Below, one piece after another: positions 1 through 64,000 of a DNA stretch of 64,000 nucleotides (within the stretch, counting starts at the first letter, position 1; every line of letters begins with the position of its first letter). The notes beneath the pieces are model-generated. The model did not search any database and had not been told where the DNA came from. It saw nothing but the letters and a program-made list of their open reading frames with translations. Location of the stretch: NCBI GenBank assembly GCA_017883615.1, contig JADGNF010000014.1:1-64000 (forward strand). Reading direction: 5' to 3'. This DNA is from Candidatus Bathyarchaeota archaeon (lineage in GTDB: Archaea > Thermoproteota > Bathyarchaeia > Bathyarchaeales > Bathycorpusculaceae). The position numbers were made by a program, and so were the translations under genes.

Positions 1-2
1 AT

Positions 3-968
3 CAGTTTGGCAGCATCTTGTCCACCTCAGTTCAGCAAAGTAACAGCCTTGTGCTTGTGCAAAACGTTACTTTGGCACTAACGATGCTTTCAAAGCAATC
101 AACTGTATTGACACTCGATTATTCCCTGCCAAGCATTTCCCACGGTCAATTTACCCAATACATCTTTAACCTTGATCTATTCGCTTACTTCAATTATTTC
201 ATCGATTCAGCTTCAGTGACAATAACTCCTCCTGAAGGTGCAACCCTCAAAAGCCCTACACTTTCTGAGATTGGCGTTACTTCTGACCTGAATCGAAACG
301 CCTTTCAAGAATCGCTAACAATAAAGAAGCAGGGCGTAAGTTATGTCGACAGCGTTATCCCAGCTGACGACGTCGTACCTGTCACCTTTGATTATAACGC
401 GTTATGGATAGCATTCCGACCAACATCTTGGATGTGGGCAGTAGCTATCGTAGGTGTCGTGGTTCTCGCTATCTGGAAGAGACCCAAAGCTAAGCCAACA
501 GCAGCCCCCGCAATGGCGGTAGTTAAAGTTGCACCTGGCGTAACCCTGAATTCTGAACATATCAAAGATTTCGTTGAAGCGTACGAAGAAAAACGTAAGG
601 TAAGCCAAGAATTAAGAGCCCTTGACGCTCGCGCTCAACACGGACGAATCCCAAGACGCCGATACAAAGTCCAACGTAAAACATTCGAGCTCCGTCTGGA
701 AACTCTCTCGCAGAAAATCGCTCAGCTTAAAGCGATACTTCGAAGTGCGGGCGGCAGCTACTCCGATGTCGTGAGGCAGATCGAAGCTGCAGAAGTAGAA
801 CTCAACGAAGCCGAATTGAGCCTGCAAAACATTGAAGTACGCCACGAAGCAGGAGAAATCCCTCTTGACAACTACAAGAAGCAGTTAACCGACATAGAGC
901 GGCGCAAAACAAAGGCTGAGACTGCTATAGACGGACTTCTGCTAAGACTCCGTGGAGAAACAAGATAG
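3..968 (+). CDS. membrane-anchored protein with cytoplasmic coiled coil (5' truncated)
   Basis: The frame is open from the first bases of the window, so the TTG at 18 is probably not the true start and the gene begins upstream. What remains is an exported-looking beta-rich segment, one membrane helix (about residues 138-153 of the ORF, SWMWAVAIVGVVVLAIW), a basic stop-transfer stretch, and a charged helical C-terminal half (about 180-316) that should form coiled coil. The topology suggests an outer domain with an inner coiled-coil tail. No enzymatic motif is visible and I do not recognise a named family. It ends about 60 bp before the ferredoxin gene on the same strand. Confidence 0.6.
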   Translation, partial: QFGSILSTSVQQSNSLVLVQNVTLALTMLSKQSTVLTLDYSLPSISHGQFTQYIFNLDLFAYFNYFIDSASVTITPPEGATLKSPTLSEIGVTSDLNRNAFQESLTIKKQGVSYVDSVIPADDVVPVTFDYNALWIAFRPTSWMWAVAIVGVVVLAIWKRPKAKPTAAPAMAVVKVAPGVTLNSEHIKDFVEAYEEKRKVSQELRALDARAQHGRIPRRRYKVQRKTFELRLETLSQKIAQLKAILRSAGGSYSDVVRQIEAAEVELNEAELSLQNIEVRHEAGEIPLDNYKKQLTDIERRKTKAETAIDGLLLRLRGETR

Positions 969-1028
969 TCCACCTAAATCCTTTTATTTCCCTTTTTTGG
1001 ATTCTCTAAAATTCATAGAGGTATGAAT

Positions 1029-1211
1029 ATGGTAAAAATAATAGTGGACCAAGCAAAATGCAACGGATGCGAAACCTGCGTTAACACATGTCCAATCAGC
1101 GAATACGAAATGAAAAATGGCAAATCCACCCCAACCAAACCTGACGAATGCCTAGTTTGCAGAGCATGCGAAGCACAATGCCCACAAGGCGCAATTCAAG
1201 TAATTGAGTAG
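1029..1211 (+). CDS. 2[4Fe-4S] ferredoxin
   Basis: A protein of about 60 residues with two clusters of the form CxxCxxCxxxCP (CNGCETCVNTCP and CLVCRACEAQCP), the hallmark of bacterial-type 2[4Fe-4S] ferredoxins. It would act as a small cytoplasmic electron carrier. The ORF track starts at the ATG at 1023, but GAGGT lies directly against that codon and six bases before the ATG at 1029, so the second ATG is the better start. It stands alone, followed by a hairpin and T-run. The partner enzyme cannot be told from the neighbours. Confidence 0.93.
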   Translation: MVKIIVDQAKCNGCETCVNTCPISEYEMKNGKSTPTKPDECLVCRACEAQCPQGAIQVIE

Positions 1212-1240
1212 ACAGTCGGCATCAACCTATTGCCAAGTCC

Positions 1241-1286
1241 GTTAGCGCTTCTAACCGAAGCGGTTAACTGGGCCCTTTCTTTTTTA
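1241..1286 (+). terminator. hairpin plus T-run after ferredoxin
   Basis: An inverted repeat (CGCTTC, loop TAACC, GAAGCG, extended by GTTA/TAAC across a small internal loop) is followed within about ten bases by a T-rich run (TTTCTTTTTT). It lies 30 bp after the ferredoxin stop and before the convergent asparagine-synthase-like gene. Archaeal termination relies mainly on the T-run; the hairpin may only protect the 3' end. Confidence 0.6.
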
Positions 1287-1296
1287 TTAATTCTCT

Positions 1297-2751
1297 TCAA
1301 CAATCTTTGCTTTTTGCTTTTTGAAATATTCGATCTATGTATTCGCCCAATGTAAGGTTCTTCTTTTTAGCCAGTTTCTTAAGGGAGCTGCTTACTCCAG
1401 TACTGTATTGAACAGCTTTCTTTGGCTTTTGGGCAATGTCAGGGGGTAATTGGAGGTTTGCTGCTACCTTGCGCAGGACCAGCTTTCGCAGCGAATCCGC
1501 TTTTCTCTCAAACTTCAGCTCTGTTGGCAGGCTCATAGCGAACTCGGCGATTTCATAGGACGCGAAAGGCAAACGTAACTCTACATCGTAAAAGTCACAA
1601 ATCTTCTCGTCTCGTTCGATGTTGCTTTCATGAATCACAGCGACATCCTGAAACATAGTTTTCCTCACTGCTTCCTCACCCTTGGCGAGGTACTCGGTTA
1701 CGTAGCGTTGGTAGCCTCCAAACAGCTCATCCGCACCCTGCCCCGCAAGTAACACCTTGTAACCCGCCGCTGCAGCTTTCTGAGCGTTCCAGAAAAATGG
1801 CACACCAACACTGGCTTTGATGGGGTCTGATTCCTCGATCAGGTCAACAACTTTTGGAATAACCATTTCCAGGTCTGCCTCCTCGAAGAGATGAACCTGC
1901 AACGGTAATCCAAGCAGCTCAGCGGCCTTGCGGGCTTCGTCTGTTTCAAGCTGACCCTCCAAACTCACATGAATCAGATGAACCTCCCCGCCACATCTTG
2001 ACGCTAAACAGGCAACAACGCTGCTATCTAAGCCGCCAGAAAAAGCGACTGCGACTTCTTTCAGCCCAAAAATCCGCTGTTTGATGGATTGTTCTAACAG
2101 TTTCTGCAGCTTCTTTGCGGCTTCCTCCATGCTGATTTGCCTTGGCTCACAAAACTCCAGAGTTCGGACAGGTTTGAATTTGAAGCCTTCTTTCGTGACG
2201 ATTCCTAAATGTCCAGGAGGAAATGATTTGGGTTCAGGTACACCTAGTTTCCAGAGAGTTTTGCGGTTCGTTGCTATTGCCGCTATGGTTTGGGTTTCGC
2301 CGAAGTACAATGGCTGAACCCCGACTAGATCCCTTACTGCCAAAATTTGGTTGCCCTCAACTATAATAAGTGCAAAGTCTCCTTCAACGTCCCCAAGGAA
2401 CGCTGAGGCTGCTTTCTCATAGTCACCCTGAATTTTGCCGAAAGCCACATCGGAGGCGGTGCCTTTTGGCGTTGACGAGTAGATTCTGCCTTCAAATGCG
2501 ACTGTTGCATCCTGCATCTTCAACATCTGCACGTCACGTGGTAAAGTCGCCGTCGAAGCAGAACCTGCTGCTGCGGCTGCTTTTATTTTTTGTTCGCTGA
2601 AGGATTGAACGTTTTTCACTCCCACACTTTTCGTAGAAGTCGCTAACTCAAAATGGGCATTGCCCTCAAGGGAACTTTTAGCCAGCGCAGAGACAACCGC
2701 GGAAACCGCGTTTTCGCCACATTTATCCAAAACCGCAACCGTAGTCCGCAT
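1297..2751 (-). CDS. asparagine synthase-like protein lacking the glutaminase cysteine
   Basis: 484 residues with the two-domain AsnB layout: an N-terminal Ntn-type region (about 1-190) and a C-terminal ATP pyrophosphatase domain with the PP-loop FSGGLDSS and the conserved GQGADELFGGY. AsnB enzymes make asparagine from aspartate, ATP and an ammonia source. The N-terminus reads MRTTVAVLDKCG, so the Cys that must follow the initiator Met in class II glutamine amidotransferases is absent and glutamine hydrolysis is unlikely. It may use free ammonia or amidate another substrate. It is divergent to purB across a 94 bp gap. Confidence 0.85.
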   Translation of the reverse strand: MRTTVAVLDKCGENAVSAVVSALAKSSLEGNAHFELATSTKSVGVKNVQSFSEQKIKAAAAAGSASTATLPRDVQMLKMQDATVAFEGRIYSSTPKGTASDVAFGKIQGDYEKAASAFLGDVEGDFALIIVEGNQILAVRDLVGVQPLYFGETQTIAAIATNRKTLWKLGVPEPKSFPPGHLGIVTKEGFKFKPVRTLEFCEPRQISMEEAAKKLQKLLEQSIKQRIFGLKEVAVAFSGGLDSSVVACLASRCGGEVHLIHVSLEGQLETDEARKAAELLGLPLQVHLFEEADLEMVIPKVVDLIEESDPIKASVGVPFFWNAQKAAAAGYKVLLAGQGADELFGGYQRYVTEYLAKGEEAVRKTMFQDVAVIHESNIERDEKICDFYDVELRLPFASYEIAEFAMSLPTELKFERKADSLRKLVLRKVAANLQLPPDIAQKPKKAVQYSTGVSSSLKKLAKKKNLTLGEYIDRIFQKAKSKDC

Positions 2752-2845
2752 GTTAAACCATACTCCATTTCAATATTGTTCACTATACAGTTTGGTAAAA
2801 CATTAATCTTTAACACGCGTAACAGTCAGCAAAGGAGATTTGCAC

Positions 2846-4180
2846 TTGCCCATTTTACCCATAGACACGGGAAGATACGGAACCCCAGAAATGCTCAGCA
2901 TCTTCCAAGAAGAAGCACGCGTCCAAAAACTACTAGATGTAGAAGCCGCTTTGGCTTGGGCACACGCCGAAGTCGGCGACATCCCCAAAAAGGACGCCCA
3001 GAAAATCGTAGATCTGGCATCGACCAAATACGTGAAGATAGAACGCGTAAAAGCCATCGAGAAAGACATCAAACACGATATTGCTTCGCTGGTTCGGGCT
3101 TTGTCGGAACAGTGCGGCGCAAGCGGCGCATACGTGCATCTGGGCGCAACAAGCTACGACATCGTGGATACCGCTAACGCATTGCAGCTGAAAGACGCGT
3201 TAGACGTTCTCGAAAGCAGGCTCATGACGCTGAGAGCTGTTCTGCAGCAGAAAGCAGGCAAATACAAAGAAACCGTTATGATGGGCAGAACCCATGGGCA
3301 GCACGCTTTGCCGATTACTTTGGGTTTCAAGTTTGCGGTTTGGGGACGCGAAGTCGACCGCCACATCCAGCGGCTCAAAGAGTGCCGAGAACGCGTCGTG
3401 GTGGGTAAGGTCAGCGGCGCTGTTGGCACCCAAGCTAGCCTTGGCGAAAACGCCGAACGCATACAGGAACTCGTCATGAAACGACTATCGATCAAAGCGG
3501 CAGAAATTTCGACCCAGATTGTGCAGCGGGACCGCTACGCCGAGTTCATCTGTGATTTGGCTCTGGTTGCGGCGTCTTTGGATAATTTTGCGACAGAAAT
3601 ACGGGAATTAAGCCGGCCTGAAATTGCCGAGATGTTTGAGTCGTTTGAGGTGGAACATCAAGTGGGCAGCAGCACGATGCCTCATAAGCGGAACCCGGAA
3701 ACATGCGAACGAGTCTGTGGCTTGTCTCGGATAATCCGAAGTTTAACGGCTCCAGCGCTGGAGGACGTGACGACTTGGCATGAACGCGACTTAACCCAAT
3801 CCTCAGCCGAGCGGTTCCTGCTCCCCGAAGCCTGCATTCTCACCGACTACATCCTAAGCCTGATGAACAACATTGTTGCTAACTTGCGCGTTGACGAGGC
3901 TCAAATGCTGAAAAACGTCGGATTAACACAGGGCAGATGCATGTCAGAATCCGTCATGATGGCACTCGCCCGCAAAGGCGTGAACAGGCAAGACGCCCAC
4001 GAACTCCTCCGCAAACTCACAATCGTAAGCGAAGCTGAAAAGAAGCCCTTCCGGGAAATTCTCCTTGCAGACCCGTTAGTTCACAATACGCTTGGCTGCG
4101 AAGGAATCGACGCGGCGTTAAACCCGAAAAGCTATTTGGGTACGGCGGTTAAGCAAGCGGAAGCGTTCGCAAAAAGCTAA
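2846..4180 (+). CDS. purB: adenylosuccinate lyase
   Basis: About 444 residues carrying the fumarase/aspartase superfamily signature SSTMPHKRNPETCE. PurB removes fumarate from SAICAR and adenylosuccinate in purine synthesis. The N-terminus (ILPIDTGRYGTPEM) matches the typical archaeal PurB start. The ORF track begins at TTG 2840, but AAAGGAG (2831-2837) is only two bases from it and eight bases from TTG 2846, so 2846 is preferred. Its stop overlaps the stop of convergent hel308 by four bases. No other purine gene is nearby. Confidence 0.93.
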   Translation: MPILPIDTGRYGTPEMLSIFQEEARVQKLLDVEAALAWAHAEVGDIPKKDAQKIVDLASTKYVKIERVKAIEKDIKHDIASLVRALSEQCGASGAYVHLGATSYDIVDTANALQLKDALDVLESRLMTLRAVLQQKAGKYKETVMMGRTHGQHALPITLGFKFAVWGREVDRHIQRLKECRERVVVGKVSGAVGTQASLGENAERIQELVMKRLSIKAAEISTQIVQRDRYAEFICDLALVAASLDNFATEIRELSRPEIAEMFESFEVEHQVGSSTMPHKRNPETCERVCGLSRIIRSLTAPALEDVTTWHERDLTQSSAERFLLPEACILTDYILSLMNNIVANLRVDEAQMLKNVGLTQGRCMSESVMMALARKGVNRQDAHELLRKLTIVSEAEKKPFREILLADPLVHNTLGCEGIDAALNPKSYLGTAVKQAEAFAKS

Positions 4181-6408
4181 AAGTCCGAGAGCGCTTTTTG
4201 CTTCCACTCGTCTTCTTTGCCTAGCTGTTCCCATTGTTCTTTTTTGACGAATCCGCCGACTTGCTCCTTAATTTTCTTGGCTAAGCGAGGTCCAAACGTG
4301 GGTAGGGCGGTTATGTCTTCGAGTAATGCCTTTCGGACGTCTTCGATGGTGTGGTAGCCGGCGTTGAAGAGGATTCTGCCGCGGGTGCGTCCCACACCTT
4401 CCAGTTTGACGAGTGGCATGAGTTCTTTTTTGATGCCTTTGGAGACGCGCTCGTTCAGTTGGGTGATTAAGGGCAAGAGTTCTTTTTCATGTTCCAACTC
4501 GGCGAGTTCTTGGGCAGCATGAAGGAGCCATTTTCCGTTCTCAACAATCCGGTACAAATCTCCCGGCTGCACCCTGAACTTCTCCATCATCTGCTCTTCG
4601 CTGGTTTCCTCAATCCAAGCGTTCAAAATCAGCGCGGTTTTCACTTCGCCCAGATACTCTTCGAATTCCACATGGTCTTCCCACTCGTTAGGCGGCGCAA
4701 CAAAGAATTCTTCTCGGTGCTGCTCCATTTTGACGGCGAGGACTTCGATTTCTTCGCCATAGGGACGCATGACTGGTCCCATGTCGGGTGTGTGTGTTAT
4801 GAGGTGCAGCAGGCTTAGTTCGGTAACCTGAGGCGGTTTCTGTTTGAAGGCGTCGCGAATCGTCACGCTTGAAACGGGGTCGATGTAGAGTTCGCTGGTG
4901 CGTTTGCCAAGTTTTGTAGCGCACAAGTTCTGCTTATCCAAATACAGCAACTGCTGGTCATAGAGGTACTTGAGTATCTTACCGATGACGGCTTTGATGG
5001 CTTTCACGTCGTACTGATGGGCGTAAAAGGTTTTGGCGAAAAACTCGACCACGCCCCCTTCTGAATGTGCAAAATCTGAAGCCACCGTTGCCAGAACGTG
5101 TCCGCGCAGAATTTTCTCCACAGCCAGCCTTGACCAGATGCGTTCGGGTCGGGCGAGGATAAAGTTTTCCATGAGGTAGTCGGCTTCGTCAGCGTTTTTG
5201 GCGATGAGGATGGATTCGCCGTTTTTGTCATATTTTGGTCTTCCTGCGCGCCCAGCCATCTGTTTGTATTCGAGAACGCTTATGGGGTAGTAGCCGTATC
5301 CCGCTTCGTAGCGGCGATAATCCTGCACGATAACTACGCGAGCAGGAAGATTCATGCCAAAAGCCAGCGTCGGCGTTGCCGTAAGCACCTTAATTCTGCC
5401 TTGGCGAAACAGGTCTTCGATTATTTTGCGGTGAGCACCAGCCAAACCCGCATGGTGGAACGCAGCGCCGCATTTCACAAGTTCAGCGAGAGATTCACTT
5501 AGCTGGGTTTTCTCGTCAGCGGACCTTACCTTTTCGGCTTCCTGCTCCAGCATCCGCTTGGCAGGCTTCGAAAGCACAGCAGAGGTTTCGTCAGCGATTT
5601 TCCGCGCCAGAGTTGCAGCGTTTTTGCGTGTTGACGCGAAAACCAATGCTTGTCCGCCATTCTTCACGGTATTTAGAGCCATGTTAACGGCGTCGTTGTT
5701 GGTTTTGCGTTCGATTTTGCGTGAGTCGCCATCTTTGAATTGGATTTCATCATGGAGCAGCACGCCTTCTTTGAGGATGACTGGGCGCCATTCGGTGATG
5801 ACGAATCCTGCTTTGAGCCACGCAGCAATTTCGTCAACGTTTCCCATAGTCGCGCTCAGGGCAAGTACCTGAATTGATGGGTTGACTTGCATAAGCCTTG
5901 CCAAAACCACTTCAAGGGTGGGTCCACGTTCTGCCTCGTTGAGCAGGTGCACTTCGTCGGCGACAACTAGCGAAACCTCATCAATCCACTTCGCCCGATG
6001 TCGCAGCAAGCTGTCTGCTTTTTCATTAGTGGTTACTATGATGTCGTATCTTCCAAGCCAAGGATCACCGCTGTCAAAGTCGCCAGTGCTGACGCCAATG
6101 CTGACTTTTTGTCCGTTTGGCTTTTGCAGTTTGCCAAAGCGTTGGAAGTCGTCGAACTTTTCACTTGCCAGAGCGCGTAGCGGGGCGAGGTAGATGGCTT
6201 TCCCGTTTTTCTCCAGCACGTGTTTGAGGCAGCAAAGTTCCGCGACCAACGTTTTTCCTGAAGCGGTTGGGCTGGCGAGAACCAGATTTTTGCATTCGAG
6301 TGCTCCTGCACGTATGGCTTCTTCCTGCGGTGGAAATAGTTCGGTGATTCCGCCTTGAATAAGAAGCTCTTTGAGTTCATGGGGGAGTGCGAGTTCGGCA
6401 ATTTTCAC
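4177..6408 (-). CDS. hel308: ATP-dependent DNA helicase Hel308
   Basis: A superfamily 2 Ski2-like helicase with motif I (SPTASGKT), a DEVH box (DEVHLL), motif III (SATMGN), motif V/VI (QMAGRAGR) and a C-terminal helix-hairpin-helix region (LEGVGRTRGRILFNAGY, LPTFGPRLAKKI). Archaeal Hel308 unwinds lagging-strand structures at stalled forks. The ORF track extends to 6576, but the first 56 residues look unlike the family. The GTG at 6408 starts VKIAELALPHELKELL, the usual Hel308 N-terminus, and gives 743 residues, a normal length. Confidence 0.93.
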   Translation of the reverse strand: MKIAELALPHELKELLIQGGITELFPPQEEAIRAGALECKNLVLASPTASGKTLVAELCCLKHVLEKNGKAIYLAPLRALASEKFDDFQRFGKLQKPNGQKVSIGVSTGDFDSGDPWLGRYDIIVTTNEKADSLLRHRAKWIDEVSLVVADEVHLLNEAERGPTLEVVLARLMQVNPSIQVLALSATMGNVDEIAAWLKAGFVITEWRPVILKEGVLLHDEIQFKDGDSRKIERKTNNDAVNMALNTVKNGGQALVFASTRKNAATLARKIADETSAVLSKPAKRMLEQEAEKVRSADEKTQLSESLAELVKCGAAFHHAGLAGAHRKIIEDLFRQGRIKVLTATPTLAFGMNLPARVVIVQDYRRYEAGYGYYPISVLEYKQMAGRAGRPKYDKNGESILIAKNADEADYLMENFILARPERIWSRLAVEKILRGHVLATVASDFAHSEGGVVEFFAKTFYAHQYDVKAIKAVIGKILKYLYDQQLLYLDKQNLCATKLGKRTSELYIDPVSSVTIRDAFKQKPPQVTELSLLHLITHTPDMGPVMRPYGEEIEVLAVKMEQHREEFFVAPPNEWEDHVEFEEYLGEVKTALILNAWIEETSEEQMMEKFRVQPGDLYRIVENGKWLLHAAQELAELEHEKELLPLITQLNERVSKGIKKELMPLVKLEGVGRTRGRILFNAGYHTIEDVRKALLEDITALPTFGPRLAKKIKEQVGGFVKKEQWEQLGKEDEWKQKALSDF

Positions 6409-6864
6409 TTGGATCCGCCATAGTTCGGGGTTTTTTGTTGTTTGTCTAGGTTTATGCGGGTTTATAGTTCTAGTGCACTTGCAGACTGAAAATTCATGAG
6501 ATTTAATGGCTGAAACATCAGGGACAAAAAGAACCCGCTGAGCAGTACTAAGCAGGAAACCGGCGCAGAAGCCCATAATTAACCGTTTTTCGGTGTTTGT
6601 GTTGATGCTTTTGTATACGGCTCTGTAAAAGCAAATTGATAACTTTTGATTCCAAAAACTACTTTGCCTCTGATTTGCGATTTTCTTCTATAGCCCCTTA
6701 TTTATACTCTCAACATTTTTTGAGAATTAATGCTTTCTAGTAGTGTGCTGTTTAGAATTTTGGCTAAAATGACTGAATTTGTTCATGAAATCAACTAGTT
6801 ATCTTTTCAATTGTCGGTGGTGTTCTGCTGCGGTTAGGTTTTTTTACTTGAACGCGCAATGTTA
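6409..6864. other. intergenic stretch, no gene recognised
   Basis: About 450 bp between the proposed hel308 start and the promoter of the iron-sulfur operon. The upstream part of the ORF track entry for hel308 (6409-6576) has no family resemblance. The rest is AT-rich with stop codons in all frames. I looked for C/D-box motifs, tRNA-like stems and short Cys-rich ORFs and saw none that convinced me. Confidence 0.6.
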
Positions 6865-6874
6865 AGGATATAAG
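6865..6874 (+). promoter_or_regulatory. TATA box for a probably leaderless iron-sulfur operon
   Basis: AGGATATAAG is centred about 26 bases before the GTG at 6896, the distance at which archaeal transcription starts. No Shine-Dalgarno sequence precedes that GTG, so a leaderless transcript is likely. Confidence 0.5.
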
Positions 6875-6895
6875 GCTGTTATTATTTTCAGTTAT

Positions 6896-8137
6896 GTGAG
6901 CGTGGTTTGTGTGGTTGAAAACGTAAAAGAGCTCCTTAAACTTCATGAAGGCATCAAACACGAAGTTTACTTAGACAACGAAAACAGTACCATGGTGCCT
7001 CAAGAAGTCATTGACGCCATGATACCCTATTACAACAAAAAAGCCTACGGAAACCCCACATTGACTCACAAACCCGGCTGGGAAGCCTTCACCGCGATTA
7101 TGGAGTCCAGCAAGAAAATCGCGGATTCCATCGGTGCTAAAAACCTCGAAGAAATCAACTTCACTCCAGGCGAATCAGAGGCAAACAACCTCGCCCTCAT
7201 GGGAGCAACCGCCGCAAACGCCACAAAAGGCAAGAAGATAGTCATCAGCGAAATAGAACCCATCAACATCCTCAATGTAACCGACCTCATGAAGAAACAG
7301 GGCTACACGACCACCAAAGTTCCAGTAAATAGAGAAGAAGGCCTGCTGGACTTGGAGAAGCTAAAAGAAGCCGTCGACAAAGAAACCGCATTGGTCAGCA
7401 TCCATTTGGTGAATAACGAAATCGGCACCATCCAGCCCATCAAAGAAGCCATAGACATCGTGAAGGACCGCAACCCCAAAGCCTTATTCCACACCGACGC
7501 TTCCGACGCTTATGGTAGAATCCCCTTCAACGTCCAAGACCTCAAAGTCGATATGGCAACGCTTAGCAGTTTCAAAATTTTGGGTCCACGCGGTTCAGGT
7601 GCACTTTACATCCGAGAAGGAACTAACGTGGAACGCATAATTGAAGGACCCATCGGAACCCAAAAACTATGGCCAGGAATAGAAAACACCCCGCTAATCA
7701 TCGGGTTCACGAAAGCGTCAGAGCTCGCTTTCAACAGTTTTGACGCAAATGTCGCCCGAATGCGTAGAATGCGAGACAAACTCGTAAATGGCATTTTGCA
7801 GACGATGACCGATATCGTGTATAACGGAACAAAAGGTGACAAACGCAGCCCCGACAATGCCAACATCAGCTTCCGACGATGCGAAGGCGAAGCACTCACG
7901 ATTGAGCTAAGCCTCAAAGGCGTTTACGTATCCAGCGGCAGCGCCTGCTCAAGACGCTTGTTGCAGCCAAGCCACGTGCTCGTTGCCATTGGCAGGCACT
8001 TCAGCGAAGCTCACGGAAGCATCCTCATGAAAGTCACCCGCTACCACACAGAAGAAGATATTAACTATGTCTTGGATTCGATTCCTAGCTCAGTTGAGCG
8101 CATCAGAGGCATAGTTGGATCAACAGGAGTTGACTAA
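6896..8137 (+). CDS. divergent IscS/NifS-like PLP enzyme
   Basis: 413 residues, class V aminotransferase fold, clearly related to group I cysteine desulfurases. The mobile-loop motif SSGSACSRRLLQPSHVL keeps the persulfide Cys and the Lys of SSFKILGPRG aligns with the PLP lysine. Compared with E. coli IscS, however, the PLP-stacking His of TEHKAVL is Pro (IEPINIL), the Gln of DATQ is Asp (DASD), the His before the PLP Lys is Phe, the HERG-RSGT segment is not recognisable, and the Arg of SIRFSLG is Leu (SILMKV). It is first in an operon with an IscU-type scaffold (2 bp gap) and SufS. It may be a specialised or regulatory desulfurase paralogue. GTG 6902 and 6911 are alternative starts. Confidence 0.8.
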   Translation: MSVVCVVENVKELLKLHEGIKHEVYLDNENSTMVPQEVIDAMIPYYNKKAYGNPTLTHKPGWEAFTAIMESSKKIADSIGAKNLEEINFTPGESEANNLALMGATAANATKGKKIVISEIEPINILNVTDLMKKQGYTTTKVPVNREEGLLDLEKLKEAVDKETALVSIHLVNNEIGTIQPIKEAIDIVKDRNPKALFHTDASDAYGRIPFNVQDLKVDMATLSSFKILGPRGSGALYIREGTNVERIIEGPIGTQKLWPGIENTPLIIGFTKASELAFNSFDANVARMRRMRDKLVNGILQTMTDIVYNGTKGDKRSPDNANISFRRCEGEALTIELSLKGVYVSSGSACSRRLLQPSHVLVAIGRHFSEAHGSILMKVTRYHTEEDINYVLDSIPSSVERIRGIVGSTGVD

Positions 8138-8139
8138 AC

Positions 8140-8646
8140 TTGTCACGTATACCTTTACCCTACAACCCAAAAGTTTTAGACCTATTTCAACACCCTAAAA
8201 ATCTTGGCAAGATGGAGGACGCAACCGTAGTTGCCGTTGCAGGCAACCCTGCATGCGGAGACATGGTTACTTTCTACTTGAAAATCACAGATCAAGATGT
8301 CATTGAGAAAGCAAGTTTCGAAAGCTACGGATGTGCCGCTAACATAGCCACCAGCAGTATAGTCACAGAAATGGTCAAAGGCTTAACGCTCAAATCTGCG
8401 TGGGAAGATATAACCTGGAAGAAAGTCACCGAGGAAGTAGGCGGGTTACCAAGCATAAAATTCCACTGCGGAGTCCTTGCAGTAGGCGCTTTGAAACGGG
8501 CAATCAGGGTCTACTTCGAAAAGAAAGGTGCAGCCCCAGATTGGGTGCCAAAAGACCACACGTTTGAGGAGAAGCAGGCGCTAGAAGAAGAAGAACTTGC
8601 AAAGATGCTCAGCAAGAGGCTCAAGACAGAGGAAGAGAAAAAGTAA
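8140..8646 (+). CDS. iscU: IscU/NifU-like iron-sulfur scaffold protein
   Basis: 168 residues. The N-terminal 120 match the U-type scaffold, with the three cluster ligands in their usual settings: NPACGD (about Cys39), GCAANIA (about Cys65) and FHCGVLA (about Cys107). The last 40 residues are a charged Glu/Lys helix (EEKQALEEEELAKML) not found in bacterial IscU. The start is TTG, 2 bp after the IscS-like stop, with a Shine-Dalgarno-like GGAG inside the upstream gene. It would assemble [2Fe-2S] or [4Fe-4S] clusters from sulfur handed over by one of the two flanking desulfurases. Confidence 0.92.
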   Translation: MSRIPLPYNPKVLDLFQHPKNLGKMEDATVVAVAGNPACGDMVTFYLKITDQDVIEKASFESYGCAANIATSSIVTEMVKGLTLKSAWEDITWKKVTEEVGGLPSIKFHCGVLAVGALKRAIRVYFEKKGAAPDWVPKDHTFEEKQALEEEELAKMLSKRLKTEEEKK

Positions 8647-8648
8647 CG

Positions 8649-9887
8649 ATGTTTATCGCCCAAGCCATTCGCGATGACTTTCCAATCTTCAAACGGAAAG
8701 TAAACGGCTACCCGCTCATCTACTTTGACAACGCTGCCACCACTCAAAAGCCTCGTCAAGTAATCGATGCGGAACAGGATTTCTACGAGAACCACAACGC
8801 CAACGTTCATCGCGCCGTCCACACGTTGAGTCAAGAAGCCACGGAACTCCACGAAGGTGCCCGCGAAACTATCGGCAAATTTATCGGTGCCAAGGAACCT
8901 GCCGAGGTCGTTTTTGTTAGGGGAACTACAGAAGCCATTAACCTTGTCGCGTACTCTTGGGGACTGCGAAATCTCAAGGCTGGCGATGAAGTACTGATTT
9001 CTCTTATGGAGCATCACAGTAACATAGTCCCTTGGGAAATAATCTCCAGACTGACAGGATTCACGATTAAATACGCAAATGTCAACTCCGACGGCACGTT
9101 AGACTACAAAGATTTCGAAGGAAAATTCACCAAAAACACGAAACTTGCCTGTCTGAGCCAAGTTAGCAACGTCAGCGGCGTAATCAACGATGTTAAACGT
9201 GTAGCCAAAGTCGCCCACGAACACGGTGCACTTATGCTCGTGGACGGTGCTCAATCTGTTCCCCATATGTCGATTGATGTCAGAGATCTGGACGCTGATT
9301 TCCTCGCGTTTTCGGGCCACAAGATGTTGGGACCTACAGGTATAGGCGTCCTTTACGGCAAAAAGGCTCTCCTCGAAAAGATGGCTCCATTTGAAGGGGG
9401 TGGCGAAATGATCAAAGAAGTTTCCTACAGTCCACAAAGCGAGGGATGCGGAATAAGCTGGAACGCCCCGCCGTGGAAGTTTGAAGCAGGAACCCCCAAC
9501 ATAGCTGGAGGTGTAGGGTTAGCGGCAGCGATAAAATACTTGCAGCGGTTGGGTATGGCGGACGTTTTCCAGCATGAAAAAGAACTGACCGAGTACGCAG
9601 TGAAGAAACTTCAGAACTGTTGCACCAAACTGGCGCTTTACGGGACCACAAATCCAGCTTTGAAGTGCGGTATTATCCCGTTTGGGGTCGAAGGTTTATC
9701 CTCACACGATGTGGCGCTGTTTCTGGACAACTATGGCATCATGGTACGAAGCGGATTCCACTGCGCTCAACCGCTTCATCAAATCTTCAAACTACAATCC
9801 TCCGCTCGCGCAAGTTTCTATATCTACAATACCAAAGAAGAAATTGACCGCTTCATCGAAGTCCTCAAAGAAATGGAGCAGTTTTAA
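8649..9887 (+). CDS. sufS: cysteine desulfurase, SufS type
   Basis: 412 residues with all group II landmarks: YFDNAATTQKP near the N-terminus, the cofactor segment MEHHSN, VDGAQSVPH, the PLP lysine in FSGHKMLGPTG, and the catalytic Cys in RSGFHCAQPL with the substrate Arg in ASARASFYIYNT. It converts cysteine to alanine and an enzyme-bound persulfide. It lies 2 bp after iscU and overlaps the next small gene by one base. SufS normally works with SufB/C/D, none of which is in this window. Confidence 0.95.
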   Translation: MFIAQAIRDDFPIFKRKVNGYPLIYFDNAATTQKPRQVIDAEQDFYENHNANVHRAVHTLSQEATELHEGARETIGKFIGAKEPAEVVFVRGTTEAINLVAYSWGLRNLKAGDEVLISLMEHHSNIVPWEIISRLTGFTIKYANVNSDGTLDYKDFEGKFTKNTKLACLSQVSNVSGVINDVKRVAKVAHEHGALMLVDGAQSVPHMSIDVRDLDADFLAFSGHKMLGPTGIGVLYGKKALLEKMAPFEGGGEMIKEVSYSPQSEGCGISWNAPPWKFEAGTPNIAGGVGLAAAIKYLQRLGMADVFQHEKELTEYAVKKLQNCCTKLALYGTTNPALKCGIIPFGVEGLSSHDVALFLDNYGIMVRSGFHCAQPLHQIFKLQSSARASFYIYNTKEEIDRFIEVLKEMEQF

Positions 9888-10156
9888 TGTCAACAGTCCA
9901 AGATTACGTGGCAAGAATCGAAGGAACATGCGGCGCAGAAAACGACATCATAGTCACCTTCAAGTACGAAAAAAAACAGGAAGCGCTCGATCACATCCTC
10001 AAAAAAGCCGCCCTCAAAAACAACCTCTCAGGCATAATTTTCGAGTTGGCGTTTGAGGGTATGTCGTTTCGTGTTTACAGTAGCGGTAAAGCTATTTTTC
10101 GTGGAATAAAAAACCGGGCAGAACTTGACCGGATTCTGGCTGCGCTCCTGCTTTAA
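9887..10156 (+). CDS. small protein of unknown function at the end of the iron-sulfur operon
   Basis: 89 residues, start ATG overlapping the SufS stop and preceded by GGAG. The alternating beta/alpha pattern and the segment FRVYSSGKAIFRGIKN followed by a helix resemble half of a TBP-like repeat (SGK-x-hydrophobic), but this is only a by-eye likeness. It is not convincingly Pcc1, which occurs elsewhere in the window. Co-translation with the desulfurase suggests a role in cluster assembly or its control. No cysteine pair for metal binding is present. Confidence 0.65.
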   Translation: MSTVQDYVARIEGTCGAENDIIVTFKYEKKQEALDHILKKAALKNNLSGIIFELAFEGMSFRVYSSGKAIFRGIKNRAELDRILAALLL

Positions 10157-10221
10157 TTTTGGAAGCTGTTTTTTCCAATTAAATTAATAAACTGGGCGCT
10201 TTTATTGTGGGTTGATGGGAC

Positions 10222-11157
10222 ATGATTTCCGGCTTCATGATTGTGAAAGACGTCATTAAACCCGGTTACCCATTCGTGGAAGCAATTGCTTCTGCCTTGC
10301 CGGTTTGCGATGAATTCCTCATTTCTGATGGGTACTCAACGGACGGAACCTACGAGGCTGTAAACCGGATTGCCGAGTCGAACAATAAAGTGAAGGTTTT
10401 TCAGCAGGAGTGGCCCAAAGAGAAACGTTTCACCCTTTTAGCAGACGTCACTAACTGGGTGCGCGCCAAATGCAGCGGCGATTACATTTTCTCCATTCAA
10501 GCTAACGAGGTTGTTCACGAAGACAGCGTGCAGTTCCTGAAAGCGTTGCCTCAAATGTGTCCCGAAGCCCAAACCTTCAGCCTCCCTTTCTTTCACCTCA
10601 TGAAGGACTTCAAGTTCTCCGAACAATACCGCTTGCGTTTCTCCAAAAACCTACCAAGCATCGTAGCAACCGGAGACGCTTGGTCAATGGGCGTGAGCAA
10701 AAAATTTGTACGCTCTGAAGTCCGCAAATGTTTAACACACCCAAAAAGGCTCGCTAGCTACGTTGGCAGAGGCGTGCAGTGGACTTACGCGAATGTTTGC
10801 GGTAACCCGCTTTCCCGAGCCATCTACCTTCCGAAACCCATTTACCGCTACTGGTCCCTGTTCCCCCAAGACTGTATCGCGAAAATCCGCAACCATAAAG
10901 AACTGTTCGATGTTGATCATCTCGGTCAAGTCATTAATGCGTTGGAAAGCCATATGAACGATGGGGACCAAACGATTTTCTGGGACCTCGCCGCCCAACC
11001 CCTGCGCAAAGCGCCGCTTGGTTACAAGTACCCCGACGGGCTCGTCCAAGTTACATTCAAAAACCACCCAAAAATCATGCAGCCCCTACTCTCGGACTCC
11101 AAAGCTAAGAAATACTATATCCGCGAGGAACTCTTCAACCAATTTAAGGGTCTGTAG
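10222..11157 (+). CDS. family 2-like glycosyltransferase
   Basis: 311 residues with a GT-A N-terminus: the start MISGFMIVKD, then DEFLISDGYSTDGTYE as the nucleotide-binding DG-S-DGT motif, and QANEVVHED in the place of the DxD region. It would transfer a sugar from an activated donor at the cytoplasmic face of the membrane. No membrane helix is visible. ATG start with GATGGG upstream and an AT-rich promoter near 10180. It opens the glycan island and converges with the next gene, leaving one base between stops. Confidence 0.8.
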   Translation: MISGFMIVKDVIKPGYPFVEAIASALPVCDEFLISDGYSTDGTYEAVNRIAESNNKVKVFQQEWPKEKRFTLLADVTNWVRAKCSGDYIFSIQANEVVHEDSVQFLKALPQMCPEAQTFSLPFFHLMKDFKFSEQYRLRFSKNLPSIVATGDAWSMGVSKKFVRSEVRKCLTHPKRLASYVGRGVQWTYANVCGNPLSRAIYLPKPIYRYWSLFPQDCIAKIRNHKELFDVDHLGQVINALESHMNDGDQTIFWDLAAQPLRKAPLGYKYPDGLVQVTFKNHPKIMQPLLSDSKAKKYYIREELFNQFKGL

Positions 11158-11158
11158 G

Positions 11159-12646
11159 TTATCTGCGGAGTTTGAGTTTAAGCTCCATTTTGGTTCGGCT
11201 TACCCAATTGAAGACTGGAACAAGCGGACCTTTAAGGAAATCTGGCAATGCATCCTTGGCATCCTTGTGCAGACTCAACTTGGTTGCTATTCGTCCCTTC
11301 CCAGTTATGGGCACGTAGTACCGTGTCAGCGCGCATTTATAGAAGCCATTATTCTCCTTGAAGCTATCCAGAGACGGATGATTACCCATTCTGCCATACA
11401 TGAGCCATGAGGCATTTTTAGAGGCGCAGACTTCTACAGCTTTGGCCACGAGCGCATTGTTTACGCCTTTGTCCCAATGACTCTGCAGGGAGAGAATCTG
11501 AGACATCACAACTATGTTGTCGCCTTGAACCAGCTGAATGAACCCGACAAGTTCCTCCCCAAGGTAAGACCCGATGAAAGTGGAGTCTTTCGATGTGGCA
11601 ACGATGTTTTTAACCGCTGCTATCGACCAATCATAATGAGAAAAAGCCCTTCCCTGGCGGATTGGAGTTTCATGGTATATCTTCAATATGCCTTCAGCTA
11701 ACGCTTCAGTGGGTTCAGCAACTTGGGTTTTGACGCCGCTTTTTTCTGCTTTGCGGACCATATTGCGAGTTTTTTTTCCGATGCTGTTCCACCACTCATT
11801 ATAAGGGGGAATATTCAGTAGAGCGACGTTGTCCTCAGACTTCAGCCACGTCTTTGGTGGGTTAGGTATTGGGCAACACCATTTCCTTTCGACGAAGGTG
11901 AAGATGTCAGCACCTCTTTCTTCCACCTTCTTAAGGAACTTCTCTGTTGGAGCATAATCATGGAGATACTCGTAGTGCTCAGGATAGCTAGCAACTTGAA
12001 TTACTCTCTTCTTGCGCCGCACGGTCAGCAAGCCTAGTTCTTTGTCGACTTCCAGAAGCGCTTTCAACGTGCTGTAGTAGGGTCCGCGGTGGTTAAGGGT
12101 TCCGCGTTGGAGCAGCCATTCAGGGTGCACATGCAGAACCTCGCCTTTTGCGATGTGGTTTTGGGCGATTCTGACCGCTTGCGCCGTCGGGTCTCGGTAG
12201 CAGAGGACATCCAACCCTATGGTGGCGTAGTCGTAGAAGGACTTCAATGGAAACCCGTTGGGAATTGGAGCTTTGGCTTGGGAGATTTTTCGTTTCCAAA
12301 TCAACCTTGCTGGCAATCGTGCGGTGCCGTGGACCGTGTAGAATCTCACTTTTCGGTTAGTTACTCGCTCCAGATTTTTCCATTCTTTGTATGCGTTTGT
12401 TGCAACATGCAGGGCGACCTCGTGTCTTTCTGGGTTCAGAAGCTCAAGTAGTTCGGCGTCGGGGATTGTGTACGGCGTGAAAAACCAATAAGCAACCACG
12501 GGCTGAGGGGATTCGTTAATCATTTTTGCGATTATCTTCGAGTTCTTCAAGTAATTTTTGCCGCCTTTTAGATTTAGCGCTGTGAAAAGGAAACTCTTCT
12601 GCCTCGAAGGGTATGCGTAATCCACATCTAACCGAAGTTTAATCAT
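11159..12646 (-). CDS. polysaccharide deacetylase-like / FemAB-GNAT fusion protein
   Basis: 495 residues in two parts. Residues about 1-220 begin MIKLRLDVDYAYPSR and continue with HEVALHVATN and VHGTARLP, the layout of NodB-like polysaccharide deacetylases. Residues about 260-480 contain NEWWNSIGKKTRNMVRKAEKSG and a GNAT core, as in FemAB/GNAT_6 aminoacyl- or acyltransferases. Joined in one chain, the parts could deacetylate an N-acetylated sugar and then acylate or aminoacylate the freed amine. The metal ligands of the deacetylase half are only partly recognisable, so its activity is unproven. It is encoded against the direction of the surrounding island. Confidence 0.75.
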   Translation of the reverse strand: MIKLRLDVDYAYPSRQKSFLFTALNLKGGKNYLKNSKIIAKMINESPQPVVAYWFFTPYTIPDAELLELLNPERHEVALHVATNAYKEWKNLERVTNRKVRFYTVHGTARLPARLIWKRKISQAKAPIPNGFPLKSFYDYATIGLDVLCYRDPTAQAVRIAQNHIAKGEVLHVHPEWLLQRGTLNHRGPYYSTLKALLEVDKELGLLTVRRKKRVIQVASYPEHYEYLHDYAPTEKFLKKVEERGADIFTFVERKWCCPIPNPPKTWLKSEDNVALLNIPPYNEWWNSIGKKTRNMVRKAEKSGVKTQVAEPTEALAEGILKIYHETPIRQGRAFSHYDWSIAAVKNIVATSKDSTFIGSYLGEELVGFIQLVQGDNIVVMSQILSLQSHWDKGVNNALVAKAVEVCASKNASWLMYGRMGNHPSLDSFKENNGFYKCALTRYYVPITGKGRIATKLSLHKDAKDALPDFLKGPLVPVFNWVSRTKMELKLKLRR

Positions 12647-12862
12647 GAATCTCAGTTGCCATGTTTGAGTGTGATACCCCTATCAGTTATATAATTTCTT
12701 CTTAACAGCAAACCTCTCACTGCTGGGAATTGTTGGAATGCGAAAAGAAATATGAGAAAGTGACAGCGTTATATGGCTTGATGACTTCAGTATCTGAACA
12801 GCCAAAAACCTTCTTAGCTGAACTGCGTTTACCAGACTGTACATTGAGGAGAACGAATCGGT

Positions 12863-14023
12863 TTGGATAGAGTTGGAATTGTGAGGGGTCCAAGCCTGAA
12901 CCCCTACGAAGGACAGTACCTTGAAAAGCTAAGCAATTTCGGTTTTCAACCAGTAGGCATCGCCTCTTATGACGCCAATTACGTTCCTGCCGAAATCGGA
13001 TTTTCAGTCAGAAAAGGTCATAACCTGAGCTCATTAACTAAAGGAAGATTTCGGTATCTGTTGCATGTTTTGGCGCGGGTTACCAAGTACGATTTTAGAG
13101 CATATAATTATTACTTTTTGAATCTCAAGGTGTTAGCTGGAGATGTCCGCGTTCTTCACTCAGCCGACAACTGGTACCCCTACACCTTCCAAGCCGTAAA
13201 AACCAAGATTCCCACGGTCATCTCAGAATGGGAAAACCTTCCCTTCAACTACGAACGGCAACCCTTCGCAAGAATAAAACGATATTGTAATAGCCACGCC
13301 GCGCACTTCGTCGCGGTGACAGAAAAGGCCAAGGAAATCCTCCTTCTTGAGGGCGTCGAACCCAATCGAATATCCGTCATACCCGCAGGAGTCGATTGCG
13401 ACAGATTCAAACCTGCCCAAAAAGACGTCTCAGTCCGGCAACATTTCGGCATCCCTGAAAACACATTCAACATCCTATTTGTGGGTCGTCTAATACCTGA
13501 AAAAGGAATATTCAACCTCCTCGACGCCTTCTCGATACTGCTCAAAACCCACAACAACATCCAACTTCTCGTGGCAGGTTCAGGACACACAAAAGTCAAA
13601 ACCCAAATTATACAGCGCATAAACGACAACAAAATCGGTCACAAAATCACGTTCCTTGGAGGCATCCCCTACACACAGATGCCCAAAATCCACAATTTAG
13701 CCGACGTTTTCTGCCTCCCAAGCGTCGAAACAAAGGATTGGGCGGAGCAATTCGGTTTTTCGCTGGTGGAAGCTATGGCATGTGGAAAACCCGTCGTTTC
13801 AACCTGGACCGGCTCGATCCCTGAAATAGTCAAAGATAAGTCCACCGGTCTTCTTGTCAACCAAAACGATCCAAATTCGCTAAAGGCGGCGTTAGAGCTT
13901 TTGATCGAAGATGAGCGAACCTGTAAGGCGTTTGGCAGAAACGCTAGGGAGTGGGTGTTAGAGCGGTTTGAGGCAAACAAGATAGCTAAACAGCTTGCGG
14001 ATGTTTACCGAAGCGTGCTTTGA
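12863..14023 (+). CDS. family 4 glycosyltransferase (GT-B)
   Basis: 386 residues. The C-terminal half carries the GT4 core: ILFVGRLIPEKGIFNLLDAF, a donor-binding FGFSLVEAMACGKPVVST with the E-x7-E pattern, and GSIPEIVKDKSTGLLV. N-terminal acceptor domain is less conserved. The start is TTG with GAGGAG about 12 bases upstream. A 29-codon ORF (ATG 12781) ends just inside this start; I consider it chance. It should add a hexose to a lipid-linked or surface glycan. Confidence 0.88.
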   Translation: MDRVGIVRGPSLNPYEGQYLEKLSNFGFQPVGIASYDANYVPAEIGFSVRKGHNLSSLTKGRFRYLLHVLARVTKYDFRAYNYYFLNLKVLAGDVRVLHSADNWYPYTFQAVKTKIPTVISEWENLPFNYERQPFARIKRYCNSHAAHFVAVTEKAKEILLLEGVEPNRISVIPAGVDCDRFKPAQKDVSVRQHFGIPENTFNILFVGRLIPEKGIFNLLDAFSILLKTHNNIQLLVAGSGHTKVKTQIIQRINDNKIGHKITFLGGIPYTQMPKIHNLADVFCLPSVETKDWAEQFGFSLVEAMACGKPVVSTWTGSIPEIVKDKSTGLLVNQNDPNSLKAALELLIEDERTCKAFGRNAREWVLERFEANKIAKQLADVYRSVL

Positions 14024-14151
14024 CAAAAGAAATTGTTTTGCCATTTTCGTTCTCTAAATTTCTTGACCACGGCAGCTTTTGCGTTTGTGGCTTAAACGTT
14101 GATAATCATTAAATAGCTTTTGTGTTACTCTTGTTAGGAAGGGATGAATCT

Positions 14152-15114
14152 GTGGTCACGCTACGCGGCATAACTCGAATGTTCCAGACCGTGAAGCAGC
14201 CTTACCGCGTGGTATTCTTGAAATTCAGAAAGACCCCAATATGGGTTACTTTTCAAAACGGCTGCAAACTTAAACTAACTTGGCCACAATTTAGGCATAT
14301 TAGAGACAACTACCCTCTTTTGAAAAACTACGTTATAGAGCAACCAAGTGCGGAAATTTTTAGACTCAAATCCGACAAGTTCACCTTCATAGGTTCGTTG
14401 CTCATTGCCTGCTTGGTCGTTCAACTTAGACAAAAATATGACATTGAACAACTGGAAAAAGACGTTTTCGACGTAAAACGCGGCAACATGGAGCTGGTTG
14501 GCTCCGCGGGTATCCTTTACACTGTTCGCGAGTTTGGCGAGGGCGAATACGACTGTGACTGCCAAGGAAAAGTGGTTTTGGATATTGGTGGCTTCGAGGG
14601 CGAGTCAGCAGTTTTCTTCTCCTTTATGGGTGCTAAAAAAGTCATAGTCTACGAGCCAGTATTAGCTCACCATCAATTTATCCAGAAAAACGTCAGGTTA
14701 AACAACGTTAACGCCGAAATCCACGAAGCAGGAATCGGCGCCGAAGACGGCACCCAAACGTTACATTACGAACAAGCAGATCTAGGTTTTGGTACCCTAT
14801 CTAATGGTTCTCGTGAGATGACAATTAAAACTGAGTCCATCACGAAAGTTATCGAAAAAAGCCACGCTGATGTAGCCAAAATCGACTGTGAAGGTAGCGA
14901 ATCGTTACTTCTTCAGGTTCCGGGTGAACTGCTTAGAAAAATCGATTTATACATGATAGAAGTGCACACCGGCGAGATTCGAAGAGCCTTAATCGAAAAA
15001 TTTACCGCATCCGACTTTCATATAGTGAAAGATGCATTAAAAAACGGTGAACTATCAGTCATATTTTTCGGAAAAAACAACGCCCAAAACAGCAAAGATA
15101 ATTTCCGTCATTAA
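14152..15114 (+). CDS. FkbM family methyltransferase
   Basis: About 320 residues. The C-terminal two thirds show an FkbM-type SAM fold: VVLDIGGFEGESAVFF (motif I), a motif II acid in VYEPV, and AKIDCEGSESLLLQV. Such enzymes O-methylate sugars of surface glycans. The ORF track starts at GTG 14122, but AGGAAGGG lies eight bases before the GTG at 14152, which is preferred. About 140 N-terminal residues precede the methyltransferase fold and are unassigned. It sits between glycosyltransferase genes. Confidence 0.85.
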   Translation: MVTLRGITRMFQTVKQPYRVVFLKFRKTPIWVTFQNGCKLKLTWPQFRHIRDNYPLLKNYVIEQPSAEIFRLKSDKFTFIGSLLIACLVVQLRQKYDIEQLEKDVFDVKRGNMELVGSAGILYTVREFGEGEYDCDCQGKVVLDIGGFEGESAVFFSFMGAKKVIVYEPVLAHHQFIQKNVRLNNVNAEIHEAGIGAEDGTQTLHYEQADLGFGTLSNGSREMTIKTESITKVIEKSHADVAKIDCEGSESLLLQVPGELLRKIDLYMIEVHTGEIRRALIEKFTASDFHIVKDALKNGELSVIFFGKNNAQNSKDNFRH

Positions 15115-15194
15115 TCAAAAAAGTGCTGCTTGGCAAAAACTAATATTTTCCGACGCTGCATCTCTTTCTAAAGTCGAGCGTAAGAGGAAGACCT

Positions 15195-16166
15195 GTGGAG
15201 GATTACCCGCCAGTTTCAATCATCATCCTGAATTGGAACAAGAAGGTTTTCCTCGAAAAATGTTTAACCTCCATAAAGAGTAGCACTGATTATCCAAACT
15301 TTTCGACTTTAGTTGTTGATAATGGCAGTTCAGACGGATCCGTCGCCTTGGTGAAGGAACATTTCTCTTCGGTTGATGTCTTAGAGCTAAATGCGAACTG
15401 CGGTTTTGCAGTCGGCAACAATATCGGCATGACCTACGTCCTTGCAAAAGGCAGCCCAAAGTATATTTTGTTGCTTAACAACGACACGGAAATGACTCAA
15501 ACGGATTGGCTTACAAAAATGGTGCAGACCGCTCAGTCCGTTATTCCAACGGCGGGCGTGGTTGGTTGCCAACTTATTTTTTCCGACGGACGTCACCAGA
15601 GTACGGGTAACCTATTAAATGTGGGTGGTGGCGAAGACCCTTACCCAAATGGACTCAACCGTCCCGACATCTACGAAGTCGATACTGTTACCGGCGCCTG
15701 CTTTTTAATAAAACGTGAAGTCATCGACAAAATCGGGTTCTTAGACCCTGGTTTTTCTCCCTTCAACGAAGAAGAATCCGATTTTTGTGTACGTGCAAAA
15801 AGAAGCGGCTTCAAAGTAGTTGAGGTTTCAACCGTTAGAGTTATCCATTATTGCGGCGCGTCTCTCAAGGCAATTCCGTCCGAGTTTGCGCGCTACATCG
15901 CCCGAAGAAACACCATACGATTTATGCTACTAAACTACTCGGCAAACTGGCTCGTAAGACGGATTCCTTATGAGTTGACGCTTTTTCTGCGCTGCTTCAT
16001 AACAAAACAAAAAACCGGCAAAAACTTCTTGCCAATCGCGTTTAGACCAGGAAAAGACGCCTTGCCCGATCTAAAAATAAACGTTGCCGCTTGGGTTTAC
16101 AATCTGAGGAACCTGCATGACATTTTGCCCAAACGCCGTGATCGAACCATGAAAATTCTGCCCTAA
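15195..16166 (+). CDS. family 2 glycosyltransferase (rhamnosyltransferase-like)
   Basis: 323 residues with a textbook GT2 domain: VSIIILNWNKKVFLEKCL, VVDNGSSDGS, the DxD motif in LLLNNDTEM, then TGACFLIKREV and DEEES-like FNEEESDFCVRAKRSG. Motif spacing resembles WbbL-type rhamnosyltransferases. The C-terminal 80 residues are basic and may touch the membrane. GTG start with GAGGAAG six bases upstream. Confidence 0.9.
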   Translation: MEDYPPVSIIILNWNKKVFLEKCLTSIKSSTDYPNFSTLVVDNGSSDGSVALVKEHFSSVDVLELNANCGFAVGNNIGMTYVLAKGSPKYILLLNNDTEMTQTDWLTKMVQTAQSVIPTAGVVGCQLIFSDGRHQSTGNLLNVGGGEDPYPNGLNRPDIYEVDTVTGACFLIKREVIDKIGFLDPGFSPFNEEESDFCVRAKRSGFKVVEVSTVRVIHYCGASLKAIPSEFARYIARRNTIRFMLLNYSANWLVRRIPYELTLFLRCFITKQKTGKNFLPIAFRPGKDALPDLKINVAAWVYNLRNLHDILPKRRDRTMKILP

Positions 16167-16191
16167 GCACTCAAAGTGGGCTCCCTATGGT

Positions 16192-17373
16192 TCAGGCAGC
16201 CAAAAGCTTACGTGTTATTTCTGCTATGTTTTCTGCTATGTTTTTTCGGTCGAGGGTAGTTCTCCAGAATTGCGCCGTTTTCTCTGGTTTATAGAAGCCT
16301 CGGTCCCATTTTGTGGAATCTTCTATTAGCGCAGCCGAAAACGCGTTCTCGGTAAAATCTGATGCAATGGTTCCTGAGAATCCTTGCATGGCGAGGTACC
16401 GTAAGCTTTCAACTGGACCCGCCGTTAGCGAGCACCCCATGCAAAGAGATTCGGCTGCTGCGATTCCGAAGCTTTCCCACCTAGATGGTGTGTAGAATAT
16501 TTTGGCGGTTGAAAGTATCTGTTTGATTTTTCTGCGTTCGACAAATCCTAGGAGAGTCATTCGGTCAGCTATTGGTTTGGGGATGTTCTGGGCGAAGCTC
16601 TTGACGATTGCGCCTCCGCTTCCAAAGATGACTGCGGTGTAATCTTTTCTTTCTTCCAGGAATTGTGCCACGCTTTCAACCATGACTTTAGTGTTTTTCT
16701 GGGCCAACGCTTCCCATCTTCCGAACGTAACCAAAATATTTTCTTTCTTTCCAATTTCCGCGTTCATAACATCGGGCGTAACGGGATCGGGAACGAAATG
16801 TGTTTTTTTAATGAGGTCTTTTCTTCCCCAAGCTGCTAGAAAATAGTTCAGGTTGGCGAGTGCGTCAGGGCTTTCGACGATGACTCCGTCGCTGAGCTCT
16901 ATTTGCTTGATTCTTTCAGCTGCAGTGCCTGCTGACCGGTGGTGCAGCGACTTAAATGGCAGCTGCCACAACACGTGCCCAGTTATGTTTTCTACGGTGA
17001 TGTTCTCAAGCAGCGGAATTCTCATTCTAACTGGAACTAAGGGGTAGCCGATTCTTCCGTCGGTGTCTGCTTTGAGGATAACCTTTTTCCCGCTTGCTTT
17101 AATTTTTTCCACAAGAGGCGTGTAGGCGCTGTTAATCCATGTGTAGGCTACGACTGCGTCTGAATTGTATTTTGCCCAGAATGCGTCATTTGTCAGCTCG
17201 TCCCATGTTGTTTGGAGGACCGGGAAACTTGTCTTGTAGTTTGCTAATATGTTCTTGCGTAGGGTCAGAAGCTCCGATTCGACGCCGATTTCCTTCAAGC
17301 CCAAAGGAATTAAGCCGGGGTCTCTGGTCTCATGTAGAGGCAGGTAAGTGTCCATGAACACGGCAATCTTCAT
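16192..17373 (-). CDS. family 4-like glycosyltransferase
   Basis: GT-B fold: N-terminal MKIAVFMDTYLPLHETRDPG, then ILVTFGRWEALAQKNTKVMV (donor domain start) and FYTPSRWESFGIAAAESLCMGC, the E-x7-E region of GT4 enzymes. The ORF track begins at ATG 17433; the ATG at 17373 opens the canonical N-terminus. Upstream of it an in-frame CTG has GAGGAG at nine bases, so the true start is uncertain. A 12-bp direct duplication near the 3' end encodes NIAENIAE. Confidence 0.82.
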   Translation of the reverse strand: MKIAVFMDTYLPLHETRDPGLIPLGLKEIGVESELLTLRKNILANYKTSFPVLQTTWDELTNDAFWAKYNSDAVVAYTWINSAYTPLVEKIKASGKKVILKADTDGRIGYPLVPVRMRIPLLENITVENITGHVLWQLPFKSLHHRSAGTAAERIKQIELSDGVIVESPDALANLNYFLAAWGRKDLIKKTHFVPDPVTPDVMNAEIGKKENILVTFGRWEALAQKNTKVMVESVAQFLEERKDYTAVIFGSGGAIVKSFAQNIPKPIADRMTLLGFVERRKIKQILSTAKIFYTPSRWESFGIAAAESLCMGCSLTAGPVESLRYLAMQGFSGTIASDFTENAFSAALIEDSTKWDRGFYKPEKTAQFWRTTLDRKNIAENIAEITRKLLAA

Positions 17374-17538
17374 GTCTGCTGCTTTGATCGCCAGTTCTTC
17401 TGTCTCCTCTATCAATTTTGATAAACCATACACGGATAGATTAAAAAATCCTTCTGTAAGACAGATTTAGTCAAGCTTTATTATCGCCGTTCCCAACTTT
17501 GCATAACAATCAAAATCAGCAAAGTCGTCGTGTAAGTT

Positions 17539-18684
17539 ATGCGTGTCGGGGTCATATCAGGTTCCTTAGAACCAGGGGGTGCTCAAAGAGTTTGCCTCAA
17601 AATGATAGAGGCTCTCAAAGAAGCAAACCACCAAGTCGCGCTCATTACCTTGACAAGAACCAACTGGAAGGCGCTTCATATGATGATGGGCGACGTAGTG
17701 AAACCCGATGAAGAAATAGTTCTCTTGAAGCGGAATTTTCGTGGTTTCGACGCTTACAAGCCGCTCTTAGCCGCCTTGCTAATTCCTGCTGTTAGGCGCA
17801 AGTACAAACTGGATTTGCTTGTCAACTCCCAAGGCGACACGCTGCCCATTCCGTCGGAGATAAACTACGTTCATTACCCCACCTTTTCCGAATATGAGGA
17901 CATCGACATTAACCTCAAATACTCCGCGTCCATTTTCTGGCGCCTATACATCACCCCCTACAGGCTTGTGCACCGCTTCTTTAAGCGGTACCTAAAAAGC
18001 GGGGTATTGGCTACGAACAGCACTTTCAGTCAAAAAGCCATAAAAAAATACGTCAACCGTCCCGTAGTTATTATTACTCCTCCAGTGGAGACTAAAGCCT
18101 TTAACGACGCGTCAGAAGGTGGAGTGAAGGAAAAACGAGTCATATCATGTGGCAGGTATTCCCCAGAAAAGAATTACGAATATGTGCTTGAAGTTGCCAG
18201 CCGTCTTAGAGATGTAGAGTTTTCTGTAATCGGTTCCTTTTCGGGAGAAAAATCCTCACAATACTACCAGAAACTCTGCGCGATAAAATCCGAACGTAAC
18301 CTAACAAACGTCGAATTGCTCAAAGACATCCAATTTGAGCGATTACTAAGATTGTACGGAACGTCTAAGGTTTACATGCATTCCATGAAAGCGGAGCATT
18401 TCGGTATAGTAGTGGTTGAAGCTTTGGCTGCAGGTCTTGTACCAGTCGTGTATCGCTCTGGAGGACCATGGCAAGATATACTCAAAGCAAAACAAGGTTA
18501 CTATGGGTTCTCATACGAAACCCCCGCAGAAGCAGCAGAATTCATCGAGACATTGATGGGGAACGAAACTCTCAGGGGAGAAATTGCAAACAGAAACATC
18601 GTTTACGCGGATCAGTTCTCTGACGCTCTGTTCAAGAAAAAGTTCATTCGTCTTGTCGAAAGAATCACTTCGACTGTGCAATAA
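17539..18684 (+). CDS. family 4 glycosyltransferase, ALG11-like
   Basis: 381 residues. N-terminal glycine-rich loop SLEPGGAQRV, then INYVHYPTFSEYED, a segment that resembles the ALG11 mannosyltransferase (YVHYPT), and the GT4 donor region CGRYSPEKNYEYVLEVA and KAEHFGIVVVEALAAGLVPV. ALG11-like enzymes add mannose to dolichol-linked oligosaccharide in the cytosol; the analogous step in archaeal N-glycan assembly is an inference. Its 3' end overlaps the convergent next gene by 20 bp. Confidence 0.87.
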   Translation: MRVGVISGSLEPGGAQRVCLKMIEALKEANHQVALITLTRTNWKALHMMMGDVVKPDEEIVLLKRNFRGFDAYKPLLAALLIPAVRRKYKLDLLVNSQGDTLPIPSEINYVHYPTFSEYEDIDINLKYSASIFWRLYITPYRLVHRFFKRYLKSGVLATNSTFSQKAIKKYVNRPVVIITPPVETKAFNDASEGGVKEKRVISCGRYSPEKNYEYVLEVASRLRDVEFSVIGSFSGEKSSQYYQKLCAIKSERNLTNVELLKDIQFERLLRLYGTSKVYMHSMKAEHFGIVVVEALAAGLVPVVYRSGGPWQDILKAKQGYYGFSYETPAEAAEFIETLMGNETLRGEIANRNIVYADQFSDALFKKKFIRLVERITSTVQ

Positions 18685-19936
18685 TTGCTTTTTCGAGGGC
18701 TTCATGCATCTTCTGAGCGTATTTTTCCCACGACAAATGACTCTTGACGTATTCGCGGGCGTTTTGTCCCAATTTCCTACGAGCGGAATCGTCATCCATT
18801 AAAAACTTGACTCTATCTGCGATTCCCATTGGATCATTGTGTTCGACAACCATGCCGTTTACGCCATTCTGGATAATTTCAGAAGCCCCACATCTATCGC
18901 TAACAATTACTGCTTTCGCCGCAGCCATCGCCTCAACTACAGCCAACCCCCAGGTTATTTGAGCTGGAAAAAGAAACACGTCACATGCAGCGTATACTTC
19001 GGCCAGTTCCTCATCGCTGTTACTGCGTCGGAAAATAACCTTATCTTGCAAACCCAACTTTCCGACAAGCCCAACTAGTTCGTCTATTCTTCCTCCCCCA
19101 TCAAACATCAACTTAACCCTTGCCCCGCCCTCACATAAAATCTTAAGCGCTTTAACAGCGTCTGCCTGACGTTTATTCAACTCAATGTTCCCTACTTGTA
19201 ACAAAACAAAATCGTTCTCCAACCCGTATTCTTCGCGGATTCTTGCTCCTGAAGCTTGCCGGAAACGCTCCTCATCCACGCCAGTTCTTACAACGTTTGC
19301 GGAGCGGTTGTATGCTTTCTGTACGTACCCTGCGGCGATGTTGGAGAGCACTAAGATTTCGTCGATGTAGTTCACTGATGTCTTGTCTAACAGATTGTAG
19401 ACGGGCCAGTTGATCTTGCGTAGTCCCTTTCTGAGTTCAGGAACAAAAAACCAGAAAGGTGGCTCATTACACATCCAAACAACTGGTACTTTGATTCTCT
19501 TTTTGGCTGCAACTGCTGCCCACTCAGAAGGGTAGTTGTGGCAGTTTATAACGTCGAAACTTTTGGGAATGCATCTTCCAATGTTGATCATTGAAGGCAA
19601 ATCGTATGGGATAGTGTAGAATTGTCGACCCATGTTTCGGCGCATGTATTCTTGTAGCAATGACTTCCGAGCGTTCTGAGGCGTATTCCCCCGTTTTGAT
19701 GTTGCTTCCTGTGCTTGAGGTTTCAGCCATCTGGGCAGCTTTTTTCCCAGAGGATGTGGAATTACGCGGACCGTCAGGTTTTTCAGCATGTCGGGGTAGC
19801 TGTTTTCAACGTTGAGGGCGCTAACGAAAATCTCCACTTCATTTCCCATATGTTGAAGCTCTGTGGCTAGTCGGAGAATCTGCCGTTCTCCTCCTCCTCG
19901 CCCAAGGATGGGTGTGTGAATCATGGCGATTTTCAT
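18665..19936 (-). CDS. family 4 glycosyltransferase
   Basis: 423 residues, N-terminus MKIAMIHTPILGRGGGERQIL with the GT4 glycine loop, donor domain FVLLQVGNIELNKRQADAVKAL and VFLFPAQITWGLAVVEAMAAAKAVIV with the E-x7 pattern, then GASEIIQNGVNGMVVE. A charged linker (about 90-115) lies between the lobes. It is the only minus-strand gene between two plus-strand ones here, ending within the 3' end of the ALG11-like gene. Confidence 0.87.
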   Translation of the reverse strand: MKIAMIHTPILGRGGGERQILRLATELQHMGNEVEIFVSALNVENSYPDMLKNLTVRVIPHPLGKKLPRWLKPQAQEATSKRGNTPQNARKSLLQEYMRRNMGRQFYTIPYDLPSMINIGRCIPKSFDVINCHNYPSEWAAVAAKKRIKVPVVWMCNEPPFWFFVPELRKGLRKINWPVYNLLDKTSVNYIDEILVLSNIAAGYVQKAYNRSANVVRTGVDEERFRQASGARIREEYGLENDFVLLQVGNIELNKRQADAVKALKILCEGGARVKLMFDGGGRIDELVGLVGKLGLQDKVIFRRSNSDEELAEVYAACDVFLFPAQITWGLAVVEAMAAAKAVIVSDRCGASEIIQNGVNGMVVEHNDPMGIADRVKFLMDDDSARRKLGQNAREYVKSHLSWEKYAQKMHEALEKAIIAQSK

Positions 19937-19978
19937 GGTGTGCAGCTCGAAACTATGTTAGAGGCACGGCGTTTAACG

Positions 19979-19988
19979 CTTATATATT
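19979..19988 (+). promoter_or_regulatory. TATA box of the sugar nucleotidyltransferase operon
   Basis: CTTATATATT about 45 bases before the TTG start of the nucleotidyltransferase gene, predicting a transcript start near 20011 and a short leader that holds GAGGC. Confidence 0.5.
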
Positions 19989-20029
19989 TGTCCTTTTAGT
20001 ATGGAGTTTAACCTTCGAGGCACATCGTA

Positions 20030-20743
20030 TTGCAGAAAATTGAAACGGCCGTAATTCTTGTGGGCGGTTCTGGGCTGCGGATGCGTCCCCTCACTGAAGA
20101 CATGCCCAAATGCATGGTTCCCCTGCAGGGTAAGCCCCTGATTTACTGGATTTTGAATTGGCTCAAAAGCTACGGCTTCAAGCACGCTGTGCTGGGCGTA
20201 GCATACCAAAAGGACGTGGTAATCAATTACCTCAAAGAAAACAACCAAGAATTGAAGATAGATTTCAGCGAACACACAGTGGAAGGCGAAACAGGCGAAG
20301 GCTTCAGACTAGCCGTCAGCCGATTCGTGAAGGATGAGAATTTCTTGGCTATGAACGGTGACGAAATTACAAACTTGAATCTGGAGCGCTTGAAGGCGGA
20401 GCACTTGAAGAACAAGCCTGTGGCGACAATTGCGGTTTCGCCTATGCGTTCTCCGTTTGGAATCTTGGAGTTAGAGGGCGATGACATCGTGGGGTTCCGC
20501 GAGAAAATCCTGCTGGAGAACACCTTGGTAAGCATTGGCGTTTACATTTTCAACAAGTCAATTCTCAGTTACTTGCCTCAAACCGGGTCAATCGAGAAAA
20601 TCGTGTTCCCACAGCTTGCCAAAAAGCGTCTTCTCAAGGCATACAGGCTCCACGCGGACGAGTCTTGGTTAACTATTAATAGCGTCAAGGAACTATCTGT
20701 AGCTGAAAGAGAATTTGCGCAAATTAGGAGACCTCAAACATGA
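20030..20743 (+). CDS. sugar-1-phosphate nucleotidyltransferase
   Basis: 237 residues with the nucleotidyltransferase signature VILVGGSGLRMRPLTEDMPKCM followed by GKPLIYWIL, and the metal-binding MNGDE. It would couple an NTP to a sugar phosphate to give an NDP-sugar. The length matches a bare catalytic domain without the left-handed beta-helix of GlmU-like proteins. TTG start. The stop overlaps the next gene by an ATGA, so the two are translationally coupled. Substrate (glucose, mannose or other) cannot be read from the sequence. Confidence 0.9.
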   Translation: MQKIETAVILVGGSGLRMRPLTEDMPKCMVPLQGKPLIYWILNWLKSYGFKHAVLGVAYQKDVVINYLKENNQELKIDFSEHTVEGETGEGFRLAVSRFVKDENFLAMNGDEITNLNLERLKAEHLKNKPVATIAVSPMRSPFGILELEGDDIVGFREKILLENTLVSIGVYIFNKSILSYLPQTGSIEKIVFPQLAKKRLLKAYRLHADESWLTINSVKELSVAEREFAQIRRPQT

Positions 20744-21711
20744 CTCGCGTGTTGATAACTGGAATCATGGGTTTTATTGGAAGTCACCTCGCAGGAAGAC
20801 TAGTGGAAGACGGAGCCGAAGTCTATGGTGTTGCCCGTCGTGTAGCTAACCGAAACATGGATGTTTTGGGCAATCTGCTGGATGATGTCACTTTGGTTTC
20901 CGGCGATGTGTCCGATTATGTTTCTACCAGAAACGCCGTTAAAACAGTGAATCCGGACGTGATTTTTCATTTGGCGGCGCTTTCGCCGGTGAGGGATTCG
21001 TTTGAGCGGCCATTTGAGTATCAGCAGGCAAACTATATTGGCACCATGAATGTTGCGCATTCCTTGCTGGAATTGCAGGATCCGCAGACACGCAAAGTTA
21101 TCGCTGCTTCCACCGCTGAGGTATACGGCATTCAAGCAAATGAGCCGATGAAGGAAACGTTGCCGTTGCACCCGTCAAGTCCCTATGCGGTAAGCAAAGC
21201 TGCAGGCGACTTGTATTTGCAGATGATGTTTACCTCTTTTGGTTTAAATGGAACAATTATGCGTCCTACCAACTCGTATGGTCGAAAGTTTGACGCCAGT
21301 TTCATGGTCGAGTATCTGGTGACTAAGATGTTGCGGGGTGAAAAAATCTATATTGGCAGCCCCGATAGTGTCCGGGATTACATGTACGTGGACGACCACG
21401 TGGCTGGTTATGTGCTCGCTCTGAAGAATCCCAAAGCGAACCGTCAAGTCTACAACGTCGGAACTACCGTCGGCGTTAGCAACAGGGAACTTGCATTGCT
21501 GATTGCCAAGAAAGTTGGGTTTGACAAAAAGAACATTGCTTTTGGTTCTTATCCTCCGGGGTATCCGTATCGCCCCCTTGTTTCTGACCAGTCTTCGATT
21601 GTGCTCGATTCAGCGAAAATTCGTAAAGAGCTGAGTTGGAAGCCAACTGTCACTCTCGAAGAAGGCATAGACAAGGTAATTGCTTATTTCAAAAAGACCA
21701 TCAAGAAATAG
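20740..21711 (+). CDS. NAD-dependent sugar epimerase/dehydratase (SDR)
   Basis: 323 residues, extended SDR family: Rossmann GxxGxxG in LITGIMGFIGSHL, the active-site ASTAEVYG and YAVSK (YxxxK), and substrate loop MRPTNSYG. Best likeness is to GDP-mannose 4,6-dehydratase or UDP-glucose 4-epimerase. Coupled to the nucleotidyltransferase through ATGA overlap, so the pair probably makes one NDP-sugar for the island. Glu of the dehydratase triad is not obvious, which favours an epimerase, but I am not sure. Confidence 0.9.
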   Translation: MTRVLITGIMGFIGSHLAGRLVEDGAEVYGVARRVANRNMDVLGNLLDDVTLVSGDVSDYVSTRNAVKTVNPDVIFHLAALSPVRDSFERPFEYQQANYIGTMNVAHSLLELQDPQTRKVIAASTAEVYGIQANEPMKETLPLHPSSPYAVSKAAGDLYLQMMFTSFGLNGTIMRPTNSYGRKFDASFMVEYLVTKMLRGEKIYIGSPDSVRDYMYVDDHVAGYVLALKNPKANRQVYNVGTTVGVSNRELALLIAKKVGFDKKNIAFGSYPPGYPYRPLVSDQSSIVLDSAKIRKELSWKPTVTLEEGIDKVIAYFKKTIKK

Positions 21712-21831
21712 CCCTTATTTCTTGTTGTTTGGATTTTTCGCTTCGTTAAATGTGATTTTGGGGAAAACCTTAAGCCTATAGTCAGCGCACAATCCGTAAA
21801 CAACCCAACTTAACGAACAGGTGTTGAATCG

Positions 21832-22707
21832 TTGCAAAAAGTTGACTTAGTAATGTGGACCTACAATGGCGCCAAAACATTGCCCTCAGTTCTGAAAAGG
21901 ATAAACGAGGTCATTCCCGGTGAGTTTGTTGGGAAAAAAGTGATTTCGGACGATCACAGCAGCGATGGCACCCGCAAAATTGCCGAATCTTTTGGTTGGA
22001 TCGTCGTCCTTAACGAAGGTAAAGGAATCAGTGACAACGCTAACAATGTGCTCAAAAATGTGGAATCGGAGTTCTTCGTGAGTTTTGAGCAGGATTTGCT
22101 TTTGGCGCGGGATTGGTGGAGCAAAATTCCTAAGGCGCTGGATAACCCCAAGGTTGCTGCGGCTTCAGGGATGCGTTTTGCCGACAAACCGCGGGGGGTA
22201 CATGCGTTGCAGTTGTATGTGGCGCGGAAGTATCGTGGTGACGCCCAGTTGGAGTCGTGGCTGCGGGGTAGGGAAATGGCAGCCTTTACGTTAGGAAAAA
22301 CGTTGGACAATTCAATTTACCGCACCCGAGCCGTTCGTGAAGTGGGCGGTTTCCCCAAGTTGGCGTCGAGCAGCGGGGTGGACACGGTTTTGGCTTACGA
22401 GATTGACCAGCACGGCTACCAGTGGTATGTTGACTACAACGTTCAGTCTGTGCATCTTCGCAGCAACCTGCGCCAGGAACTAAGCCACCAATATTGGTAC
22501 GCCAAGCAGCTTCCCGAGATGTGGCGCGCAATCAGTAGAGTAACCCACAAGAAGCCGCCGCCAGTCACCAAATTCGGCGTCATCTACCGCTTCCTGATGT
22601 CGCCCTTCACGGGAGTTTTCATGGCATATCAAACCCGCGAACCCTCACTCGCGTACGTTCATCCGCTGATTCGTCTTTACTATCTGCGAGGTTACCTATC
22701 CCGGTAG
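21832..22707 (+). CDS. family 2 glycosyltransferase
   Basis: 291 residues, GT-A domain: VDLVMWTYNGAKTLPSVL, VISDDHSSDGTRKIA, and FEQDLLLARDWW at the DxD position. N-terminus is complete with a TTG start. The C-terminal 60 residues are basic with aromatic clusters but no clear membrane helix. It follows the nucleotidyltransferase and SDR genes on the same strand after a 120 bp gap with its own AT-rich region. Confidence 0.85.
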   Translation: MQKVDLVMWTYNGAKTLPSVLKRINEVIPGEFVGKKVISDDHSSDGTRKIAESFGWIVVLNEGKGISDNANNVLKNVESEFFVSFEQDLLLARDWWSKIPKALDNPKVAAASGMRFADKPRGVHALQLYVARKYRGDAQLESWLRGREMAAFTLGKTLDNSIYRTRAVREVGGFPKLASSSGVDTVLAYEIDQHGYQWYVDYNVQSVHLRSNLRQELSHQYWYAKQLPEMWRAISRVTHKKPPPVTKFGVIYRFLMSPFTGVFMAYQTREPSLAYVHPLIRLYYLRGYLSR

Positions 22708-22797
22708 CAGGCTTGTCTCCTCGTTTTTAAGTTGACCTGTGTCCTAAACTGTAGAATTAGAAGCCAGTGTTCCTTGATTTGGGTGGAGCTGAATGTA

Positions 22798-23442
22798 ATG
22801 GGGTCGGAAACGGCAAATAGAATTCGTCGGCTTGGGACGGCAGTTTTGGTTGTTATAGTTGTCGTGCTTTTGGTTGCGGCTGCTTTTTTGGGTTTCGTCT
22901 CTAAGCCGCCAGCGACTTCACCACTTCCTTCGGCAACCGTTAGCCCAACACCGATGGCAACGAATTATCCCGCCACCAACGTGCATCCAGCTGCATTAGG
23001 CTATTTGCACCTTAACTCAGGGGTAACATCAAAGATTTTCCTGATTTCTGCAAACGCCTCCTATGGAGTTTACCCTTTGAATTTGGTGCAAGAATTTACA
23101 AACGTCACAGTTATCCACAAGGGCGACCCTTGCTTCGTACTGAACCTGACCTTGAGAAATGACTACTCCATCAATGATACGCTCCCAAGCACTTCAAACT
23201 TGGACGTAAACAACACCGGACACGCTTGGATGACTCTCTCAGTCGCCCTTTACGACAAGACCGGAAACCAGGTGAACGCGACAAACATAACCAACGCGGC
23301 GGTGCCTTTTTTTAACCGCGACCAATTCTCGATGAGCAATAACGAAACCGACACCGTTAAAATAGTGTACGCAACCTCAAACCAAAACATAGACCACTAC
23401 AACGTAACGATTGACTATTTGGGCGTGTGGCCCGTTCCATAA
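22798..23442 (+). CDS. signal-anchored surface protein, function unknown
   Basis: About 214 residues. An N-terminal membrane helix (VLVVIVVVLLVAAAFLGFV, about residues 16-35) is followed by a Pro/Ser/Thr-rich spacer (PPATSPLPSATVSPTPM) and a beta-rich outer domain with many N-x-S/T sequons. It is probably an anchored, N-glycosylated cell-surface protein, fitting its place inside a glycan island. The ORF track starts at 22732, but the ATG at 22798 has GGTGGAG nine bases upstream. No catalytic motif is seen. Confidence 0.75.
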   Translation: MGSETANRIRRLGTAVLVVIVVVLLVAAAFLGFVSKPPATSPLPSATVSPTPMATNYPATNVHPAALGYLHLNSGVTSKIFLISANASYGVYPLNLVQEFTNVTVIHKGDPCFVLNLTLRNDYSINDTLPSTSNLDVNNTGHAWMTLSVALYDKTGNQVNATNITNAAVPFFNRDQFSMSNNETDTVKIVYATSNQNIDHYNVTIDYLGVWPVP

Positions 23443-23494
23443 AACCCTTCCCCACTTGAGACTCTATGCCATTTGCAAGTTACTTGTTTTCAGG

Positions 23495-24532
23495 TTAGGC
23501 TTTTTGCTTCAGGCACAACTCGATGTACTTTGTCCACGTTGGGAGGGGTGACTCAAGTTTTCCCAATGCGGCTTGAGTGTTCATCTTGTAATTCTGGGGG
23601 TTTTGGAGGATTTTTTTGGCGGCTCGGATTATGCTTTCATTGTTTCTCTTGATTTGGATTGGGAAACCTTTCCTGTAGAGGTATCTTGCTTGGACGTCCC
23701 AGAAGTGGAAGTTTATGGTGGGAATGCCGCAGAGAGCGGTTTCTCGGCAGGCAGTTCCTCCGCTGCCAACCATCAAATCAACGTAGGGAATAAGTTGGGC
23801 GGTTAGGACGGGCTCAGGTGAGACCCAGACGTTGGGGATTTTTTTGAGTTTTTCTCTTTCTTCCTCGTAGCGGGGCAAGCAAACAACAGTCGCGAGCTTG
23901 GCGAGGTCGCGCAGCAACCGCTCGGAATCCACCTTCACGTCCTTGCAGTAAACCGCTTGGTACTCGGCGTCGCGGAACAGGATAACTGGCTTTTTGCCCG
24001 CCAGCTCTTGCAGGAACTTGGGCTCCTCAAACTTGGTGCCCTTTAGCCATGCGAGTTCTTCTAAACCGTCATAGTGAATGATTCGGTTTTTGGGGATGCC
24101 AAACTTGCTCCATGACTTGCCAAAACAGACGGGCGCAACAAGAAAATCCACCAGCGGGCAAGCGAGCCGCGCGACGGCGTAGGCGAAGACCGTGTCGTTA
24201 GCGTAGACGATTGGGATTCCGAGCCCAAAAGCGGTGCGGATGGCGGAGACATCGCCGTGAGTCCACAGCACCTTGGGGAAGCCGACGCGGTCAAACAGGT
24301 CGATGAATTCGAGAGTCCTTTTCTGTTCGACGGCAAGCTTCTCTTTCAATGTGCTTCCATACTCGCCCACTGTCTCATACGGCACCTTAAGGGCGTCAAG
24401 CATGTCAGTGGTTTGCGTCTGCTTCTTCGCAGTAACCAACGTCGAATAACCCTTATTCTCCAAAATAGGCAGCAAACTGTTGATTGCTATGCTGATTTTC
24501 GGAGTGACGGTGTCTAGCCAAATGTCGGGCAT
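23495..24532 (-). CDS. DUF354 family protein (GT-B-like)
   Basis: 345 residues starting MPDIWLDTVTPKISI, followed by VLWTHGDVSAIRTAFGLGIPIV and a C-terminal LMVGSGGTACRETALCGIPTINF. This pattern is that of DUF354 proteins, which share the MurG/GT-B fold and are common in archaeal polysaccharide clusters. The GSGGTACRE segment is where GT-B enzymes hold the donor nucleotide. The role as a glycosyltransferase is inferred from fold and context. Confidence 0.8.
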   Translation of the reverse strand: MPDIWLDTVTPKISIAINSLLPILENKGYSTLVTAKKQTQTTDMLDALKVPYETVGEYGSTLKEKLAVEQKRTLEFIDLFDRVGFPKVLWTHGDVSAIRTAFGLGIPIVYANDTVFAYAVARLACPLVDFLVAPVCFGKSWSKFGIPKNRIIHYDGLEELAWLKGTKFEEPKFLQELAGKKPVILFRDAEYQAVYCKDVKVDSERLLRDLAKLATVVCLPRYEEEREKLKKIPNVWVSPEPVLTAQLIPYVDLMVGSGGTACRETALCGIPTINFHFWDVQARYLYRKGFPIQIKRNNESIIRAAKKILQNPQNYKMNTQAALGKLESPLPTWTKYIELCLKQKA

Positions 24533-24621
24533 GTTGGGTCGTTAGGAAAGGGGGAAGCACGTTGTTATAAGGTTTACCAACACGACAAAGAGCTTAGCAA
24601 TTTTACCAAGGAAGTTGGAGG

Positions 24622-24696
24622 TGGGCCGAGCCGGACTTGAACCGGCGACCTTTGGCGTGTAAAGCCAACGTCCTAACCAGGCTAGACGACCGGCCC
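24622..24696 (-). tRNA. tRNA-Val (UAC)
   Basis: 75 nt folding into a full cloverleaf: acceptor GGGCCGG with TCGGCCC (one G-U), anticodon stem TTGGC/GCCAA around the loop TTTACAC, and T-arm GCCGG-TTCAAGT-CCGGC. The anticodon is TAC, reading GUA valine codons. Discriminator A; CCA is not encoded. No intron. Confidence 0.95.
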
Positions 24697-24728
24697 ACGT
24701 GTTGCCTGTTTAGAACTGGGCGATTGAG

Positions 24729-24742
24729 AATAAATATAAATC
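24729..24742 (-). promoter_or_regulatory. TATA element for tRNA-Val
   Basis: On the minus strand GATTTATATTTATT is centred about 40 bases before the tRNA 5' end, which suits transcription starting some 13 bases upstream of the mature tRNA. The same AT-rich block could also serve the plus-strand ATP-grasp gene. Confidence 0.45.
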
Positions 24743-24801
24743 GGTTACGTCTCAATATGGAACCAATCTTGCGGCGACTTAGCTGCTTGGGTACTTGAGG
24801 T

Positions 24802-25884
24802 ATGGTGTTGAAGAGAATCTTGTGTACGGGTGCTGGGGGACCTGCCGGCATAAATTTCACGATGTCGCTTCGGGCAGCGCCAGAAAAAGTGACATTAATA
24901 GGTACAGACTCCAACGAGTATTTCCTGAATTTGGCGATTACGGATTCGCGGTATCTGGTTCCAAGAGCCAAGGACTTCGACTACATCGACAAACTAAACG
25001 AAATCATCCGCAAAGAAAACGTAGATTTTTTCCATGCACAGCCAGATATTGAAGTTGAGGTTGTGTCGGAGAACCGCGAAAAGCTCGACGCCCCGGTCTT
25101 ACTGCCTTCCAAAGCAGCCGTTGTTGCATGTCAAGATAAACTAGAATCTGCGAAGGTCTGGCGCAAGAAAAACGTGCCCGTTGCCCGAACACTAGAAGTG
25201 CGCCAAGACGAGGACATTGACAAGGCTTTTGCAGAGTTCGGTGCGCCTATCTGGGTTAGGGCAAGGCATGGGGCAGGCGGCAAAGGAAGCACCCCCGCCG
25301 ACAACAGAGAAACCGCCGTCGAGTGGATAAAATACTGGAAGAGCCGCGGCGTTGACTGGGAGTTCATCGCACAGGAGCATCTGCCCGGACGAAACATCGC
25401 CTTCCACAGCCTTTGGAAGGATGGCGAGTTGGTGGTTTCTATGGCCCGGGAACGATTGGAGTACATTTACGCATATTTAGCGCCTTCAGGAATCACGGGA
25501 ACCCCTGCAGTTCAGAAGACCGTGCATTACGACGCCGTCAATAAGATCGGCACGGATGCAGTTTTATCGATCGACCCCAAGTTCACTGGTATCGCCTCGG
25601 TGGACTTGAAGGAGAACGCTGCGGGTGTGCCGTGTGTGACGGAGATTAACCCTGGCAGGATGTTCACGACGAGTTACTTCTTCAGCTTCGCCAGCAAAGT
25701 CATCCTCAAAGATTACTCTGCCAACATCCCCTATCTCTACACGAGACTGGCATACAAAGAAACTATTCCCGACATGCCAAAATACAACGTTTTGCCCGCC
25801 GATGTCTACTGGATCCGACACATGGATGCGCCTGCAAGATTAGTTAAAGACGGTAAAGAGCTGGGAGCCATGTACACACAATGA
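24802..25884 (+). CDS. ATP-grasp ligase, PylC/CarB-like
   Basis: 360 residues. N-terminal Rossmann-like part with LCTGAGGPAGINF, central ATP-grasp domain with RARHGAGGKGST (the glycine-rich nucleotide loop) and a metal-binding C-terminal segment VDLKENAAGVPCVTEINPGR, where the Glu and Asn coordinate magnesium. Family members join a carboxylate to an amine through an acyl phosphate. The stop overlaps the HAD gene by ATGA, and a short UDP-sugar dehydrogenase follows, so this three-gene set may modify a sugar with an amino acid. Substrate unknown. Confidence 0.85.
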   Translation: MVLKRILCTGAGGPAGINFTMSLRAAPEKVTLIGTDSNEYFLNLAITDSRYLVPRAKDFDYIDKLNEIIRKENVDFFHAQPDIEVEVVSENREKLDAPVLLPSKAAVVACQDKLESAKVWRKKNVPVARTLEVRQDEDIDKAFAEFGAPIWVRARHGAGGKGSTPADNRETAVEWIKYWKSRGVDWEFIAQEHLPGRNIAFHSLWKDGELVVSMARERLEYIYAYLAPSGITGTPAVQKTVHYDAVNKIGTDAVLSIDPKFTGIASVDLKENAAGVPCVTEINPGRMFTTSYFFSFASKVILKDYSANIPYLYTRLAYKETIPDMPKYNVLPADVYWIRHMDAPARLVKDGKELGAMYTQ

Positions 25885-26375
25885 CTTTAGGTTTCATTTT
25901 TGACCTCGACGGCACCCTTGTAGATTTACCAATAAATTATTGGGCAATGTTTGCAGATTTTAAGCAGATTATGGGTATGGAAGAGGTTCGTCCAATTCTG
26001 GAGACAGTCGCGAAAATAACCGATTTCCAAACCCGCAAACGCGTCTTCGACACATGGGAAAGATACGAGGTGGCGGTGATAGCAAAAACCATCATTCATG
26101 AAGAAGGCATGAGAATCTACAAAGCACACGAAGACAGACCAAAAGCACTGGTTACAATGCAGAGCAAGAAAGCCACCAAACTCCTCCTCGACAAATTCAA
26201 AATGCAATTCAACGCAGTGGTAACGCGTGAAGACTCATTTAACAGATCAGAACAGCTAAAGATGGCAGCCCAAAAACTCAACGTTCCTCTGAGGGATATC
26301 CTGTTTGTGGGGAACATGGATAACGACGCGGAAGCGGCGAAGGCTGCGGGTTGTCAGTTTAAACGAGTAAAGTAG
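25881..26375 (+). CDS. HAD superfamily phosphatase
   Basis: 164 residues with HAD motif I FDLDGTLVD at the N-terminus, motif II probably in ALVTMQSKKA, and motif III/IV in FVGNMDNDAEAAKAAG. The cap domain is small. It dephosphorylates a small molecule, plausibly a sugar phosphate or the product of the upstream ligase, with which it overlaps by four bases. The usual GD of motif IV reads GNMDND, a common variant. Confidence 0.85.
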   Translation: MTLGFIFDLDGTLVDLPINYWAMFADFKQIMGMEEVRPILETVAKITDFQTRKRVFDTWERYEVAVIAKTIIHEEGMRIYKAHEDRPKALVTMQSKKATKLLLDKFKMQFNAVVTREDSFNRSEQLKMAAQKLNVPLRDILFVGNMDNDAEAAKAAGCQFKRVK

Positions 26376-26451
26376 CCGAGTCAGGGAAGGCAAAGGCTTA
26401 AGAATTTAGGCAACTTTAATTTGGCAACGGCTGAGGGCAGAGGTTAGATTC

Positions 26452-27261
26452 ATGAAAGTTTGCGTTGCCGGTCTGGGGCAAATTGGTTATCCAGTGGCGC
26501 AATATGTCAAGGCAAAAGGGCTCGAAACCTACGGGTACGACATCAGCGCCGCCGCAGTTGCCAGAGTTGCCGAAATCGGGGTCAAAGCCACCGCAAACTG
26601 GAACGAAATCCCCAAAGCGGACATCTACATCGTTTCCGTAACGACTGGACAGCTGAATGATTGCCCCGACTTGTCCGCCGTTTTCGACGTCTCCAAAAAA
26701 ATTGCCCAAACATCCAACCTAACTGCGTTGGTTTCTATCGAAAGCACCATCGTCCCGGGCACTTCACAAAAGATTTTCAAAGAAATCTTCAAGAGCAAAA
26801 TCAATCTGGTCCACGTGCCACATAGGTACTGGGGCGACGAACCAGAAAAGCACGGGGTTAACCAGCTGCGGGTTATAGGCGGAGTGAACTCTGCCAGCCT
26901 CAAAGTCGGCGTAAAACTGTACACAGATATTCTTGGGATTCCGCTGCACACTTGCCCCACGGTTGAGGTGGCGGAGATGTGCAAAATAACCGAAAACAGC
27001 CACCGATACCTCCAAATCGCGTTTGCCGAAGACCTCAAAATGCTCTGCAGCCAAATCGGCATGAACTTTGACGATTTGCGGGCGGCGATGAACACGAAGT
27101 GGAATGTGGATTTGCCTGAAGCGCGGGACGGAATCGGAAGGCACTGTCTGCCCAAAGATATACGCTACGTGACTTCTCTAGCGCCAAGCGTACTGCTGGA
27201 TGCTGCCATGAAAGTCGACACGCAATACCGCGACTGGCTAGCTAAACAGAAGCATCAATAG
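26452..27261 (+). CDS. short UDP-sugar dehydrogenase-like protein
   Basis: 269 residues. Rossmann motif VAGLGQIGYPVA at the start, ESTIVPGTS in the middle and GIGRHCLPKDIRY at the end, where UDP-glucose/UDP-ManNAc dehydrogenases have the catalytic Cys (GGSCFPKD). The family usually runs to about 430 residues with a C-terminal nucleotide-sugar domain, which is absent here, and the stop is a clean TAG. It may oxidise a sugar with a different carrier, or work with a partner. ATG start with AGAGG upstream. Confidence 0.82.
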   Translation: MKVCVAGLGQIGYPVAQYVKAKGLETYGYDISAAAVARVAEIGVKATANWNEIPKADIYIVSVTTGQLNDCPDLSAVFDVSKKIAQTSNLTALVSIESTIVPGTSQKIFKEIFKSKINLVHVPHRYWGDEPEKHGVNQLRVIGGVNSASLKVGVKLYTDILGIPLHTCPTVEVAEMCKITENSHRYLQIAFAEDLKMLCSQIGMNFDDLRAAMNTKWNVDLPEARDGIGRHCLPKDIRYVTSLAPSVLLDAAMKVDTQYRDWLAKQKHQ

Positions 27262-27456
27262 CTGAACGTTTTCTTTATTTGTTGACTTAAAATCCGCTAA
27301 TGTGGACTTCCCTCTTAGGGAAAAGTTTTTTGACCTCCCCCTATAGGTCTGTGCAATGAGTTGCTATTAGGATCCAAATATGATTTGTAAATTTGTTTGC
27401 AGCCAAATTAAGGCGGCCACTTCCGCTATAGCCAAACCTCTTAAAATGGTGGCACT

Positions 27457-27570
27457 TTACTTTGAACAGAAGGGCCATTCGTCTTTTGCCCTGTGGTGTT
27501 TGACGCATTCTTCGCAGTTGCTGTGGTGAGGGCAGTCTTTTTCGGGGCAAGGACAATTAGGGGCAGACAT
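27457..27570 (-). CDS. 37-residue cysteine-rich protein
   Basis: From ATG 27570 the product is a 37-residue peptide holding CPCPEKDCPHHSNCEEC and a final PFC, six cysteines plus histidines, clearly a small metal-binding protein. It resembles short Cys-rich proteins found across bacteria and archaea (DUF6485-like, by eye). The ORF track entry runs 26 residues further upstream, but that part looks unconserved. It stands alone, divergent to the EamA transporter gene. Function unknown. Confidence 0.6.
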   Translation of the reverse strand: MSAPNCPCPEKDCPHHSNCEECVKHHRAKDEWPFCSK

Positions 27571-27710
27571 AAAAGACAATATTGGGAACCGTGAATAATT
27601 GAGTTTCGCGGCTGAAAACCATTTTGACAACACTAATTCCCCCTTCAAATGTGCAAACTTCGGTTTCTATACTGAACGCTTAATAGTAAATCTCAAAATA
27701 TTTTGCTTAC

Positions 27711-28634
27711 ATGGCCACCCGTTCAATCACTCCATTCCAAGCTTTCCTGATGGTTTTGTTGATTGTGTTCTGGGGCAGCAGTTTTGTCGTCGTGAAGCAG
27801 GTTATCGGAGATGGGCTTTCACCAATAGCTGTTGCTACTTTCCGGTTTCTGGTTGCAGGAGCCCTTTTTCTTGCTGCTCTAGGTCTGAAGAAGCATTTTT
27901 CTCCAGATTATAGGTTGGGCGTCGAAGGAAAAGACCTGCTAACCCTCATAATTCTGGCTTTAACTGGCGTGACTTTCTTCTTCATAATCCAGTACACGGG
28001 CATCCAACTTGCAGGCGCCTCAATAGCCGCAATCCTCGTCTGCCTCCTCTCCCCCATAATAATCACGGTTGTTTCCTCCCGGCTGTTTAGTGAACGCTTG
28101 GCGAAGTGGCAAATCGTCGGCATAGTAATCGCCGTCGCAGGGACTTTAGCGGTGGTTTCAGCGGACCTCATGAACCTGCAGGGGAACATGCAGTTTCTTG
28201 TAGGCACCCTAATTTTGCTTTCAACGCCCGTTATGTGGGCCGCTTACAGCTTGATAGGGCAAAAAATCATGAAGAAATACGACGCCTTCCTCGTAGTCTC
28301 CTATATCAGCCTAATAGGCGGAGTCTGCCTCGTGCCGTTTTCGCTGGCGGAAAACAGCTTCCTCCAGATCCTTACACTGGGAACCAACGAGTGGCTCGCA
28401 ATTCTGTACCTGGCATTTACCTGTTCGCTGCTAGGATACTTTATTTGGTTCTATGTCCTTCAGAAGGCAGGTTCAGCCGCAAGCAGTTTCCTATTCGCCG
28501 AACCCCTCGTCACCGTAATGTTCGCAATTGCATTCATCAACGAAACCCTGAGCTTGTCAGTGATGGTCGGTGGCGTCTTGATTTTCATCGGAGTCTACTT
28601 GGTGACCACGAAGAAATCCCCGCAGAAAACCTAA
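27711..28634 (+). CDS. EamA/DMT-family membrane transporter
   Basis: 307 residues with about ten membrane helices in two repeated halves of five; the first half opens FWGSSFVVVKQVI, typical of EamA domains, and the second half shows MWAAYSLIGQK. DMT carriers move metabolites, often amino acids, out of the cell; the substrate is not predictable. ATG start. Its stop lies 5 bp from the end of the convergent DUF2110 gene. Confidence 0.9.
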   Translation: MATRSITPFQAFLMVLLIVFWGSSFVVVKQVIGDGLSPIAVATFRFLVAGALFLAALGLKKHFSPDYRLGVEGKDLLTLIILALTGVTFFFIIQYTGIQLAGASIAAILVCLLSPIIITVVSSRLFSERLAKWQIVGIVIAVAGTLAVVSADLMNLQGNMQFLVGTLILLSTPVMWAAYSLIGQKIMKKYDAFLVVSYISLIGGVCLVPFSLAENSFLQILTLGTNEWLAILYLAFTCSLLGYFIWFYVLQKAGSAASSFLFAEPLVTVMFAIAFINETLSLSVMVGGVLIFIGVYLVTTKKSPQKT

Positions 28635-28639
28635 AACTG

Positions 28640-29401
28640 CTATTTTTGAGCGAGCAACAACGCCTTGGGGTTGAAAACCGTGAACTTGGCTTTTCTCAGG
28701 TGCCTGCCAATGCGACCAATTAACCCTGCTGCGTCGGTGCCCAGTTTGCAGACCAACGCATGTTCAAATATGCCAAACGATTCCACGTCGATTACATCTC
28801 GGTCTAATCCTTCTTGCTCAACCGCCAATTTCACCTCGCCAAGAGATGCGCCAATAACCAGCAACCTGTCCAGCAGCGAATCTTTCCATTGATGGAATTT
28901 GTTTATTTGGCTTGTCTGCAACTCCGCTTTGACGCGATTTCCCACTAAATCGACATCCAAAACCTTGAGTTCTAAGGGTAAGTTTTCGCAAAAACCCCAC
29001 GACTCAACCAAAACTTTCAATATTACCTGTCTGCCGCCTGAAAAGTGATGCTGCAAATGCGACAAAGCTACCGAAACATAAACCGGTTTGGGGTCAAATA
29101 CGCCTATGTCTAAAAGCAGTTCCTCTTTGCTTCTCTCCAGATTCACAATGTACCCCTTCAGAGCGGCGAATTTCTTAACGTTTTCCAAGTAAACAGGGCA
29201 AAATCCCGTTTCCCTCTCCAGCAACTTCGCAGCGACACTTTCATCTTCGCCTGAAATATCCAGTTGAACCCATTTGCCTGCTGCCGTGCCAGTGACTTTT
29301 GCTTCCACGCTTAAGTCTCCCAGCAAATCCGCGAGGTTCCTGTCTATTTCTCGGAGTTGGTGGCTGTTGTAAATTTTTGTTAGCAACGTTAACGTCGTCA
29401 T
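28640..29401 (-). CDS. DUF2110 family protein
   Basis: 253 residues, no membrane helix. The overall alpha/beta pattern and the C-terminal ALVCKLGTDAAGLIGRIGRHLRKAKF resemble the archaeal DUF2110 family, function unknown. It is the last gene of a minus-strand operon with MBF1, HflX, Trm56, TFE and an HD protein, starting within an ATGA overlap with the HD gene, which suggests an information-processing role. Confidence 0.7.
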   Translation of the reverse strand: MTTLTLLTKIYNSHQLREIDRNLADLLGDLSVEAKVTGTAAGKWVQLDISGEDESVAAKLLERETGFCPVYLENVKKFAALKGYIVNLERSKEELLLDIGVFDPKPVYVSVALSHLQHHFSGGRQVILKVLVESWGFCENLPLELKVLDVDLVGNRVKAELQTSQINKFHQWKDSLLDRLLVIGASLGEVKLAVEQEGLDRDVIDVESFGIFEHALVCKLGTDAAGLIGRIGRHLRKAKFTVFNPKALLLAQK

Positions 29402-29928
29402 GGATTCTCGCCGATTATCTGAGTTATTTCATCGTATATTTTTTGCACTCTGTCAGCTGCTTCGTTAAGTTTTTCTTCGCGGAGCCGATTAACCGTCAAT
29501 TCGATTGGTACGCGTTCATGTGTCTCAACAAGCTTGTCAGCGTATGAGACAATTTTCTCTTCAAGAGTAATCGGTACATAGTTGCCTTTTGGCCAACCCA
29601 TCTTTGTTGCTTCAGCCGAGGTTATGCCGCCTCCTACATGCCGCTCAATGATTGCAATTAGGGAATTCGGTAAACCTTCGGCTCTGGCAATTTCTGCTCC
29701 TGCCACAACATGATTAACGGAGTGGGTTTTTGAGCGTCCGAGGTCATGCAAAAGTGCACCTGCCTCAACAAGTTCAACGTTCACTTTCAAGCCTTTTTTC
29801 TGGCAGGCTTGGGCGGTTTCCACAGCGAGTTGCGCCACCGATTTACAGTGTGCCACTACTTTGGATGGGCAATGGTTTTTCTGGAGAAGTTCAAGTGCTT
29901 GCTCCCTTGATGGAAGCTGGTTATTCAC
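29398..29928 (-). CDS. HD domain protein (TIGR00295-like)
   Basis: 176 residues with the HD metal site: HCKSVAQLA (first His), LLHDLGRSKTHSVNH (HD) and IIERHVGGG. Similar archaeal proteins are annotated as HDIG domain TIGR00295, likely phosphohydrolases acting on nucleotides or RNA ends. It overlaps TFE by 8 bp and DUF2110 by 4 bp, so all three are co-translated. Confidence 0.88.
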   Translation of the reverse strand: MNNQLPSREQALELLQKNHCPSKVVAHCKSVAQLAVETAQACQKKGLKVNVELVEAGALLHDLGRSKTHSVNHVVAGAEIARAEGLPNSLIAIIERHVGGGITSAEATKMGWPKGNYVPITLEEKIVSYADKLVETHERVPIELTVNRLREEKLNEAADRVQKIYDEITQIIGENP

Positions 29929-30475
29929 CCAGTTCCTTCCTTAGCTGATCAACTTTTTCTCCGAGTCTAAAAATCATTCTCTGGTTATCAGAATGCGCTA
30001 GCGGTTTGCCGCAGGTGTTGCAGTGAAAAACTGCTTCCACGGCCTCTTCAAAGGTTACTCTTCTGCATCCTGGTGTGTTACAGTAGTAAAAATCATGGTT
30101 TGCTTCATAATCCAATCTAACGTTAAGTTTCTCGAGGACTCGACGTTTCTGGCTTAAAATGAAGCCTTCGAGTTGGTCTGGTTGAAGTCTCCAGTGGAAA
30201 ATGAACCATCCGGTCTTGGGATCTCTTGTTCTCCTTAAGCTTACGAGGGAGTGGTCGTAGAGTTTGTAGAGAATTTTGCGGACCGAATTCAGTCGGATGC
30301 CTGTTTTGTTGGCTATTTCGTCATCTGTAATTTCGTCTAAGTTCTTGAGATGTTCAATTAGTTTAACTGCTTCTTCTTCTCCGATTGAAGTTGCCACCTT
30401 CATCAAGGTTGCGTCGTCAATAGTCGATAACATAGTCTGGTTCCCTAAACATCTAATATTGCGTTCTTCTTCCAT
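29921..30475 (-). CDS. tfe: transcription factor E, alpha subunit
   Basis: 184 residues. N-terminal winged helix (about 15-100, with NKTGIRLNSVRKILYKLYDHSLVSLRR), then a zinc ribbon CNTPGCRR...CNTCGKPL and a short acidic C-terminal helix. TFE binds the RNA polymerase clamp and helps open promoters. Met15 is an alternative start. A TFE beta-type protein occurs at 57.6 kb, so the pair expected for a heterodimeric TFE is present. Confidence 0.93.
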   Translation of the reverse strand: MEEERNIRCLGNQTMLSTIDDATLMKVATSIGEEEAVKLIEHLKNLDEITDDEIANKTGIRLNSVRKILYKLYDHSLVSLRRTRDPKTGWFIFHWRLQPDQLEGFILSQKRRVLEKLNVRLDYEANHDFYYCNTPGCRRVTFEEAVEAVFHCNTCGKPLAHSDNQRMIFRLGEKVDQLRKELGE

Positions 30476-30523
30476 AAAACTCTTCTCAATTTAATTAATC
30501 GAAACCAACATCCAACTCTAAAG

Positions 30524-31066
30524 CTATTCTATCTTCTTTCCCCGTTCCATAGGTACAATCTTGAGCTTGGCGTTCTCAAACGGCTTCCCCAACGTTTGCC
30601 CCATGAAGAAACGGTCCAAGAAAATGGCTAATGCAGCACACTCCGAGTGCGGTTGGTTGCCGACTGCTACGTTAAAGTCCGAAACCTCGGCAGAGTAGAA
30701 TTCGCTGGGCACCTTTTGGCTTCCGACAATGATTAAAACATCTTTCCCAGAGCTTCTAATCCTCTCTAAGACTTTGCTGGTTTGCACGTTTTCACCGTAA
30801 GCGGTCAAATGAACAACTATGCCGCCGTTACCTTTCCAGTCGCGAACCGTGTTTCTCCACTTCGTTCCCATCTCAAAAGTGAAATCTCCACCCCATGTCT
30901 TGGTAACCTTCTCAACGGTTTCCTTAAGGTGCTCATCAACTGTGTCAGAAAGAACAAAACCCGATGCCCCAAGAGCCCTTGACGCCAACGCTACATGGCT
31001 GGTGAGTCTTGCGTCTCGTTGGGGTCTGTGTCCCCACCTCAAAACCACAACTTTCGCTGTCGGCAT
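30524..31066 (-). CDS. trm56: tRNA (cytidine(56)-2'-O)-methyltransferase
   Basis: 180 residues starting VVVLRWGHRPQRDARLTSHV, the Trm56 (aTrm56, SPOUT) signature, with SPOUT knot elements IIVGSQKVPSEFY and AVGNQPHSECAALAIFLDR. The enzyme methylates C56 in the T-loop of archaeal tRNAs. Both tRNAs in this window carry C56. It is 14 bp downstream of hflX and leads into tfe. Confidence 0.92.
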   Translation of the reverse strand: MPTAKVVVLRWGHRPQRDARLTSHVALASRALGASGFVLSDTVDEHLKETVEKVTKTWGGDFTFEMGTKWRNTVRDWKGNGGIVVHLTAYGENVQTSKVLERIRSSGKDVLIIVGSQKVPSEFYSAEVSDFNVAVGNQPHSECAALAIFLDRFFMGQTLGKPFENAKLKIVPMERGKKIE

Positions 31067-31080
31067 TTCAGTTCTTCTCT

Positions 31081-32250
31081 TTAGGTTGGGTTAATTTTCA
31101 GTTCAAATTTGCCGCCCAGCCCCTTCACGCGGCTTTTGGTTTTCTCCATAAATTCTGGGGGTGCGTCAAAAGTCATTTTTATCCAGTTTTCTATGTATTC
31201 GGTTTGTTTCACGTCGGCGCCTTTGTGAACCCAAGAAACCAACGACATAGCGGCGCTGGTTGTTGGAACCGTAAACGAGGCTTGAACGTACCCTTCAAGT
31301 TTTATCAGAATCTCTTTTCTTAGCTGGTCGAGGTTGGTGCATTTTTTGGCCGAGATGAGGATGGGGTTTTTGGTTTCGTCTTTGATTTCCTCAAACTTTT
31401 GTTTGGCTTCTTCTTCGGTTAGTTTGTCGATTTTGTTGAGAGCCGTTATAACAGGCACGCTGGAGGCTCCGATTTTGTCGATTGTGTCTTGGCAGGTTTT
31501 GTTTTTCTTTCGAATGGTTTCGATGGGCTCGTTGATGTCTAGAACTAAGATGATGAGGTCGGAGAATATGGTTTCTTCTAAAGTTGAATGGAACGCCTCA
31601 ATAAGAGAAATTGGCAGGCGGTCGATGAAGCCCACCGTGTCAGTCAAAAGGAACTTTCGGTTCGAGAATTCAATCTGCCGGGTCGTGGTGGAAAGCGTGG
31701 TGAACAACGCATTATCAACAACCGCAGTGGCGTCGGACAGCGCATTGAACAGCCGGCTCTTCCCAGCGTTAGTGTACCCTGCCAGTGAAATGGACTTAAA
31801 ACCCAGCTCGGTTCTTCGGTCACGTTGCAGAACCCGTTTTTCGCGAACGTTTCGGAGTTTTTTCTGTATAACTGGAATTTGCCTCTTTAACGCCTGCCTG
31901 TAAACATCCGCCTCGTAAACTCCGATGCCCATGAATCCGGGTTGTTCCCCACGTTTGGAGAGGCGCACCTTTTCTTTGGCGTGTTTAACTTCGTTTTTTA
32001 GTGTGGCAAGCTGAATTTGGAGGTTGGCTTCGGTGGTTGTTGCTCGGCTGGTAAAGATTTCCAAGATAAGCTGGAAACGGTCAATGACTTCCACTTTGGT
32101 GGCTTTCGCCAAATTATATGACTGAATCGTCCGAAGCGAATTGTCAAAAATTACTTTCTCCGCGCCAGTCTCCTTAACCAGCGCAGCGAGTTCTTCGACC
32201 TTTCCCAACCCCAATTGATATCGAGAGTCGGCTCTGCGGGTTTGCTCCAT
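31081..32250 (-). CDS. hflX: GTPase HflX
   Basis: HflX-type GTPase: N-terminal domain with RYQLGLGKVEELA, a long helical linker, then G1 GYTNAGKS, G3 DTVGF, G4 NKID and SAKKC (G5). It binds the ribosome. The region upstream of ATG 32250 stays open to 32382 and encodes KVIIVQRRLNREPSTLPELK and more, matching the usual HflX N-terminus, so the real protein is about 38 residues longer. That extension has no ATG, GTG or TTG; the frame crosses the end of the MBF1 gene. A non-canonical start or a base error is likely. Confidence 0.9.
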   Translation of the reverse strand: MEQTRRADSRYQLGLGKVEELAALVKETGAEKVIFDNSLRTIQSYNLAKATKVEVIDRFQLILEIFTSRATTTEANLQIQLATLKNEVKHAKEKVRLSKRGEQPGFMGIGVYEADVYRQALKRQIPVIQKKLRNVREKRVLQRDRRTELGFKSISLAGYTNAGKSRLFNALSDATAVVDNALFTTLSTTTRQIEFSNRKFLLTDTVGFIDRLPISLIEAFHSTLEETIFSDLIILVLDINEPIETIRKKNKTCQDTIDKIGASSVPVITALNKIDKLTEEEAKQKFEEIKDETKNPILISAKKCTNLDQLRKEILIKLEGYVQASFTVPTTSAAMSLVSWVHKGADVKQTEYIENWIKMTFDAPPEFMEKTKSRVKGLGGKFELKINPT

Positions 32251-32360
32251 TTCCGCAACAACGGTGGAGCCAGCGGATTCTGCTAAGCTTTTGAGTTCTG
32301 GTAGGGTGGAGGGTTCACGGTTCAGGCGGCGCTGTACTATGATTACTTTCGTCTGGGCTG

Positions 32361-32885
32361 TTACTCTCCCTTGCTTTTCTTGTCAAACTTTATGACGTCG
32401 CCTAAAGTGAACTCTTTGCTTGAGGTTTTCGGAATCGAAACTTTCTCCTCTGCCACTGGAACCAACAATTTGATTTTTAGTGTGCGTTCCAGCTTTGAAA
32501 CTAGCAGTTCGTTTGGCGCCATCTTTCCAGTCTCAATCTTTCTCAGCACGGATTCTTTCTCGTTAATTTTCTTGCCTAAATCTTCAACATTGAGTCCTAA
32601 GATTTCTCTTGCCTGCCTTATGACTTCCGCATAGTCTTCGACGAGCTCTTGGCTGGTGTCAACTCGGGCTGTGATTATTCTTTTCTTAATTTGGATTGGA
32701 GCACGATTAGGCATAGCCAAGCTGGCGGATGATTGCCTTTGAGGAATTGCCGAGGTTTTGACGGGTTCTTCCCATGTTGCCTTCCCCAGTTTAGAGCATT
32801 CCGTACACACGGTAAGTTTGGCGCCTTCAATTAATACGCGTGTGGGCGCTTCGCGAATTTTGCGTCCGCAGACTTCGCATCGCAT
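32361..32885 (-). CDS. multiprotein bridging factor 1 homologue
   Basis: 174 residues: N-terminal zinc ribbon CEVCGRKI...CTECSKLG, a linker, and a C-terminal Cro-like helix-turn-helix (about 90-150: EVIRQAREILGLNVEDLGKKI, then KIETGKMAPNELLVSKLE). Archaeal MBF1 associates with ribosomes and has been linked to translation. It is the first gene of the operon leading to hflX, trm56 and tfe. ATG start with its own upstream AT-rich region. Confidence 0.92.
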   Translation of the reverse strand: MRCEVCGRKIREAPTRVLIEGAKLTVCTECSKLGKATWEEPVKTSAIPQRQSSASLAMPNRAPIQIKKRIITARVDTSQELVEDYAEVIRQAREILGLNVEDLGKKINEKESVLRKIETGKMAPNELLVSKLERTLKIKLLVPVAEEKVSIPKTSSKEFTLGDVIKFDKKSKGE

Positions 32886-32972
32886 TTAGATAATTCACCC
32901 AGATTGTTTTTATTGTGTTACCCAATGTTTATACTTGTCGAACTTAAAAAGCCATATTTACGGTGAATAGGT

Positions 32973-33443
32973 GTGGAAAATCCTCTTAATCGCATCAGAA
33001 GCATAGCTGACTACCAATATGGTGTGGGCGTCGGCAGTCAACTGTTCCCTGATGACATCCAAATCGAATTTTCGCACTCAACGGGTAGAATACGCTACAT
33101 AAACCTCAATGGCCGCCGAATCGCCACGCTGCGACCAACAGACGGAATGCTTTCCCTCAGCGTAGACGCAGCCCGAACACTCGCAAAAACCTGCCCAAAC
33201 GCACACTGCTTCGTCACCGCCCGACAGGACATAGCCCACTTCGTAGCTGAGGGCGGAGACCTCTTCGCAGCACACATCGTAAAAGTGGATCCGGAAATCC
33301 ACGCCAAAGACGAAGTCATAATTCTAGACGAACAAGGACAGGTGCTGGCGGTGGGGCGTGCGTTCCTTTCTGCCGCAGAAATGGCCGCCTTCAAAACAGG
33401 AGTCGCAGTCAAAGTAAGGCACGGAAAAGGCAACGACGCTTAA
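32973..33443 (+). CDS. PUA domain protein
   Basis: 156 residues. The C-terminal 75 residues (VKVDPEIHAKDEVIILDEQGQ, AVGRAFLSAAEM) fit a PUA RNA-binding domain of the type fused to archaeal tRNA-guanine transglycosylases. The N-terminal half lacks a catalytic domain. GTG start. Probably an RNA-binding factor in tRNA or rRNA modification; the partner is unknown. It is divergent to the MBF1 operon. Confidence 0.8.
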   Translation: MENPLNRIRSIADYQYGVGVGSQLFPDDIQIEFSHSTGRIRYINLNGRRIATLRPTDGMLSLSVDAARTLAKTCPNAHCFVTARQDIAHFVAEGGDLFAAHIVKVDPEIHAKDEVIILDEQGQVLAVGRAFLSAAEMAAFKTGVAVKVRHGKGNDA

Positions 33444-33503
33444 AAAGCTCGATTTATTACCATTACATTTTGTTCCAAAACTGCAAAGTTTATATTATTT
33501 GTA

Positions 33504-34370
33504 ATGATAAAAGAATCTGTGCGAATCATCAAACGAAGAAAAGCCAAAGCAGATTACTACTATCTCCAACATTCCTACAGGAAAGAAGGGAAAGTTGTTA
33601 CCAAAGAAGTGTATCTTGGCAGAAAAATCCCCGAAAACGTCGAAGAACTTAAAGCTAAACTTTTGCTTCAAGCAAAAGAAGCTCTGTCCGAAAAACTGGA
33701 AAAAATCAAGACCAACTTCCAAGAAGAATGGAAGAAAATTCCTCCGTCTATAAAGGAGCAGACTTTGCGGGAGATAGCCATCGCCTTTACCTATAACAGC
33801 AACGCGATAGAAGGGTCCAAGATCACTCTTGAAGAAGCGAGGCTGATTTTGGAAGACCAAGTTGCTCCCAACAAGCCAATCAAAGATATTCGTGAAACCG
33901 AATCTCACGCGGCTGTTTTCCTGCAAATGTTGAAAACGAAGGAAAAAATCTCGGAAAAGCTGCTGTTGAAATGTCATGAAGATATTTTCAAAGAGACAAA
34001 ACCTGACATTGCGGGAAAGTTCCGGAGTTATCCCGTTAGGGTGGGTCCTTACTTGGCGCCTGACTACCGCAAAGTGGAAAAACAAATGGAGCAACTGATA
34101 TCTTTCATTGATCTGTCAAACCTTAATCCCGTAGAGTTAGCGGCTAGGGGACATTACATCTTTGAAAAGATCCATCCGTTCGGCGACGGAAACGGCAGAA
34201 TCGGCAGGCTGCTCATGAATTGCATCTTGTGGAGAAACGGTTACCCAATGTTGATTATTGAGTACACGAAGAGAAAATCCTACTACAAAGCCCTGGAGCG
34301 GACGGAAGAAGGCTTCGTGAACTACTTTGTCCGAAGGTATGTATCGGTCAATAAGCAGCGCTTACAGTAA
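33504..34370 (+). CDS. Fic family AMP-transferase
   Basis: 288 residues. The catalytic Fic motif HPFGDGNGRIGR is complete, so the protein should transfer AMP (or a related group) to a hydroxyl of a target. The segment TYNSNAIEGSKIT is the class II inhibitory helix (S-x3-E-G), lying N-terminal to the Fic core, so the enzyme is self-restrained. The first 90 residues are a basic, Lys-rich domain. A TATA-like TTTATATTA lies only 13 bases before ATG 33504 and 28 before GTG 33519, so the shorter form may be the one made. No antitoxin gene is beside it. Confidence 0.9.
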   Translation: MIKESVRIIKRRKAKADYYYLQHSYRKEGKVVTKEVYLGRKIPENVEELKAKLLLQAKEALSEKLEKIKTNFQEEWKKIPPSIKEQTLREIAIAFTYNSNAIEGSKITLEEARLILEDQVAPNKPIKDIRETESHAAVFLQMLKTKEKISEKLLLKCHEDIFKETKPDIAGKFRSYPVRVGPYLAPDYRKVEKQMEQLISFIDLSNLNPVELAARGHYIFEKIHPFGDGNGRIGRLLMNCILWRNGYPMLIIEYTKRKSYYKALERTEEGFVNYFVRRYVSVNKQRLQ

Positions 34371-34466
34371 TGAACGCGGCGGCGCAACCCTTCAGATTAT
34401 GACAAATAGCAAATCAAGAAAGCAAATGCCCAACGCGCCAAAAAACCGGCCGTAGTTTAAAATGTG

Positions 34467-34512
34467 GCAACCTTTGGTTGCTGTGTATAGGAGCACTTTT
34501 GCTGCTATACAC
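34467..34512 (+). other. two adjacent hairpins upstream of NAC
   Basis: GCAACC-TTT-GGTTGC (34467-34481) is followed after one base by GTGTATAG-G-AGCA-CTTT-TGCT-G-CTATACAC (34483-34512), two strong stems in tandem in the 220 bp between the Fic and NAC genes. A TATA-like TTTAAAAT lies just before them. They could end the Fic transcript or form a structured leader for NAC. Confidence 0.55.
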
Positions 34513-34590
34513 TAAACCAGAACAGGTCGCAAACCAGCGAAAGTTAAGTATAAGAGTTCCCAAAATAAGTAACAGCCAAGGCGAACCAGT

Positions 34591-34944
34591 ATGCAGAGAC
34601 GCATGAATCCCCGAGACGCCAAGCGCATGATGCAGCGTATGGGCATGAACATGGAAGGCGTAGAAGACGTCCAAGAAGTCATCATTCGCACCCCAAGCAA
34701 AGAAATCGTCATCGAAGCCCCCGAAGTTGCCATCGTGAACGTGCAGGGACAAAAAATCTTCCAAGTCGCAGGCGGCAAAGTCAGCGAACGTGCCCCCCAA
34801 CGCCAATCCGTAGCGCCCATAGTATCTGAAGAGGATGTTCAGCTTGTAGCGGGGCAAACAGGCAAGAGCCCTGAGAAAGCGAGAGAAGCGTTAGAGGAAT
34901 GCGGGGGCGACTTGGCAAAAGCAATCCTGCTCTTGCAGTCGTAG
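34591..34944 (+). CDS. nac: nascent polypeptide-associated complex protein
   Basis: 117 residues with the archaeal NAC layout: N-terminal NPRDAKRMMQRMG, a NAC beta-barrel (about 28-70, EVIIRTPSKEIVIEAPEV and GQKIFQVAGG) and a C-terminal UBA domain (SEEDVQLVAGQTG...LEECGGDLAKAI). It forms homodimers that meet nascent chains at the ribosomal tunnel exit. It is followed after 16 bp by a PfkB kinase. Confidence 0.93.
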   Translation: MQRRMNPRDAKRMMQRMGMNMEGVEDVQEVIIRTPSKEIVIEAPEVAIVNVQGQKIFQVAGGKVSERAPQRQSVAPIVSEEDVQLVAGQTGKSPEKAREALEECGGDLAKAILLLQS

Positions 34945-34960
34945 TGCGGTTTCTGAACCT

Positions 34961-35896
34961 ATGGCAACCAAGACCTATGATGTTGCTGTGGTCGGGCACT
35001 TCTCGCTCGATTCTCTCAAGTTGCCCAGCAGGGTCAAGCCAGTTCGGATTTTGGGTGGCGCAGTCGCATACGTCTCACTGATTACGCGAAAATTAGGTGG
35101 CTCGGCAGCTGTCATTTCTAAAGTTGGCGCCGATTTTCCCCCGAGCTACATGAAGAGGCTCAGCGACGAGGGCGTCGACGTTTCAGGTATAATCGCTCAA
35201 GGCGAGCAGACCACCAGTTTCGATCTCACCTACAACGGGAACTTGTCTTCCAGAGACCTCAAACTGCGGAAACAAGGTCCACCAATCACGCTGGCTGATT
35301 TGCCGGCTTCAGTTTCCGCGAAGGCAATTCACATCGCGCCTATCGCAGCCGAAATCCCCTTCGAAGTCATCGAACGGCTCCGGGAATTCACCGATTGCCT
35401 TTCTATTGATCCCCAGGGGATGACGCGGCGTTTCGACGCAAAAGGAAATGTGAGGTGTTGCGCCCAAATGGACCAGCGCGTTCTGCCGTTGGTTAATGTT
35501 TACAAGTCGTCGTTGGATGAAATCGAGGTTCTAACAGGGCAAACCGACATCCACAAAGCCCTAAAAGTCGTTCACGATTTTGGTCCCGAAATAGTCATCG
35601 CTACCATGGGCTCCCAGGGATCTGTGCTTTCGGTCGACGGCGAAGTCTGCTCAATTCCACCATGCAAACCCGCGCGAGTCGTGGACCCCACGGGCGCAGG
35701 CGACGTTTTCATCGGCGCCTTCCTCACCGAGTTCACCCGCAAAAAAGACTACCAATGGAGCTCCTGCGTCGGCTCCGCAGCGGCTTCTTTAATCGTTGAA
35801 GACGTTGGCACGCGGTTTTTCGGGGAAAAAGAGGAAATTTACCGCCGCGCCACCACCGTTTATGAAAAAGGAATAAAGCATGGAAGCATATTGTAG
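34961..35896 (+). CDS. PfkB family carbohydrate/nucleoside kinase
   Basis: 311 residues of ribokinase fold with the C-terminal anion-hole signature DPTGAGDVFIGAF containing the catalytic Asp, and an N-terminal GGAVAYVSLITRKLG. The substrate (sugar, nucleoside or cofactor precursor) cannot be told. Short gaps link it to nac upstream and a small zinc protein downstream, forming a plus-strand run that ends with thrS. Confidence 0.88.
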   Translation: MATKTYDVAVVGHFSLDSLKLPSRVKPVRILGGAVAYVSLITRKLGGSAAVISKVGADFPPSYMKRLSDEGVDVSGIIAQGEQTTSFDLTYNGNLSSRDLKLRKQGPPITLADLPASVSAKAIHIAPIAAEIPFEVIERLREFTDCLSIDPQGMTRRFDAKGNVRCCAQMDQRVLPLVNVYKSSLDEIEVLTGQTDIHKALKVVHDFGPEIVIATMGSQGSVLSVDGEVCSIPPCKPARVVDPTGAGDVFIGAFLTEFTRKKDYQWSSCVGSAAASLIVEDVGTRFFGEKEEIYRRATTVYEKGIKHGSIL

Positions 35897-35922
35897 TCAG
35901 TATCATTTGTGAGGCGCAAACG

Positions 35923-36126
35923 TTGGGTCGTATTGATAAAGGCGAAAAATGCAGCGTAGTTGGCTGCGGCAAAGATGCTGAACGTTCTATTCCGTTTGAC
36001 AAAGCTAAGTCTGCAGGCTTAAACGTGAGCGGTGACAAACGCGCTTACCTGTGTCATGAACATTACAAAGAGTTCAAGAAGAAATCTAAGAAGGATAAGA
36101 CTCTGGAAAAGTGGCGTTACGGCTAA
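35923..36126 (+). CDS. small zinc-binding protein
   Basis: 67 residues from a TTG with GAGGCG six bases upstream. Four likely metal ligands are CSVVGC and CHEHYKEF, followed by a very basic tail (KKKSKKDKTLEKWRYG). The charge suggests an RNA- or ribosome-associated protein. I know similar archaeal small proteins but not a function. It lies 14 bp before thrS, hinting at co-expression. Confidence 0.7.
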   Translation: MGRIDKGEKCSVVGCGKDAERSIPFDKAKSAGLNVSGDKRAYLCHEHYKEFKKKSKKDKTLEKWRYG

Positions 36127-36140
36127 GAGGCTGAATTTAC

Positions 36141-38042
36141 ATGCGAATCCTCCAGTTACATTCTAACTTTGTTGTCTATACTCCCGTTCAGAAAGAAATT
36201 CAGATAGCGGAAGAAGCGGAGAAGAAAGAGAACCGCGTCGAAGAAGTCGTGGTCCTGTTCACCGCGGTCGAAGAGGGCGACACTGTGGCGTTGGCCCAGA
36301 AAGCCGTCGACGATGTCCGCGCGTTTTTGGGCAGGCAAAAAACGAATCGCATTCTCATTTACCCGTTCGCGCATTTGAGCAGTAACCTGAGCAACCCAGG
36401 TGAAGCCCTCAAAATCATCCAAGCAATGGAAGTTTACGCGAAGGAGAAGGGCATCGAGACTTATCGTGCTCCGTTTGGCTGGAACAAGCAGTTTACAATT
36501 TCTATTAAGGGGCATCCGTTGGCTGAGCAAGCCCGCACCTACGCCCCCGTTGCAGCCGCAGTTGAGGCTAAAATTGAAGGCGGCGAGTGCAAGAAAGAAG
36601 AAGAACCCGTCTCCGCAGCACTGAAAGCCGAAGACAAGATGCAGTCCTTCTGGCACGTCCTCATGACCGACGGCTCACTCGTGCCAATAGAAGAATACAA
36701 ATTCAAAGGACACTCGAATCTGCAAAAGTTCTCACAATATGAAATCAAGAAGGCACGCGCAGTTACCCAGATGCCGCCCCACGTAACCCTGATGAAACGG
36801 CTAGAAATTGCAGATTACGAACCAGGCAGCGACCCCGGCAACATCCGCTGGTACCCCAAGGGACGCATGATAAAATCTTTACTTGAGCAATACGTCACAA
36901 CAAGAGTTGCAGCTTATGGCGGAATGGAAGTTGAGACTCCAATAATGTACGACTTCAACCACCCCAGCCTCAAAAGCTACATGAACCGCTTCCCCGCCCG
37001 CCAATACGTTCTCAAATCCGAAGACAAAGAACTCTTCCTTCGGTTTGCTGCGTGCTTTGGCCAGTTCTTGATGGCTCACGATGCCCAGTTCAGCTACAAA
37101 CAGCTCCCAATCAAACTCTATGAGTTGACCCGCTACAGTTTCCGCCGAGAAAAAAGCGGCGAAGTCGTTGGCTTAAAACGGCTCCGAGCATTCACTATGC
37201 CAGACTGCCACGCATTCTGCACCGACTTAGAGCAGGCCAAACAAGAATTCAAAATCCGCTTCGACCTATGCATCGACGTCCTCGATAACATCGGCTTAGT
37301 GAAAGACGACTTTGAAATTGCTATGCGCTTCACCAAGGCGTTCTACGAGGAAAACAAAGCTTTCATCGCTGAAATCGCTGCCAAATATGGCAAACCCATG
37401 CTCGCCGAAGTTTGGAACGAGCGGTTCTTCTATTTCAGCCTCAAATGGGACCTCAACTTCGTCGATAACCAGGACAAAGCTGCCGCGTTGGCAACGGACC
37501 AAATCGATGTTGAAAACGCCAAACGCTACGACATAACCTTCGTCGACGAGAAGGGCGAGAAACAGTACCCGCTGATTTTGCACTGCAGCCCAAGCGGCGC
37601 CATCGAACGCGACATCTACGCGCTCCTCGAAAAAGCTTACCGCGAACAAATGGCGGGAAAAGCGCCCATGCTGCCTCTATGGCTGTCACCCACCCAAGTC
37701 CGCCTAATCCCCATATCCGACAAATACATGGACAAAGTCGAGGAAATCGCCAAGAAAATCGAAGCCTACTGCATCCGCGTAGACATCGACGACTCCGCCT
37801 CCACCCTGCAAAAGAAAATCCGCGAAGCCGAACAAGAATGGATCCCCTACATCGCCGTAGTCGGCGAGAAAGAAGTCGAATCGGGGAACCTGTCGGTGCG
37901 GGACCGCGAAGTCAAAGGCGCCCAACAGAACTTGACCGCCGAGATGCTGGTGGCTAAAATCGCCGAGAAAACCGCGGGCAAACCCTTCAAGCCGCTACCC
38001 TTGCCACGCCTCATAAGCAAACGCCCACAGTTCCATGGATAG
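36141..38042 (+). CDS. thrS: threonyl-tRNA synthetase, archaeal type
   Basis: 633 residues. The N-terminal about 145 residues (MRILQLHSNFVVYTP, HPLAEQARTY) are the archaeal D-aminoacyl-tRNA-deacylase-like editing domain that removes serine from tRNA-Thr. The catalytic class II core follows, with ELTRYSFRREKSGEVVGLKRLR and the motif 3 region ILHCSPSGAIERDIYALLE, then the anticodon-binding domain (PLWLSPTQVRLIPIS). Full length, no split into separate editing and catalytic proteins as in some crenarchaea. Confidence 0.95.
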   Translation: MRILQLHSNFVVYTPVQKEIQIAEEAEKKENRVEEVVVLFTAVEEGDTVALAQKAVDDVRAFLGRQKTNRILIYPFAHLSSNLSNPGEALKIIQAMEVYAKEKGIETYRAPFGWNKQFTISIKGHPLAEQARTYAPVAAAVEAKIEGGECKKEEEPVSAALKAEDKMQSFWHVLMTDGSLVPIEEYKFKGHSNLQKFSQYEIKKARAVTQMPPHVTLMKRLEIADYEPGSDPGNIRWYPKGRMIKSLLEQYVTTRVAAYGGMEVETPIMYDFNHPSLKSYMNRFPARQYVLKSEDKELFLRFAACFGQFLMAHDAQFSYKQLPIKLYELTRYSFRREKSGEVVGLKRLRAFTMPDCHAFCTDLEQAKQEFKIRFDLCIDVLDNIGLVKDDFEIAMRFTKAFYEENKAFIAEIAAKYGKPMLAEVWNERFFYFSLKWDLNFVDNQDKAAALATDQIDVENAKRYDITFVDEKGEKQYPLILHCSPSGAIERDIYALLEKAYREQMAGKAPMLPLWLSPTQVRLIPISDKYMDKVEEIAKKIEAYCIRVDIDDSASTLQKKIREAEQEWIPYIAVVGEKEVESGNLSVRDREVKGAQQNLTAEMLVAKIAEKTAGKPFKPLPLPRLISKRPQFHG

Positions 38043-38168
38043 CCATCTATAAAATCGGGAGAATTTTTCTCCCACTTTTTCTAACTCTTAACAAATTTAA
38101 ACTTAATAAGAGAACTTCGCGAAAAGATATTTGGTCATCAAGAATTGAGCTTTGTCCGAGGAGTTTAA

Positions 38169-39169
38169 ATGATTAATTCTGAAAACTTTACCAAACGGGT
38201 GAGCGAGCCGAATGGAACTAATGAGGTGACGGCTCGGAAACGGGTTGTTACTGTAGACCATCTGCAAAAGGTGTACGGCACAACAACAGCCGTTGAAGAT
38301 GTCTCGTTCTCTATAGCTGAAGGCGAGATTTTCGGCATCATAGGACCCAACGGGGCTGGCAAAACCACGACGGTTGAATGCATTTCAGGTCTTCGTGTTC
38401 CAGACTCGGGTTTTGTCTCTGTTTATGGTCTCAATCCGAAGAATGATCGAGAAGAATTACGTAAGTGCGTTGGAGTCCAACTTCAGGAAAGCGCACTTCC
38501 TCCACGCATTAAGGTTAAGGAAGCTCTTGACCTGTTTGCATCTTTCTACCCAAACTCACTTGATTCACGTGAGTTGTTGGAGTCTCTTGGAATCAGGGAA
38601 AAACGCAACGCCCAATTCAAGAAACTGTCCGGAGGTCAAAAACAGAGGCTTTCAATTGCGCTGGCGCTTATTGGGAATCCGAAGGTCGCCATTTTAGACG
38701 AATTAACCACGGGACTTGACCCTGAGGCGAGACGTGAAACTTGGGATCTTATCGAGCGCGTTAGGGATCGTGGCGTGACAGTGATTCTTGTAACGCACTA
38801 CATGGATGAGGCTGAAGGCTTTGCGACCGAGTAGCCTTGATCAATCATGGAAAGCTAATCGCGCTCGATACCCCTGCCGCCCTTGCTGCCAATGAGGGCG
38901 GCGGTGTTCGCATGCAGTTTGTGCCTTCAGGACCCGTGGATGAGAAGGTTCTAACTGCTTTGCCTGGGGTGACTTCGGTTGAGCACAGTGGAAGCCGGGT
39001 CATTGTTGCTGGCTCCGGCGACTTGACTACCCGAGTGCTTTATGCGTTACTGAAAATGGACGTGAATGCGTCAGATGTCCAGATGAAAAGCGGTTACCTG
39101 GAGGATGCGTTTGTCAAACTCACTCAAACTGACGATAAAACCGTAAAAGTCGAGGTGAGGAAGCAATGA
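38169..39169 (+). pseudogene. ABC-2 exporter ATPase with a -1 frameshift
   Basis: The reading frame from 38169 carries Walker A GPNGAGKTT, the signature LSGGQKQRLS, Walker B VAILDELTTGLDP and the switch His in VTHYMDEAE, then hits TAG at 38832. In the -1 frame the sequence goes on as RLCDRVALINHGKLIALDTP, the normal continuation of this family, to 39169. One base is missing near 38814-38818 (GAAGG where GAAAGG is expected). Either a sequencing/assembly slip or a real mutation. Downstream permease is intact and overlaps by ATGA, so the transporter may still work if the ATPase is really whole. Confidence 0.9.
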
Positions 39170-39942
39170 GCACTCAAGGTTCCGAAGTCAAAGTTCAAAG
39201 AGCCCATAAGGCTTTCTGGGAACTTGTCAAGGTTGAGGGGATGCTCGCTTTGAGAGAACCAGTCGGCGTTATATTCGGCATTGGGCTTCCTGTGTTCTTG
39301 CTAATTATATTTGGTAGCATTCCTGCATTCAGAAATATTGTTCCGGGCACAACGTTATCTGCTTTCGAAGTTTACATCCCGATTCTTATGGTAACCATGC
39401 TGATATTTATCGGACTATTTGGCTTACCCATTCCAATCGTTCGTGACCGTGAGATTGGTTGGCTAAGGCGAATCTCCACCACACCCGTGTCACCGACCAA
39501 GTTATTGGCTGCGCAAGTGACAATTAATCTTATCCTTGCGGGGATAGCATTCACAATACTTACAGTTGGAAGTGTCTTTTTCTTTGGAGTAAATGTGCCG
39601 TTCGAGATTCCTGGATTCATTCTTTCGATTGTGCTGGCAACGATTGCTTTGTTTTCTTTGGGCGTACTTATTGCTGCTGTCGCGCCATCCCAGGGGGTTG
39701 GTACAGGTATGGCGCAGGGGCTTCTATATCCGCTATTATTCTTCGCGGGAATTTACATTCCCATGCAGTTCCTTCCAGGCTATCTGCAAACAATAAGCAA
39801 TTTCACTCCAGTCGGAGCTGCAGTTCAGGCTCTTGATAGTTCTATGCAGGGAACATTTCCTTCGTTCATACCTTTGCTTGTAATGGCAGCTTACGCGATT
39901 GTCTTTGGCTTTATAGCCATTCGTTACTTTAGGTGGGAATGA
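39166..39942 (+). CDS. ABC-2 type transporter permease
   Basis: 258 residues with about six membrane helices and the ABC2 signature region RDREIGWLRRISTTPVSPTKLL between helices two and three, typical of drug or lipid exporters. The first 25 residues are cytoplasmic. Start ATG overlaps the ATPase stop. With the frameshifted ATPase upstream it forms a two-gene exporter. Substrate unknown. Confidence 0.9.
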   Translation: MSTQGSEVKVQRAHKAFWELVKVEGMLALREPVGVIFGIGLPVFLLIIFGSIPAFRNIVPGTTLSAFEVYIPILMVTMLIFIGLFGLPIPIVRDREIGWLRRISTTPVSPTKLLAAQVTINLILAGIAFTILTVGSVFFFGVNVPFEIPGFILSIVLATIALFSLGVLIAAVAPSQGVGTGMAQGLLYPLLFFAGIYIPMQFLPGYLQTISNFTPVGAAVQALDSSMQGTFPSFIPLLVMAAYAIVFGFIAIRYFRWE

Positions 39943-40289
39943 TTTTGCCTCTTGCAATTCCAGTGTCGAAGGCTGATAATCCATGGCCCTCTGCCCATCG
40001 GGACAAAACTAAGTCTGAAGGGCAATCGCTTTCAAGGAGAGTCTGTTTATCGCTTTCTGGTTGCGGAAAACGGCACACCCAAAACGGGAGCACCGCAGCA
40101 ATTAACAAGCCATCAGCCCAAAAAGCAAACCTAAAGTTGTCGTTGTGGCATGTGAAACCGCGGCACTACAACAAAGAGCGACAAAAAGAAACTGCACCCT
40201 TTTCCGCACAATGAATCATATAGTTCATTGACGCAAAATATAAGAAATTTGCAGCCTATAGACAAACGTTCAATTTAGAAGGAATAACA
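39943..40289. other. intergenic stretch without a recognised gene
   Basis: About 347 bp between the ABC permease and ilvE. The two ORFs listed here (39933 and 39952) lack conserved-looking composition and Shine-Dalgarno support, and I treat them as chance. A short inverted repeat ATGAA/TTCAT lies near 40211-40228, and the 3' part holds the ilvE promoter. Confidence 0.55.
40235..40244 (+). promoter_or_regulatory. TATA box of ilvE
   Basis: AAAATATAAG lies about 50 bases before the ATG at 40290. A transcript from near 40267 would have a leader of about 23 bases including AGAAGGA, a good Shine-Dalgarno sequence. Confidence 0.5.
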
Positions 40290-41180
40290 ATGGAGCAAGA
40301 ACTTCAAATCTACATAGACGGAAAATACTATCCGAAATCACAGGCAAAAATCAGCGTTTACGACCACGGCTTCCTCTACGGAGACGGCGTCTTCGAAGGA
40401 ATCCGCGTATACAACGGCGTAGTTTTCAAGCTTAAAGAACACATTGACCGCCTGTACTGTTCAGCCCACGCTATAACTCTAAACATACCCTTAACAAAAG
40501 AAGAAATGATGGCCGCTGTCGTCGAAACATTGCGGAAAAACAAGATGAAAGAGTCCTACATTCGCCTCGTTGTAAGCAGGGGCGTTGGCGACTTAGGGTT
40601 AGACCCGCGTAAATGTCCTAAACCCACAGTCATCATCATAACCGATATTATCAACATTCGCTCAGGCAACGCTAAAGAAACAGGCATCACAGCCATGTTC
40701 AGCTGGGTCAGACGAAACCCTGTTGACGCAACAACACACGAGATAAAATCGCTCAACTACCTCAACAGTGTCATGGCAAAAATCGAAGCTAACGCATGTG
40801 GCGTCGACGAAGCCATCTGCCTTGAATCCAGCGGTTGCATTGCTGAAGGTGTGGGCGAAAATGTGTTTATCGTTAAAGACGGCGAAATCTTGACTCCACC
40901 AACCTCAACTGGCGCACTTGCAGGCATAACCGCGGACGTCGTAACCCAACTCTGCGAAAAATTAGGAATCAAAATAACCACTGCCAACTTGACGCCGTTC
41001 ATGATGTTCACCGCCGACGAAGCCTTCTTCACAGGTACAGCCATGGAAATGGTTCCCATACGCGAAGTCAACAAACGCCAAATCGGCAACGCCAAACCCG
41101 GACCTGTTACAAAGCGGTTGATGGCCGAATTCCATAAAGTTATCCAAGATCCTAAGCAGGGCATCGCCGTAAAATACTAA
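40290..41180 (+). CDS. ilvE: branched-chain amino acid aminotransferase
   Basis: 296 residues, fold type IV PLP enzyme. Landmarks: YDHGFLYGDGVFEGIRVYNG at the N-terminus, PLP lysine in HEIKSLNYL, ESSGCIAEGVGENVF and GITADVV. It performs the last step of leucine, isoleucine and valine synthesis. ATG with AGAAGGA upstream. It is convergent with an alanine-type aminotransferase (31 bp between stops). Confidence 0.94.
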   Translation: MEQELQIYIDGKYYPKSQAKISVYDHGFLYGDGVFEGIRVYNGVVFKLKEHIDRLYCSAHAITLNIPLTKEEMMAAVVETLRKNKMKESYIRLVVSRGVGDLGLDPRKCPKPTVIIITDIINIRSGNAKETGITAMFSWVRRNPVDATTHEIKSLNYLNSVMAKIEANACGVDEAICLESSGCIAEGVGENVFIVKDGEILTPPTSTGALAGITADVVTQLCEKLGIKITTANLTPFMMFTADEAFFTGTAMEMVPIREVNKRQIGNAKPGPVTKRLMAEFHKVIQDPKQGIAVKY

Positions 41181-41211
41181 ACAAAAAGGAAGGCAGAAGA
41201 AACTGCCGCAT

Positions 41212-42417
41212 TTATTTCTTCTTTTTCATGAACTGCTCAAGCCCGCTTAACGCTTCTTCCAGCATTGGGACTGGCGGAAGGAAAACTGCCCTAACGTGTC
41301 CAGCGCCGTAGATGGGGTCGAAACCTGAACCGTTCACGACTAGCACGCCGGTTTCCCGGAGGAGTTCGATTACGAATTGCATGTCGGTTTTCCATCTTTT
41401 GCCGACCTCGTGGATTTTGGGGAAAATGTAGAAAGCGCCTTCCGGTTTGGTGCAGCTTATGCCTTCGATTTCGTTGAGGCGTTTCCATGCATAGTCCCGA
41501 CGTTGACGGAGTTTTTCCACGACGTCTTTGATATGATCTTGGGGTCCATTCAGCGCTGCGGCTCCGGCTTTCTGTACGGGGGTGTTAGCGCAGAGGCGTA
41601 TACGACATTCCTTCTCGATTCCTAGCCGGAGATTTTCGAGTTCTGTGCCTTTGCCTTTGAAGTACATGTAGCCCAATCGAAGCCCAGTCATTTGGTAGGC
41701 TTTGGAGAAGCCGTTGAACCCGACGACTGGGACGTCTTTGGCAAGGCTGGCGGTGCTGCAGAATTCTTCTCCGTAGGTTATTTGGTCATAAATCTCGTCG
41801 GAGAGCACTAACAGTTTGTGTTCGGCAGCTACGTCGAGCATTTCTTTAACCATTTTCCTGCCGTAAACCGCTCCGGTGGGGTTGTTGGGGTTAATAATTA
41901 CTAACGCTCGGGTTTTTTTGGTGATTTTTTTGCGGAGGTCGTCGACGTTTGGCTGCCACCCTTCCTTCTCGACGGTTTCGTATGAGACGGGTGTGCCGTC
42001 AAAAAATTTGGTGTAGGAGATGTAAGGTGGGTAAGTGGGTCCAGGGAATAGGATTTCGTCGCCCCTCTCCACTACAGCTGCCAGCGCCATTTGTATGCCC
42101 TCCGAGATGCCCTCGGTAATCAGCACGTCCTGGGGAGAAATGTCGACGTTGTTGACGCGTTTCTCTTTGGAGGACACTGCTTGTCGCAGTTCGAGTAGCC
42201 CCTCCGAGGGAGAATAGTAGTTGCTGTTTTCTTGAACCGCTTTGCAAAGGGCATCCTTGACATGCTGGGGTACAGTGAAGTCAAACGCCGGCGGGTCACC
42301 GATGTTTAGGTAATAGATTTTTCTGCCTTCCTTGAGAACCTGCTCAGCATACGGGATGACGTCTCGTATGGCGTATTCAATGTTAGATGCTCGACTAGTA
42401 ACTTTGATGTTTGCCAC
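41212..42417 (-). CDS. class I aminotransferase, AlaT-like
   Basis: 401 residues, fold type I. Motifs: YYLNIGDPPAFDF, NNPTGAVYG, the PLP lysine in GFSKAYQMTGLRLGY and the carboxylate Arg in GHVRAVFLPP. Sequence pattern resembles archaeal alanine/aspartate aminotransferases (AlaT/AspC-like). GTG start with GAAGGG upstream. Its placement beside ilvE suggests pyruvate-alanine or valine-linked transamination, but the amino acid is not certain. Confidence 0.9.
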   Translation of the reverse strand: MANIKVTSRASNIEYAIRDVIPYAEQVLKEGRKIYYLNIGDPPAFDFTVPQHVKDALCKAVQENSNYYSPSEGLLELRQAVSSKEKRVNNVDISPQDVLITEGISEGIQMALAAVVERGDEILFPGPTYPPYISYTKFFDGTPVSYETVEKEGWQPNVDDLRKKITKKTRALVIINPNNPTGAVYGRKMVKEMLDVAAEHKLLVLSDEIYDQITYGEEFCSTASLAKDVPVVGFNGFSKAYQMTGLRLGYMYFKGKGTELENLRLGIEKECRIRLCANTPVQKAGAAALNGPQDHIKDVVEKLRQRRDYAWKRLNEIEGISCTKPEGAFYIFPKIHEVGKRWKTDMQFVIELLRETGVLVVNGSGFDPIYGAGHVRAVFLPPVPMLEEALSGLEQFMKKKK

Positions 42418-42569
42418 AGTTTGGCCCTTCAGAAGGCAAACATAACGAGTCTTGGAAAATAAAGTTTACGAGAAAAACCTCATTTTCCAGTTACCTCGAG
42501 AACTACAATTTCTGTGCATGTTTGCCCAGAGCTGAGTTTCGCTGCGATTTTTTGGCGGTTTGGAAGTAG

Positions 42570-42579
42570 GTTTAAATCC
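42570..42579 (+). promoter_or_regulatory. TATA box of FAD oxidoreductase gene
   Basis: GTTTAAATCC lies about 50 bases before ATG 42625; a transcript from near 42601 would keep TAGGAG as ribosome binding site. Confidence 0.45.
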
Positions 42580-42624
42580 ATTTTTCGTCACAGTCTTGGT
42601 GAAGGGTTCTTTTAGGAGTTTGCG

Positions 42625-43914
42625 ATGGCAGATTATGATGTTCTCGTAGTCGGTGCAGGTATCCTTGGCTTATCTACAGCTTACCACATCAAACTCGCAG
42701 ATCCAACGCTGAAGGTCTTAGTCGTGGATAAGAATGTGGCTGCGGGTTTAGGCAGCACAGTTAACAGTGCTGCGGCTTTTCGATGTTTCTTCACTTCCAT
42801 CTCCAACTTTGATTTGGCGGATTCATCGGTTGAATTTTATAAGCATCTGCAGGAAGCGCAAGGCGTAGATCTGAAGCTCCGTTTTTGTGGCTACCTCTGG
42901 TGCTTCACCGAAGAGTCCTACAAGCAAGTGTTTTCCGTTTTAGAAGAGTTGAAAGCGAAAGGGTTTGTTTACAAAGAATACTTGCCGGAAGATTTGTCTC
43001 GACTATTAGGTCTACGCGCGAGTTTTGGTGGGGATCAGGAAGCCCAGCGGCTGGGATTGGGTGATGTTTATCGGGCTGTTTTTGTGCCCAAAGCAGGGGT
43101 AATCGGTGTCATGTCACTTGTACGGTTCTATGAGTCCGAATTTTTGAAGTTAGGCGGCGAAATCCAATTCCGCACCCAAGTGACAAAACTGATTGTCGAG
43201 CCGCGTTTGCCAATAGGATTATCAGGTGAACCGTACTTTTGGCAAGACTCCTATGTTGTAGCCGCCGAAACAACTCGCGGAACAATAAAATCTGGAAAGA
43301 CGGTGGTAGCTACGGGCGCTTGGCTTCCCCAACTCCTCGACCCAGTCGGGATTGAGTGCTTTGTGAAGCCGAGGAAACGCCAGGTTTTCAACGTTAAAGC
43401 AGAAACCGAAGCACTAAAGACTTTGCTTCATATCAAAGACTTCTCTGAGGTAAGCTCCCTACCATTCATCATTTTGCCTAAACCATCGGTTTACTTGCGC
43501 CCTAACCTTGAAAGTGAAAGCTTCAGCGTGGGTTTCGCTGATGAGTTCCCGCGTGCTTACTTGCTGGAGGAACATCCAAAACCTGAAACCGACTTCTACA
43601 AGCACGGGTTATACCCTATCTTCGCAAAGTATCTCCCTCAGTTTGAAGGTGCTGAGTCATCCGGCGGATTCGCAGGCTTGTATGAGATTAACACGTTGGA
43701 TGAGCAGCCGGTCATTTTTGAGGATGATCACGGCATAGTGGTTGTTGGCGGTGGCAGCGGAAGTGGGATTATGAAGGCCGACGCGATAGGGCGCATAGCG
43801 GCGGCGGTTTATGCTGGACATGAGCACGCCATTCTTTTTGGTAATAGACAGTTTCGTGTTAGCGACTTGGGGCTCAGGCATCGGAGGGTGGAACAGGAGA
43901 AACTTGTGATTTAA
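42625..43914 (+). CDS. FAD-dependent oxidoreductase (DAO family)
   Basis: 429 residues. N-terminal FAD-binding GAGILGLSTAYHIK (GxGxxG), a second dinucleotide segment GKTVVATGAWLPQLL, and a C-terminal VVVGGGSGSGIMKADAIGR. This is the DAO fold of sarcosine, proline, glycine or glycerol-3-phosphate oxidising enzymes. The GSTVNSAAAFRCFF stretch lacks the His that binds FAD covalently in sarcosine oxidases, so FAD is likely non-covalent. Substrate unknown. It stands alone. Confidence 0.88.
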   Translation: MADYDVLVVGAGILGLSTAYHIKLADPTLKVLVVDKNVAAGLGSTVNSAAAFRCFFTSISNFDLADSSVEFYKHLQEAQGVDLKLRFCGYLWCFTEESYKQVFSVLEELKAKGFVYKEYLPEDLSRLLGLRASFGGDQEAQRLGLGDVYRAVFVPKAGVIGVMSLVRFYESEFLKLGGEIQFRTQVTKLIVEPRLPIGLSGEPYFWQDSYVVAAETTRGTIKSGKTVVATGAWLPQLLDPVGIECFVKPRKRQVFNVKAETEALKTLLHIKDFSEVSSLPFIILPKPSVYLRPNLESESFSVGFADEFPRAYLLEEHPKPETDFYKHGLYPIFAKYLPQFEGAESSGGFAGLYEINTLDEQPVIFEDDHGIVVVGGGSGSGIMKADAIGRIAAAVYAGHEHAILFGNRQFRVSDLGLRHRRVEQEKLVI

Positions 43915-44083
43915 TTGTTCGGCAACTTTTTTTCCGTTCGTAGCTAACTAGAACATAATATTTTGCTAAGTGAATATTGATGTTTGGCTGAAGGAGTGCC
44001 TCTTAAACGTCAGCTTAACGAGTCGCAGATTCTCTGTAACCCTTACGGCACCAGTCGATTGTGACAAGCAGAATTCCAGTTGA

Positions 44084-45520
44084 CTAAGAGCTTTTTTTCT
44101 TTCTTAGTCTGACGGCTCCCGCTGCAACTACCGTTACCACCAACGCAAGAATGGACCATGAGGGAATTTCTGGGATAGGTGGCGTTGGAGAGTTGTTTTG
44201 TGCAGTGCTAGTGGGTTGGATGTTGGGGCTGGGCGTGGAGGTTTGCTCGGGTTGGACAGTTGGAGATGGAGACGGGGCTGGCCTCTCGAACGGTACGTAC
44301 CTGAGATCGGTGCCATAGTTTCCTCCGAAAGCATATAGTTTATCGTTTACATTCACGACCGCGGATGGCGTGTCTCGAGTGGGATTTGGGGCTCCTTTGG
44401 ACCAGCTTTGCTCGTCCGGATTGTAGATTAGTGTTTGGTTGGATCCGACCAAGTAGATGCGTTTGGGCGTGTCGGAGCTGCAGCCGGCAGCAGAGGGAAT
44501 GTATGTGGGTGTTGTTGTCTGGCTCCATCGATTCGTCTTTGTATCAAATATCTGCATGAGCTGAACTGGGATGTCCTGAGTGCCCGCTGGATTACCTCGG
44601 GTGTAACCACCAATAATGTAGACCTTGCCGTCTAAGGAACTAAAAGTGAAGTCATTCACAACCGTAGGAACTGAGGGCAACTCTTGCCAGGAATCAAACT
44701 GTGGGTCATAGACCCAGAACGGGTTGGAAAACACAAAGCTGTAGCCTTGTGAGCTTACCAAGACCCAAGTCCAACCGACGGCGTAGATTCTGCCATCTAT
44801 GGCTGTCAACCGCAATTCGCTGTGCGTTTCTGCTGGCATCGGCGTCTTCCTTTGCCATGTGCTGGTTGCAAGGTCGAAGGCATAGTTATATTTTCTGTCA
44901 AAGTAGTTTTCCATAACATAAGCGACGCCGCCTACACAAGCTACATTTTCCGTACTTGCATTCACCCATGCGCATCCCTGCCTTGTCCGGACGCCGGTGG
45001 CTGGGTTGTAGGAAGTCAGGTTCATTCCAGGATTTTTCATGTAATTGTATATTATGCCTTTATCCTCGAAACTGTAAATTGTTCCGTTCACGACGAAGGC
45101 GTTGTCTACCGCTGGTGTGCCCGGCAAGACCCTCCAAGAGTCTGCAAACGTGCTGGAATTACTCACGTCGAACCTTGTTTGTGCTGAAGCACTGTTGCCC
45201 CAGCTTGACATGCAAGTAAGCATTACGACGTGAGAGCCAAGACTAACATTTATCAATTCGTAAACAAAGAATTGGCTCCCGTAGTCGGAGATGCTCCCGT
45301 AAAGTGTGATTACCTGCTTGCCGTCCAGAAAACAGTTCACCGAACTAATGGTCTCGGTGTTGGAGACTGTGTACCGGCCCGGCGAAGCTATAGCGCAGAC
45401 TTCAACTGTTGTTCCATAAGTCTTGGACTCGGCGGGGGATGTTATGGCGATTGTAGGGGGAGAACCATGAATTCCTGGGTTTCCTATCGCGGCAGGAATT
45501 AATGTTGAAAATACAGTCAA
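44084..45520 (-). CDS. kelch-repeat surface protein with PEF-type C-terminal tail
   Basis: At least 478 residues. After a signal peptide come a beta-sandwich region (IAITSPAESKTYG), about five kelch-like repeats (DGRIYAVGW, DGKVYIIGGYTR, NDKLYAFGGNYG), a Pro/Ser/Thr linker and the tail IPEIPSWSILALVVTVVAAGAVRLRKKKSS: motif, membrane helix, basic end. The kelch propeller probably binds a ligand outside the cell. The start is unclear: TTG 45520 cuts the signal peptide, while the open frame upstream adds NRLGLAILLLSTL and contains no ATG, GTG or other TTG before a stop. An ATA at 45559 has GAGGGA seven bases upstream. Confidence 0.82.
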   Translation of the reverse strand: MTVFSTLIPAAIGNPGIHGSPPTIAITSPAESKTYGTTVEVCAIASPGRYTVSNTETISSVNCFLDGKQVITLYGSISDYGSQFFVYELINVSLGSHVVMLTCMSSWGNSASAQTRFDVSNSSTFADSWRVLPGTPAVDNAFVVNGTIYSFEDKGIIYNYMKNPGMNLTSYNPATGVRTRQGCAWVNASTENVACVGGVAYVMENYFDRKYNYAFDLATSTWQRKTPMPAETHSELRLTAIDGRIYAVGWTWVLVSSQGYSFVFSNPFWVYDPQFDSWQELPSVPTVVNDFTFSSLDGKVYIIGGYTRGNPAGTQDIPVQLMQIFDTKTNRWSQTTTPTYIPSAAGCSSDTPKRIYLVGSNQTLIYNPDEQSWSKGAPNPTRDTPSAVVNVNDKLYAFGGNYGTDLRYVPFERPAPSPSPTVQPEQTSTPSPNIQPTSTAQNNSPTPPIPEIPSWSILALVVTVVAAGAVRLRKKKSS

Positions 45521-45696
45521 AGTTGAAAGTAGCAGAATGGCTAAACCCAGACGATTTATCGCTCATTCCCTCGCAATCAAGCTTTTACTCAGAGCGATTT
45601 ATGTCTGAATTTGTTTATGAGGTTTCTTGTAAAGATTTGTTATGTCAAGAATTCTGCAGCAACCAAAGAAACCCTGGGCGGTTATCTGTCGTTTGA

Positions 45697-47139
45697 TTAG
45701 TAGCTCCTTGCGAAGTACGCGATATCTCTTGCTTTCTTCCCGCAGATCAAACAGTCGGTTTTTGGTTCTTCTCTTTCGAATGGAATTACTCGGATTGTAG
45801 CGCCTGTTTCTTCTTTGATTTTTGCTTCGCAATCTGCGCCGCCGCACCATGCTGCCTTCACGAAGCCACCTTTGCCCGCGACGATCTGCTTAAACTCGTC
45901 GTAGGTTTTGACTGAGGTGGTTTTCTCTTCGAGGTTTTGTTTGGCTTTGACGAATAGGTTGCGTTGGATATCTTCAAGCAGTTTCTCAGCTGTTTCAAGT
46001 AGTTCTGTTTCTTTGACGAAGCTTTTCTCTTTGGTGTCGCGTCTGACCATGACGACTTGTTGTTGTTGGAGATCTCGGGGTCCGATTTCGATGCGTATCG
46101 GGACACCTTTGAGTTCCCACTGGTGGAATTTCCATCCTGGCGTGTACTCGCCGCGGTCATCCAGTATGACGCTTAAGCCTTTTTGGGTGAGTTTGTCTGC
46201 GACTTCTTTGGCCTTAGCTGCTATTGCTGCGGGATCGGCGCCTTTGTAGGGAATTGGCACAATCACAACGTGGACTGGAGCGATTTTAGGTGGCAAAACC
46301 AAGCCTTTGTCGTCGCCGTGAATCATAACAAGTGCGCCTATGGTTCGGGTGGTGAGTCCCCAACTTGTCTGCCATACCATGTGGTCTTTTTCGTCTTCGC
46401 CAATGAATTTGATATCGAAGACCTTGGCAAAGTGCTGGCCCAGGTTGTGGCTGGTTCCCATCTGTAGTGCTTTGCCGTCGGGCATCATAGCTTCTAGGGC
46501 GGTTGTGTAGTCGGCTCCGGCGAATTTTTCGCTGTCACTTTTTACGCCGACGATAACGGGGATTGCAAGGTAGTTTTCTATGATGTCGCGGTATTCTCCG
46601 AGTGCGTACATGACTTCTTTTTCGGCTTCTTCTTTGGTTGCATGGGCGGTGTGTCCTTCTTGCCATAGGAACTCTCGGGTGCGCAGGAAGAGTTTGGTGG
46701 CTTTGGTTTCCCACCGGACGATGTTACACCATTGATTAATTTTAAGCGGCAAGTCGCGCCAGCTGCGTATCCACTTGGAAAAAGTGGCGTATATGATGGT
46801 TTCTGATGTGGGGCGAACAGCCAGCTTCTCTTCCAGCGGCGTGTCTCCACCCTGTGTAACCCAAGCCACTTCAGGTGTGAATCCCGCAAAATGTTCTGCT
46901 TCTTTTTTGAGGAAGCCTTCGGGGATGAACATGGGGAAGTAGACGTTCCGGTGTCCAGTTGCCTTAATTTTTTTGTTGAGGACTTCCTGGATTCTTTCCC
47001 ACATGGCGATGGCGTCTTCGCGTATAATCATGCAGCCTTTTATGGGGGCGTAGTCGGCTAAACCTGATTTGAGTATGACTTCTGTGTACCACTCGCTGAA
47101 GTCTTCGTTTTTCTTGACTGTTACTCCAACATCCGACAT
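45697..47139 (-). CDS. proS: prolyl-tRNA synthetase, archaeal/eukaryotic type
   Basis: About 480 residues. Class II core with MIIREDAIAMWERIQ, the motif 2 region QWCNIVRWETKATKLFLRTREF, then anticodon domain and a C-terminal zinc-binding part (WCGGADCEAK, CLICGKKA) ending ARSY, typical of archaeal ProRS. The ORF track starts at 47172, but AAAGGAGA precedes the ATG at 47139 at a good distance, and the protein then begins MSDVGVTVKK. Confidence 0.95.
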   Translation of the reverse strand: MSDVGVTVKKNEDFSEWYTEVILKSGLADYAPIKGCMIIREDAIAMWERIQEVLNKKIKATGHRNVYFPMFIPEGFLKKEAEHFAGFTPEVAWVTQGGDTPLEEKLAVRPTSETIIYATFSKWIRSWRDLPLKINQWCNIVRWETKATKLFLRTREFLWQEGHTAHATKEEAEKEVMYALGEYRDIIENYLAIPVIVGVKSDSEKFAGADYTTALEAMMPDGKALQMGTSHNLGQHFAKVFDIKFIGEDEKDHMVWQTSWGLTTRTIGALVMIHGDDKGLVLPPKIAPVHVVIVPIPYKGADPAAIAAKAKEVADKLTQKGLSVILDDRGEYTPGWKFHQWELKGVPIRIEIGPRDLQQQQVVMVRRDTKEKSFVKETELLETAEKLLEDIQRNLFVKAKQNLEEKTTSVKTYDEFKQIVAGKGGFVKAAWCGGADCEAKIKEETGATIRVIPFEREEPKTDCLICGKKARDIAYFARSY

Positions 47140-47202
47140 AACTATCTCTCCTTTTGATTCTATTCGCAGCAATATAACCGTAACGCAACTCGCTAAGGCA
47201 GC

Positions 47203-48321
47203 CTATTGAACTGGAACAGTGATTCCTTCCCTGTAACCCGTGACCACTAACTTTTCACCCCTCAGGATAGCATTTGCATCCTGGTCACCCGTATCCACTC
47301 TGAGCGCCGACCCATCCATACCCTGGAGCTTGTTGAGAGTCGCCACCACAAGAATGTGCTTCTTGCCAACTCGCTTTACAATTTCGGGACTGATTTGCTG
47401 GTTTCCTCTCCCAAGCAAAATGCCCTGGTGCCCAATGGGCGAGAGGATAATCCAGGTTTTGCTCCAGTTCTTGATGTTTTCCAGAAGGGTTTTTTCGTCA
47501 AGGTCCCGCACGATTTTTCCTCCGAAGTAGATGTCTACACCCAAAACCGTTTTCTTCACGCCCAACTCCTCTGCAATCCGTTCCACAGTAGTTCCCGGTC
47601 CGAGAATCAGAGTGGCGTCCTTTGGCAACTCTTCAACCACGTACTTTGCAATGTCAACTTGACTCTGTTTTTCGCTAATAGTAGATGGCGACACCTCTTT
47701 ACTGCCCTGAATAAACGCAGGAACTGACAGTCCTTTTAGACAGCCGTAGAGTTTTACGTCGAAAATGTCGTTTCGAATTGCGTTTTCGTCGGCGTCCATG
47801 ATTTCGAAGTCGGCGATTTCCACGCGGTGTTCTGCAAATGCAGCGACGGCTTGCGCTGCATCTTTCGGGTTGATGGCAAATATGCCGCTATACATTTTCA
47901 CGCCTGCAGGAACTCCGATGACTGGGGTTTCTTCGTTTCCCTTCAATGCGTCTAGGATGTTTCGGGCTGTTCCGTCGCCACCTACGAACGCGATGACGTC
48001 GACTTTTGCTTTTTTGAGAAGTTTAACGGCGGCTTCGGTGTCCTTGGCGCTGGTGTTTGCTCCCACGGCCATGGGCAAGACTTGGTATTTGAACCCAGCC
48101 GATTCTGCTTCCTCAGCACCCATTTTTCCTGGGCAGCACAGAACTTCAACCAGCGCTCCGGTTAAGACCTGTCTTAATTCCCTGAGGAATTCCTCTGCCC
48201 TCTGTGGTGCCACGGGCATAGCGCCCTTCGCGACCGCTTGTTTAACGACACCGTCCGTTCCCTTCAAACCCACTTTGCCGCCCATACCTGCAACGGGGTT
48301 CACGATAAAGCCGATGCGCAT
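47203..48321 (-). CDS. ATP-NAD kinase-like protein (COG3199 type)
   Basis: About 372 residues from ATG 48321 (MRIGFIVNPVAGMGGKVGLKGT), which has GAGAG upstream. The kinase motif is FVGGDGTARN, followed by GVPAGVKMYSGIFA and a C-terminal domain with LGVDIYFGGK and LSPIGHQGILLGRG. COG3199 proteins are related to NAD and diacylglycerol kinases but their substrate is not settled. Two unusual DNA structures, an inverted repeat and a G-run block, lie just upstream. Confidence 0.87.
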   Translation of the reverse strand: MRIGFIVNPVAGMGGKVGLKGTDGVVKQAVAKGAMPVAPQRAEEFLRELRQVLTGALVEVLCCPGKMGAEEAESAGFKYQVLPMAVGANTSAKDTEAAVKLLKKAKVDVIAFVGGDGTARNILDALKGNEETPVIGVPAGVKMYSGIFAINPKDAAQAVAAFAEHRVEIADFEIMDADENAIRNDIFDVKLYGCLKGLSVPAFIQGSKEVSPSTISEKQSQVDIAKYVVEELPKDATLILGPGTTVERIAEELGVKKTVLGVDIYFGGKIVRDLDEKTLLENIKNWSKTWIILSPIGHQGILLGRGNQQISPEIVKRVGKKHILVVATLNKLQGMDGSALRVDTGDQDANAILRGEKLVVTGYREGITVPVQ

Positions 48322-48371
48322 ACTAGTTCTCTCAGTTGAAGATTTGCGGGTCATCATTTAACAGTTTTGAC

Positions 48372-48387
48372 TTCGCAAGTTTGCGAA
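48372..48387. repeat. inverted repeat before the NAD-kinase-like gene
   Basis: TTCGCAA-GT-TTGCGAA, a perfect 7-bp inverted repeat with a two-base centre, about 50 bases upstream of the minus-strand start at 48321. Its position suits an operator; no regulator gene is adjacent. Confidence 0.45.
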
Positions 48388-48419
48388 TCATGTTTGGTGC
48401 CTATTATTCGATGTATGCA

Positions 48420-48448
48420 GGGGAGGGGGAGGGGGGTAGGTCAAGGGG
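48420..48448 (+). other. G-quadruplex-capable G-run block
   Basis: Four G-runs on the plus strand, GGGG-A-GGGGG-A-GGGGGG, an 8-base loop, and GGGG, fit the G4 rule with loops of 1, 1 and 8. It sits between the end of the nre gene and the NAD-kinase-like promoter; transcripts of the minus strand would be C-rich here. Confidence 0.7.
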
Positions 48449-48574
48449 CTGTTTTTGGCGAAAAAAGGTAGGGGCAGTGGTCGCTATTGGCGGATTTTCA
48501 GCTCAATAGCATGTTGGAAAAAACGTGGAGGGATTGGGGTAGGCAAAACGTAAATTCCTACAAGTGACTGTTGA

Positions 48575-49918
48575 CTAATTGCTCCGGAAAAAGTCGGATA
48601 TTCGCTTCTGGAAAAGCGCCTGCCTAAGCAACTTGCCCTGAATAATCCACTGCTGTAGAGGAATTTCGAGTCTGCCACTGACGAATTTTAGTGAATCGTT
48701 GAGGTTTTTGAACTGGTAGGGTTTTTGGCGCATGGCGTTGCGGACGTTTTCGCGGACCTGCCACACGCCGATGGGCATTATGTATCCGGGTCTGGCTTCG
48801 CGCAGGACAATGACGGTTGCTTGTCGACGTTCTTTGACGAGGAGTTCGCAGGTGGCTAGTCGTGCGCTGTAGTAGCAGCCGCCTATTGCGGCGTAGGTTG
48901 TTCTGCCGCTGTTTCCCTCGGCATCCGAGTATATGGCGACGTCTGTGCCGTTTGGGTTCCAGGTGGTGCCCGGATACCACGCTTCCATAGATTCGTAGCT
49001 CCAAGCGGCGGGAATCATCAAGATCTCAAAAACGTTGTCTAAGTAAATGGATTCGTAGACCCGGTATTCGTTGATTTCGGGAAAAGTTTTCACTTGCGCC
49101 ATCAGACTCTTGCTTATGATGTCGTCTACCGCTGTGATGCTCCACCTTGTGGGAACCAGCCGCCGTTTCTTTTCTACCCCAAAGGCGCCGACGCTAAAAG
49201 CTTTCTGGATTTTGCTCACCACCACGCCGCGGTTGTATAGATCCTTGACGGCTTGGGTAGCTTTTAGGTCAGTGTCGTAGTAGGCTTTCTCGATATGCTG
49301 TTCATACCTCGAGTTTCCCAGCTTCAAATCCCGAATCGGAGCTGACGGACCAAATGGCTGCACGTCGTCGTCCATGAATATGCTGCCCCGCGGCTTCTTT
49401 GTCAGGTTTAGTTCCATGTCTACGCTGTTGTCGGCAAGGGCCAATTCGCGGGTCTGCTCCACGATCTTTCCTGCTTGGTTAAACTCGTGAACGTTAACCC
49501 GATGCTTACCACGGATGAGCAGGCTACGGAAACCTACAATCTCGTCCATCGACTTCCCAAACCACTGTTCCGGCAAATCAAAGATGCTCGTGTTCTCATG
49601 CACTGGCGGCACGAGGGGTCCGACGTAGACGTTTGGGTAGCCGATTCTGCCGATGAAGACGCTGGGTGGCGAGGCGCCGTCGATGTCTTCACTGCTCATC
49701 AGGGGGACGCTTTTGAGGTAGGAGTTAACTTTGACCATGATGGGGCAGCGGGTTTTGCCGCATAAGTTTCTGGCTCCCTTACAAAGAACGCACAGGCTGC
49801 TTTGGCGGCTTCGGGTAGAAATCTGATTCTGATCAAGAGCAGTGTGGTTAACTTGTTTTATGACATCCAGTAGCCAGTTGTTTGAGTTTTCTGTGGTTCC
49901 GGTTTGAGTTGAATGCAT
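48575..49918 (-). CDS. Nre family DNA repair protein with PIP box
   Basis: 447 residues. N-terminal zinc finger CVLCKGARNLCGKTRC, the conserved Nre core (SPPSVFIGRIGYPNVYVGPL, RRLVPTRWSITAVDD) and a C-terminal QKRISDFF, a perfect PCNA-interacting box (Q-x2-I-x2-FF). Archaeal NreA/NreB proteins take part in repair of DNA damage together with PCNA. ATG start without Shine-Dalgarno. tRNA-Asp lies upstream on the same strand. Confidence 0.93.
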   Translation of the reverse strand: MHSTQTGTTENSNNWLLDVIKQVNHTALDQNQISTRSRQSSLCVLCKGARNLCGKTRCPIMVKVNSYLKSVPLMSSEDIDGASPPSVFIGRIGYPNVYVGPLVPPVHENTSIFDLPEQWFGKSMDEIVGFRSLLIRGKHRVNVHEFNQAGKIVEQTRELALADNSVDMELNLTKKPRGSIFMDDDVQPFGPSAPIRDLKLGNSRYEQHIEKAYYDTDLKATQAVKDLYNRGVVVSKIQKAFSVGAFGVEKKRRLVPTRWSITAVDDIISKSLMAQVKTFPEINEYRVYESIYLDNVFEILMIPAAWSYESMEAWYPGTTWNPNGTDVAIYSDAEGNSGRTTYAAIGGCYYSARLATCELLVKERRQATVIVLREARPGYIMPIGVWQVRENVRNAMRQKPYQFKNLNDSLKFVSGRLEIPLQQWIIQGKLLRQALFQKRISDFFRSN

Positions 49919-50071
49919 AAGTTAGAATGTAATGGAAAGAGTTGTTCTCATATGCTTTCCGCATAGAAAAACCTCAAAAAACCATCGTCCCCAGTCACAA
50001 ACGAAGGAAAGTTTACGCATGAAGGGACAAAGATCGTGGTATACTGAAAACTGGTTTTGGGAAAGAAGTGG

Positions 50072-50146
50072 CGCCCAGGCCGGGATTCGGACCCGGGTCC
50101 TGCGGGCGACAGCCGCATATACTGGACCGAACTATACTACCTGGGC
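50072..50146 (-). tRNA. tRNA-Asp (GUC)
   Basis: 75 nt cloverleaf: acceptor GCCCAGG/CCTGGGC perfectly paired, anticodon stem TGCGG/CCGCA with loop CTGTCGC (anticodon GTC), T-stem CCGGG/CCCGG, discriminator G. CCA is not encoded and there is no intron. The T-loop reads TCCGAAT, so position 55, almost always U (pseudouridine), is C. Confidence 0.95.
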
Positions 50147-50265
50147 AGCTATCTAACACAGATGGCCTAAGCGCCGAAACAATACACAATACTTTAGCTA
50201 ATTAACTTTTCTCGGGAAAACCAACTTTGCAAATTACGCTCAAGTCGTAAGCACTTGGCTACTGG

Positions 50266-50511
50266 CTATTTTCTTTTGGCTACGCGCAAGGTTTTTTCGG
50301 CGGTGGACGCGCTTTCCAAAAGATCGTCGATGGTAGCAATAAAGGTGGCGAATTTGCCTTCCAACCGAATCAAAGTGACCACGCTACAGTCCTGCTGCGT
50401 AGTTTCCACGCTCAATCCAGCCGGCGCGTTAGAGTTGTCCGGCGCAACCGCCTTGGCGATTGCCGCCGCAGTTTGTGTGTAGTCGTATTCAAGCGTTATC
50501 GTTGCTTGCAA
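50266..50511 (-). CDS. pcc1: KEOPS complex subunit Pcc1
   Basis: About 81 residues from TTG 50511, which has GAGGAG six bases upstream inside the DHH gene. The pattern ATITLEYDY, SVETTQQDCSVVTLIRLEG and FIATIDDLLESASTAEKTL is that of Pcc1, the dimerisation subunit of the KEOPS complex that makes t6A in tRNA. Kae1 and Bud32 are encoded 5-7 kb away. The ORF track start at 50538 lies before the Shine-Dalgarno sequence. Confidence 0.85.
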   Translation of the reverse strand: MQATITLEYDYTQTAAAIAKAVAPDNSNAPAGLSVETTQQDCSVVTLIRLEGKFATFIATIDDLLESASTAEKTLRVAKRK

Positions 50512-51964
50512 CTTTTTCTCCTCGCAACTGTTTCCCAACTAATTCGTCCACGGCTTTTACAAACTCGTCCACTTTGTCAAGTGGGACTTGTCCGCCTGCG
50601 GCGATGTTGTGTCCACCTCCTTTTCCGCCCAACTTCTCTGCTGCGAGCCGCATTACGATGCCAAGGTTAACGCCTTTGCGGACAGCAAGATCGGTGGTTC
50701 GGGAGGAAATTTTGGCTAAGCCTTCGTTTTGGACGTTCGCGTAGGCTATGAGGGGTTTTTCGACGTTTGGGAGGCTGGTTATGAGGATGCCAGATATGGT
50801 GCCGATGATTTTTTCTGAGACGAAGTCTTCGCCATTGACAACGTAAATGTTGCTTAGCTCTCGGAGTCGTTCGGGTTTTTCCCAGACCCAGATGAGGTAT
50901 TTGTTGATGCTTTTGCGGTATTCCTCGAGGACTTTGTTGGCTTCTTCCAGCGCCGCTTTGCGGTCTCCCATGCACACGGCTATTCCGAGGCTGGGGCGGT
51001 CCATGCGTCCGGTGCTGTTGAGGACGACGGCGAATTCTCGGGCGTCCCGAAGAGCCGTCCAGGGTTCCTCCGTGTTCAGGATGTAGATGTGTCCGATGAG
51101 GTTGGTTACTTCGTAGTGTAATCCTCTGGCGAGCAGATAATCCGCCAACGCGCTGCAGAGGCGTCGTTTTTCTTCTTCGGTCAAGTCGCGTAGGGCGCGG
51201 AGTCGGTCTCCGTCTTTGAGGCGGATTTTTAGGCTGGAGACAAACGCGAGGCTTTTGTCTTCTTCGCCGCTCAGACCCGGCAGGAAGGGGTTGGTTGTGG
51301 TTGAGAGGGTTTTGTGTATGGGGCGGGTTTCTCTGCCAAAGAAGGTGAGGTCTTTCTCAACCGTTACTAGTTTGGCGTTGACTGCATCTTCAACTATTAG
51401 GGCGTTGAGTCCGCCTAGTTTGCGCTGGTCGTAGCGGTCTTGCATGTCGCCAAGTGCGCCGACCAGAGCGGTTGGTGCTAAGTCAACGTTGCGTTTGTCC
51501 AGTGCTCGTCCGGCGAAGTAGGCAACTCCAGAGCCGCTGACGTCTGTTGCGCCGTCCATGCCGTGCATGTGGGGGTTGACTTGGGTGTGGTTGGGGTTTT
51601 GTGCGGTTCCGGCGGCTTGGTGGTGGTCGAGGATGACGACTTTGAAGCTGGGGATTTTCTCGTTGAGTAGATCTATGTAGCCGCTTCCAAAGTCAGTGAA
51701 TATGACGAGTTCGGGTTTGTCGGCGACGATTTCGCCAATTATCTTTTCGTCTACCCACTGGGTGATTCGGATGCGAAACCTTGCGTCTTGCCTGTAGAGT
51801 GCTCTGCCGATGACTCCTGCCGCTGCAATGCCATCTGCGTCCAGATGCGAAAAGACGTGGATGAAGCCGTCGTTTTGGATGGTTTCACGGATAACTTGGG
51901 CGGCTTTGGCTGCGTCTTGCAGGAAGGCTTCGGTGTTTTTTGCGTCAACAGGCATAGTTTTCAC
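50489..51964 (-). CDS. DHH superfamily exonuclease, archaeal RecJ-like
   Basis: 491 residues. DHH domain: VFSHLDADGIAAAG, FTDFGSGY, LDHHQAAG; DHHA1 domain near the C-terminus: GGKGGGHNIAAGG. Archaeal RecJ-like/GAN proteins are nucleases, some bound to the GINS replication complex. The gene follows rpsO and overlaps pcc1 by 23 bp, the arrangement seen in many archaea. Starts at GTG 51964 or ATG 51955. Confidence 0.92.
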   Translation of the reverse strand: MKTMPVDAKNTEAFLQDAAKAAQVIRETIQNDGFIHVFSHLDADGIAAAGVIGRALYRQDARFRIRITQWVDEKIIGEIVADKPELVIFTDFGSGYIDLLNEKIPSFKVVILDHHQAAGTAQNPNHTQVNPHMHGMDGATDVSGSGVAYFAGRALDKRNVDLAPTALVGALGDMQDRYDQRKLGGLNALIVEDAVNAKLVTVEKDLTFFGRETRPIHKTLSTTTNPFLPGLSGEEDKSLAFVSSLKIRLKDGDRLRALRDLTEEEKRRLCSALADYLLARGLHYEVTNLIGHIYILNTEEPWTALRDAREFAVVLNSTGRMDRPSLGIAVCMGDRKAALEEANKVLEEYRKSINKYLIWVWEKPERLRELSNIYVVNGEDFVSEKIIGTISGILITSLPNVEKPLIAYANVQNEGLAKISSRTTDLAVRKGVNLGIVMRLAAEKLGGKGGGHNIAAGGQVPLDKVDEFVKAVDELVGKQLRGEKVASNDNA

Positions 51965-52037
51965 TTTTGGCTACTTGATGTTTGAAAAGGGCTTTAGGGG
52001 TGCGCTGCAAATATGCTTTGCGAAGTAAAAGGGAAGT

Positions 52038-52478
52038 TTAGCTGATTGAAGCGATTTTTGGAACGTATTTCCAGTTCTTCTGAAGGACGCCTTCTCGTTT
52101 ATAGTATCGGCTGAGTTTGTGTATTTTTGCTTCGAGCAGAACCATGTTGCGTTTGTTGTGGGCGTCTTTCTTGTTTTTCTCCATGTGGACGGCCATACGT
52201 TTGGCTTTCTTCATGAGGTTGGTGAGGTCTTCTGGCATTGCTGGGGCTAGATTTGATGCTTTGAGGGTGGCGCTTATGGTTTTGCCTGTGATTGGTTTGA
52301 CGAGTGGGATTGCGTATTGGTCTCTGAGGATGGTGCCTATGGCGCTTAAGTTGTGTCCTTCTTTTGCGAGTTTAATTATGAATGCTTCTACTTCTTCTGG
52401 TTCATATTTGCACCAGCTTGGGGGGCGTCTGCTGACTGGGCGAATCGAATGGGATTTTCCTTTTTCGGCTTTTGGCAT
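52038..52478 (-). CDS. rpsO: 30S ribosomal protein S15 (archaeal uS15)
   Basis: 146 residues from ATG 52478: MPKAEKGKSHSIRPVSRRPPSW, then EPEEVEAFIIKLAKEGHNLSAIGTILRD and the rRNA-binding LEAKIHKLSRYYKREGVL. This is the archaeal/eukaryotic S15 with its N-terminal extension. The ORF track runs 46 residues further upstream, without family resemblance. A TATA box sits 43-52 bases upstream. Confidence 0.95.
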   Translation of the reverse strand: MPKAEKGKSHSIRPVSRRPPSWCKYEPEEVEAFIIKLAKEGHNLSAIGTILRDQYAIPLVKPITGKTISATLKASNLAPAMPEDLTNLMKKAKRMAVHMEKNKKDAHNKRNMVLLEAKIHKLSRYYKREGVLQKNWKYVPKIASIS

Positions 52479-52520
52479 CTCTACACCTGTGCGCTTTGCA
52501 CCTTTACCCCACGGAACACA

Positions 52521-52530
52521 GATATTTAAG
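52521..52530 (-). promoter_or_regulatory. rpsO: TATA box of the rpsO-DHH-pcc1 operon
   Basis: On the minus strand CTTAAATATC lies about 43 bases before the S15 start, predicting a transcript start near 52499 and a leader of about 20 bases. Confidence 0.55.
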
Positions 52531-53009
52531 AATAACTGTGCCTGCAGGTGATTTGGGTGCTGTTTGACTTGAGTGGTTTGTTTTCTTGTTACTAGTAGTA
52601 GTGGGTGTTTTTGCAAAATACTACTTCCGTCTGGCCGTTTTCTGGGTTGCTTGTTTGGTTTGGGTTGGTTTTGGGGTTTTTTGCAGAAGTGGAAGCGTAA
52701 TCTTATTCAACAACTTGTCGAGGTGCGTGCGTGCGCAATGGGGGAGGGGGGTACGGTTTGTATATACATTTTCCACGTATAGCGTATATACAGTCTGGGA
52801 TAAGGGCAATTAATTCGTAGGCTGTTGGGACCGCTTTAGCAGTAACACTAATTGAAACCATAATTACCATATGAAGGAAAACAAAGACAGCAAACACTTC
52901 CCCCAGCTAAATCTTGTCGCCTACCTCTTCTTGGTCAAGAAACTTTGTGATGAGAAATCTTTACAAGAAAACTCTTAAGGCAACTTAGACCTATAGTTGC
53001 TTGATTGCT
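52531..53009. other. long intergenic stretch with GTATATAC pair
   Basis: Nearly 480 bp between the rpsO promoter and the surface-protein gene. It holds a T/G-rich block (52640-52690), the run GGGGGAGGGGGG near 52740, two copies of the palindrome GTATATAC (52760-52767 and 52784-52791, 24 bases apart) and a 35-codon ORF from ATG 52871 (begins MKENKDSKHFPQL) without a clear Shine-Dalgarno sequence. No established gene is recognised. Confidence 0.6.
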
Positions 53010-53816
53010 ATGAGCAAAAAACCAATCATAGCAGCAACAACCATTACAGGACTTCTGCTTTCACTATTTGGGATGCAGTTCGTTGAGGTGGCAATTGCCA
53101 ACCCATTTGCTCGTTTCATGCCAATTGATCCGCCAACTGATGCGAAACTTCCCGTAATCACAGTTTTATCCCCAAAGAATGGGGAAGTGTATTCTTCTGC
53201 TAATTTCACTTTTGAGTTTAGCGTCACCAGCCCAGAAACAAACGGGTCTATGCATGTCGAGGAAGTTTATTACGTTACGGATTGGCGGAATGAAGAAACA
53301 TTAGTGAGATATTACGTAAATCCTTTCTCATTAGGTGGGGTCAGCACCTCTGTAAAACCTACATTGCCACCATTCTATGAACCGGCTGGTGCGCCAAGCA
53401 CAATTAATTTTTCGTGTTCGCTGTCAAATGTTACCGAAGGAAACCACCACATACAAGTTCACGCATGGTGCGAATTTTACAATAACACGGGTGCAGCTCA
53501 ATTATATTATTCCCTCAACTCTACCTCATACGCTTATTTCAAAACTTCAGATTCAATTTCACCCTTAGCTGCTCCAACCCCCTCTCCTATTCCAACACCA
53601 CGCCCTAGTCCAAGCTTTACTCCCATCACTTCAGCTCCGGCAGCGGCCTCGCCTTCTGTGCCAGAATTCCCAACCTGGACAGCCGTATCACTAATCGCAA
53701 CAGCTACACTATCGGTAGCCTTGTTCGCGAAAAGAAAGAAAACTCGGATTAATTCAACTTTGAAAAAAGCATTAGTGGAAGAGCGGATGGCAAAGAGCAA
53801 TCCGAAATTGGTCTAA
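53010..53816 (+). CDS. secreted surface protein with PEFPTW C-terminal tail
   Basis: 268 residues from ATG 53010. Signal peptide KKPIIAATTITGLLLSLFGM, beta-sandwich domains with N-x-S/T sequons (YSSANFTFEFSVTSP), a Pro/Ser/Thr linker (PTPSPIPTPRPSPSFTP) and a tail VPEFPTWTAVSLIATATLSV followed by a basic end. The tail matches that of the kelch protein at 44.1 kb, so both may be sorted and anchored the same way. No enzymatic motif. It has no partner gene on its strand nearby. Confidence 0.82.
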   Translation: MSKKPIIAATTITGLLLSLFGMQFVEVAIANPFARFMPIDPPTDAKLPVITVLSPKNGEVYSSANFTFEFSVTSPETNGSMHVEEVYYVTDWRNEETLVRYYVNPFSLGGVSTSVKPTLPPFYEPAGAPSTINFSCSLSNVTEGNHHIQVHAWCEFYNNTGAAQLYYSLNSTSYAYFKTSDSISPLAAPTPSPIPTPRPSPSFTPITSAPAAASPSVPEFPTWTAVSLIATATLSVALFAKRKKTRINSTLKKALVEERMAKSNPKLV

Positions 53817-53984
53817 GATTTTTGCTTTTTCTTGAAGAAAAAACTGCAACGCGGTTTTTGAAAGGCATATTCGTGTCCAAAGTGGAGGGAACCTAACTGC
53901 TGCTGCCTGAAAATAATGCCGTTAAGCAGTTGCATTTGCCTATAAGCTAGTTCTGTCCGTTCTGTGTTTCCCGAGGCATAAGAC

Positions 53985-54182
53985 ATGTACGCTCAAATAA
54001 TGTTAGATTGCCAAACTCGAACAGAATATGTAAGTTGCGAATATTGTATTGCAAAAGAAAGCTGCCATCTCCGCCTAAAGCTCGGCGAGCAAATAGTGAA
54101 TGGAAGTGAACCGTCAAAATCGGCGGTTCCCATTTTACTCTTAAGAACAATTCCCGGCGAAACGGTCTTTCAAACCGCCTAA
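53985..54182 (+). CDS. possible small cysteine-containing protein
   Basis: 65 residues starting MYAQIMLDCQTRTEY, with CEYCIAKESC as a potential metal site. Supported by a TATA-like CCTATAAGC about 40 bases upstream and GAGG ten bases before the ATG. I do not recognise a family, the C-terminal half is featureless, and the opposite strand has a longer ORF (53947-54309), so this call is weak. Confidence 0.35.
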   Translation: MYAQIMLDCQTRTEYVSCEYCIAKESCHLRLKLGEQIVNGSEPSKSAVPILLLRTIPGETVFQTA

Positions 54183-54257
54183 CGTCTCCTCTTTGATTTT
54201 GTGGCTTCCAAAATGAGGAAAAATCTTTGTAGAATGTGGAGTTTTTGGCGAATGTTC

Positions 54258-54476
54258 TTATTCGCCCCAATCTTCGCCTTCGATAGTTAATTCTTGAAGA
54301 TCTGTACATACACCTCCATCACTTACTTTCTTAACTTCTAGTTCTAGGCCGCATCCGGGGCAACTCAGTATTTCCCCTTTTTCTATGTTGCAGGGAACGT
54401 TTAGTTCAGAGTCGCAGTCGGGGCATTTGTTTTTGCCGTCGTTATTTTGTGAATTTGAATTTGTAGATGCGTTCAT
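54258..54476 (-). CDS. lysW: LysW-like amino-group carrier protein
   Basis: 72 residues from ATG 54476 (GGAAAG upstream; the ORF track begins at GTG 54488). A Ser/Asn-rich N-terminus, then zinc ribbon CPDCDSELN and CPGCGLELEVKK, and the C-terminus EDWGE. In Thermus, Sulfolobus and relatives the last Glu of LysW (EDWGE) carries alpha-aminoadipate or glutamate through lysine or arginine synthesis. No lysX, lysZ, lysY, lysJ or lysK gene is in the window. The stretch between ribbon and tail (VSDGGVCTDLQEL) holds an extra Cys. Confidence 0.85.
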   Translation of the reverse strand: MNASTNSNSQNNDGKNKCPDCDSELNVPCNIEKGEILSCPGCGLELEVKKVSDGGVCTDLQELTIEGEDWGE

Positions 54477-54709
54477 TGTTCTTTCCACTTTTCGGGGGAT
54501 GAACTTTCTATAGAAAAGAAAGCTATTAAATATTGTGACTTTTATGTTACAAAATTAACCATTAATGTCCTATTTGACACATTGTTTCGCGTTCAACCTC
54601 ACAAACATTAAAGCAAAAATTCTTGGGAACATTAACTAGTTATAGTAGAGGCTTATTCTTTTTGAATAGCCCAATATTATTCAAAACGCACCCCAAACCA
54701 ATTGCTGAC

Positions 54710-54907
54710 TTATTTTGCTATTGTTTGTACTCTGCCTATTTTGCCGTCTGTAAGTCGGACTTTGATTCCGTGGGGGTGAGTTGGGCTGTTTGTGAGGATG
54801 TCTTTGACGATGCCTTCGGTTAGTTTGCCACTTCGCTGGTCCTGTTTCTGTACGATGTTTACGTGGGTGCCGGGTTTGATTTGGCTTCTTTGAGGGTTGG
54901 ATTGCAT
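54710..54907 (-). CDS. YwbE-family protein (DUF2196)
   Basis: 65 residues from ATG 54907: IKPGTHVNIVQKQDQRSGKLTEGIVKDILTN, then HPHGIKVRLTDGKIGRVQTI, the pattern of YwbE/DUF2196, a small beta-barrel protein present in bacteria and archaea, function unknown. A minus-strand TATA (CACTATAAGG, 54930-54939) is centred 27 bases before the start, so the transcript should be leaderless. Confidence 0.85.
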   Translation of the reverse strand: MQSNPQRSQIKPGTHVNIVQKQDQRSGKLTEGIVKDILTNSPTHPHGIKVRLTDGKIGRVQTIAK

Positions 54908-54929
54908 TTCCAAAGGTGTGTTCTTCGCG

Positions 54930-54939
54930 CCTTATAGTG
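54930..54939 (-). promoter_or_regulatory. TATA box of YwbE gene (leaderless)
   Basis: CACTATAAGG on the minus strand, centred 27 bases before ATG 54907, with no Shine-Dalgarno between. Confidence 0.5.
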
Positions 54940-54982
54940 CATTCGCAAGGGATAAACAAAAATTGTATGTGGAAACGAAACT

Positions 54983-54999
54983 ATTCCTAGGAATATTCC
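54983..54999. repeat. overlapping palindromes upstream of YwbE
   Basis: ATTCCTAGGAAT (perfect 12-bp palindrome, 54983-54994) overlaps GGAATATTCC (perfect 10-bp, 54990-54999). The pair lies some 50 bases upstream of the YwbE TATA and just beyond the 3' end of the zinc-ribbon gene, a place suited to a regulator-binding site. Confidence 0.45.
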
Positions 55000-55031
55000 G
55001 AATTAGGTGAATGCAACTCAAAATCTTGCTG

Positions 55032-55214
55032 TTATCTCTTCAGGTTTTTCTCGTTATAGAGCTCGATGTAGCCGCAGTTTTTGCAGTAAAACGGAATCAC
55101 TTTGTCGCCGCGCACATCGCCAAACTTTACAAGCCGAACCGGTCCGTAACCCGATAACTGATCTGCGGCCGTCATTTCGCCGGCGCATTTAGGGCATTGC
55201 TTAGGCTGGTACAC
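55032..55214 (-). CDS. small zinc ribbon protein
   Basis: 60 residues with CPKCAGEM and YCKNCGYIELY, a classical four-Cys zinc ribbon; GTG start. Similar archaeal ribbons are annotated as nucleic-acid binding, without assigned role. It is the last gene after kae1, bud32 and rdgB on the minus strand (25 bp after rdgB). Confidence 0.8.
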   Translation of the reverse strand: MYQPKQCPKCAGEMTAADQLSGYGPVRLVKFGDVRGDKVIPFYCKNCGYIELYNEKNLKR

Positions 55215-55239
55215 GTTTAGTACTTCGTTAGCTAATTAG

Positions 55240-55806
55240 CTACTGCTGGTTTTTGTACCATTCGGCGAACTTGCTAACCGCTTGCGCGCGGTGGGAAAAC
55301 CCGTTTTTCTCCTTAATGGACATTTCTGCGAAGGTTTTCTTGCTGCCCTTTGGCTGGAAGATTGGGTCAAACCCGAACGCGGACTCAAAATCCGAAATGC
55401 GCTCTTTAGCGGTGATTTCACCTTGGCTTTGGCCTTCAAAGCAAACGGTTTCTCCTGTTTCGCTGTTGCAATACGCTATTGAAGAGCGGAACGTTGCTTT
55501 CCGGTTCTTCACTCCCGCCATCAGTTTGAGGATCCCTTCGTTTTCCACGGTTTTGTAAGCGTAAGCAGCGTATGGACCAGGAAAGCCTTTTAGAGCATCC
55601 ACGAATAATCCTGCGTCCTCCACAATCAGCGGTAAGTGAATCTTTTTGTATGCGTTTGCGGCGCTGGTAGAGGCGATTTCTTTGAGGCTGTCACTTTGGA
55701 TTTCCACGCCTTTCATTCGCATCATTCCAACCCCTAATCCATGTTCCGCCAGCATGACGCGGGCTTCGTTGAATTTGTGAATGTTGCCGGTCGCGAAGAA
55801 AATCAT
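55240..55806 (-). CDS. rdgB: XTP/dITP diphosphatase
   Basis: Ham1/RdgB family: MIFFATGNIHKFNEA, VEDAGLFVDALKGFPG, FGFDPIFQPKG and SHRAQAV. It hydrolyses non-canonical purine triphosphates such as XTP and dITP to monophosphates. The ATG at 55806 gives the usual N-terminus; GTG 55839, right after the bud32 stop and with AGGA upstream, would add 11 residues. It sits behind kae1 and bud32. Confidence 0.93.
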   Translation of the reverse strand: MIFFATGNIHKFNEARVMLAEHGLGVGMMRMKGVEIQSDSLKEIASTSAANAYKKIHLPLIVEDAGLFVDALKGFPGPYAAYAYKTVENEGILKLMAGVKNRKATFRSSIAYCNSETGETVCFEGQSQGEITAKERISDFESAFGFDPIFQPKGSKKTFAEMSIKEKNGFSHRAQAVSKFAEWYKNQQ

Positions 55807-55839
55807 CTTGCCCTTCAATTTCAAACTCACTTGGTGCAC

Positions 55840-56505
55840 CTACGTTTCCTGTTGTCTCTCTGCTACGTAACGCCCTCTTTTTTCTATTTCTCTGATTTTC
55901 ACTAAAACATCTTGCATCCTGTCCGCGCCAACAGCCGAGGCGTAGCCTTCGAGGACGGCGTGGAAGCATTCGTCGGCAACTTGAAAGTGGGTGCTTTGCA
56001 GCGCGCGCCTGAGCAGGTGCAAATCGACGCCTTGGTCTTCCAGCTCCTCGGAGCGGTCCCCCAGTCCAAAGTCGACGAGGAAAATTCTGCCTTCTGCGTT
56101 CAGAATCATGTTGGAGGTGGTTAGGTCTCCGTGGATTATACCATTTTTGTGGAGTTTCCCTACTTCTTCGCCGATGCCATGGCACAGTTCCATCCTGTCG
56201 GCTTCGCAAATGGAGTCCAACAGCTTCTTAACTTGGATTCCTTCAATGTACTCCATGGTTATCGAGGCGTTTTCCACGTCGACGAGGAAAATCAGTGGGG
56301 TCGGCACGCCTGCCCGTTTGGCGTCATGCATCAATTGGGGTTCGTGCACCGTTCGGTAGCGTCTAATCGTCTGGTCCAGTTGGGGTGGGCGGTATTTTTT
56401 TGGCAGCCGCTGTTTGATGACGACGCGTCGTCCGTGCCAATCGGCGATGTAAAGGCTGGCTTCGGCTCCTTTCTTTAGCAAGACGCTCACAGCGTTTTCA
56501 CCCAT
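55840..56505 (-). CDS. bud32: KEOPS kinase/ATPase Bud32
   Basis: About 221 residues from ATG 56505 (GGTGGA upstream). Small kinase fold: EASLYIADWHGRRVVIKQR (Lys of the ATP site), IIHGDLTTSNMIL (catalytic loop) and LVDFGLGDRSEELEDQGVDLH (DFG and the Bud32 signature). Bud32 (PRPK) supports t6A synthesis with Kae1. It is a separate gene, overlapping kae1 by 19 bp, and not fused as in some euryarchaea. Confidence 0.94.
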   Translation of the reverse strand: MGENAVSVLLKKGAEASLYIADWHGRRVVIKQRLPKKYRPPQLDQTIRRYRTVHEPQLMHDAKRAGVPTPLIFLVDVENASITMEYIEGIQVKKLLDSICEADRMELCHGIGEEVGKLHKNGIIHGDLTTSNMILNAEGRIFLVDFGLGDRSEELEDQGVDLHLLRRALQSTHFQVADECFHAVLEGYASAVGADRMQDVLVKIREIEKRGRYVAERQQET

Positions 56506-57512
56506 GGTACATCCACCTTGTCCACGCGCCAACGAACCTTAACAAAACTCTCCTCAACAGGAGTCGTTAGCCCATTCATGTAAGCCAACGCGCCCGTCCA
56601 AGCAATCATTGCACCGTTGTCCGTGGCAAACTTTTGGGGTACCACGCTAAACTTAGCATCGTGCTCCCCAGCGATTACTTCCAGCATAGATTGTAAGCGT
56701 TTGTTTGCCGCCACTCCTCCTGTCAGCAGAACTTCTTTCTTCTCGGTGTGAGCTAACGCACGCTCAGTGACCTCTGTAACCATGGAAAAGGCGTTCTCCT
56801 GTAAACTAAAACACACATCCTCCAGCCGTTCACCTTTTTTCAACGCAGCAGATGCCGCGGTGAGCAACCCGCTTAGACTCATATCCATACCCTTCACCAC
56901 GTAAGGTAAAGAGACCAGCTTCTCCCCTTTCGCCGCCAAAAGCTCCACTGCAGCGCCAAGAGGTGTCCCTTTTTGGTTTTTGATTCCTGCTTCCCGAGCG
57001 AACACATCGAGGCAGTTGCCCAATGCGATATCTAGGGTTTCGCCAAAGATGCGGTAACGCCCCGAAGCATAGGCGGTGACCATAGTGTTGCCTCCGGAAG
57101 CGTAAAGCGTAAGTGGGTCTTGGGCACCGGTTTGGAGTTTACCAATTTCGATGTGCCCCACGGAGTGGTTGACACCGACAAGCGGGATGCCAAGGTAAGC
57201 AGAGAGGGCACGGGCTACAGTGGCTCCTGTACGCAGGCACGGCCCCAATCCGGGTCCCTGAGCAAACGCCACCAACGAAATCTCCTTGGGTTTCAATTGG
57301 GCTTTGGCGAAGGCTTCTGAAAGGACTTTGTCGGCGACCTCTGAATGGTGCCTTGCAGCTTCCCGCGGGTGAATGCCACCTGCTTCAGGCACATAACCGT
57401 CCGTAACGTTTGCAAGGATTTTGCCATCAAATGCAGCTACTCCGACTCCGAAGTCGTCAGCTGTGGATTCGATGCCTAAACAGAACCTTTCAGCCGGTTT
57501 GCCAGTCCCCAT
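56487..57512 (-). CDS. kae1: KEOPS catalytic subunit Kae1
   Basis: 341 residues of ASKHA fold. Metal-binding NHSVGHIEIG (HxxxH), FAQGPGLGPCLRTG, ASGGNTMV and GGVAANKRLQ are the Kae1/TsaD landmarks. It transfers threonylcarbamoyl from its adenylate to A37 of ANN-reading tRNAs. The gene leads a minus-strand operon kae1-bud32-rdgB-zinc ribbon. ATG start with AAAGGAAA upstream and a promoter region shared with divergent TFE beta. Confidence 0.95.
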   Translation of the reverse strand: MGTGKPAERFCLGIESTADDFGVGVAAFDGKILANVTDGYVPEAGGIHPREAARHHSEVADKVLSEAFAKAQLKPKEISLVAFAQGPGLGPCLRTGATVARALSAYLGIPLVGVNHSVGHIEIGKLQTGAQDPLTLYASGGNTMVTAYASGRYRIFGETLDIALGNCLDVFAREAGIKNQKGTPLGAAVELLAAKGEKLVSLPYVVKGMDMSLSGLLTAASAALKKGERLEDVCFSLQENAFSMVTEVTERALAHTEKKEVLLTGGVAANKRLQSMLEVIAGEHDAKFSVVPQKFATDNGAMIAWTGALAYMNGLTTPVEESFVKVRWRVDKVDVPWVKTL

Positions 57513-57581
57513 TTTTTAGTTATTTCCTTTACGGTTAATTCGCTAGGTTTCTAGGATACACTTTTTATGTCGCAACCTGCG

Positions 57582-57590
57582 CTTATATAT
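57582..57590 (+). promoter_or_regulatory. TATA box of the TFE beta gene
   Basis: CTTATATAT is centred about 31 bases before ATG 57617, leaving a leader of only some four bases; a second TATA-like CTATATTAA follows. No Shine-Dalgarno. Confidence 0.5.
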
Positions 57591-57616
57591 GCTATATTAA
57601 TTGGAATTGACCAAAG

Positions 57617-58000
57617 ATGCCGAAACGTAACGACTTAGAGCAGAAAGCCCTTCATTTCGTCGTAAACACGGGTTACCAAGGCGTGTTGCAGTCTGAGCTG
57701 TGGCGAGAACTGGGCGCCAGCAGCCGCGAAGGCAGCCGAGTCGCCATTAAATTGGAAGAAAAAGCACTTATCCGCAGAGAAAAAGAACTGGAAGGCGGAA
57801 GATGGACCTACAGACTCTTCCCCAAGCGCATGCCAGCCAGCATCGAGACTATAGTGGATTGCCCCTGCCTCATGTGCCAAGACAACGCACGGTGCGACCC
57901 AACAACAACAATTTCGCCCAAAAGCTGCGAGAAACTTACTGGCTGGATAACAGGGCTAGATAAACCTGAAGTAGACCCAGTCGATACCCCAACGGTGTAG
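57617..58000 (+). CDS. TFE beta / RPC34-like transcription factor with Fe-S motif
   Basis: 127 residues. A winged helix (about 8-70: HFVVNTGYQGVLQSELWRELG, SRVAIKLEEKALIRRE) is followed by a Cys cluster CPCLMCQDNARC...ISPKSCEKLTGWI. The C-x-n-C...ISP-x-x-C pattern is that of the [4Fe-4S] domain of RPC34/RPC39 and of archaeal TFE beta, which pairs with TFE alpha during promoter opening. Cys 82, 84, 87, 93 and 104 are the candidate ligands, one more than needed. Divergent from kae1. Confidence 0.82.
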   Translation: MPKRNDLEQKALHFVVNTGYQGVLQSELWRELGASSREGSRVAIKLEEKALIRREKELEGGRWTYRLFPKRMPASIETIVDCPCLMCQDNARCDPTTTISPKSCEKLTGWITGLDKPEVDPVDTPTV

Positions 58001-58006
58001 ATTCTA

Positions 58007-58666
58007 GTGGGAAAAACAAAAACGTGGATTAGAGAACGCAAACAAGAATACTATTATAAAAAAGCTAAAACGGAAAACTACCGATCCCGCGCCACCTACA
58101 AGCTCGCCCAAACAATAGAGAAATACCGCTTCATAAAACACGGCAATGTTGTCGTCGATTTAGGCGCGGCCCCGGGCGGATGGATCCAAGCGGCAAGAAA
58201 AGCAACTACCAAAGCAGGCTTCGTCTTGGGTGTGGATCTCAAACCCATCGCGCCCTTTGAGCAAGCATATATACGCACCATTGTATGCGACATGACCGAG
58301 CCCACCGCAATACAAGAAATCCTCAGTTTCCTCCCAGGAAAAGCCGACGTCGTAATCTCAGACATGTCCCCCAACATTTCAGGCGTGTGGGAAGTTGACC
58401 AAGCAAGGCAAATAGACTTGGCGACCAAAGCACTGAATGTCGCACGTCAAATTCTTTGTCCAAACGGAAACTTTTTCACTAAAGTTTTCGAAGGCGACCA
58501 ATTCAAAGCGTACTTCGAAAAAGTGAAGCTGTACTTTAACGAGGTCAAACTGATTAAGCCCAAGGCTAGCCGCTCACAGAGCAGCGAAATGTACATTCTG
58601 GCGTTAGGTTTAAAGTCAACTGAAGAAGCCGACAGTAAACCTAATTCTCTCGAACCCTCCTCTTAA
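58007..58666 (+). CDS. rlmE: RrmJ/FtsJ-type rRNA or tRNA 2'-O-methyltransferase
   Basis: 219 residues: SAM motif VVVDLGAAPGGWIQAA, acid DVVISDMSPN, and the catalytic Lys in FFTKVFEG; with the N-terminal Lys this is the K-D-K-E tetrad of 2'-O-methyltransferases. RlmE acts on U2552 of 23S rRNA; archaeal members may also act on tRNA. GTG start, 6 bp after TFE beta, and the C-terminal 20 residues are a Ser/Pro-rich tail. Confidence 0.92.
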   Translation: MGKTKTWIRERKQEYYYKKAKTENYRSRATYKLAQTIEKYRFIKHGNVVVDLGAAPGGWIQAARKATTKAGFVLGVDLKPIAPFEQAYIRTIVCDMTEPTAIQEILSFLPGKADVVISDMSPNISGVWEVDQARQIDLATKALNVARQILCPNGNFFTKVFEGDQFKAYFEKVKLYFNEVKLIKPKASRSQSSEMYILALGLKSTEEADSKPNSLEPSS

Positions 58667-58681
58667 CTTTAGGTGCTTGAT

Positions 58682-59374
58682 TTGAGGATTATTTCAGCTG
58701 ATTCCGCAGCCGCCATACTCGACGACAAATTCAACCCGTTACAATTAGTTGCCTCCGTGGCGGTGTTGGTTGAAGCGCCCTACAGAGAAGCCCATATTCG
58801 ATTAGCGGAACCAATTTTCAAAGAAGTTGATGACTCTTTTGATGTTATAGTGAACGAAGCCCAACTCTGCCAAGTCCTGCTGGAAACCGTCCAAGCTGAC
58901 GTGGTCCATTTAGATTCTTCTTTAGGAGCAGTTCCCGTGGACGAGTTGTCGCCCGTAGAGTTGGCGAACATGAAAGTATCCAACAAAGCTCGCGGCAACT
59001 TGCTAAAGATTCTTCCAAAGTTGCGACGAACCGCTGGAGAAATTCGGCGGAAACATGGTATTGAGATGTTGGCTATTGGCAAAGAAAGCATCGCGGTTCG
59101 GATTGCGGAATTGACTGCAGGTGCCGAAGCCGTTCTCTTCGCATGTGGCAAAGCGGTGGATGAGAGGGAGCCTCTTATGCTGGGGTTGCCCACAAGGTGC
59201 GAGCATCGCGTGGCAGACAACAAAGTTTACTTGCATTCCCTCATCGAAGCCGAACATGATGTTAGAGGATACGCCAACGACACCACAGACATTTTAGGCA
59301 AAGCAAGATTGACGGAAATGTTAAATCCCGTAGCAAGAGGCTTCCGAGCCCTAAAGATAACGCCCAGAACCTAA
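58682..59374 (+). CDS. DUF4152-like archaeal protein
   Basis: 230 residues from TTG 58682 with AGGTG six bases upstream (ORF track: GTG 58673). Pattern MRIISADSAAAILDDKFNPLQLVASVAVLVE, VVHLDSSLG, AIGKESIAVRIAELTAG resembles the archaeal DUF4152 family, whose structure suggests an RNase H-like or nucleotide-binding fold; function unknown. It follows the rRNA methyltransferase closely, suggesting an RNA-related role. Confidence 0.65.
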   Translation: MRIISADSAAAILDDKFNPLQLVASVAVLVEAPYREAHIRLAEPIFKEVDDSFDVIVNEAQLCQVLLETVQADVVHLDSSLGAVPVDELSPVELANMKVSNKARGNLLKILPKLRRTAGEIRRKHGIEMLAIGKESIAVRIAELTAGAEAVLFACGKAVDEREPLMLGLPTRCEHRVADNKVYLHSLIEAEHDVRGYANDTTDILGKARLTEMLNPVARGFRALKITPRT

Positions 59375-59424
59375 CGTGTGTTAAATGTGGCAAAACCTTT
59401 TAGCTCACGCAAGGAACCCTTTCG

Positions 59425-60126
59425 GTGGTGGTTGTTTTGGAAGAGCAGAAGCCCGTTGTTTCGCCTTGGGAAGCCGCGTTAGTAATTATCGTTACGTTCT
59501 TCGTTTTCCTATTCATCGGCGCTTTTCTCCTCTTCACCGTCGGCGAAGCTCCAACGCTGGTAGTTGGCGAACTCCTCATACTCGCCGTTCCCCTAATTTA
59601 TCTGCTCAGTAAACGCATCAACATTAAGACCTACGTTAAACTGAACCCAAACCCAAAATACCTTTTGATAGGTTTAGGCTGCGGCGCGCTGCTCTTGCTT
59701 CTGAACATTATAGTTACGAATGGTCTAACTGCTGTTCTCGGGCAGAGCCAAGCCGTACAACAATCAAACGAAACCATCTCCACGTTAAGCGGCACATCAT
59801 TTGGCTTCGCTGCCGTCGTGGCATCGCTTTCTTTGGCGGGCATCTGCGAAGAATTCGCATTCCGCGGGTTCCTTCAAAACTCACTCTTCAAATCGCTACA
59901 TATAAACCCAAAATACTCCAAATACTCCTTCGCGATAGCAGTAGTCATCGCGGCGGGCGTTTTTGGGCTCTTCCATTTTGACCCTCAAGGCGTCTACACT
60001 CTTTCCGCATTCATAACTGGACTCGCTTTAGGCGGAATCTACCACAAATGGAATTACACAACTTCTGCAACGGCGCATGCCAGCATGAATCTCATGGTAC
60101 TCGCTTTGGTTATGTTTGGATTCTAA
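59425..60126 (+). CDS. CPBP family intramembrane metalloprotease
   Basis: 233 residues, about seven or eight membrane helices. The three metal-site motifs are present: CEEFAFRGFLQ (EExxxR), FGLFHFDPQG (FxxxH) and HASMNL. CPBP (Abi) proteins relate to the Rce1 prenyl protease; roles include protein maturation and peptide immunity, not decidable here. GTG start; the stop overlaps convergent nadC by four bases. Confidence 0.9.
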   Translation: MVVVLEEQKPVVSPWEAALVIIVTFFVFLFIGAFLLFTVGEAPTLVVGELLILAVPLIYLLSKRINIKTYVKLNPNPKYLLIGLGCGALLLLLNIIVTNGLTAVLGQSQAVQQSNETISTLSGTSFGFAAVVASLSLAGICEEFAFRGFLQNSLFKSLHINPKYSKYSFAIAVVIAAGVFGLFHFDPQGVYTLSAFITGLALGGIYHKWNYTTSATAHASMNLMVLALVMFGF

Positions 60127-60983
60127 GCAGCCTTGACGATTTCCAGACTTATGTCGAGGGCTTTGACACTGTGAGTCAACTCGCCTAAACTGATAAGGTT
60201 CACACCAGCCGCAGCGTACGCCAGCAGGTTCTCTGATGTGATTCCGCCGCTTGCTTCCAACAAAACCTTACCCTCTAAACCCGCTTTCTGGAGCAAACCC
60301 ATCGCTTCCACGATTTGTTCAGGAGAGAAATTGTCCAGCATGACAATGTCTACACCCAACTTGGCAGCTTTCACAGCATCGGTGGGTTTTGTGACTTCTA
60401 CTTCGATTTTCTTGCTAAACGACGCATTCTGATTGGCAAGTTTGATGGCGTTTTCCAAGCTTCCCGCCACAATAACGTGGTTGTCTTTTATGAGAATCAT
60501 GTCGTCCAAATGCAGCCGATGCGAGTCCCCGCCTCCGACCACTACCGCCTTCTTGTCGAAGTACAACATTCCAAGCGCGGACTTGCGGGTCGCCGCTATA
60601 CGGGTCTTCAGATGTGCTTTTCTGATTTTTTCGGTGAGAATATTTGTGGCTGTTGCTATGCCACTCATTCGGGAAAGTAAGTTCAGCATAGTTCTCTCCA
60701 CTGTGAGAATGGTCCCAGCGTCCCCTGAGACAGCCATGATAACTTCCCCCTTCATCACTTTGTCCCCGTCAACAACTTCCAAATTGACCTGAAGCCCCAA
60801 AGATTCTGCAAGGATTGCAGCTTCCTCAACTCCAGCAACGATTCCATCACTTTTAGCAATGACTTCCGCTTGAGCCGTGCATTCAGAGGGAGCAATAGCT
60901 GCGCTAGTTACGTCGCCTTCTCCAACGTCGTCAGCGAGTAGTCGAAGAAGTTTTTCCTCCAGCAATCTACGCGGAATAAACAT
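60123..60983 (-). CDS. nadC: nicotinate-nucleotide pyrophosphorylase (carboxylating)
   Basis: 286 residues: N-terminal EGDVTSAAIAP, the substrate loop RIAATRKSALGMLYFDKKAV, GGDSHRLHLDDMILIKDNHV, EVEVTK and LLEASGGI. It converts quinolinate and PRPP to nicotinate mononucleotide, CO2 and PPi in de novo NAD synthesis. No nadA or nadB is nearby. TTR usually reads TTRKT; here ATRKS. Confidence 0.94.
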   Translation of the reverse strand: MFIPRRLLEEKLLRLLADDVGEGDVTSAAIAPSECTAQAEVIAKSDGIVAGVEEAAILAESLGLQVNLEVVDGDKVMKGEVIMAVSGDAGTILTVERTMLNLLSRMSGIATATNILTEKIRKAHLKTRIAATRKSALGMLYFDKKAVVVGGGDSHRLHLDDMILIKDNHVIVAGSLENAIKLANQNASFSKKIEVEVTKPTDAVKAAKLGVDIVMLDNFSPEQIVEAMGLLQKAGLEGKVLLEASGGITSENLLAYAAAGVNLISLGELTHSVKALDISLEIVKAA

Positions 60984-61040
60984 AACTCTACCTCAGACGT
61001 TTTGCCTTAAAAACACTTCCCGCAAAAGTTCGGTTTAGGG

Positions 61041-61050
61041 TATAATTAAA
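61041..61050 (+). promoter_or_regulatory. TATA box of the GT28-like gene
   Basis: TATAATTAAA is centred 27-32 bases before the in-frame starts TTG 61072 and ATG 61078, so the transcript should have almost no leader. Confidence 0.5.
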
Positions 61051-61077
61051 ATAAACCCACCTCAGCAATGTTTGTCT

Positions 61078-62220
61078 ATGAGACTGCTGTACGCCTGCTC
61101 CGAACTGGGATTGGGACATGCATCCCGCACCATCGCATTAGGGAAACGGTTGCAGCAGCGTGGGCATGAACTGCACTTTTTCACGGGTGGAAAAGCCTAC
61201 GAGTTGCTCAAGAAGGAATTCCCAAACGTCTATCCCGTAACGCCTGTCGCTTGGTACGAGAACAGTAGCGGCGTAGTCACAACAGCATCACTCATTAACA
61301 TCCTGTTCCCGCTTCCATTCTTCGACAGCGAACAGAACCGATTCAAAACAAAAACTTCCAGTGCACAAGAAACCATCCACCGATACTACGACCTCCGACG
61401 AAATATCCACCTGATCGCCCCCGAAGCGATGATTGCTGACGGAGACATAAACGCACTGCGGCTCGCACAAAGGTGGAAAATCCCCCATGCGTACGTAACA
61501 AACGTTGTGCGGCCAAGCTTTGGATTCTCGTCGCTGTTGAGTCCGGGCGAAAGAATAACGGAACGATACGTCAAAGCCTGTACAAAAATAATAATCCCCG
61601 ACAACCCCCCGCCAAACACCGTGTGCCAATACAACATTGGCGACCTTCAAAGTGTCGGAGTCACAGATAAAACTGAATACGTGGGCAGCTTCTTCGACAC
61701 AACCCCAACAATAGTGTCGGAACAACACATATTCGCGCCAGTAAGCGGACCATTCGGCACAAGAGCCAAACTATTGAGGATGCTGCTTCCAGCGTTCGAT
61801 GATCTGGGCGTGAAGGCAGTGATCAGTTTGGGCGTGCCCGGAGAAGCCAAAACGGTCAGGCGTGGCAACTGCGAAATTCACTCTTGGCTTTCCGCCCAAC
61901 AGCGGCAGGAAGCCATGCGAAACGCTTCTATCGTGATTTTCAGTGGCGGACACATCACTTGCTTCGAAACAATAAAGTATGCCAAGCCCAGCGTTTGTGT
62001 TCCGACTCAGCCGGAGCAGTTGGCGAATGCGGCGAAGCTGCAGGATTTGGGCTGTTCAATATTGGCAAAAAACAAATCTCAGCTGGCGGATGCCGTTCGA
62101 GCAATCGAAGCTAACCAAGAAAAGTTCAAAGCCAACGTGCAAAGACTGAACAAAGTTTCGAATAAGTTAAACGGGCTAAACCGCGCCGTCGAAATCGTTG
62201 AAGAACTTACGCTTCGCTGA
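61078..62220 (+). CDS. GT28/MurG-like glycosyltransferase
   Basis: 380 residues from ATG 61078 (TTG 61072 possible). GT-B fold: N-terminal LLYACSELGLGHASRTIALGKRL, with the glycine-rich GLGHASR loop of MurG-like enzymes, and a C-terminal donor site FSGGHITCFETIKYAKPSVCVPTQPEQLANA. Such archaeal proteins glycosylate lipids or surface polymers. It stands outside the main glycan island, overlapping the convergent AMMECR1 gene by 14 bp. Confidence 0.87.
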   Translation: MRLLYACSELGLGHASRTIALGKRLQQRGHELHFFTGGKAYELLKKEFPNVYPVTPVAWYENSSGVVTTASLINILFPLPFFDSEQNRFKTKTSSAQETIHRYYDLRRNIHLIAPEAMIADGDINALRLAQRWKIPHAYVTNVVRPSFGFSSLLSPGERITERYVKACTKIIIPDNPPPNTVCQYNIGDLQSVGVTDKTEYVGSFFDTTPTIVSEQHIFAPVSGPFGTRAKLLRMLLPAFDDLGVKAVISLGVPGEAKTVRRGNCEIHSWLSAQQRQEAMRNASIVIFSGGHITCFETIKYAKPSVCVPTQPEQLANAAKLQDLGCSILAKNKSQLADAVRAIEANQEKFKANVQRLNKVSNKLNGLNRAVEIVEELTLR

Positions 62221-62848
62221 GGCTTTTGCGTTTTACTTCGCCGTTTGGGGTTTCCTCTTCAAAGACTATAGCACTGAACCGATAAATTTTGGTGCCTTTT
62301 GTGAGCCAACTATCCGGTGGCAACCCTGCTTTTACGCAGCATTGGCAGAGAAATTCTTCTTCGCACCAACCCCACTCTACTGGCACTTGTGGCAGCAGTA
62401 AACCTTTGTACCCGCCTTTCTCCACGATTAAGCCATGTTCGCCCACCTTAATTTGTTTAAGGTACTCCTGGGGTTTCTCGACATCCACAGGTTCAGGCGG
62501 AGTTAGCACGCTAACCTCGAAAACCACCTGGTCCAACTCTGCTTTTTCGAGGGGTTCAAACCTGGGATCCTGCGTAGCCGCGTTTATGGCGTTGTCAATC
62601 ACGGCGTTCACAAGCGGGGCGTTTGGGTACGGGTAACCGATGCATCCTCGCAAATCCTTTCGTTTTCCATGAACCGAGTTGATAGTGACGAAAACGCCGC
62701 AGTTCTCAAAAAGCTTCTTTGGCGTTTCAGTTGGGGGGTCAAGCGTTTTTCCTGTTTCGAGAAAGGTCTTTGCTGTGTTTCGGGCAAGCTTAACTAAGAA
62801 TTTTCCCTCTTCGTCGGATAGTTCAAACGGCAAATGGTTCATCTCCAC
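62207..62848 (-). CDS. AMMECR1 domain protein
   Basis: 213 residues with the invariant LRGCIGYPYP and the C-terminal VEWGWCEEEFLCQCCVKAGLPPDSW, typical of AMMECR1 (also called AmmeMemoRadiSam component A). The role is unknown in archaea; it often neighbours a radical SAM protein and a Memo protein, which are not here. Cys-rich segment at the C-terminus. Confidence 0.92.
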   Translation of the reverse strand: MEMNHLPFELSDEEGKFLVKLARNTAKTFLETGKTLDPPTETPKKLFENCGVFVTINSVHGKRKDLRGCIGYPYPNAPLVNAVIDNAINAATQDPRFEPLEKAELDQVVFEVSVLTPPEPVDVEKPQEYLKQIKVGEHGLIVEKGGYKGLLLPQVPVEWGWCEEEFLCQCCVKAGLPPDSWLTKGTKIYRFSAIVFEEETPNGEVKRKSLSEA

Positions 62849-62898
62849 AGGCGCAGCTCAACGCCGCGCTTGCTATTAAGGTCAAAAGGAAAAGAAAA

Positions 62899-63555
62899 TT
62901 AGAATTTTATGGTTTCTTCGGTTGTGCCTTCTTTGGTGATGAGCAAGAAGTCTATGCCGTCGCCGCTCATGGTGTCTCTGCTGATGGCTGATTTGATAGC
63001 GCGGGTTACTAGTCCTTTAGCTTCTGCAACAGTCATGTCTTTGTTGTAGCTTTCTTCGATGACTGCTATCGCGATTTCTGTTCCTGAGCCAACAACCGCG
63101 TATTCGTCAGGCAAAACTGAGCCCAAAACATCCAGAACCCACAGTGAAGGTCCATCGTCGTCAACTCCACCCACTATAGTTTGGGTGATGAGTGGTGCCA
63201 TTCGGCGGTTGAAGAGAATGTTGCTCATAAGTTTGGCTGCTGCGCGGACGCTGATTTTTCTGCCAACATCCATGCTGAACAGGTTCGCGTTCGCCGCGAC
63301 ATCGCGGGCAAGGACTTGCATGTCGCTTACCAATCCAGCGCATGCTGCGCCGATTTGCTCGGTTATTGGGAACACTTTCTTGCCCCCTTTGCTGGCTATG
63401 AAGAAGCCATAGGAGACACGTTTTTCAGCGGCTAAGATTACGCCGTCTTTGCATACTACGCCAACTGTGGTGGCGCCGGGGATCCAGCTTATTCCGCCTT
63501 GTTGGGCTTGCGATTGTGATTGTGAGGGCTGACTTTGAAGTCCATATCCTTCCAT
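62899..63555 (-). CDS. psmB: proteasome beta-type subunit lacking catalytic Thr1
   Basis: About 218 residues from ATG 63555 (AGGTG upstream). A Gln/Ser-rich leader (QSQPSQSQSQAQQG) precedes PGATTVGVVCKDGVILAAEKRV, which aligns with the beta-subunit start G-TTTVGI, so the residue at position 1 is Ala rather than the nucleophilic Thr. Glu17 and Lys33 (GGKKVF) are kept. Crenarchaeal beta1-type subunits (ATAIG) show the same change and are non-catalytic. It would fill ring positions beside an active beta subunit encoded elsewhere. Confidence 0.9.
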   Translation of the reverse strand: MEGYGLQSQPSQSQSQAQQGGISWIPGATTVGVVCKDGVILAAEKRVSYGFFIASKGGKKVFPITEQIGAACAGLVSDMQVLARDVAANANLFSMDVGRKISVRAAAKLMSNILFNRRMAPLITQTIVGGVDDDGPSLWVLDVLGSVLPDEYAVVGSGTEIAIAVIEESYNKDMTVAEAKGLVTRAIKSAISRDTMSGDGIDFLLITKEGTTEETIKF

Positions 63556-63761
63556 AATTTTGCACCTTATCCTATTGGATAACACAAGACGAATTATTAA
63601 GTTTAATCTAGTTGATATTTTTCTATTAGAAGTCACCCTAAAGAGACGTGACTATACTTGCCGTTTGCATGTACTCGCACTTAAAGATAACTCGAATTGA
63701 AGCCCAAAAATACGCAAAGCTTTAGAGCACAACTGGCTAACTCGTCTAAATAGGTGCAAGC

Positions 63762-64000
63762 ATGGAAATTTACGTGAAAAATATCGATGGCGTCTGGTTC
63801 GGAATCGCAAGCGAGGAACATCGAGTTTTAGCCACAACCTTTGGCAGTGACGAAAACGACGTCATACAAAGCCTCAAAGAAACCCTACACCTAACCGGTC
63901 CCATGAAGACCTCGGTACCTTCGGCTTTGGAGGAAAAGGCCTTTTCTGCCATGAAACGCATCCGGGAAGGCAAAGGAACTCCAGACAATGTTTCTTTATG
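63762..64000 (+). CDS. Ogt-like methylated-DNA repair protein, N-terminal part
   Basis: Starts at ATG 63762 with AGGTG upstream and remains open to the window end, so it is absent from the ORF track. The first 79 residues (MEIYVKNIDGVWFGIAS, EEHRVLATTFG) resemble the N-terminal domain of archaeal O6-alkylguanine-DNA alkyltransferases. The catalytic PCHR motif would lie beyond the window, so the call is tentative. Confidence 0.6.
   Translation, partial: MEIYVKNIDGVWFGIASEEHRVLATTFGSDENDVIQSLKETLHLTGPMKTSVPSALEEKAFSAMKRIREGKGTPDNVSL

Follow-up and report, generated by a model that had tools for sequence, protein, structure and literature searches.

In IscS and NifS, the cysteine carboxylate is bound by Arg354 (residue numbers are those of E. 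coli IscS unless stated otherwise), and PLP is held by His104, Gln183, His205 and Thr243. In E. coli, sulfur runs from IscS to TusA; SufS hands sulfur to SufU. Simpler arrangements have been described as well. The minimal IscS-IscU system (MIS) is an IscS-IscU module without other Isc proteins and includes a working cysteine desulfurase (PMC12192291). IscS of A. fulgidus (Asp199; PDB 4eb5, 4hvk), in contrast, is reported to be devoid of desulfurase activity and to contribute a ligand to the cluster, and sulfide serves as sulfur source in some anaerobic archaea (PMC7585200). Furthermore, dsrE-tusA sulfur-trafficking clusters are known, with genes for a heterodisulfide-reductase-like complex on their flanks (PMC4175335).

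The protein examined here belongs to an archaeal family that we name W-type IscS*. Its gene lies in a stretch of 64,000 nucleotides (the window) from contig JADGNF010000014.1 of a Candidatus Bathyarchaeota archaeon. As the initial annotation had stated, it forms an operon with IscU and a canonical SufS, which follow directly, and the order IscS*-IscU-SufS-orf89, almost gapless in the window, is a cassette conserved in the window's relatives. The genes are:

6896..8137, + strand: W-type IscS* open reading frame, 413 aa, GTG start, Aminotran_5 E=5e-59
8140..8646, + strand: IscU-like scaffold, TTG start, PF01592 E=2e-37
8649..9887, + strand: canonical SufS cysteine desulfurase, TIGR01979 572 bits (cut-off 475)
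9887..10156, + strand: orf89, small protein conserved in the cassette, Cys15 invariant

Since orthologues of IscS* begin near the GTG codon at position 6911, this codon may be a likelier true start than 6896. The nearest NCBIfam models of the protein are those of NifS and IscS, but it scores far below every IscS/NifS cut-off (371 bits for NifS model TIGR03402 with a cut-off of 531, and 296 bits for TIGR02006 with a cut-off of 643). Its AlphaFold2 model (pLDDT 91.9) has the IscS fold; nearest among solved folds are A. fulgidus IscS (4hvk/4eb5) and human NFS1, and canonical IscS/NifS/NFS1 folds reach a TM of 0.85-0.88 with the window protein as query. The E. coli TusA-IscS complex (PDB 3lvj) is also among the fold matches. 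A pseudogene or an assembly error is ruled out by the long conservation of the gene across many genomes: more than 70 of them carry it, with identities of 49-89%, nearly always as an open frame with only a few matches reported to carry one internal stop codon, and thus the residue pattern described below is neither chance nor an assembly artefact.

Concerning the partners, the window IscU keeps the ligand set Cys/Asp/Cys/His-Cys as well as the N-terminal Tyr in the alignment, and the cluster ligands are intact in the aligned IscU proteins of W-type loci. The second Cys of the window IscU sits in a GCAAN variant, and a charged, conserved C-terminal tail is common to IscU of the W-type family. 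The iscU gene adjoins the W-type gene at nearly all loci with a flank read, the exceptions being contig ends and one further locus (L041). SufS of the window is identical to E. coli SufS at 11/11 checked catalytic positions, as are 23/25 of the SufS proteins compared, the other two having Ser for Thr95. For orf89, a confident model (pLDDT 91.5) gave insignificant best PDB matches (E about 0.1), with a weak likeness to half of TBP; homology to TusA was unsupported (hhalign probability 0.2).

Alignment to E. coli IscS, in which Lys227 and Cys351 of the window protein correspond to Lys206 and Cys328, gives the changes H104P, Q183D, H205F, R240W, T243I, R354L and S356K, while K206, D180, N155, S203 and the SSGSAC loop with C328 are kept. 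Hence, the four replacements named in the initial annotation (His to Pro, Gln to Asp, His to Phe and Arg to Leu) were confirmed, together with the retention of the SSGSACS loop and the PLP lysine. The HERG-RSGT segment, which had been called missing, is fully rewritten to GTQKLWPGI with no alignment gap. Along the gene, the relevant sites are:

7259..7261, + strand: Pro122 in place of the PLP-stacking His104; Pro in 48/50 close relatives
7496..7507, + strand: Asp201-Ala-Ser-Asp204; PLP-pyridine Asp180 kept, Gln183 changed to Asp
7565..7576, + strand: SSFK; Ser203 and PLP Lys206 kept, His205 changed to Phe
7658..7681, + strand: TQKLWPGI for ERGMRSGT (E. coli 236-243), a substitution and no deletion
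7931..7951, + strand: persulfide loop SSGSACS with Cys351 (Cys328); Cys in all tabulated W-type sequences
8024..8032, + strand: Leu377-Met-Lys379; carboxylate Arg354 changed to Leu, Ser356 to Lys

Conservation was tabulated in two samples, 50 close relatives and 41 family-wide W-type sequences. Invariant in all 41 of the latter are E10, N11, D180, S203, K206, W240, P241 and C328, of which E10 and N11 represent fixed changes near the N-terminus (S10E and A11N) that had previously been overlooked, like the change at position 356 (Lys in 38/41, Arg in 3/41). Position 354 is Leu in 40/41 sequences and Met in the remaining one, and D183 is found in 39/41 as well as in 50/50 close relatives, where T, Q, W and P of the rewritten GTQKLWPGI segment are fixed, too. 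The His-to-Pro and His-to-Phe exchanges listed in the initial annotation are lineage-specific: His104 is kept in 34/41 family-wide sequences, His104 and His205 are each kept in 33-34/41, and their replacement by Pro and by Tyr/Phe, respectively, is restricted mainly to the window's subclade (position 205 is Tyr in most of it and Phe in the window). Because the two histidines are lost mainly there, the family-wide trait is the loss of carboxylate binding. Judged by its aligned residues, the W-type family would thus be defined by lost binding of the cysteine carboxylate with PLP Lys and persulfide Cys kept, and the loss of the His104/His205 contacts would be a later step within the window's subclade. 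Two Heimdallarchaeota contigs (L095/L096) carry Arg in place of PLP Lys206. The pocket is under stronger conservation than the remainder of the protein, with a mean entropy of 0.54 at 20 pocket positions versus 1.13 for the whole protein; this speaks for a defined function and not for decay. Cys329 of the window protein was considered as a relay cysteine and rejected as a general one, since it is nearly fixed in close relatives but present in only 25/41 family-wide sequences.

In comparison with canonical IscS/NifS/NFS1, the W-type proteins share the fold, PLP Lys, Asp180, the SSGSAC loop and the IscU partner, but are without Arg354 and Gln183, and the window protein additionally without Thr243. 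The statement that this is not an ordinary desulfurase is hence supported by the residues, Arg354 being lost in 41/41 sequences and Gln183 being lost as well.

Scanning named genomes revealed members of the family in Bathyarchaeota, Geocrenenecus, Terraquivivens, Aigarchaeota, Methanomethyliaceae and Heimdallarchaeota. When 121 related genomes were searched, most of those in the window's family proved to carry the gene, with identities of 64-89%. For the phylum, 240 genomes were sampled with a profile and about 65 had the gene, with a clean gap between W-type proteins (at least 575 bits) and other IscS (at most 453 bits). In a tree built without active-site columns, the W-type family is monophyletic and archaeal (support 100/100), so that the separate archaeal clade with shared changes beside iscU, which the initial annotation had named as a test of a new function, does exist. 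Two loci (L209 and L210) carry a further IscS type with His104Asn, Asn155Asp and Arg240Lys, in which Arg354 and PLP Lys are kept and whose genes adjoin SufS; L209 is sister of the W group in the tree (support 93/85). In the open-access literature searched, no description of the W-type family was found, and prior notice is possible in the 2022 paper defining MIS.

The A. fulgidus-type proteins, here called Asp-type, form the closest parallel. Like the W-type, A. fulgidus IscS and M. acetivorans IscS1 have an IscU-linked fold, and many relatives of the window genome encode an Asp-type IscS beside its own iscU. The two types have in common that Cys328 is kept and that Gln183 and the cysteine-binding Arg354 are lost (Gln183 changed to Ala and Arg354 variable in the Asp-type). 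They differ in the remaining pocket: the Asp-type has Asp for PLP Lys206 and keeps His104, Arg240 and Thr243, whereas in the W-type the PLP Lys is kept, but Arg240 and Thr243 are replaced, as is His104 within the window's subclade. The AU test, run with active-site columns removed, rejected a common origin of the two types (p-AU 0.001). For the canonical group, retention of Gln183 and Arg354 is no independent evidence, as these residues were partly used in defining it. TusA or DsrE genes lie nearby in the Asp-type loci read, and operons with TusA and/or DsrE were seen at L052-L057, L059, L061, L063-L066, L070, L221-L224 and L229. The association of Asp-type IscS-IscU with TusA/DsrE seems to hold generally across archaea and bacteria, and no report of it was found in the open-access literature searched.

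Genes for sulfur donors or carriers, taken as SufS, TusA, TusA-like proteins and DsrE, were counted within 4 kb on each side of IscS loci. Counted per family in the phylum, such a gene was present in 19/22 W-type, 5/5 Asp-type and 1/8 canonical families (Fisher p = 0.0004 and 0.005), whereby the canonical controls in the phylum are few and mostly without iscU linkage, and detection could be less sensitive in the canonical group because the neighbour profiles were built from W-type and Asp-type loci. A first survey, counted per locus and thus ignoring kinship, had given at least one of SufS, TusA, TusA-like, DsrE or orf89 at 72/78 W-type loci (64/78 with a donor or carrier other than orf89) and TusA and/or DsrE at 31/31 Asp-type loci, compared to no donor, carrier or orf89 at 13 loci of canonical IscU-linked IscS, all of them bacterial. 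Pfam confirmed the identity of TusA and DsrE on representative neighbour proteins, and an extra scan of genomes near L103 agrees, with one canonical gene sharing its locus with an Asp-type operon. In three W-type families (f6, f19 and f32) no donor or carrier gene was found within 4 kb; two of the three have orf89, and SufS is encoded elsewhere in the genomes of all three. Several of the loci surveyed stem from incomplete assemblies, and a gene missing from a genome carries no more weight than its assembly allows.

At several loci (L087, L185, L192-L194, L196, L197 and L204) iscU is adjoined by a small TusA-like protein gene with a GCTxxP motif, usually between iscU and sufS; the Pfam TusA cut-off is not reached by this protein. 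In family f21, the TusA-like protein is likely TusA by sequence comparison, an assignment made uncertain by its sub-threshold Pfam match (E = 0.003; hhalign E = 0.0024, probability 12). At L094, L185, L206 and L207, a PALP-family (cysteine synthase-like) gene is located between sufS and the IscS* operon, a position which suggests that cysteine supply is linked to this operon. Deeper W-type members resemble the known dsrE-tusA clusters in their adjoining DsrE and TusA genes, the flank being IscS*-IscU in place of the heterodisulfide-reductase-like genes.

With SufS next to an IscU-type or carrier partner, the window also resembles the SufS-SufU and SufS-SufE systems, but differs from them in that its IscU falls below the cut-off of the SufU model (NCBIfam) and no SufB or SufE match was obtained in its 95% complete genome. 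No TusA match was obtained there either, and matches to SufB, SufE and TusA are equally absent from the near-complete relatives G012, G014, G027, G073, G075 and G205 (the TusA and SufE searches covered 20 genomes). Among enzymes of the IscS/SufS kind, SufS is the sole full cysteine desulfurase that was found in the window genome, with IscU as the main scaffold candidate. Given the missing SufB, SufE and TusA matches, IscS*-IscU-SufS is probably the main Fe-S machinery of this organism. A SufS match was obtained in 48/51 W-type genomes; the other three (G086, G092 and G286) have TusA/DsrE2 beside IscS*, and hence SufS cannot be the sole donor. Compared to MIS, with which the W-type shares the bare IscS-IscU module, the desulfurase role in W-type loci appears to fall to SufS or another donor.

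On balance, we lean towards the view that W-type IscS is impaired as a desulfurase and works for IscU with sulfur that SufS or TusA/DsrE provide. Cysteine would no longer be bound as substrate by IscS*, with the persulfide loop and the IscU partner retained. In the window and its relatives, sulfur would be set free by the adjacent canonical SufS, and in deeper lineages it would be released by DsrE2/TusA. It could then reach Cys351 of IscS* directly or via TusA, the TusA-like protein or possibly orf89, and IscS* would deliver it to IscU or help to hold the nascent cluster there; Cys351 may act as sulfur carrier, cluster ligand or both. Because another sulfur supplier usually stands alongside IscS*, sulfur is probably passed on by this protein and not made by it. 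Compared with the E. coli pair, flow would be reversed, from TusA to IscS*, although the gene neighbourhood is compatible with either direction. The relay fed by SufS that the initial annotation had envisaged gains support, in that donor or carrier genes accompany the family and the Asp-type alike, but not with SufS as the only source; for a selenium source, no evidence was found. Against a relay, it can be argued that SufS could hand sulfur straight to IscU, that families f6, f19 and f32 have no donor or carrier gene nearby, that the signs of retained PLP discussed below are at odds with simple decay, and that the strictly conserved E10, N11, W240, P241 and K356 fit a new ligand better than decay. 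This last point is the starting point of an alternative which we regard as unlikely but worth keeping in mind, namely a PLP enzyme with changed substrate, which forms the Lys206-PLP aldimine and uses a sulfur donor other than free L-cysteine at a new site composed of K356, D183, E10 and W240. The fixation of these new residues, the low pocket entropy, the presence of Lys206, Asp180 and Ser203 in 41/41 sequences and the retention of His104/His205 outside the window's subclade are in its favour, and PLP binding may well persist in most W-type members, deeper ones included, as Lys206 and Asp180 are nearly invariant and the deeper members keep both histidines. Nevertheless, the adjoining SufS or TusA/DsrE would then be redundant, the window's subclade has lost His104 and His205 in addition, the Heimdallarchaeota members are without the PLP Lys, and no candidate substrate is indicated.

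A lower probability still is given to a purely structural role, in which IscS* contributes a Cys ligand to the IscU cluster without transferring sulfur, and IscU takes up sulfide or receives sulfur directly from SufS. The Asp-type offers a precedent, as such a function was proposed for A. fulgidus IscS, and both the use of sulfide in some anaerobic archaea (PMC7585200) and the retained Cys loop and iscU linkage would agree with it. A ligand role, however, needs no strict conservation of new pocket residues, and the carrier or donor gene regularly found nearby suggests protein-bound sulfur. Finally, PLP Lys, persulfide Cys and the IscS fold would also be expected if the protein were an ordinary cysteine desulfurase in which local compensation offsets the changes; with the carboxylate Arg and further cofactor and substrate positions changed and fixed, and a full canonical SufS in the same operon, we consider this highly improbable.

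Beyond the single locus, these comparisons show that the cysteine site of IscS was lost at least twice independently, each time with a sulfur carrier or donor nearby. Chances are about even that this amounts to a third kind of IscS-IscU system, with IscS as sulfur acceptor and interchangeable donors, either SufS drawing on cysteine or DsrE/TusA drawing on inorganic sulfur, which serves as main Fe-S machinery of many Bathyarchaeia and is widespread in related archaea; included in the same even estimate is the generalisation that an IscS without cysteine binding can be recognised by its adjoining carrier or donor gene. The W-type family offers a testable answer to how IscU is loaded with sulfur in archaea without a working IscS or SufB, and with the family recognised, automated annotation of many archaeal genomes would no longer list W-type proteins among the cysteine desulfurases.
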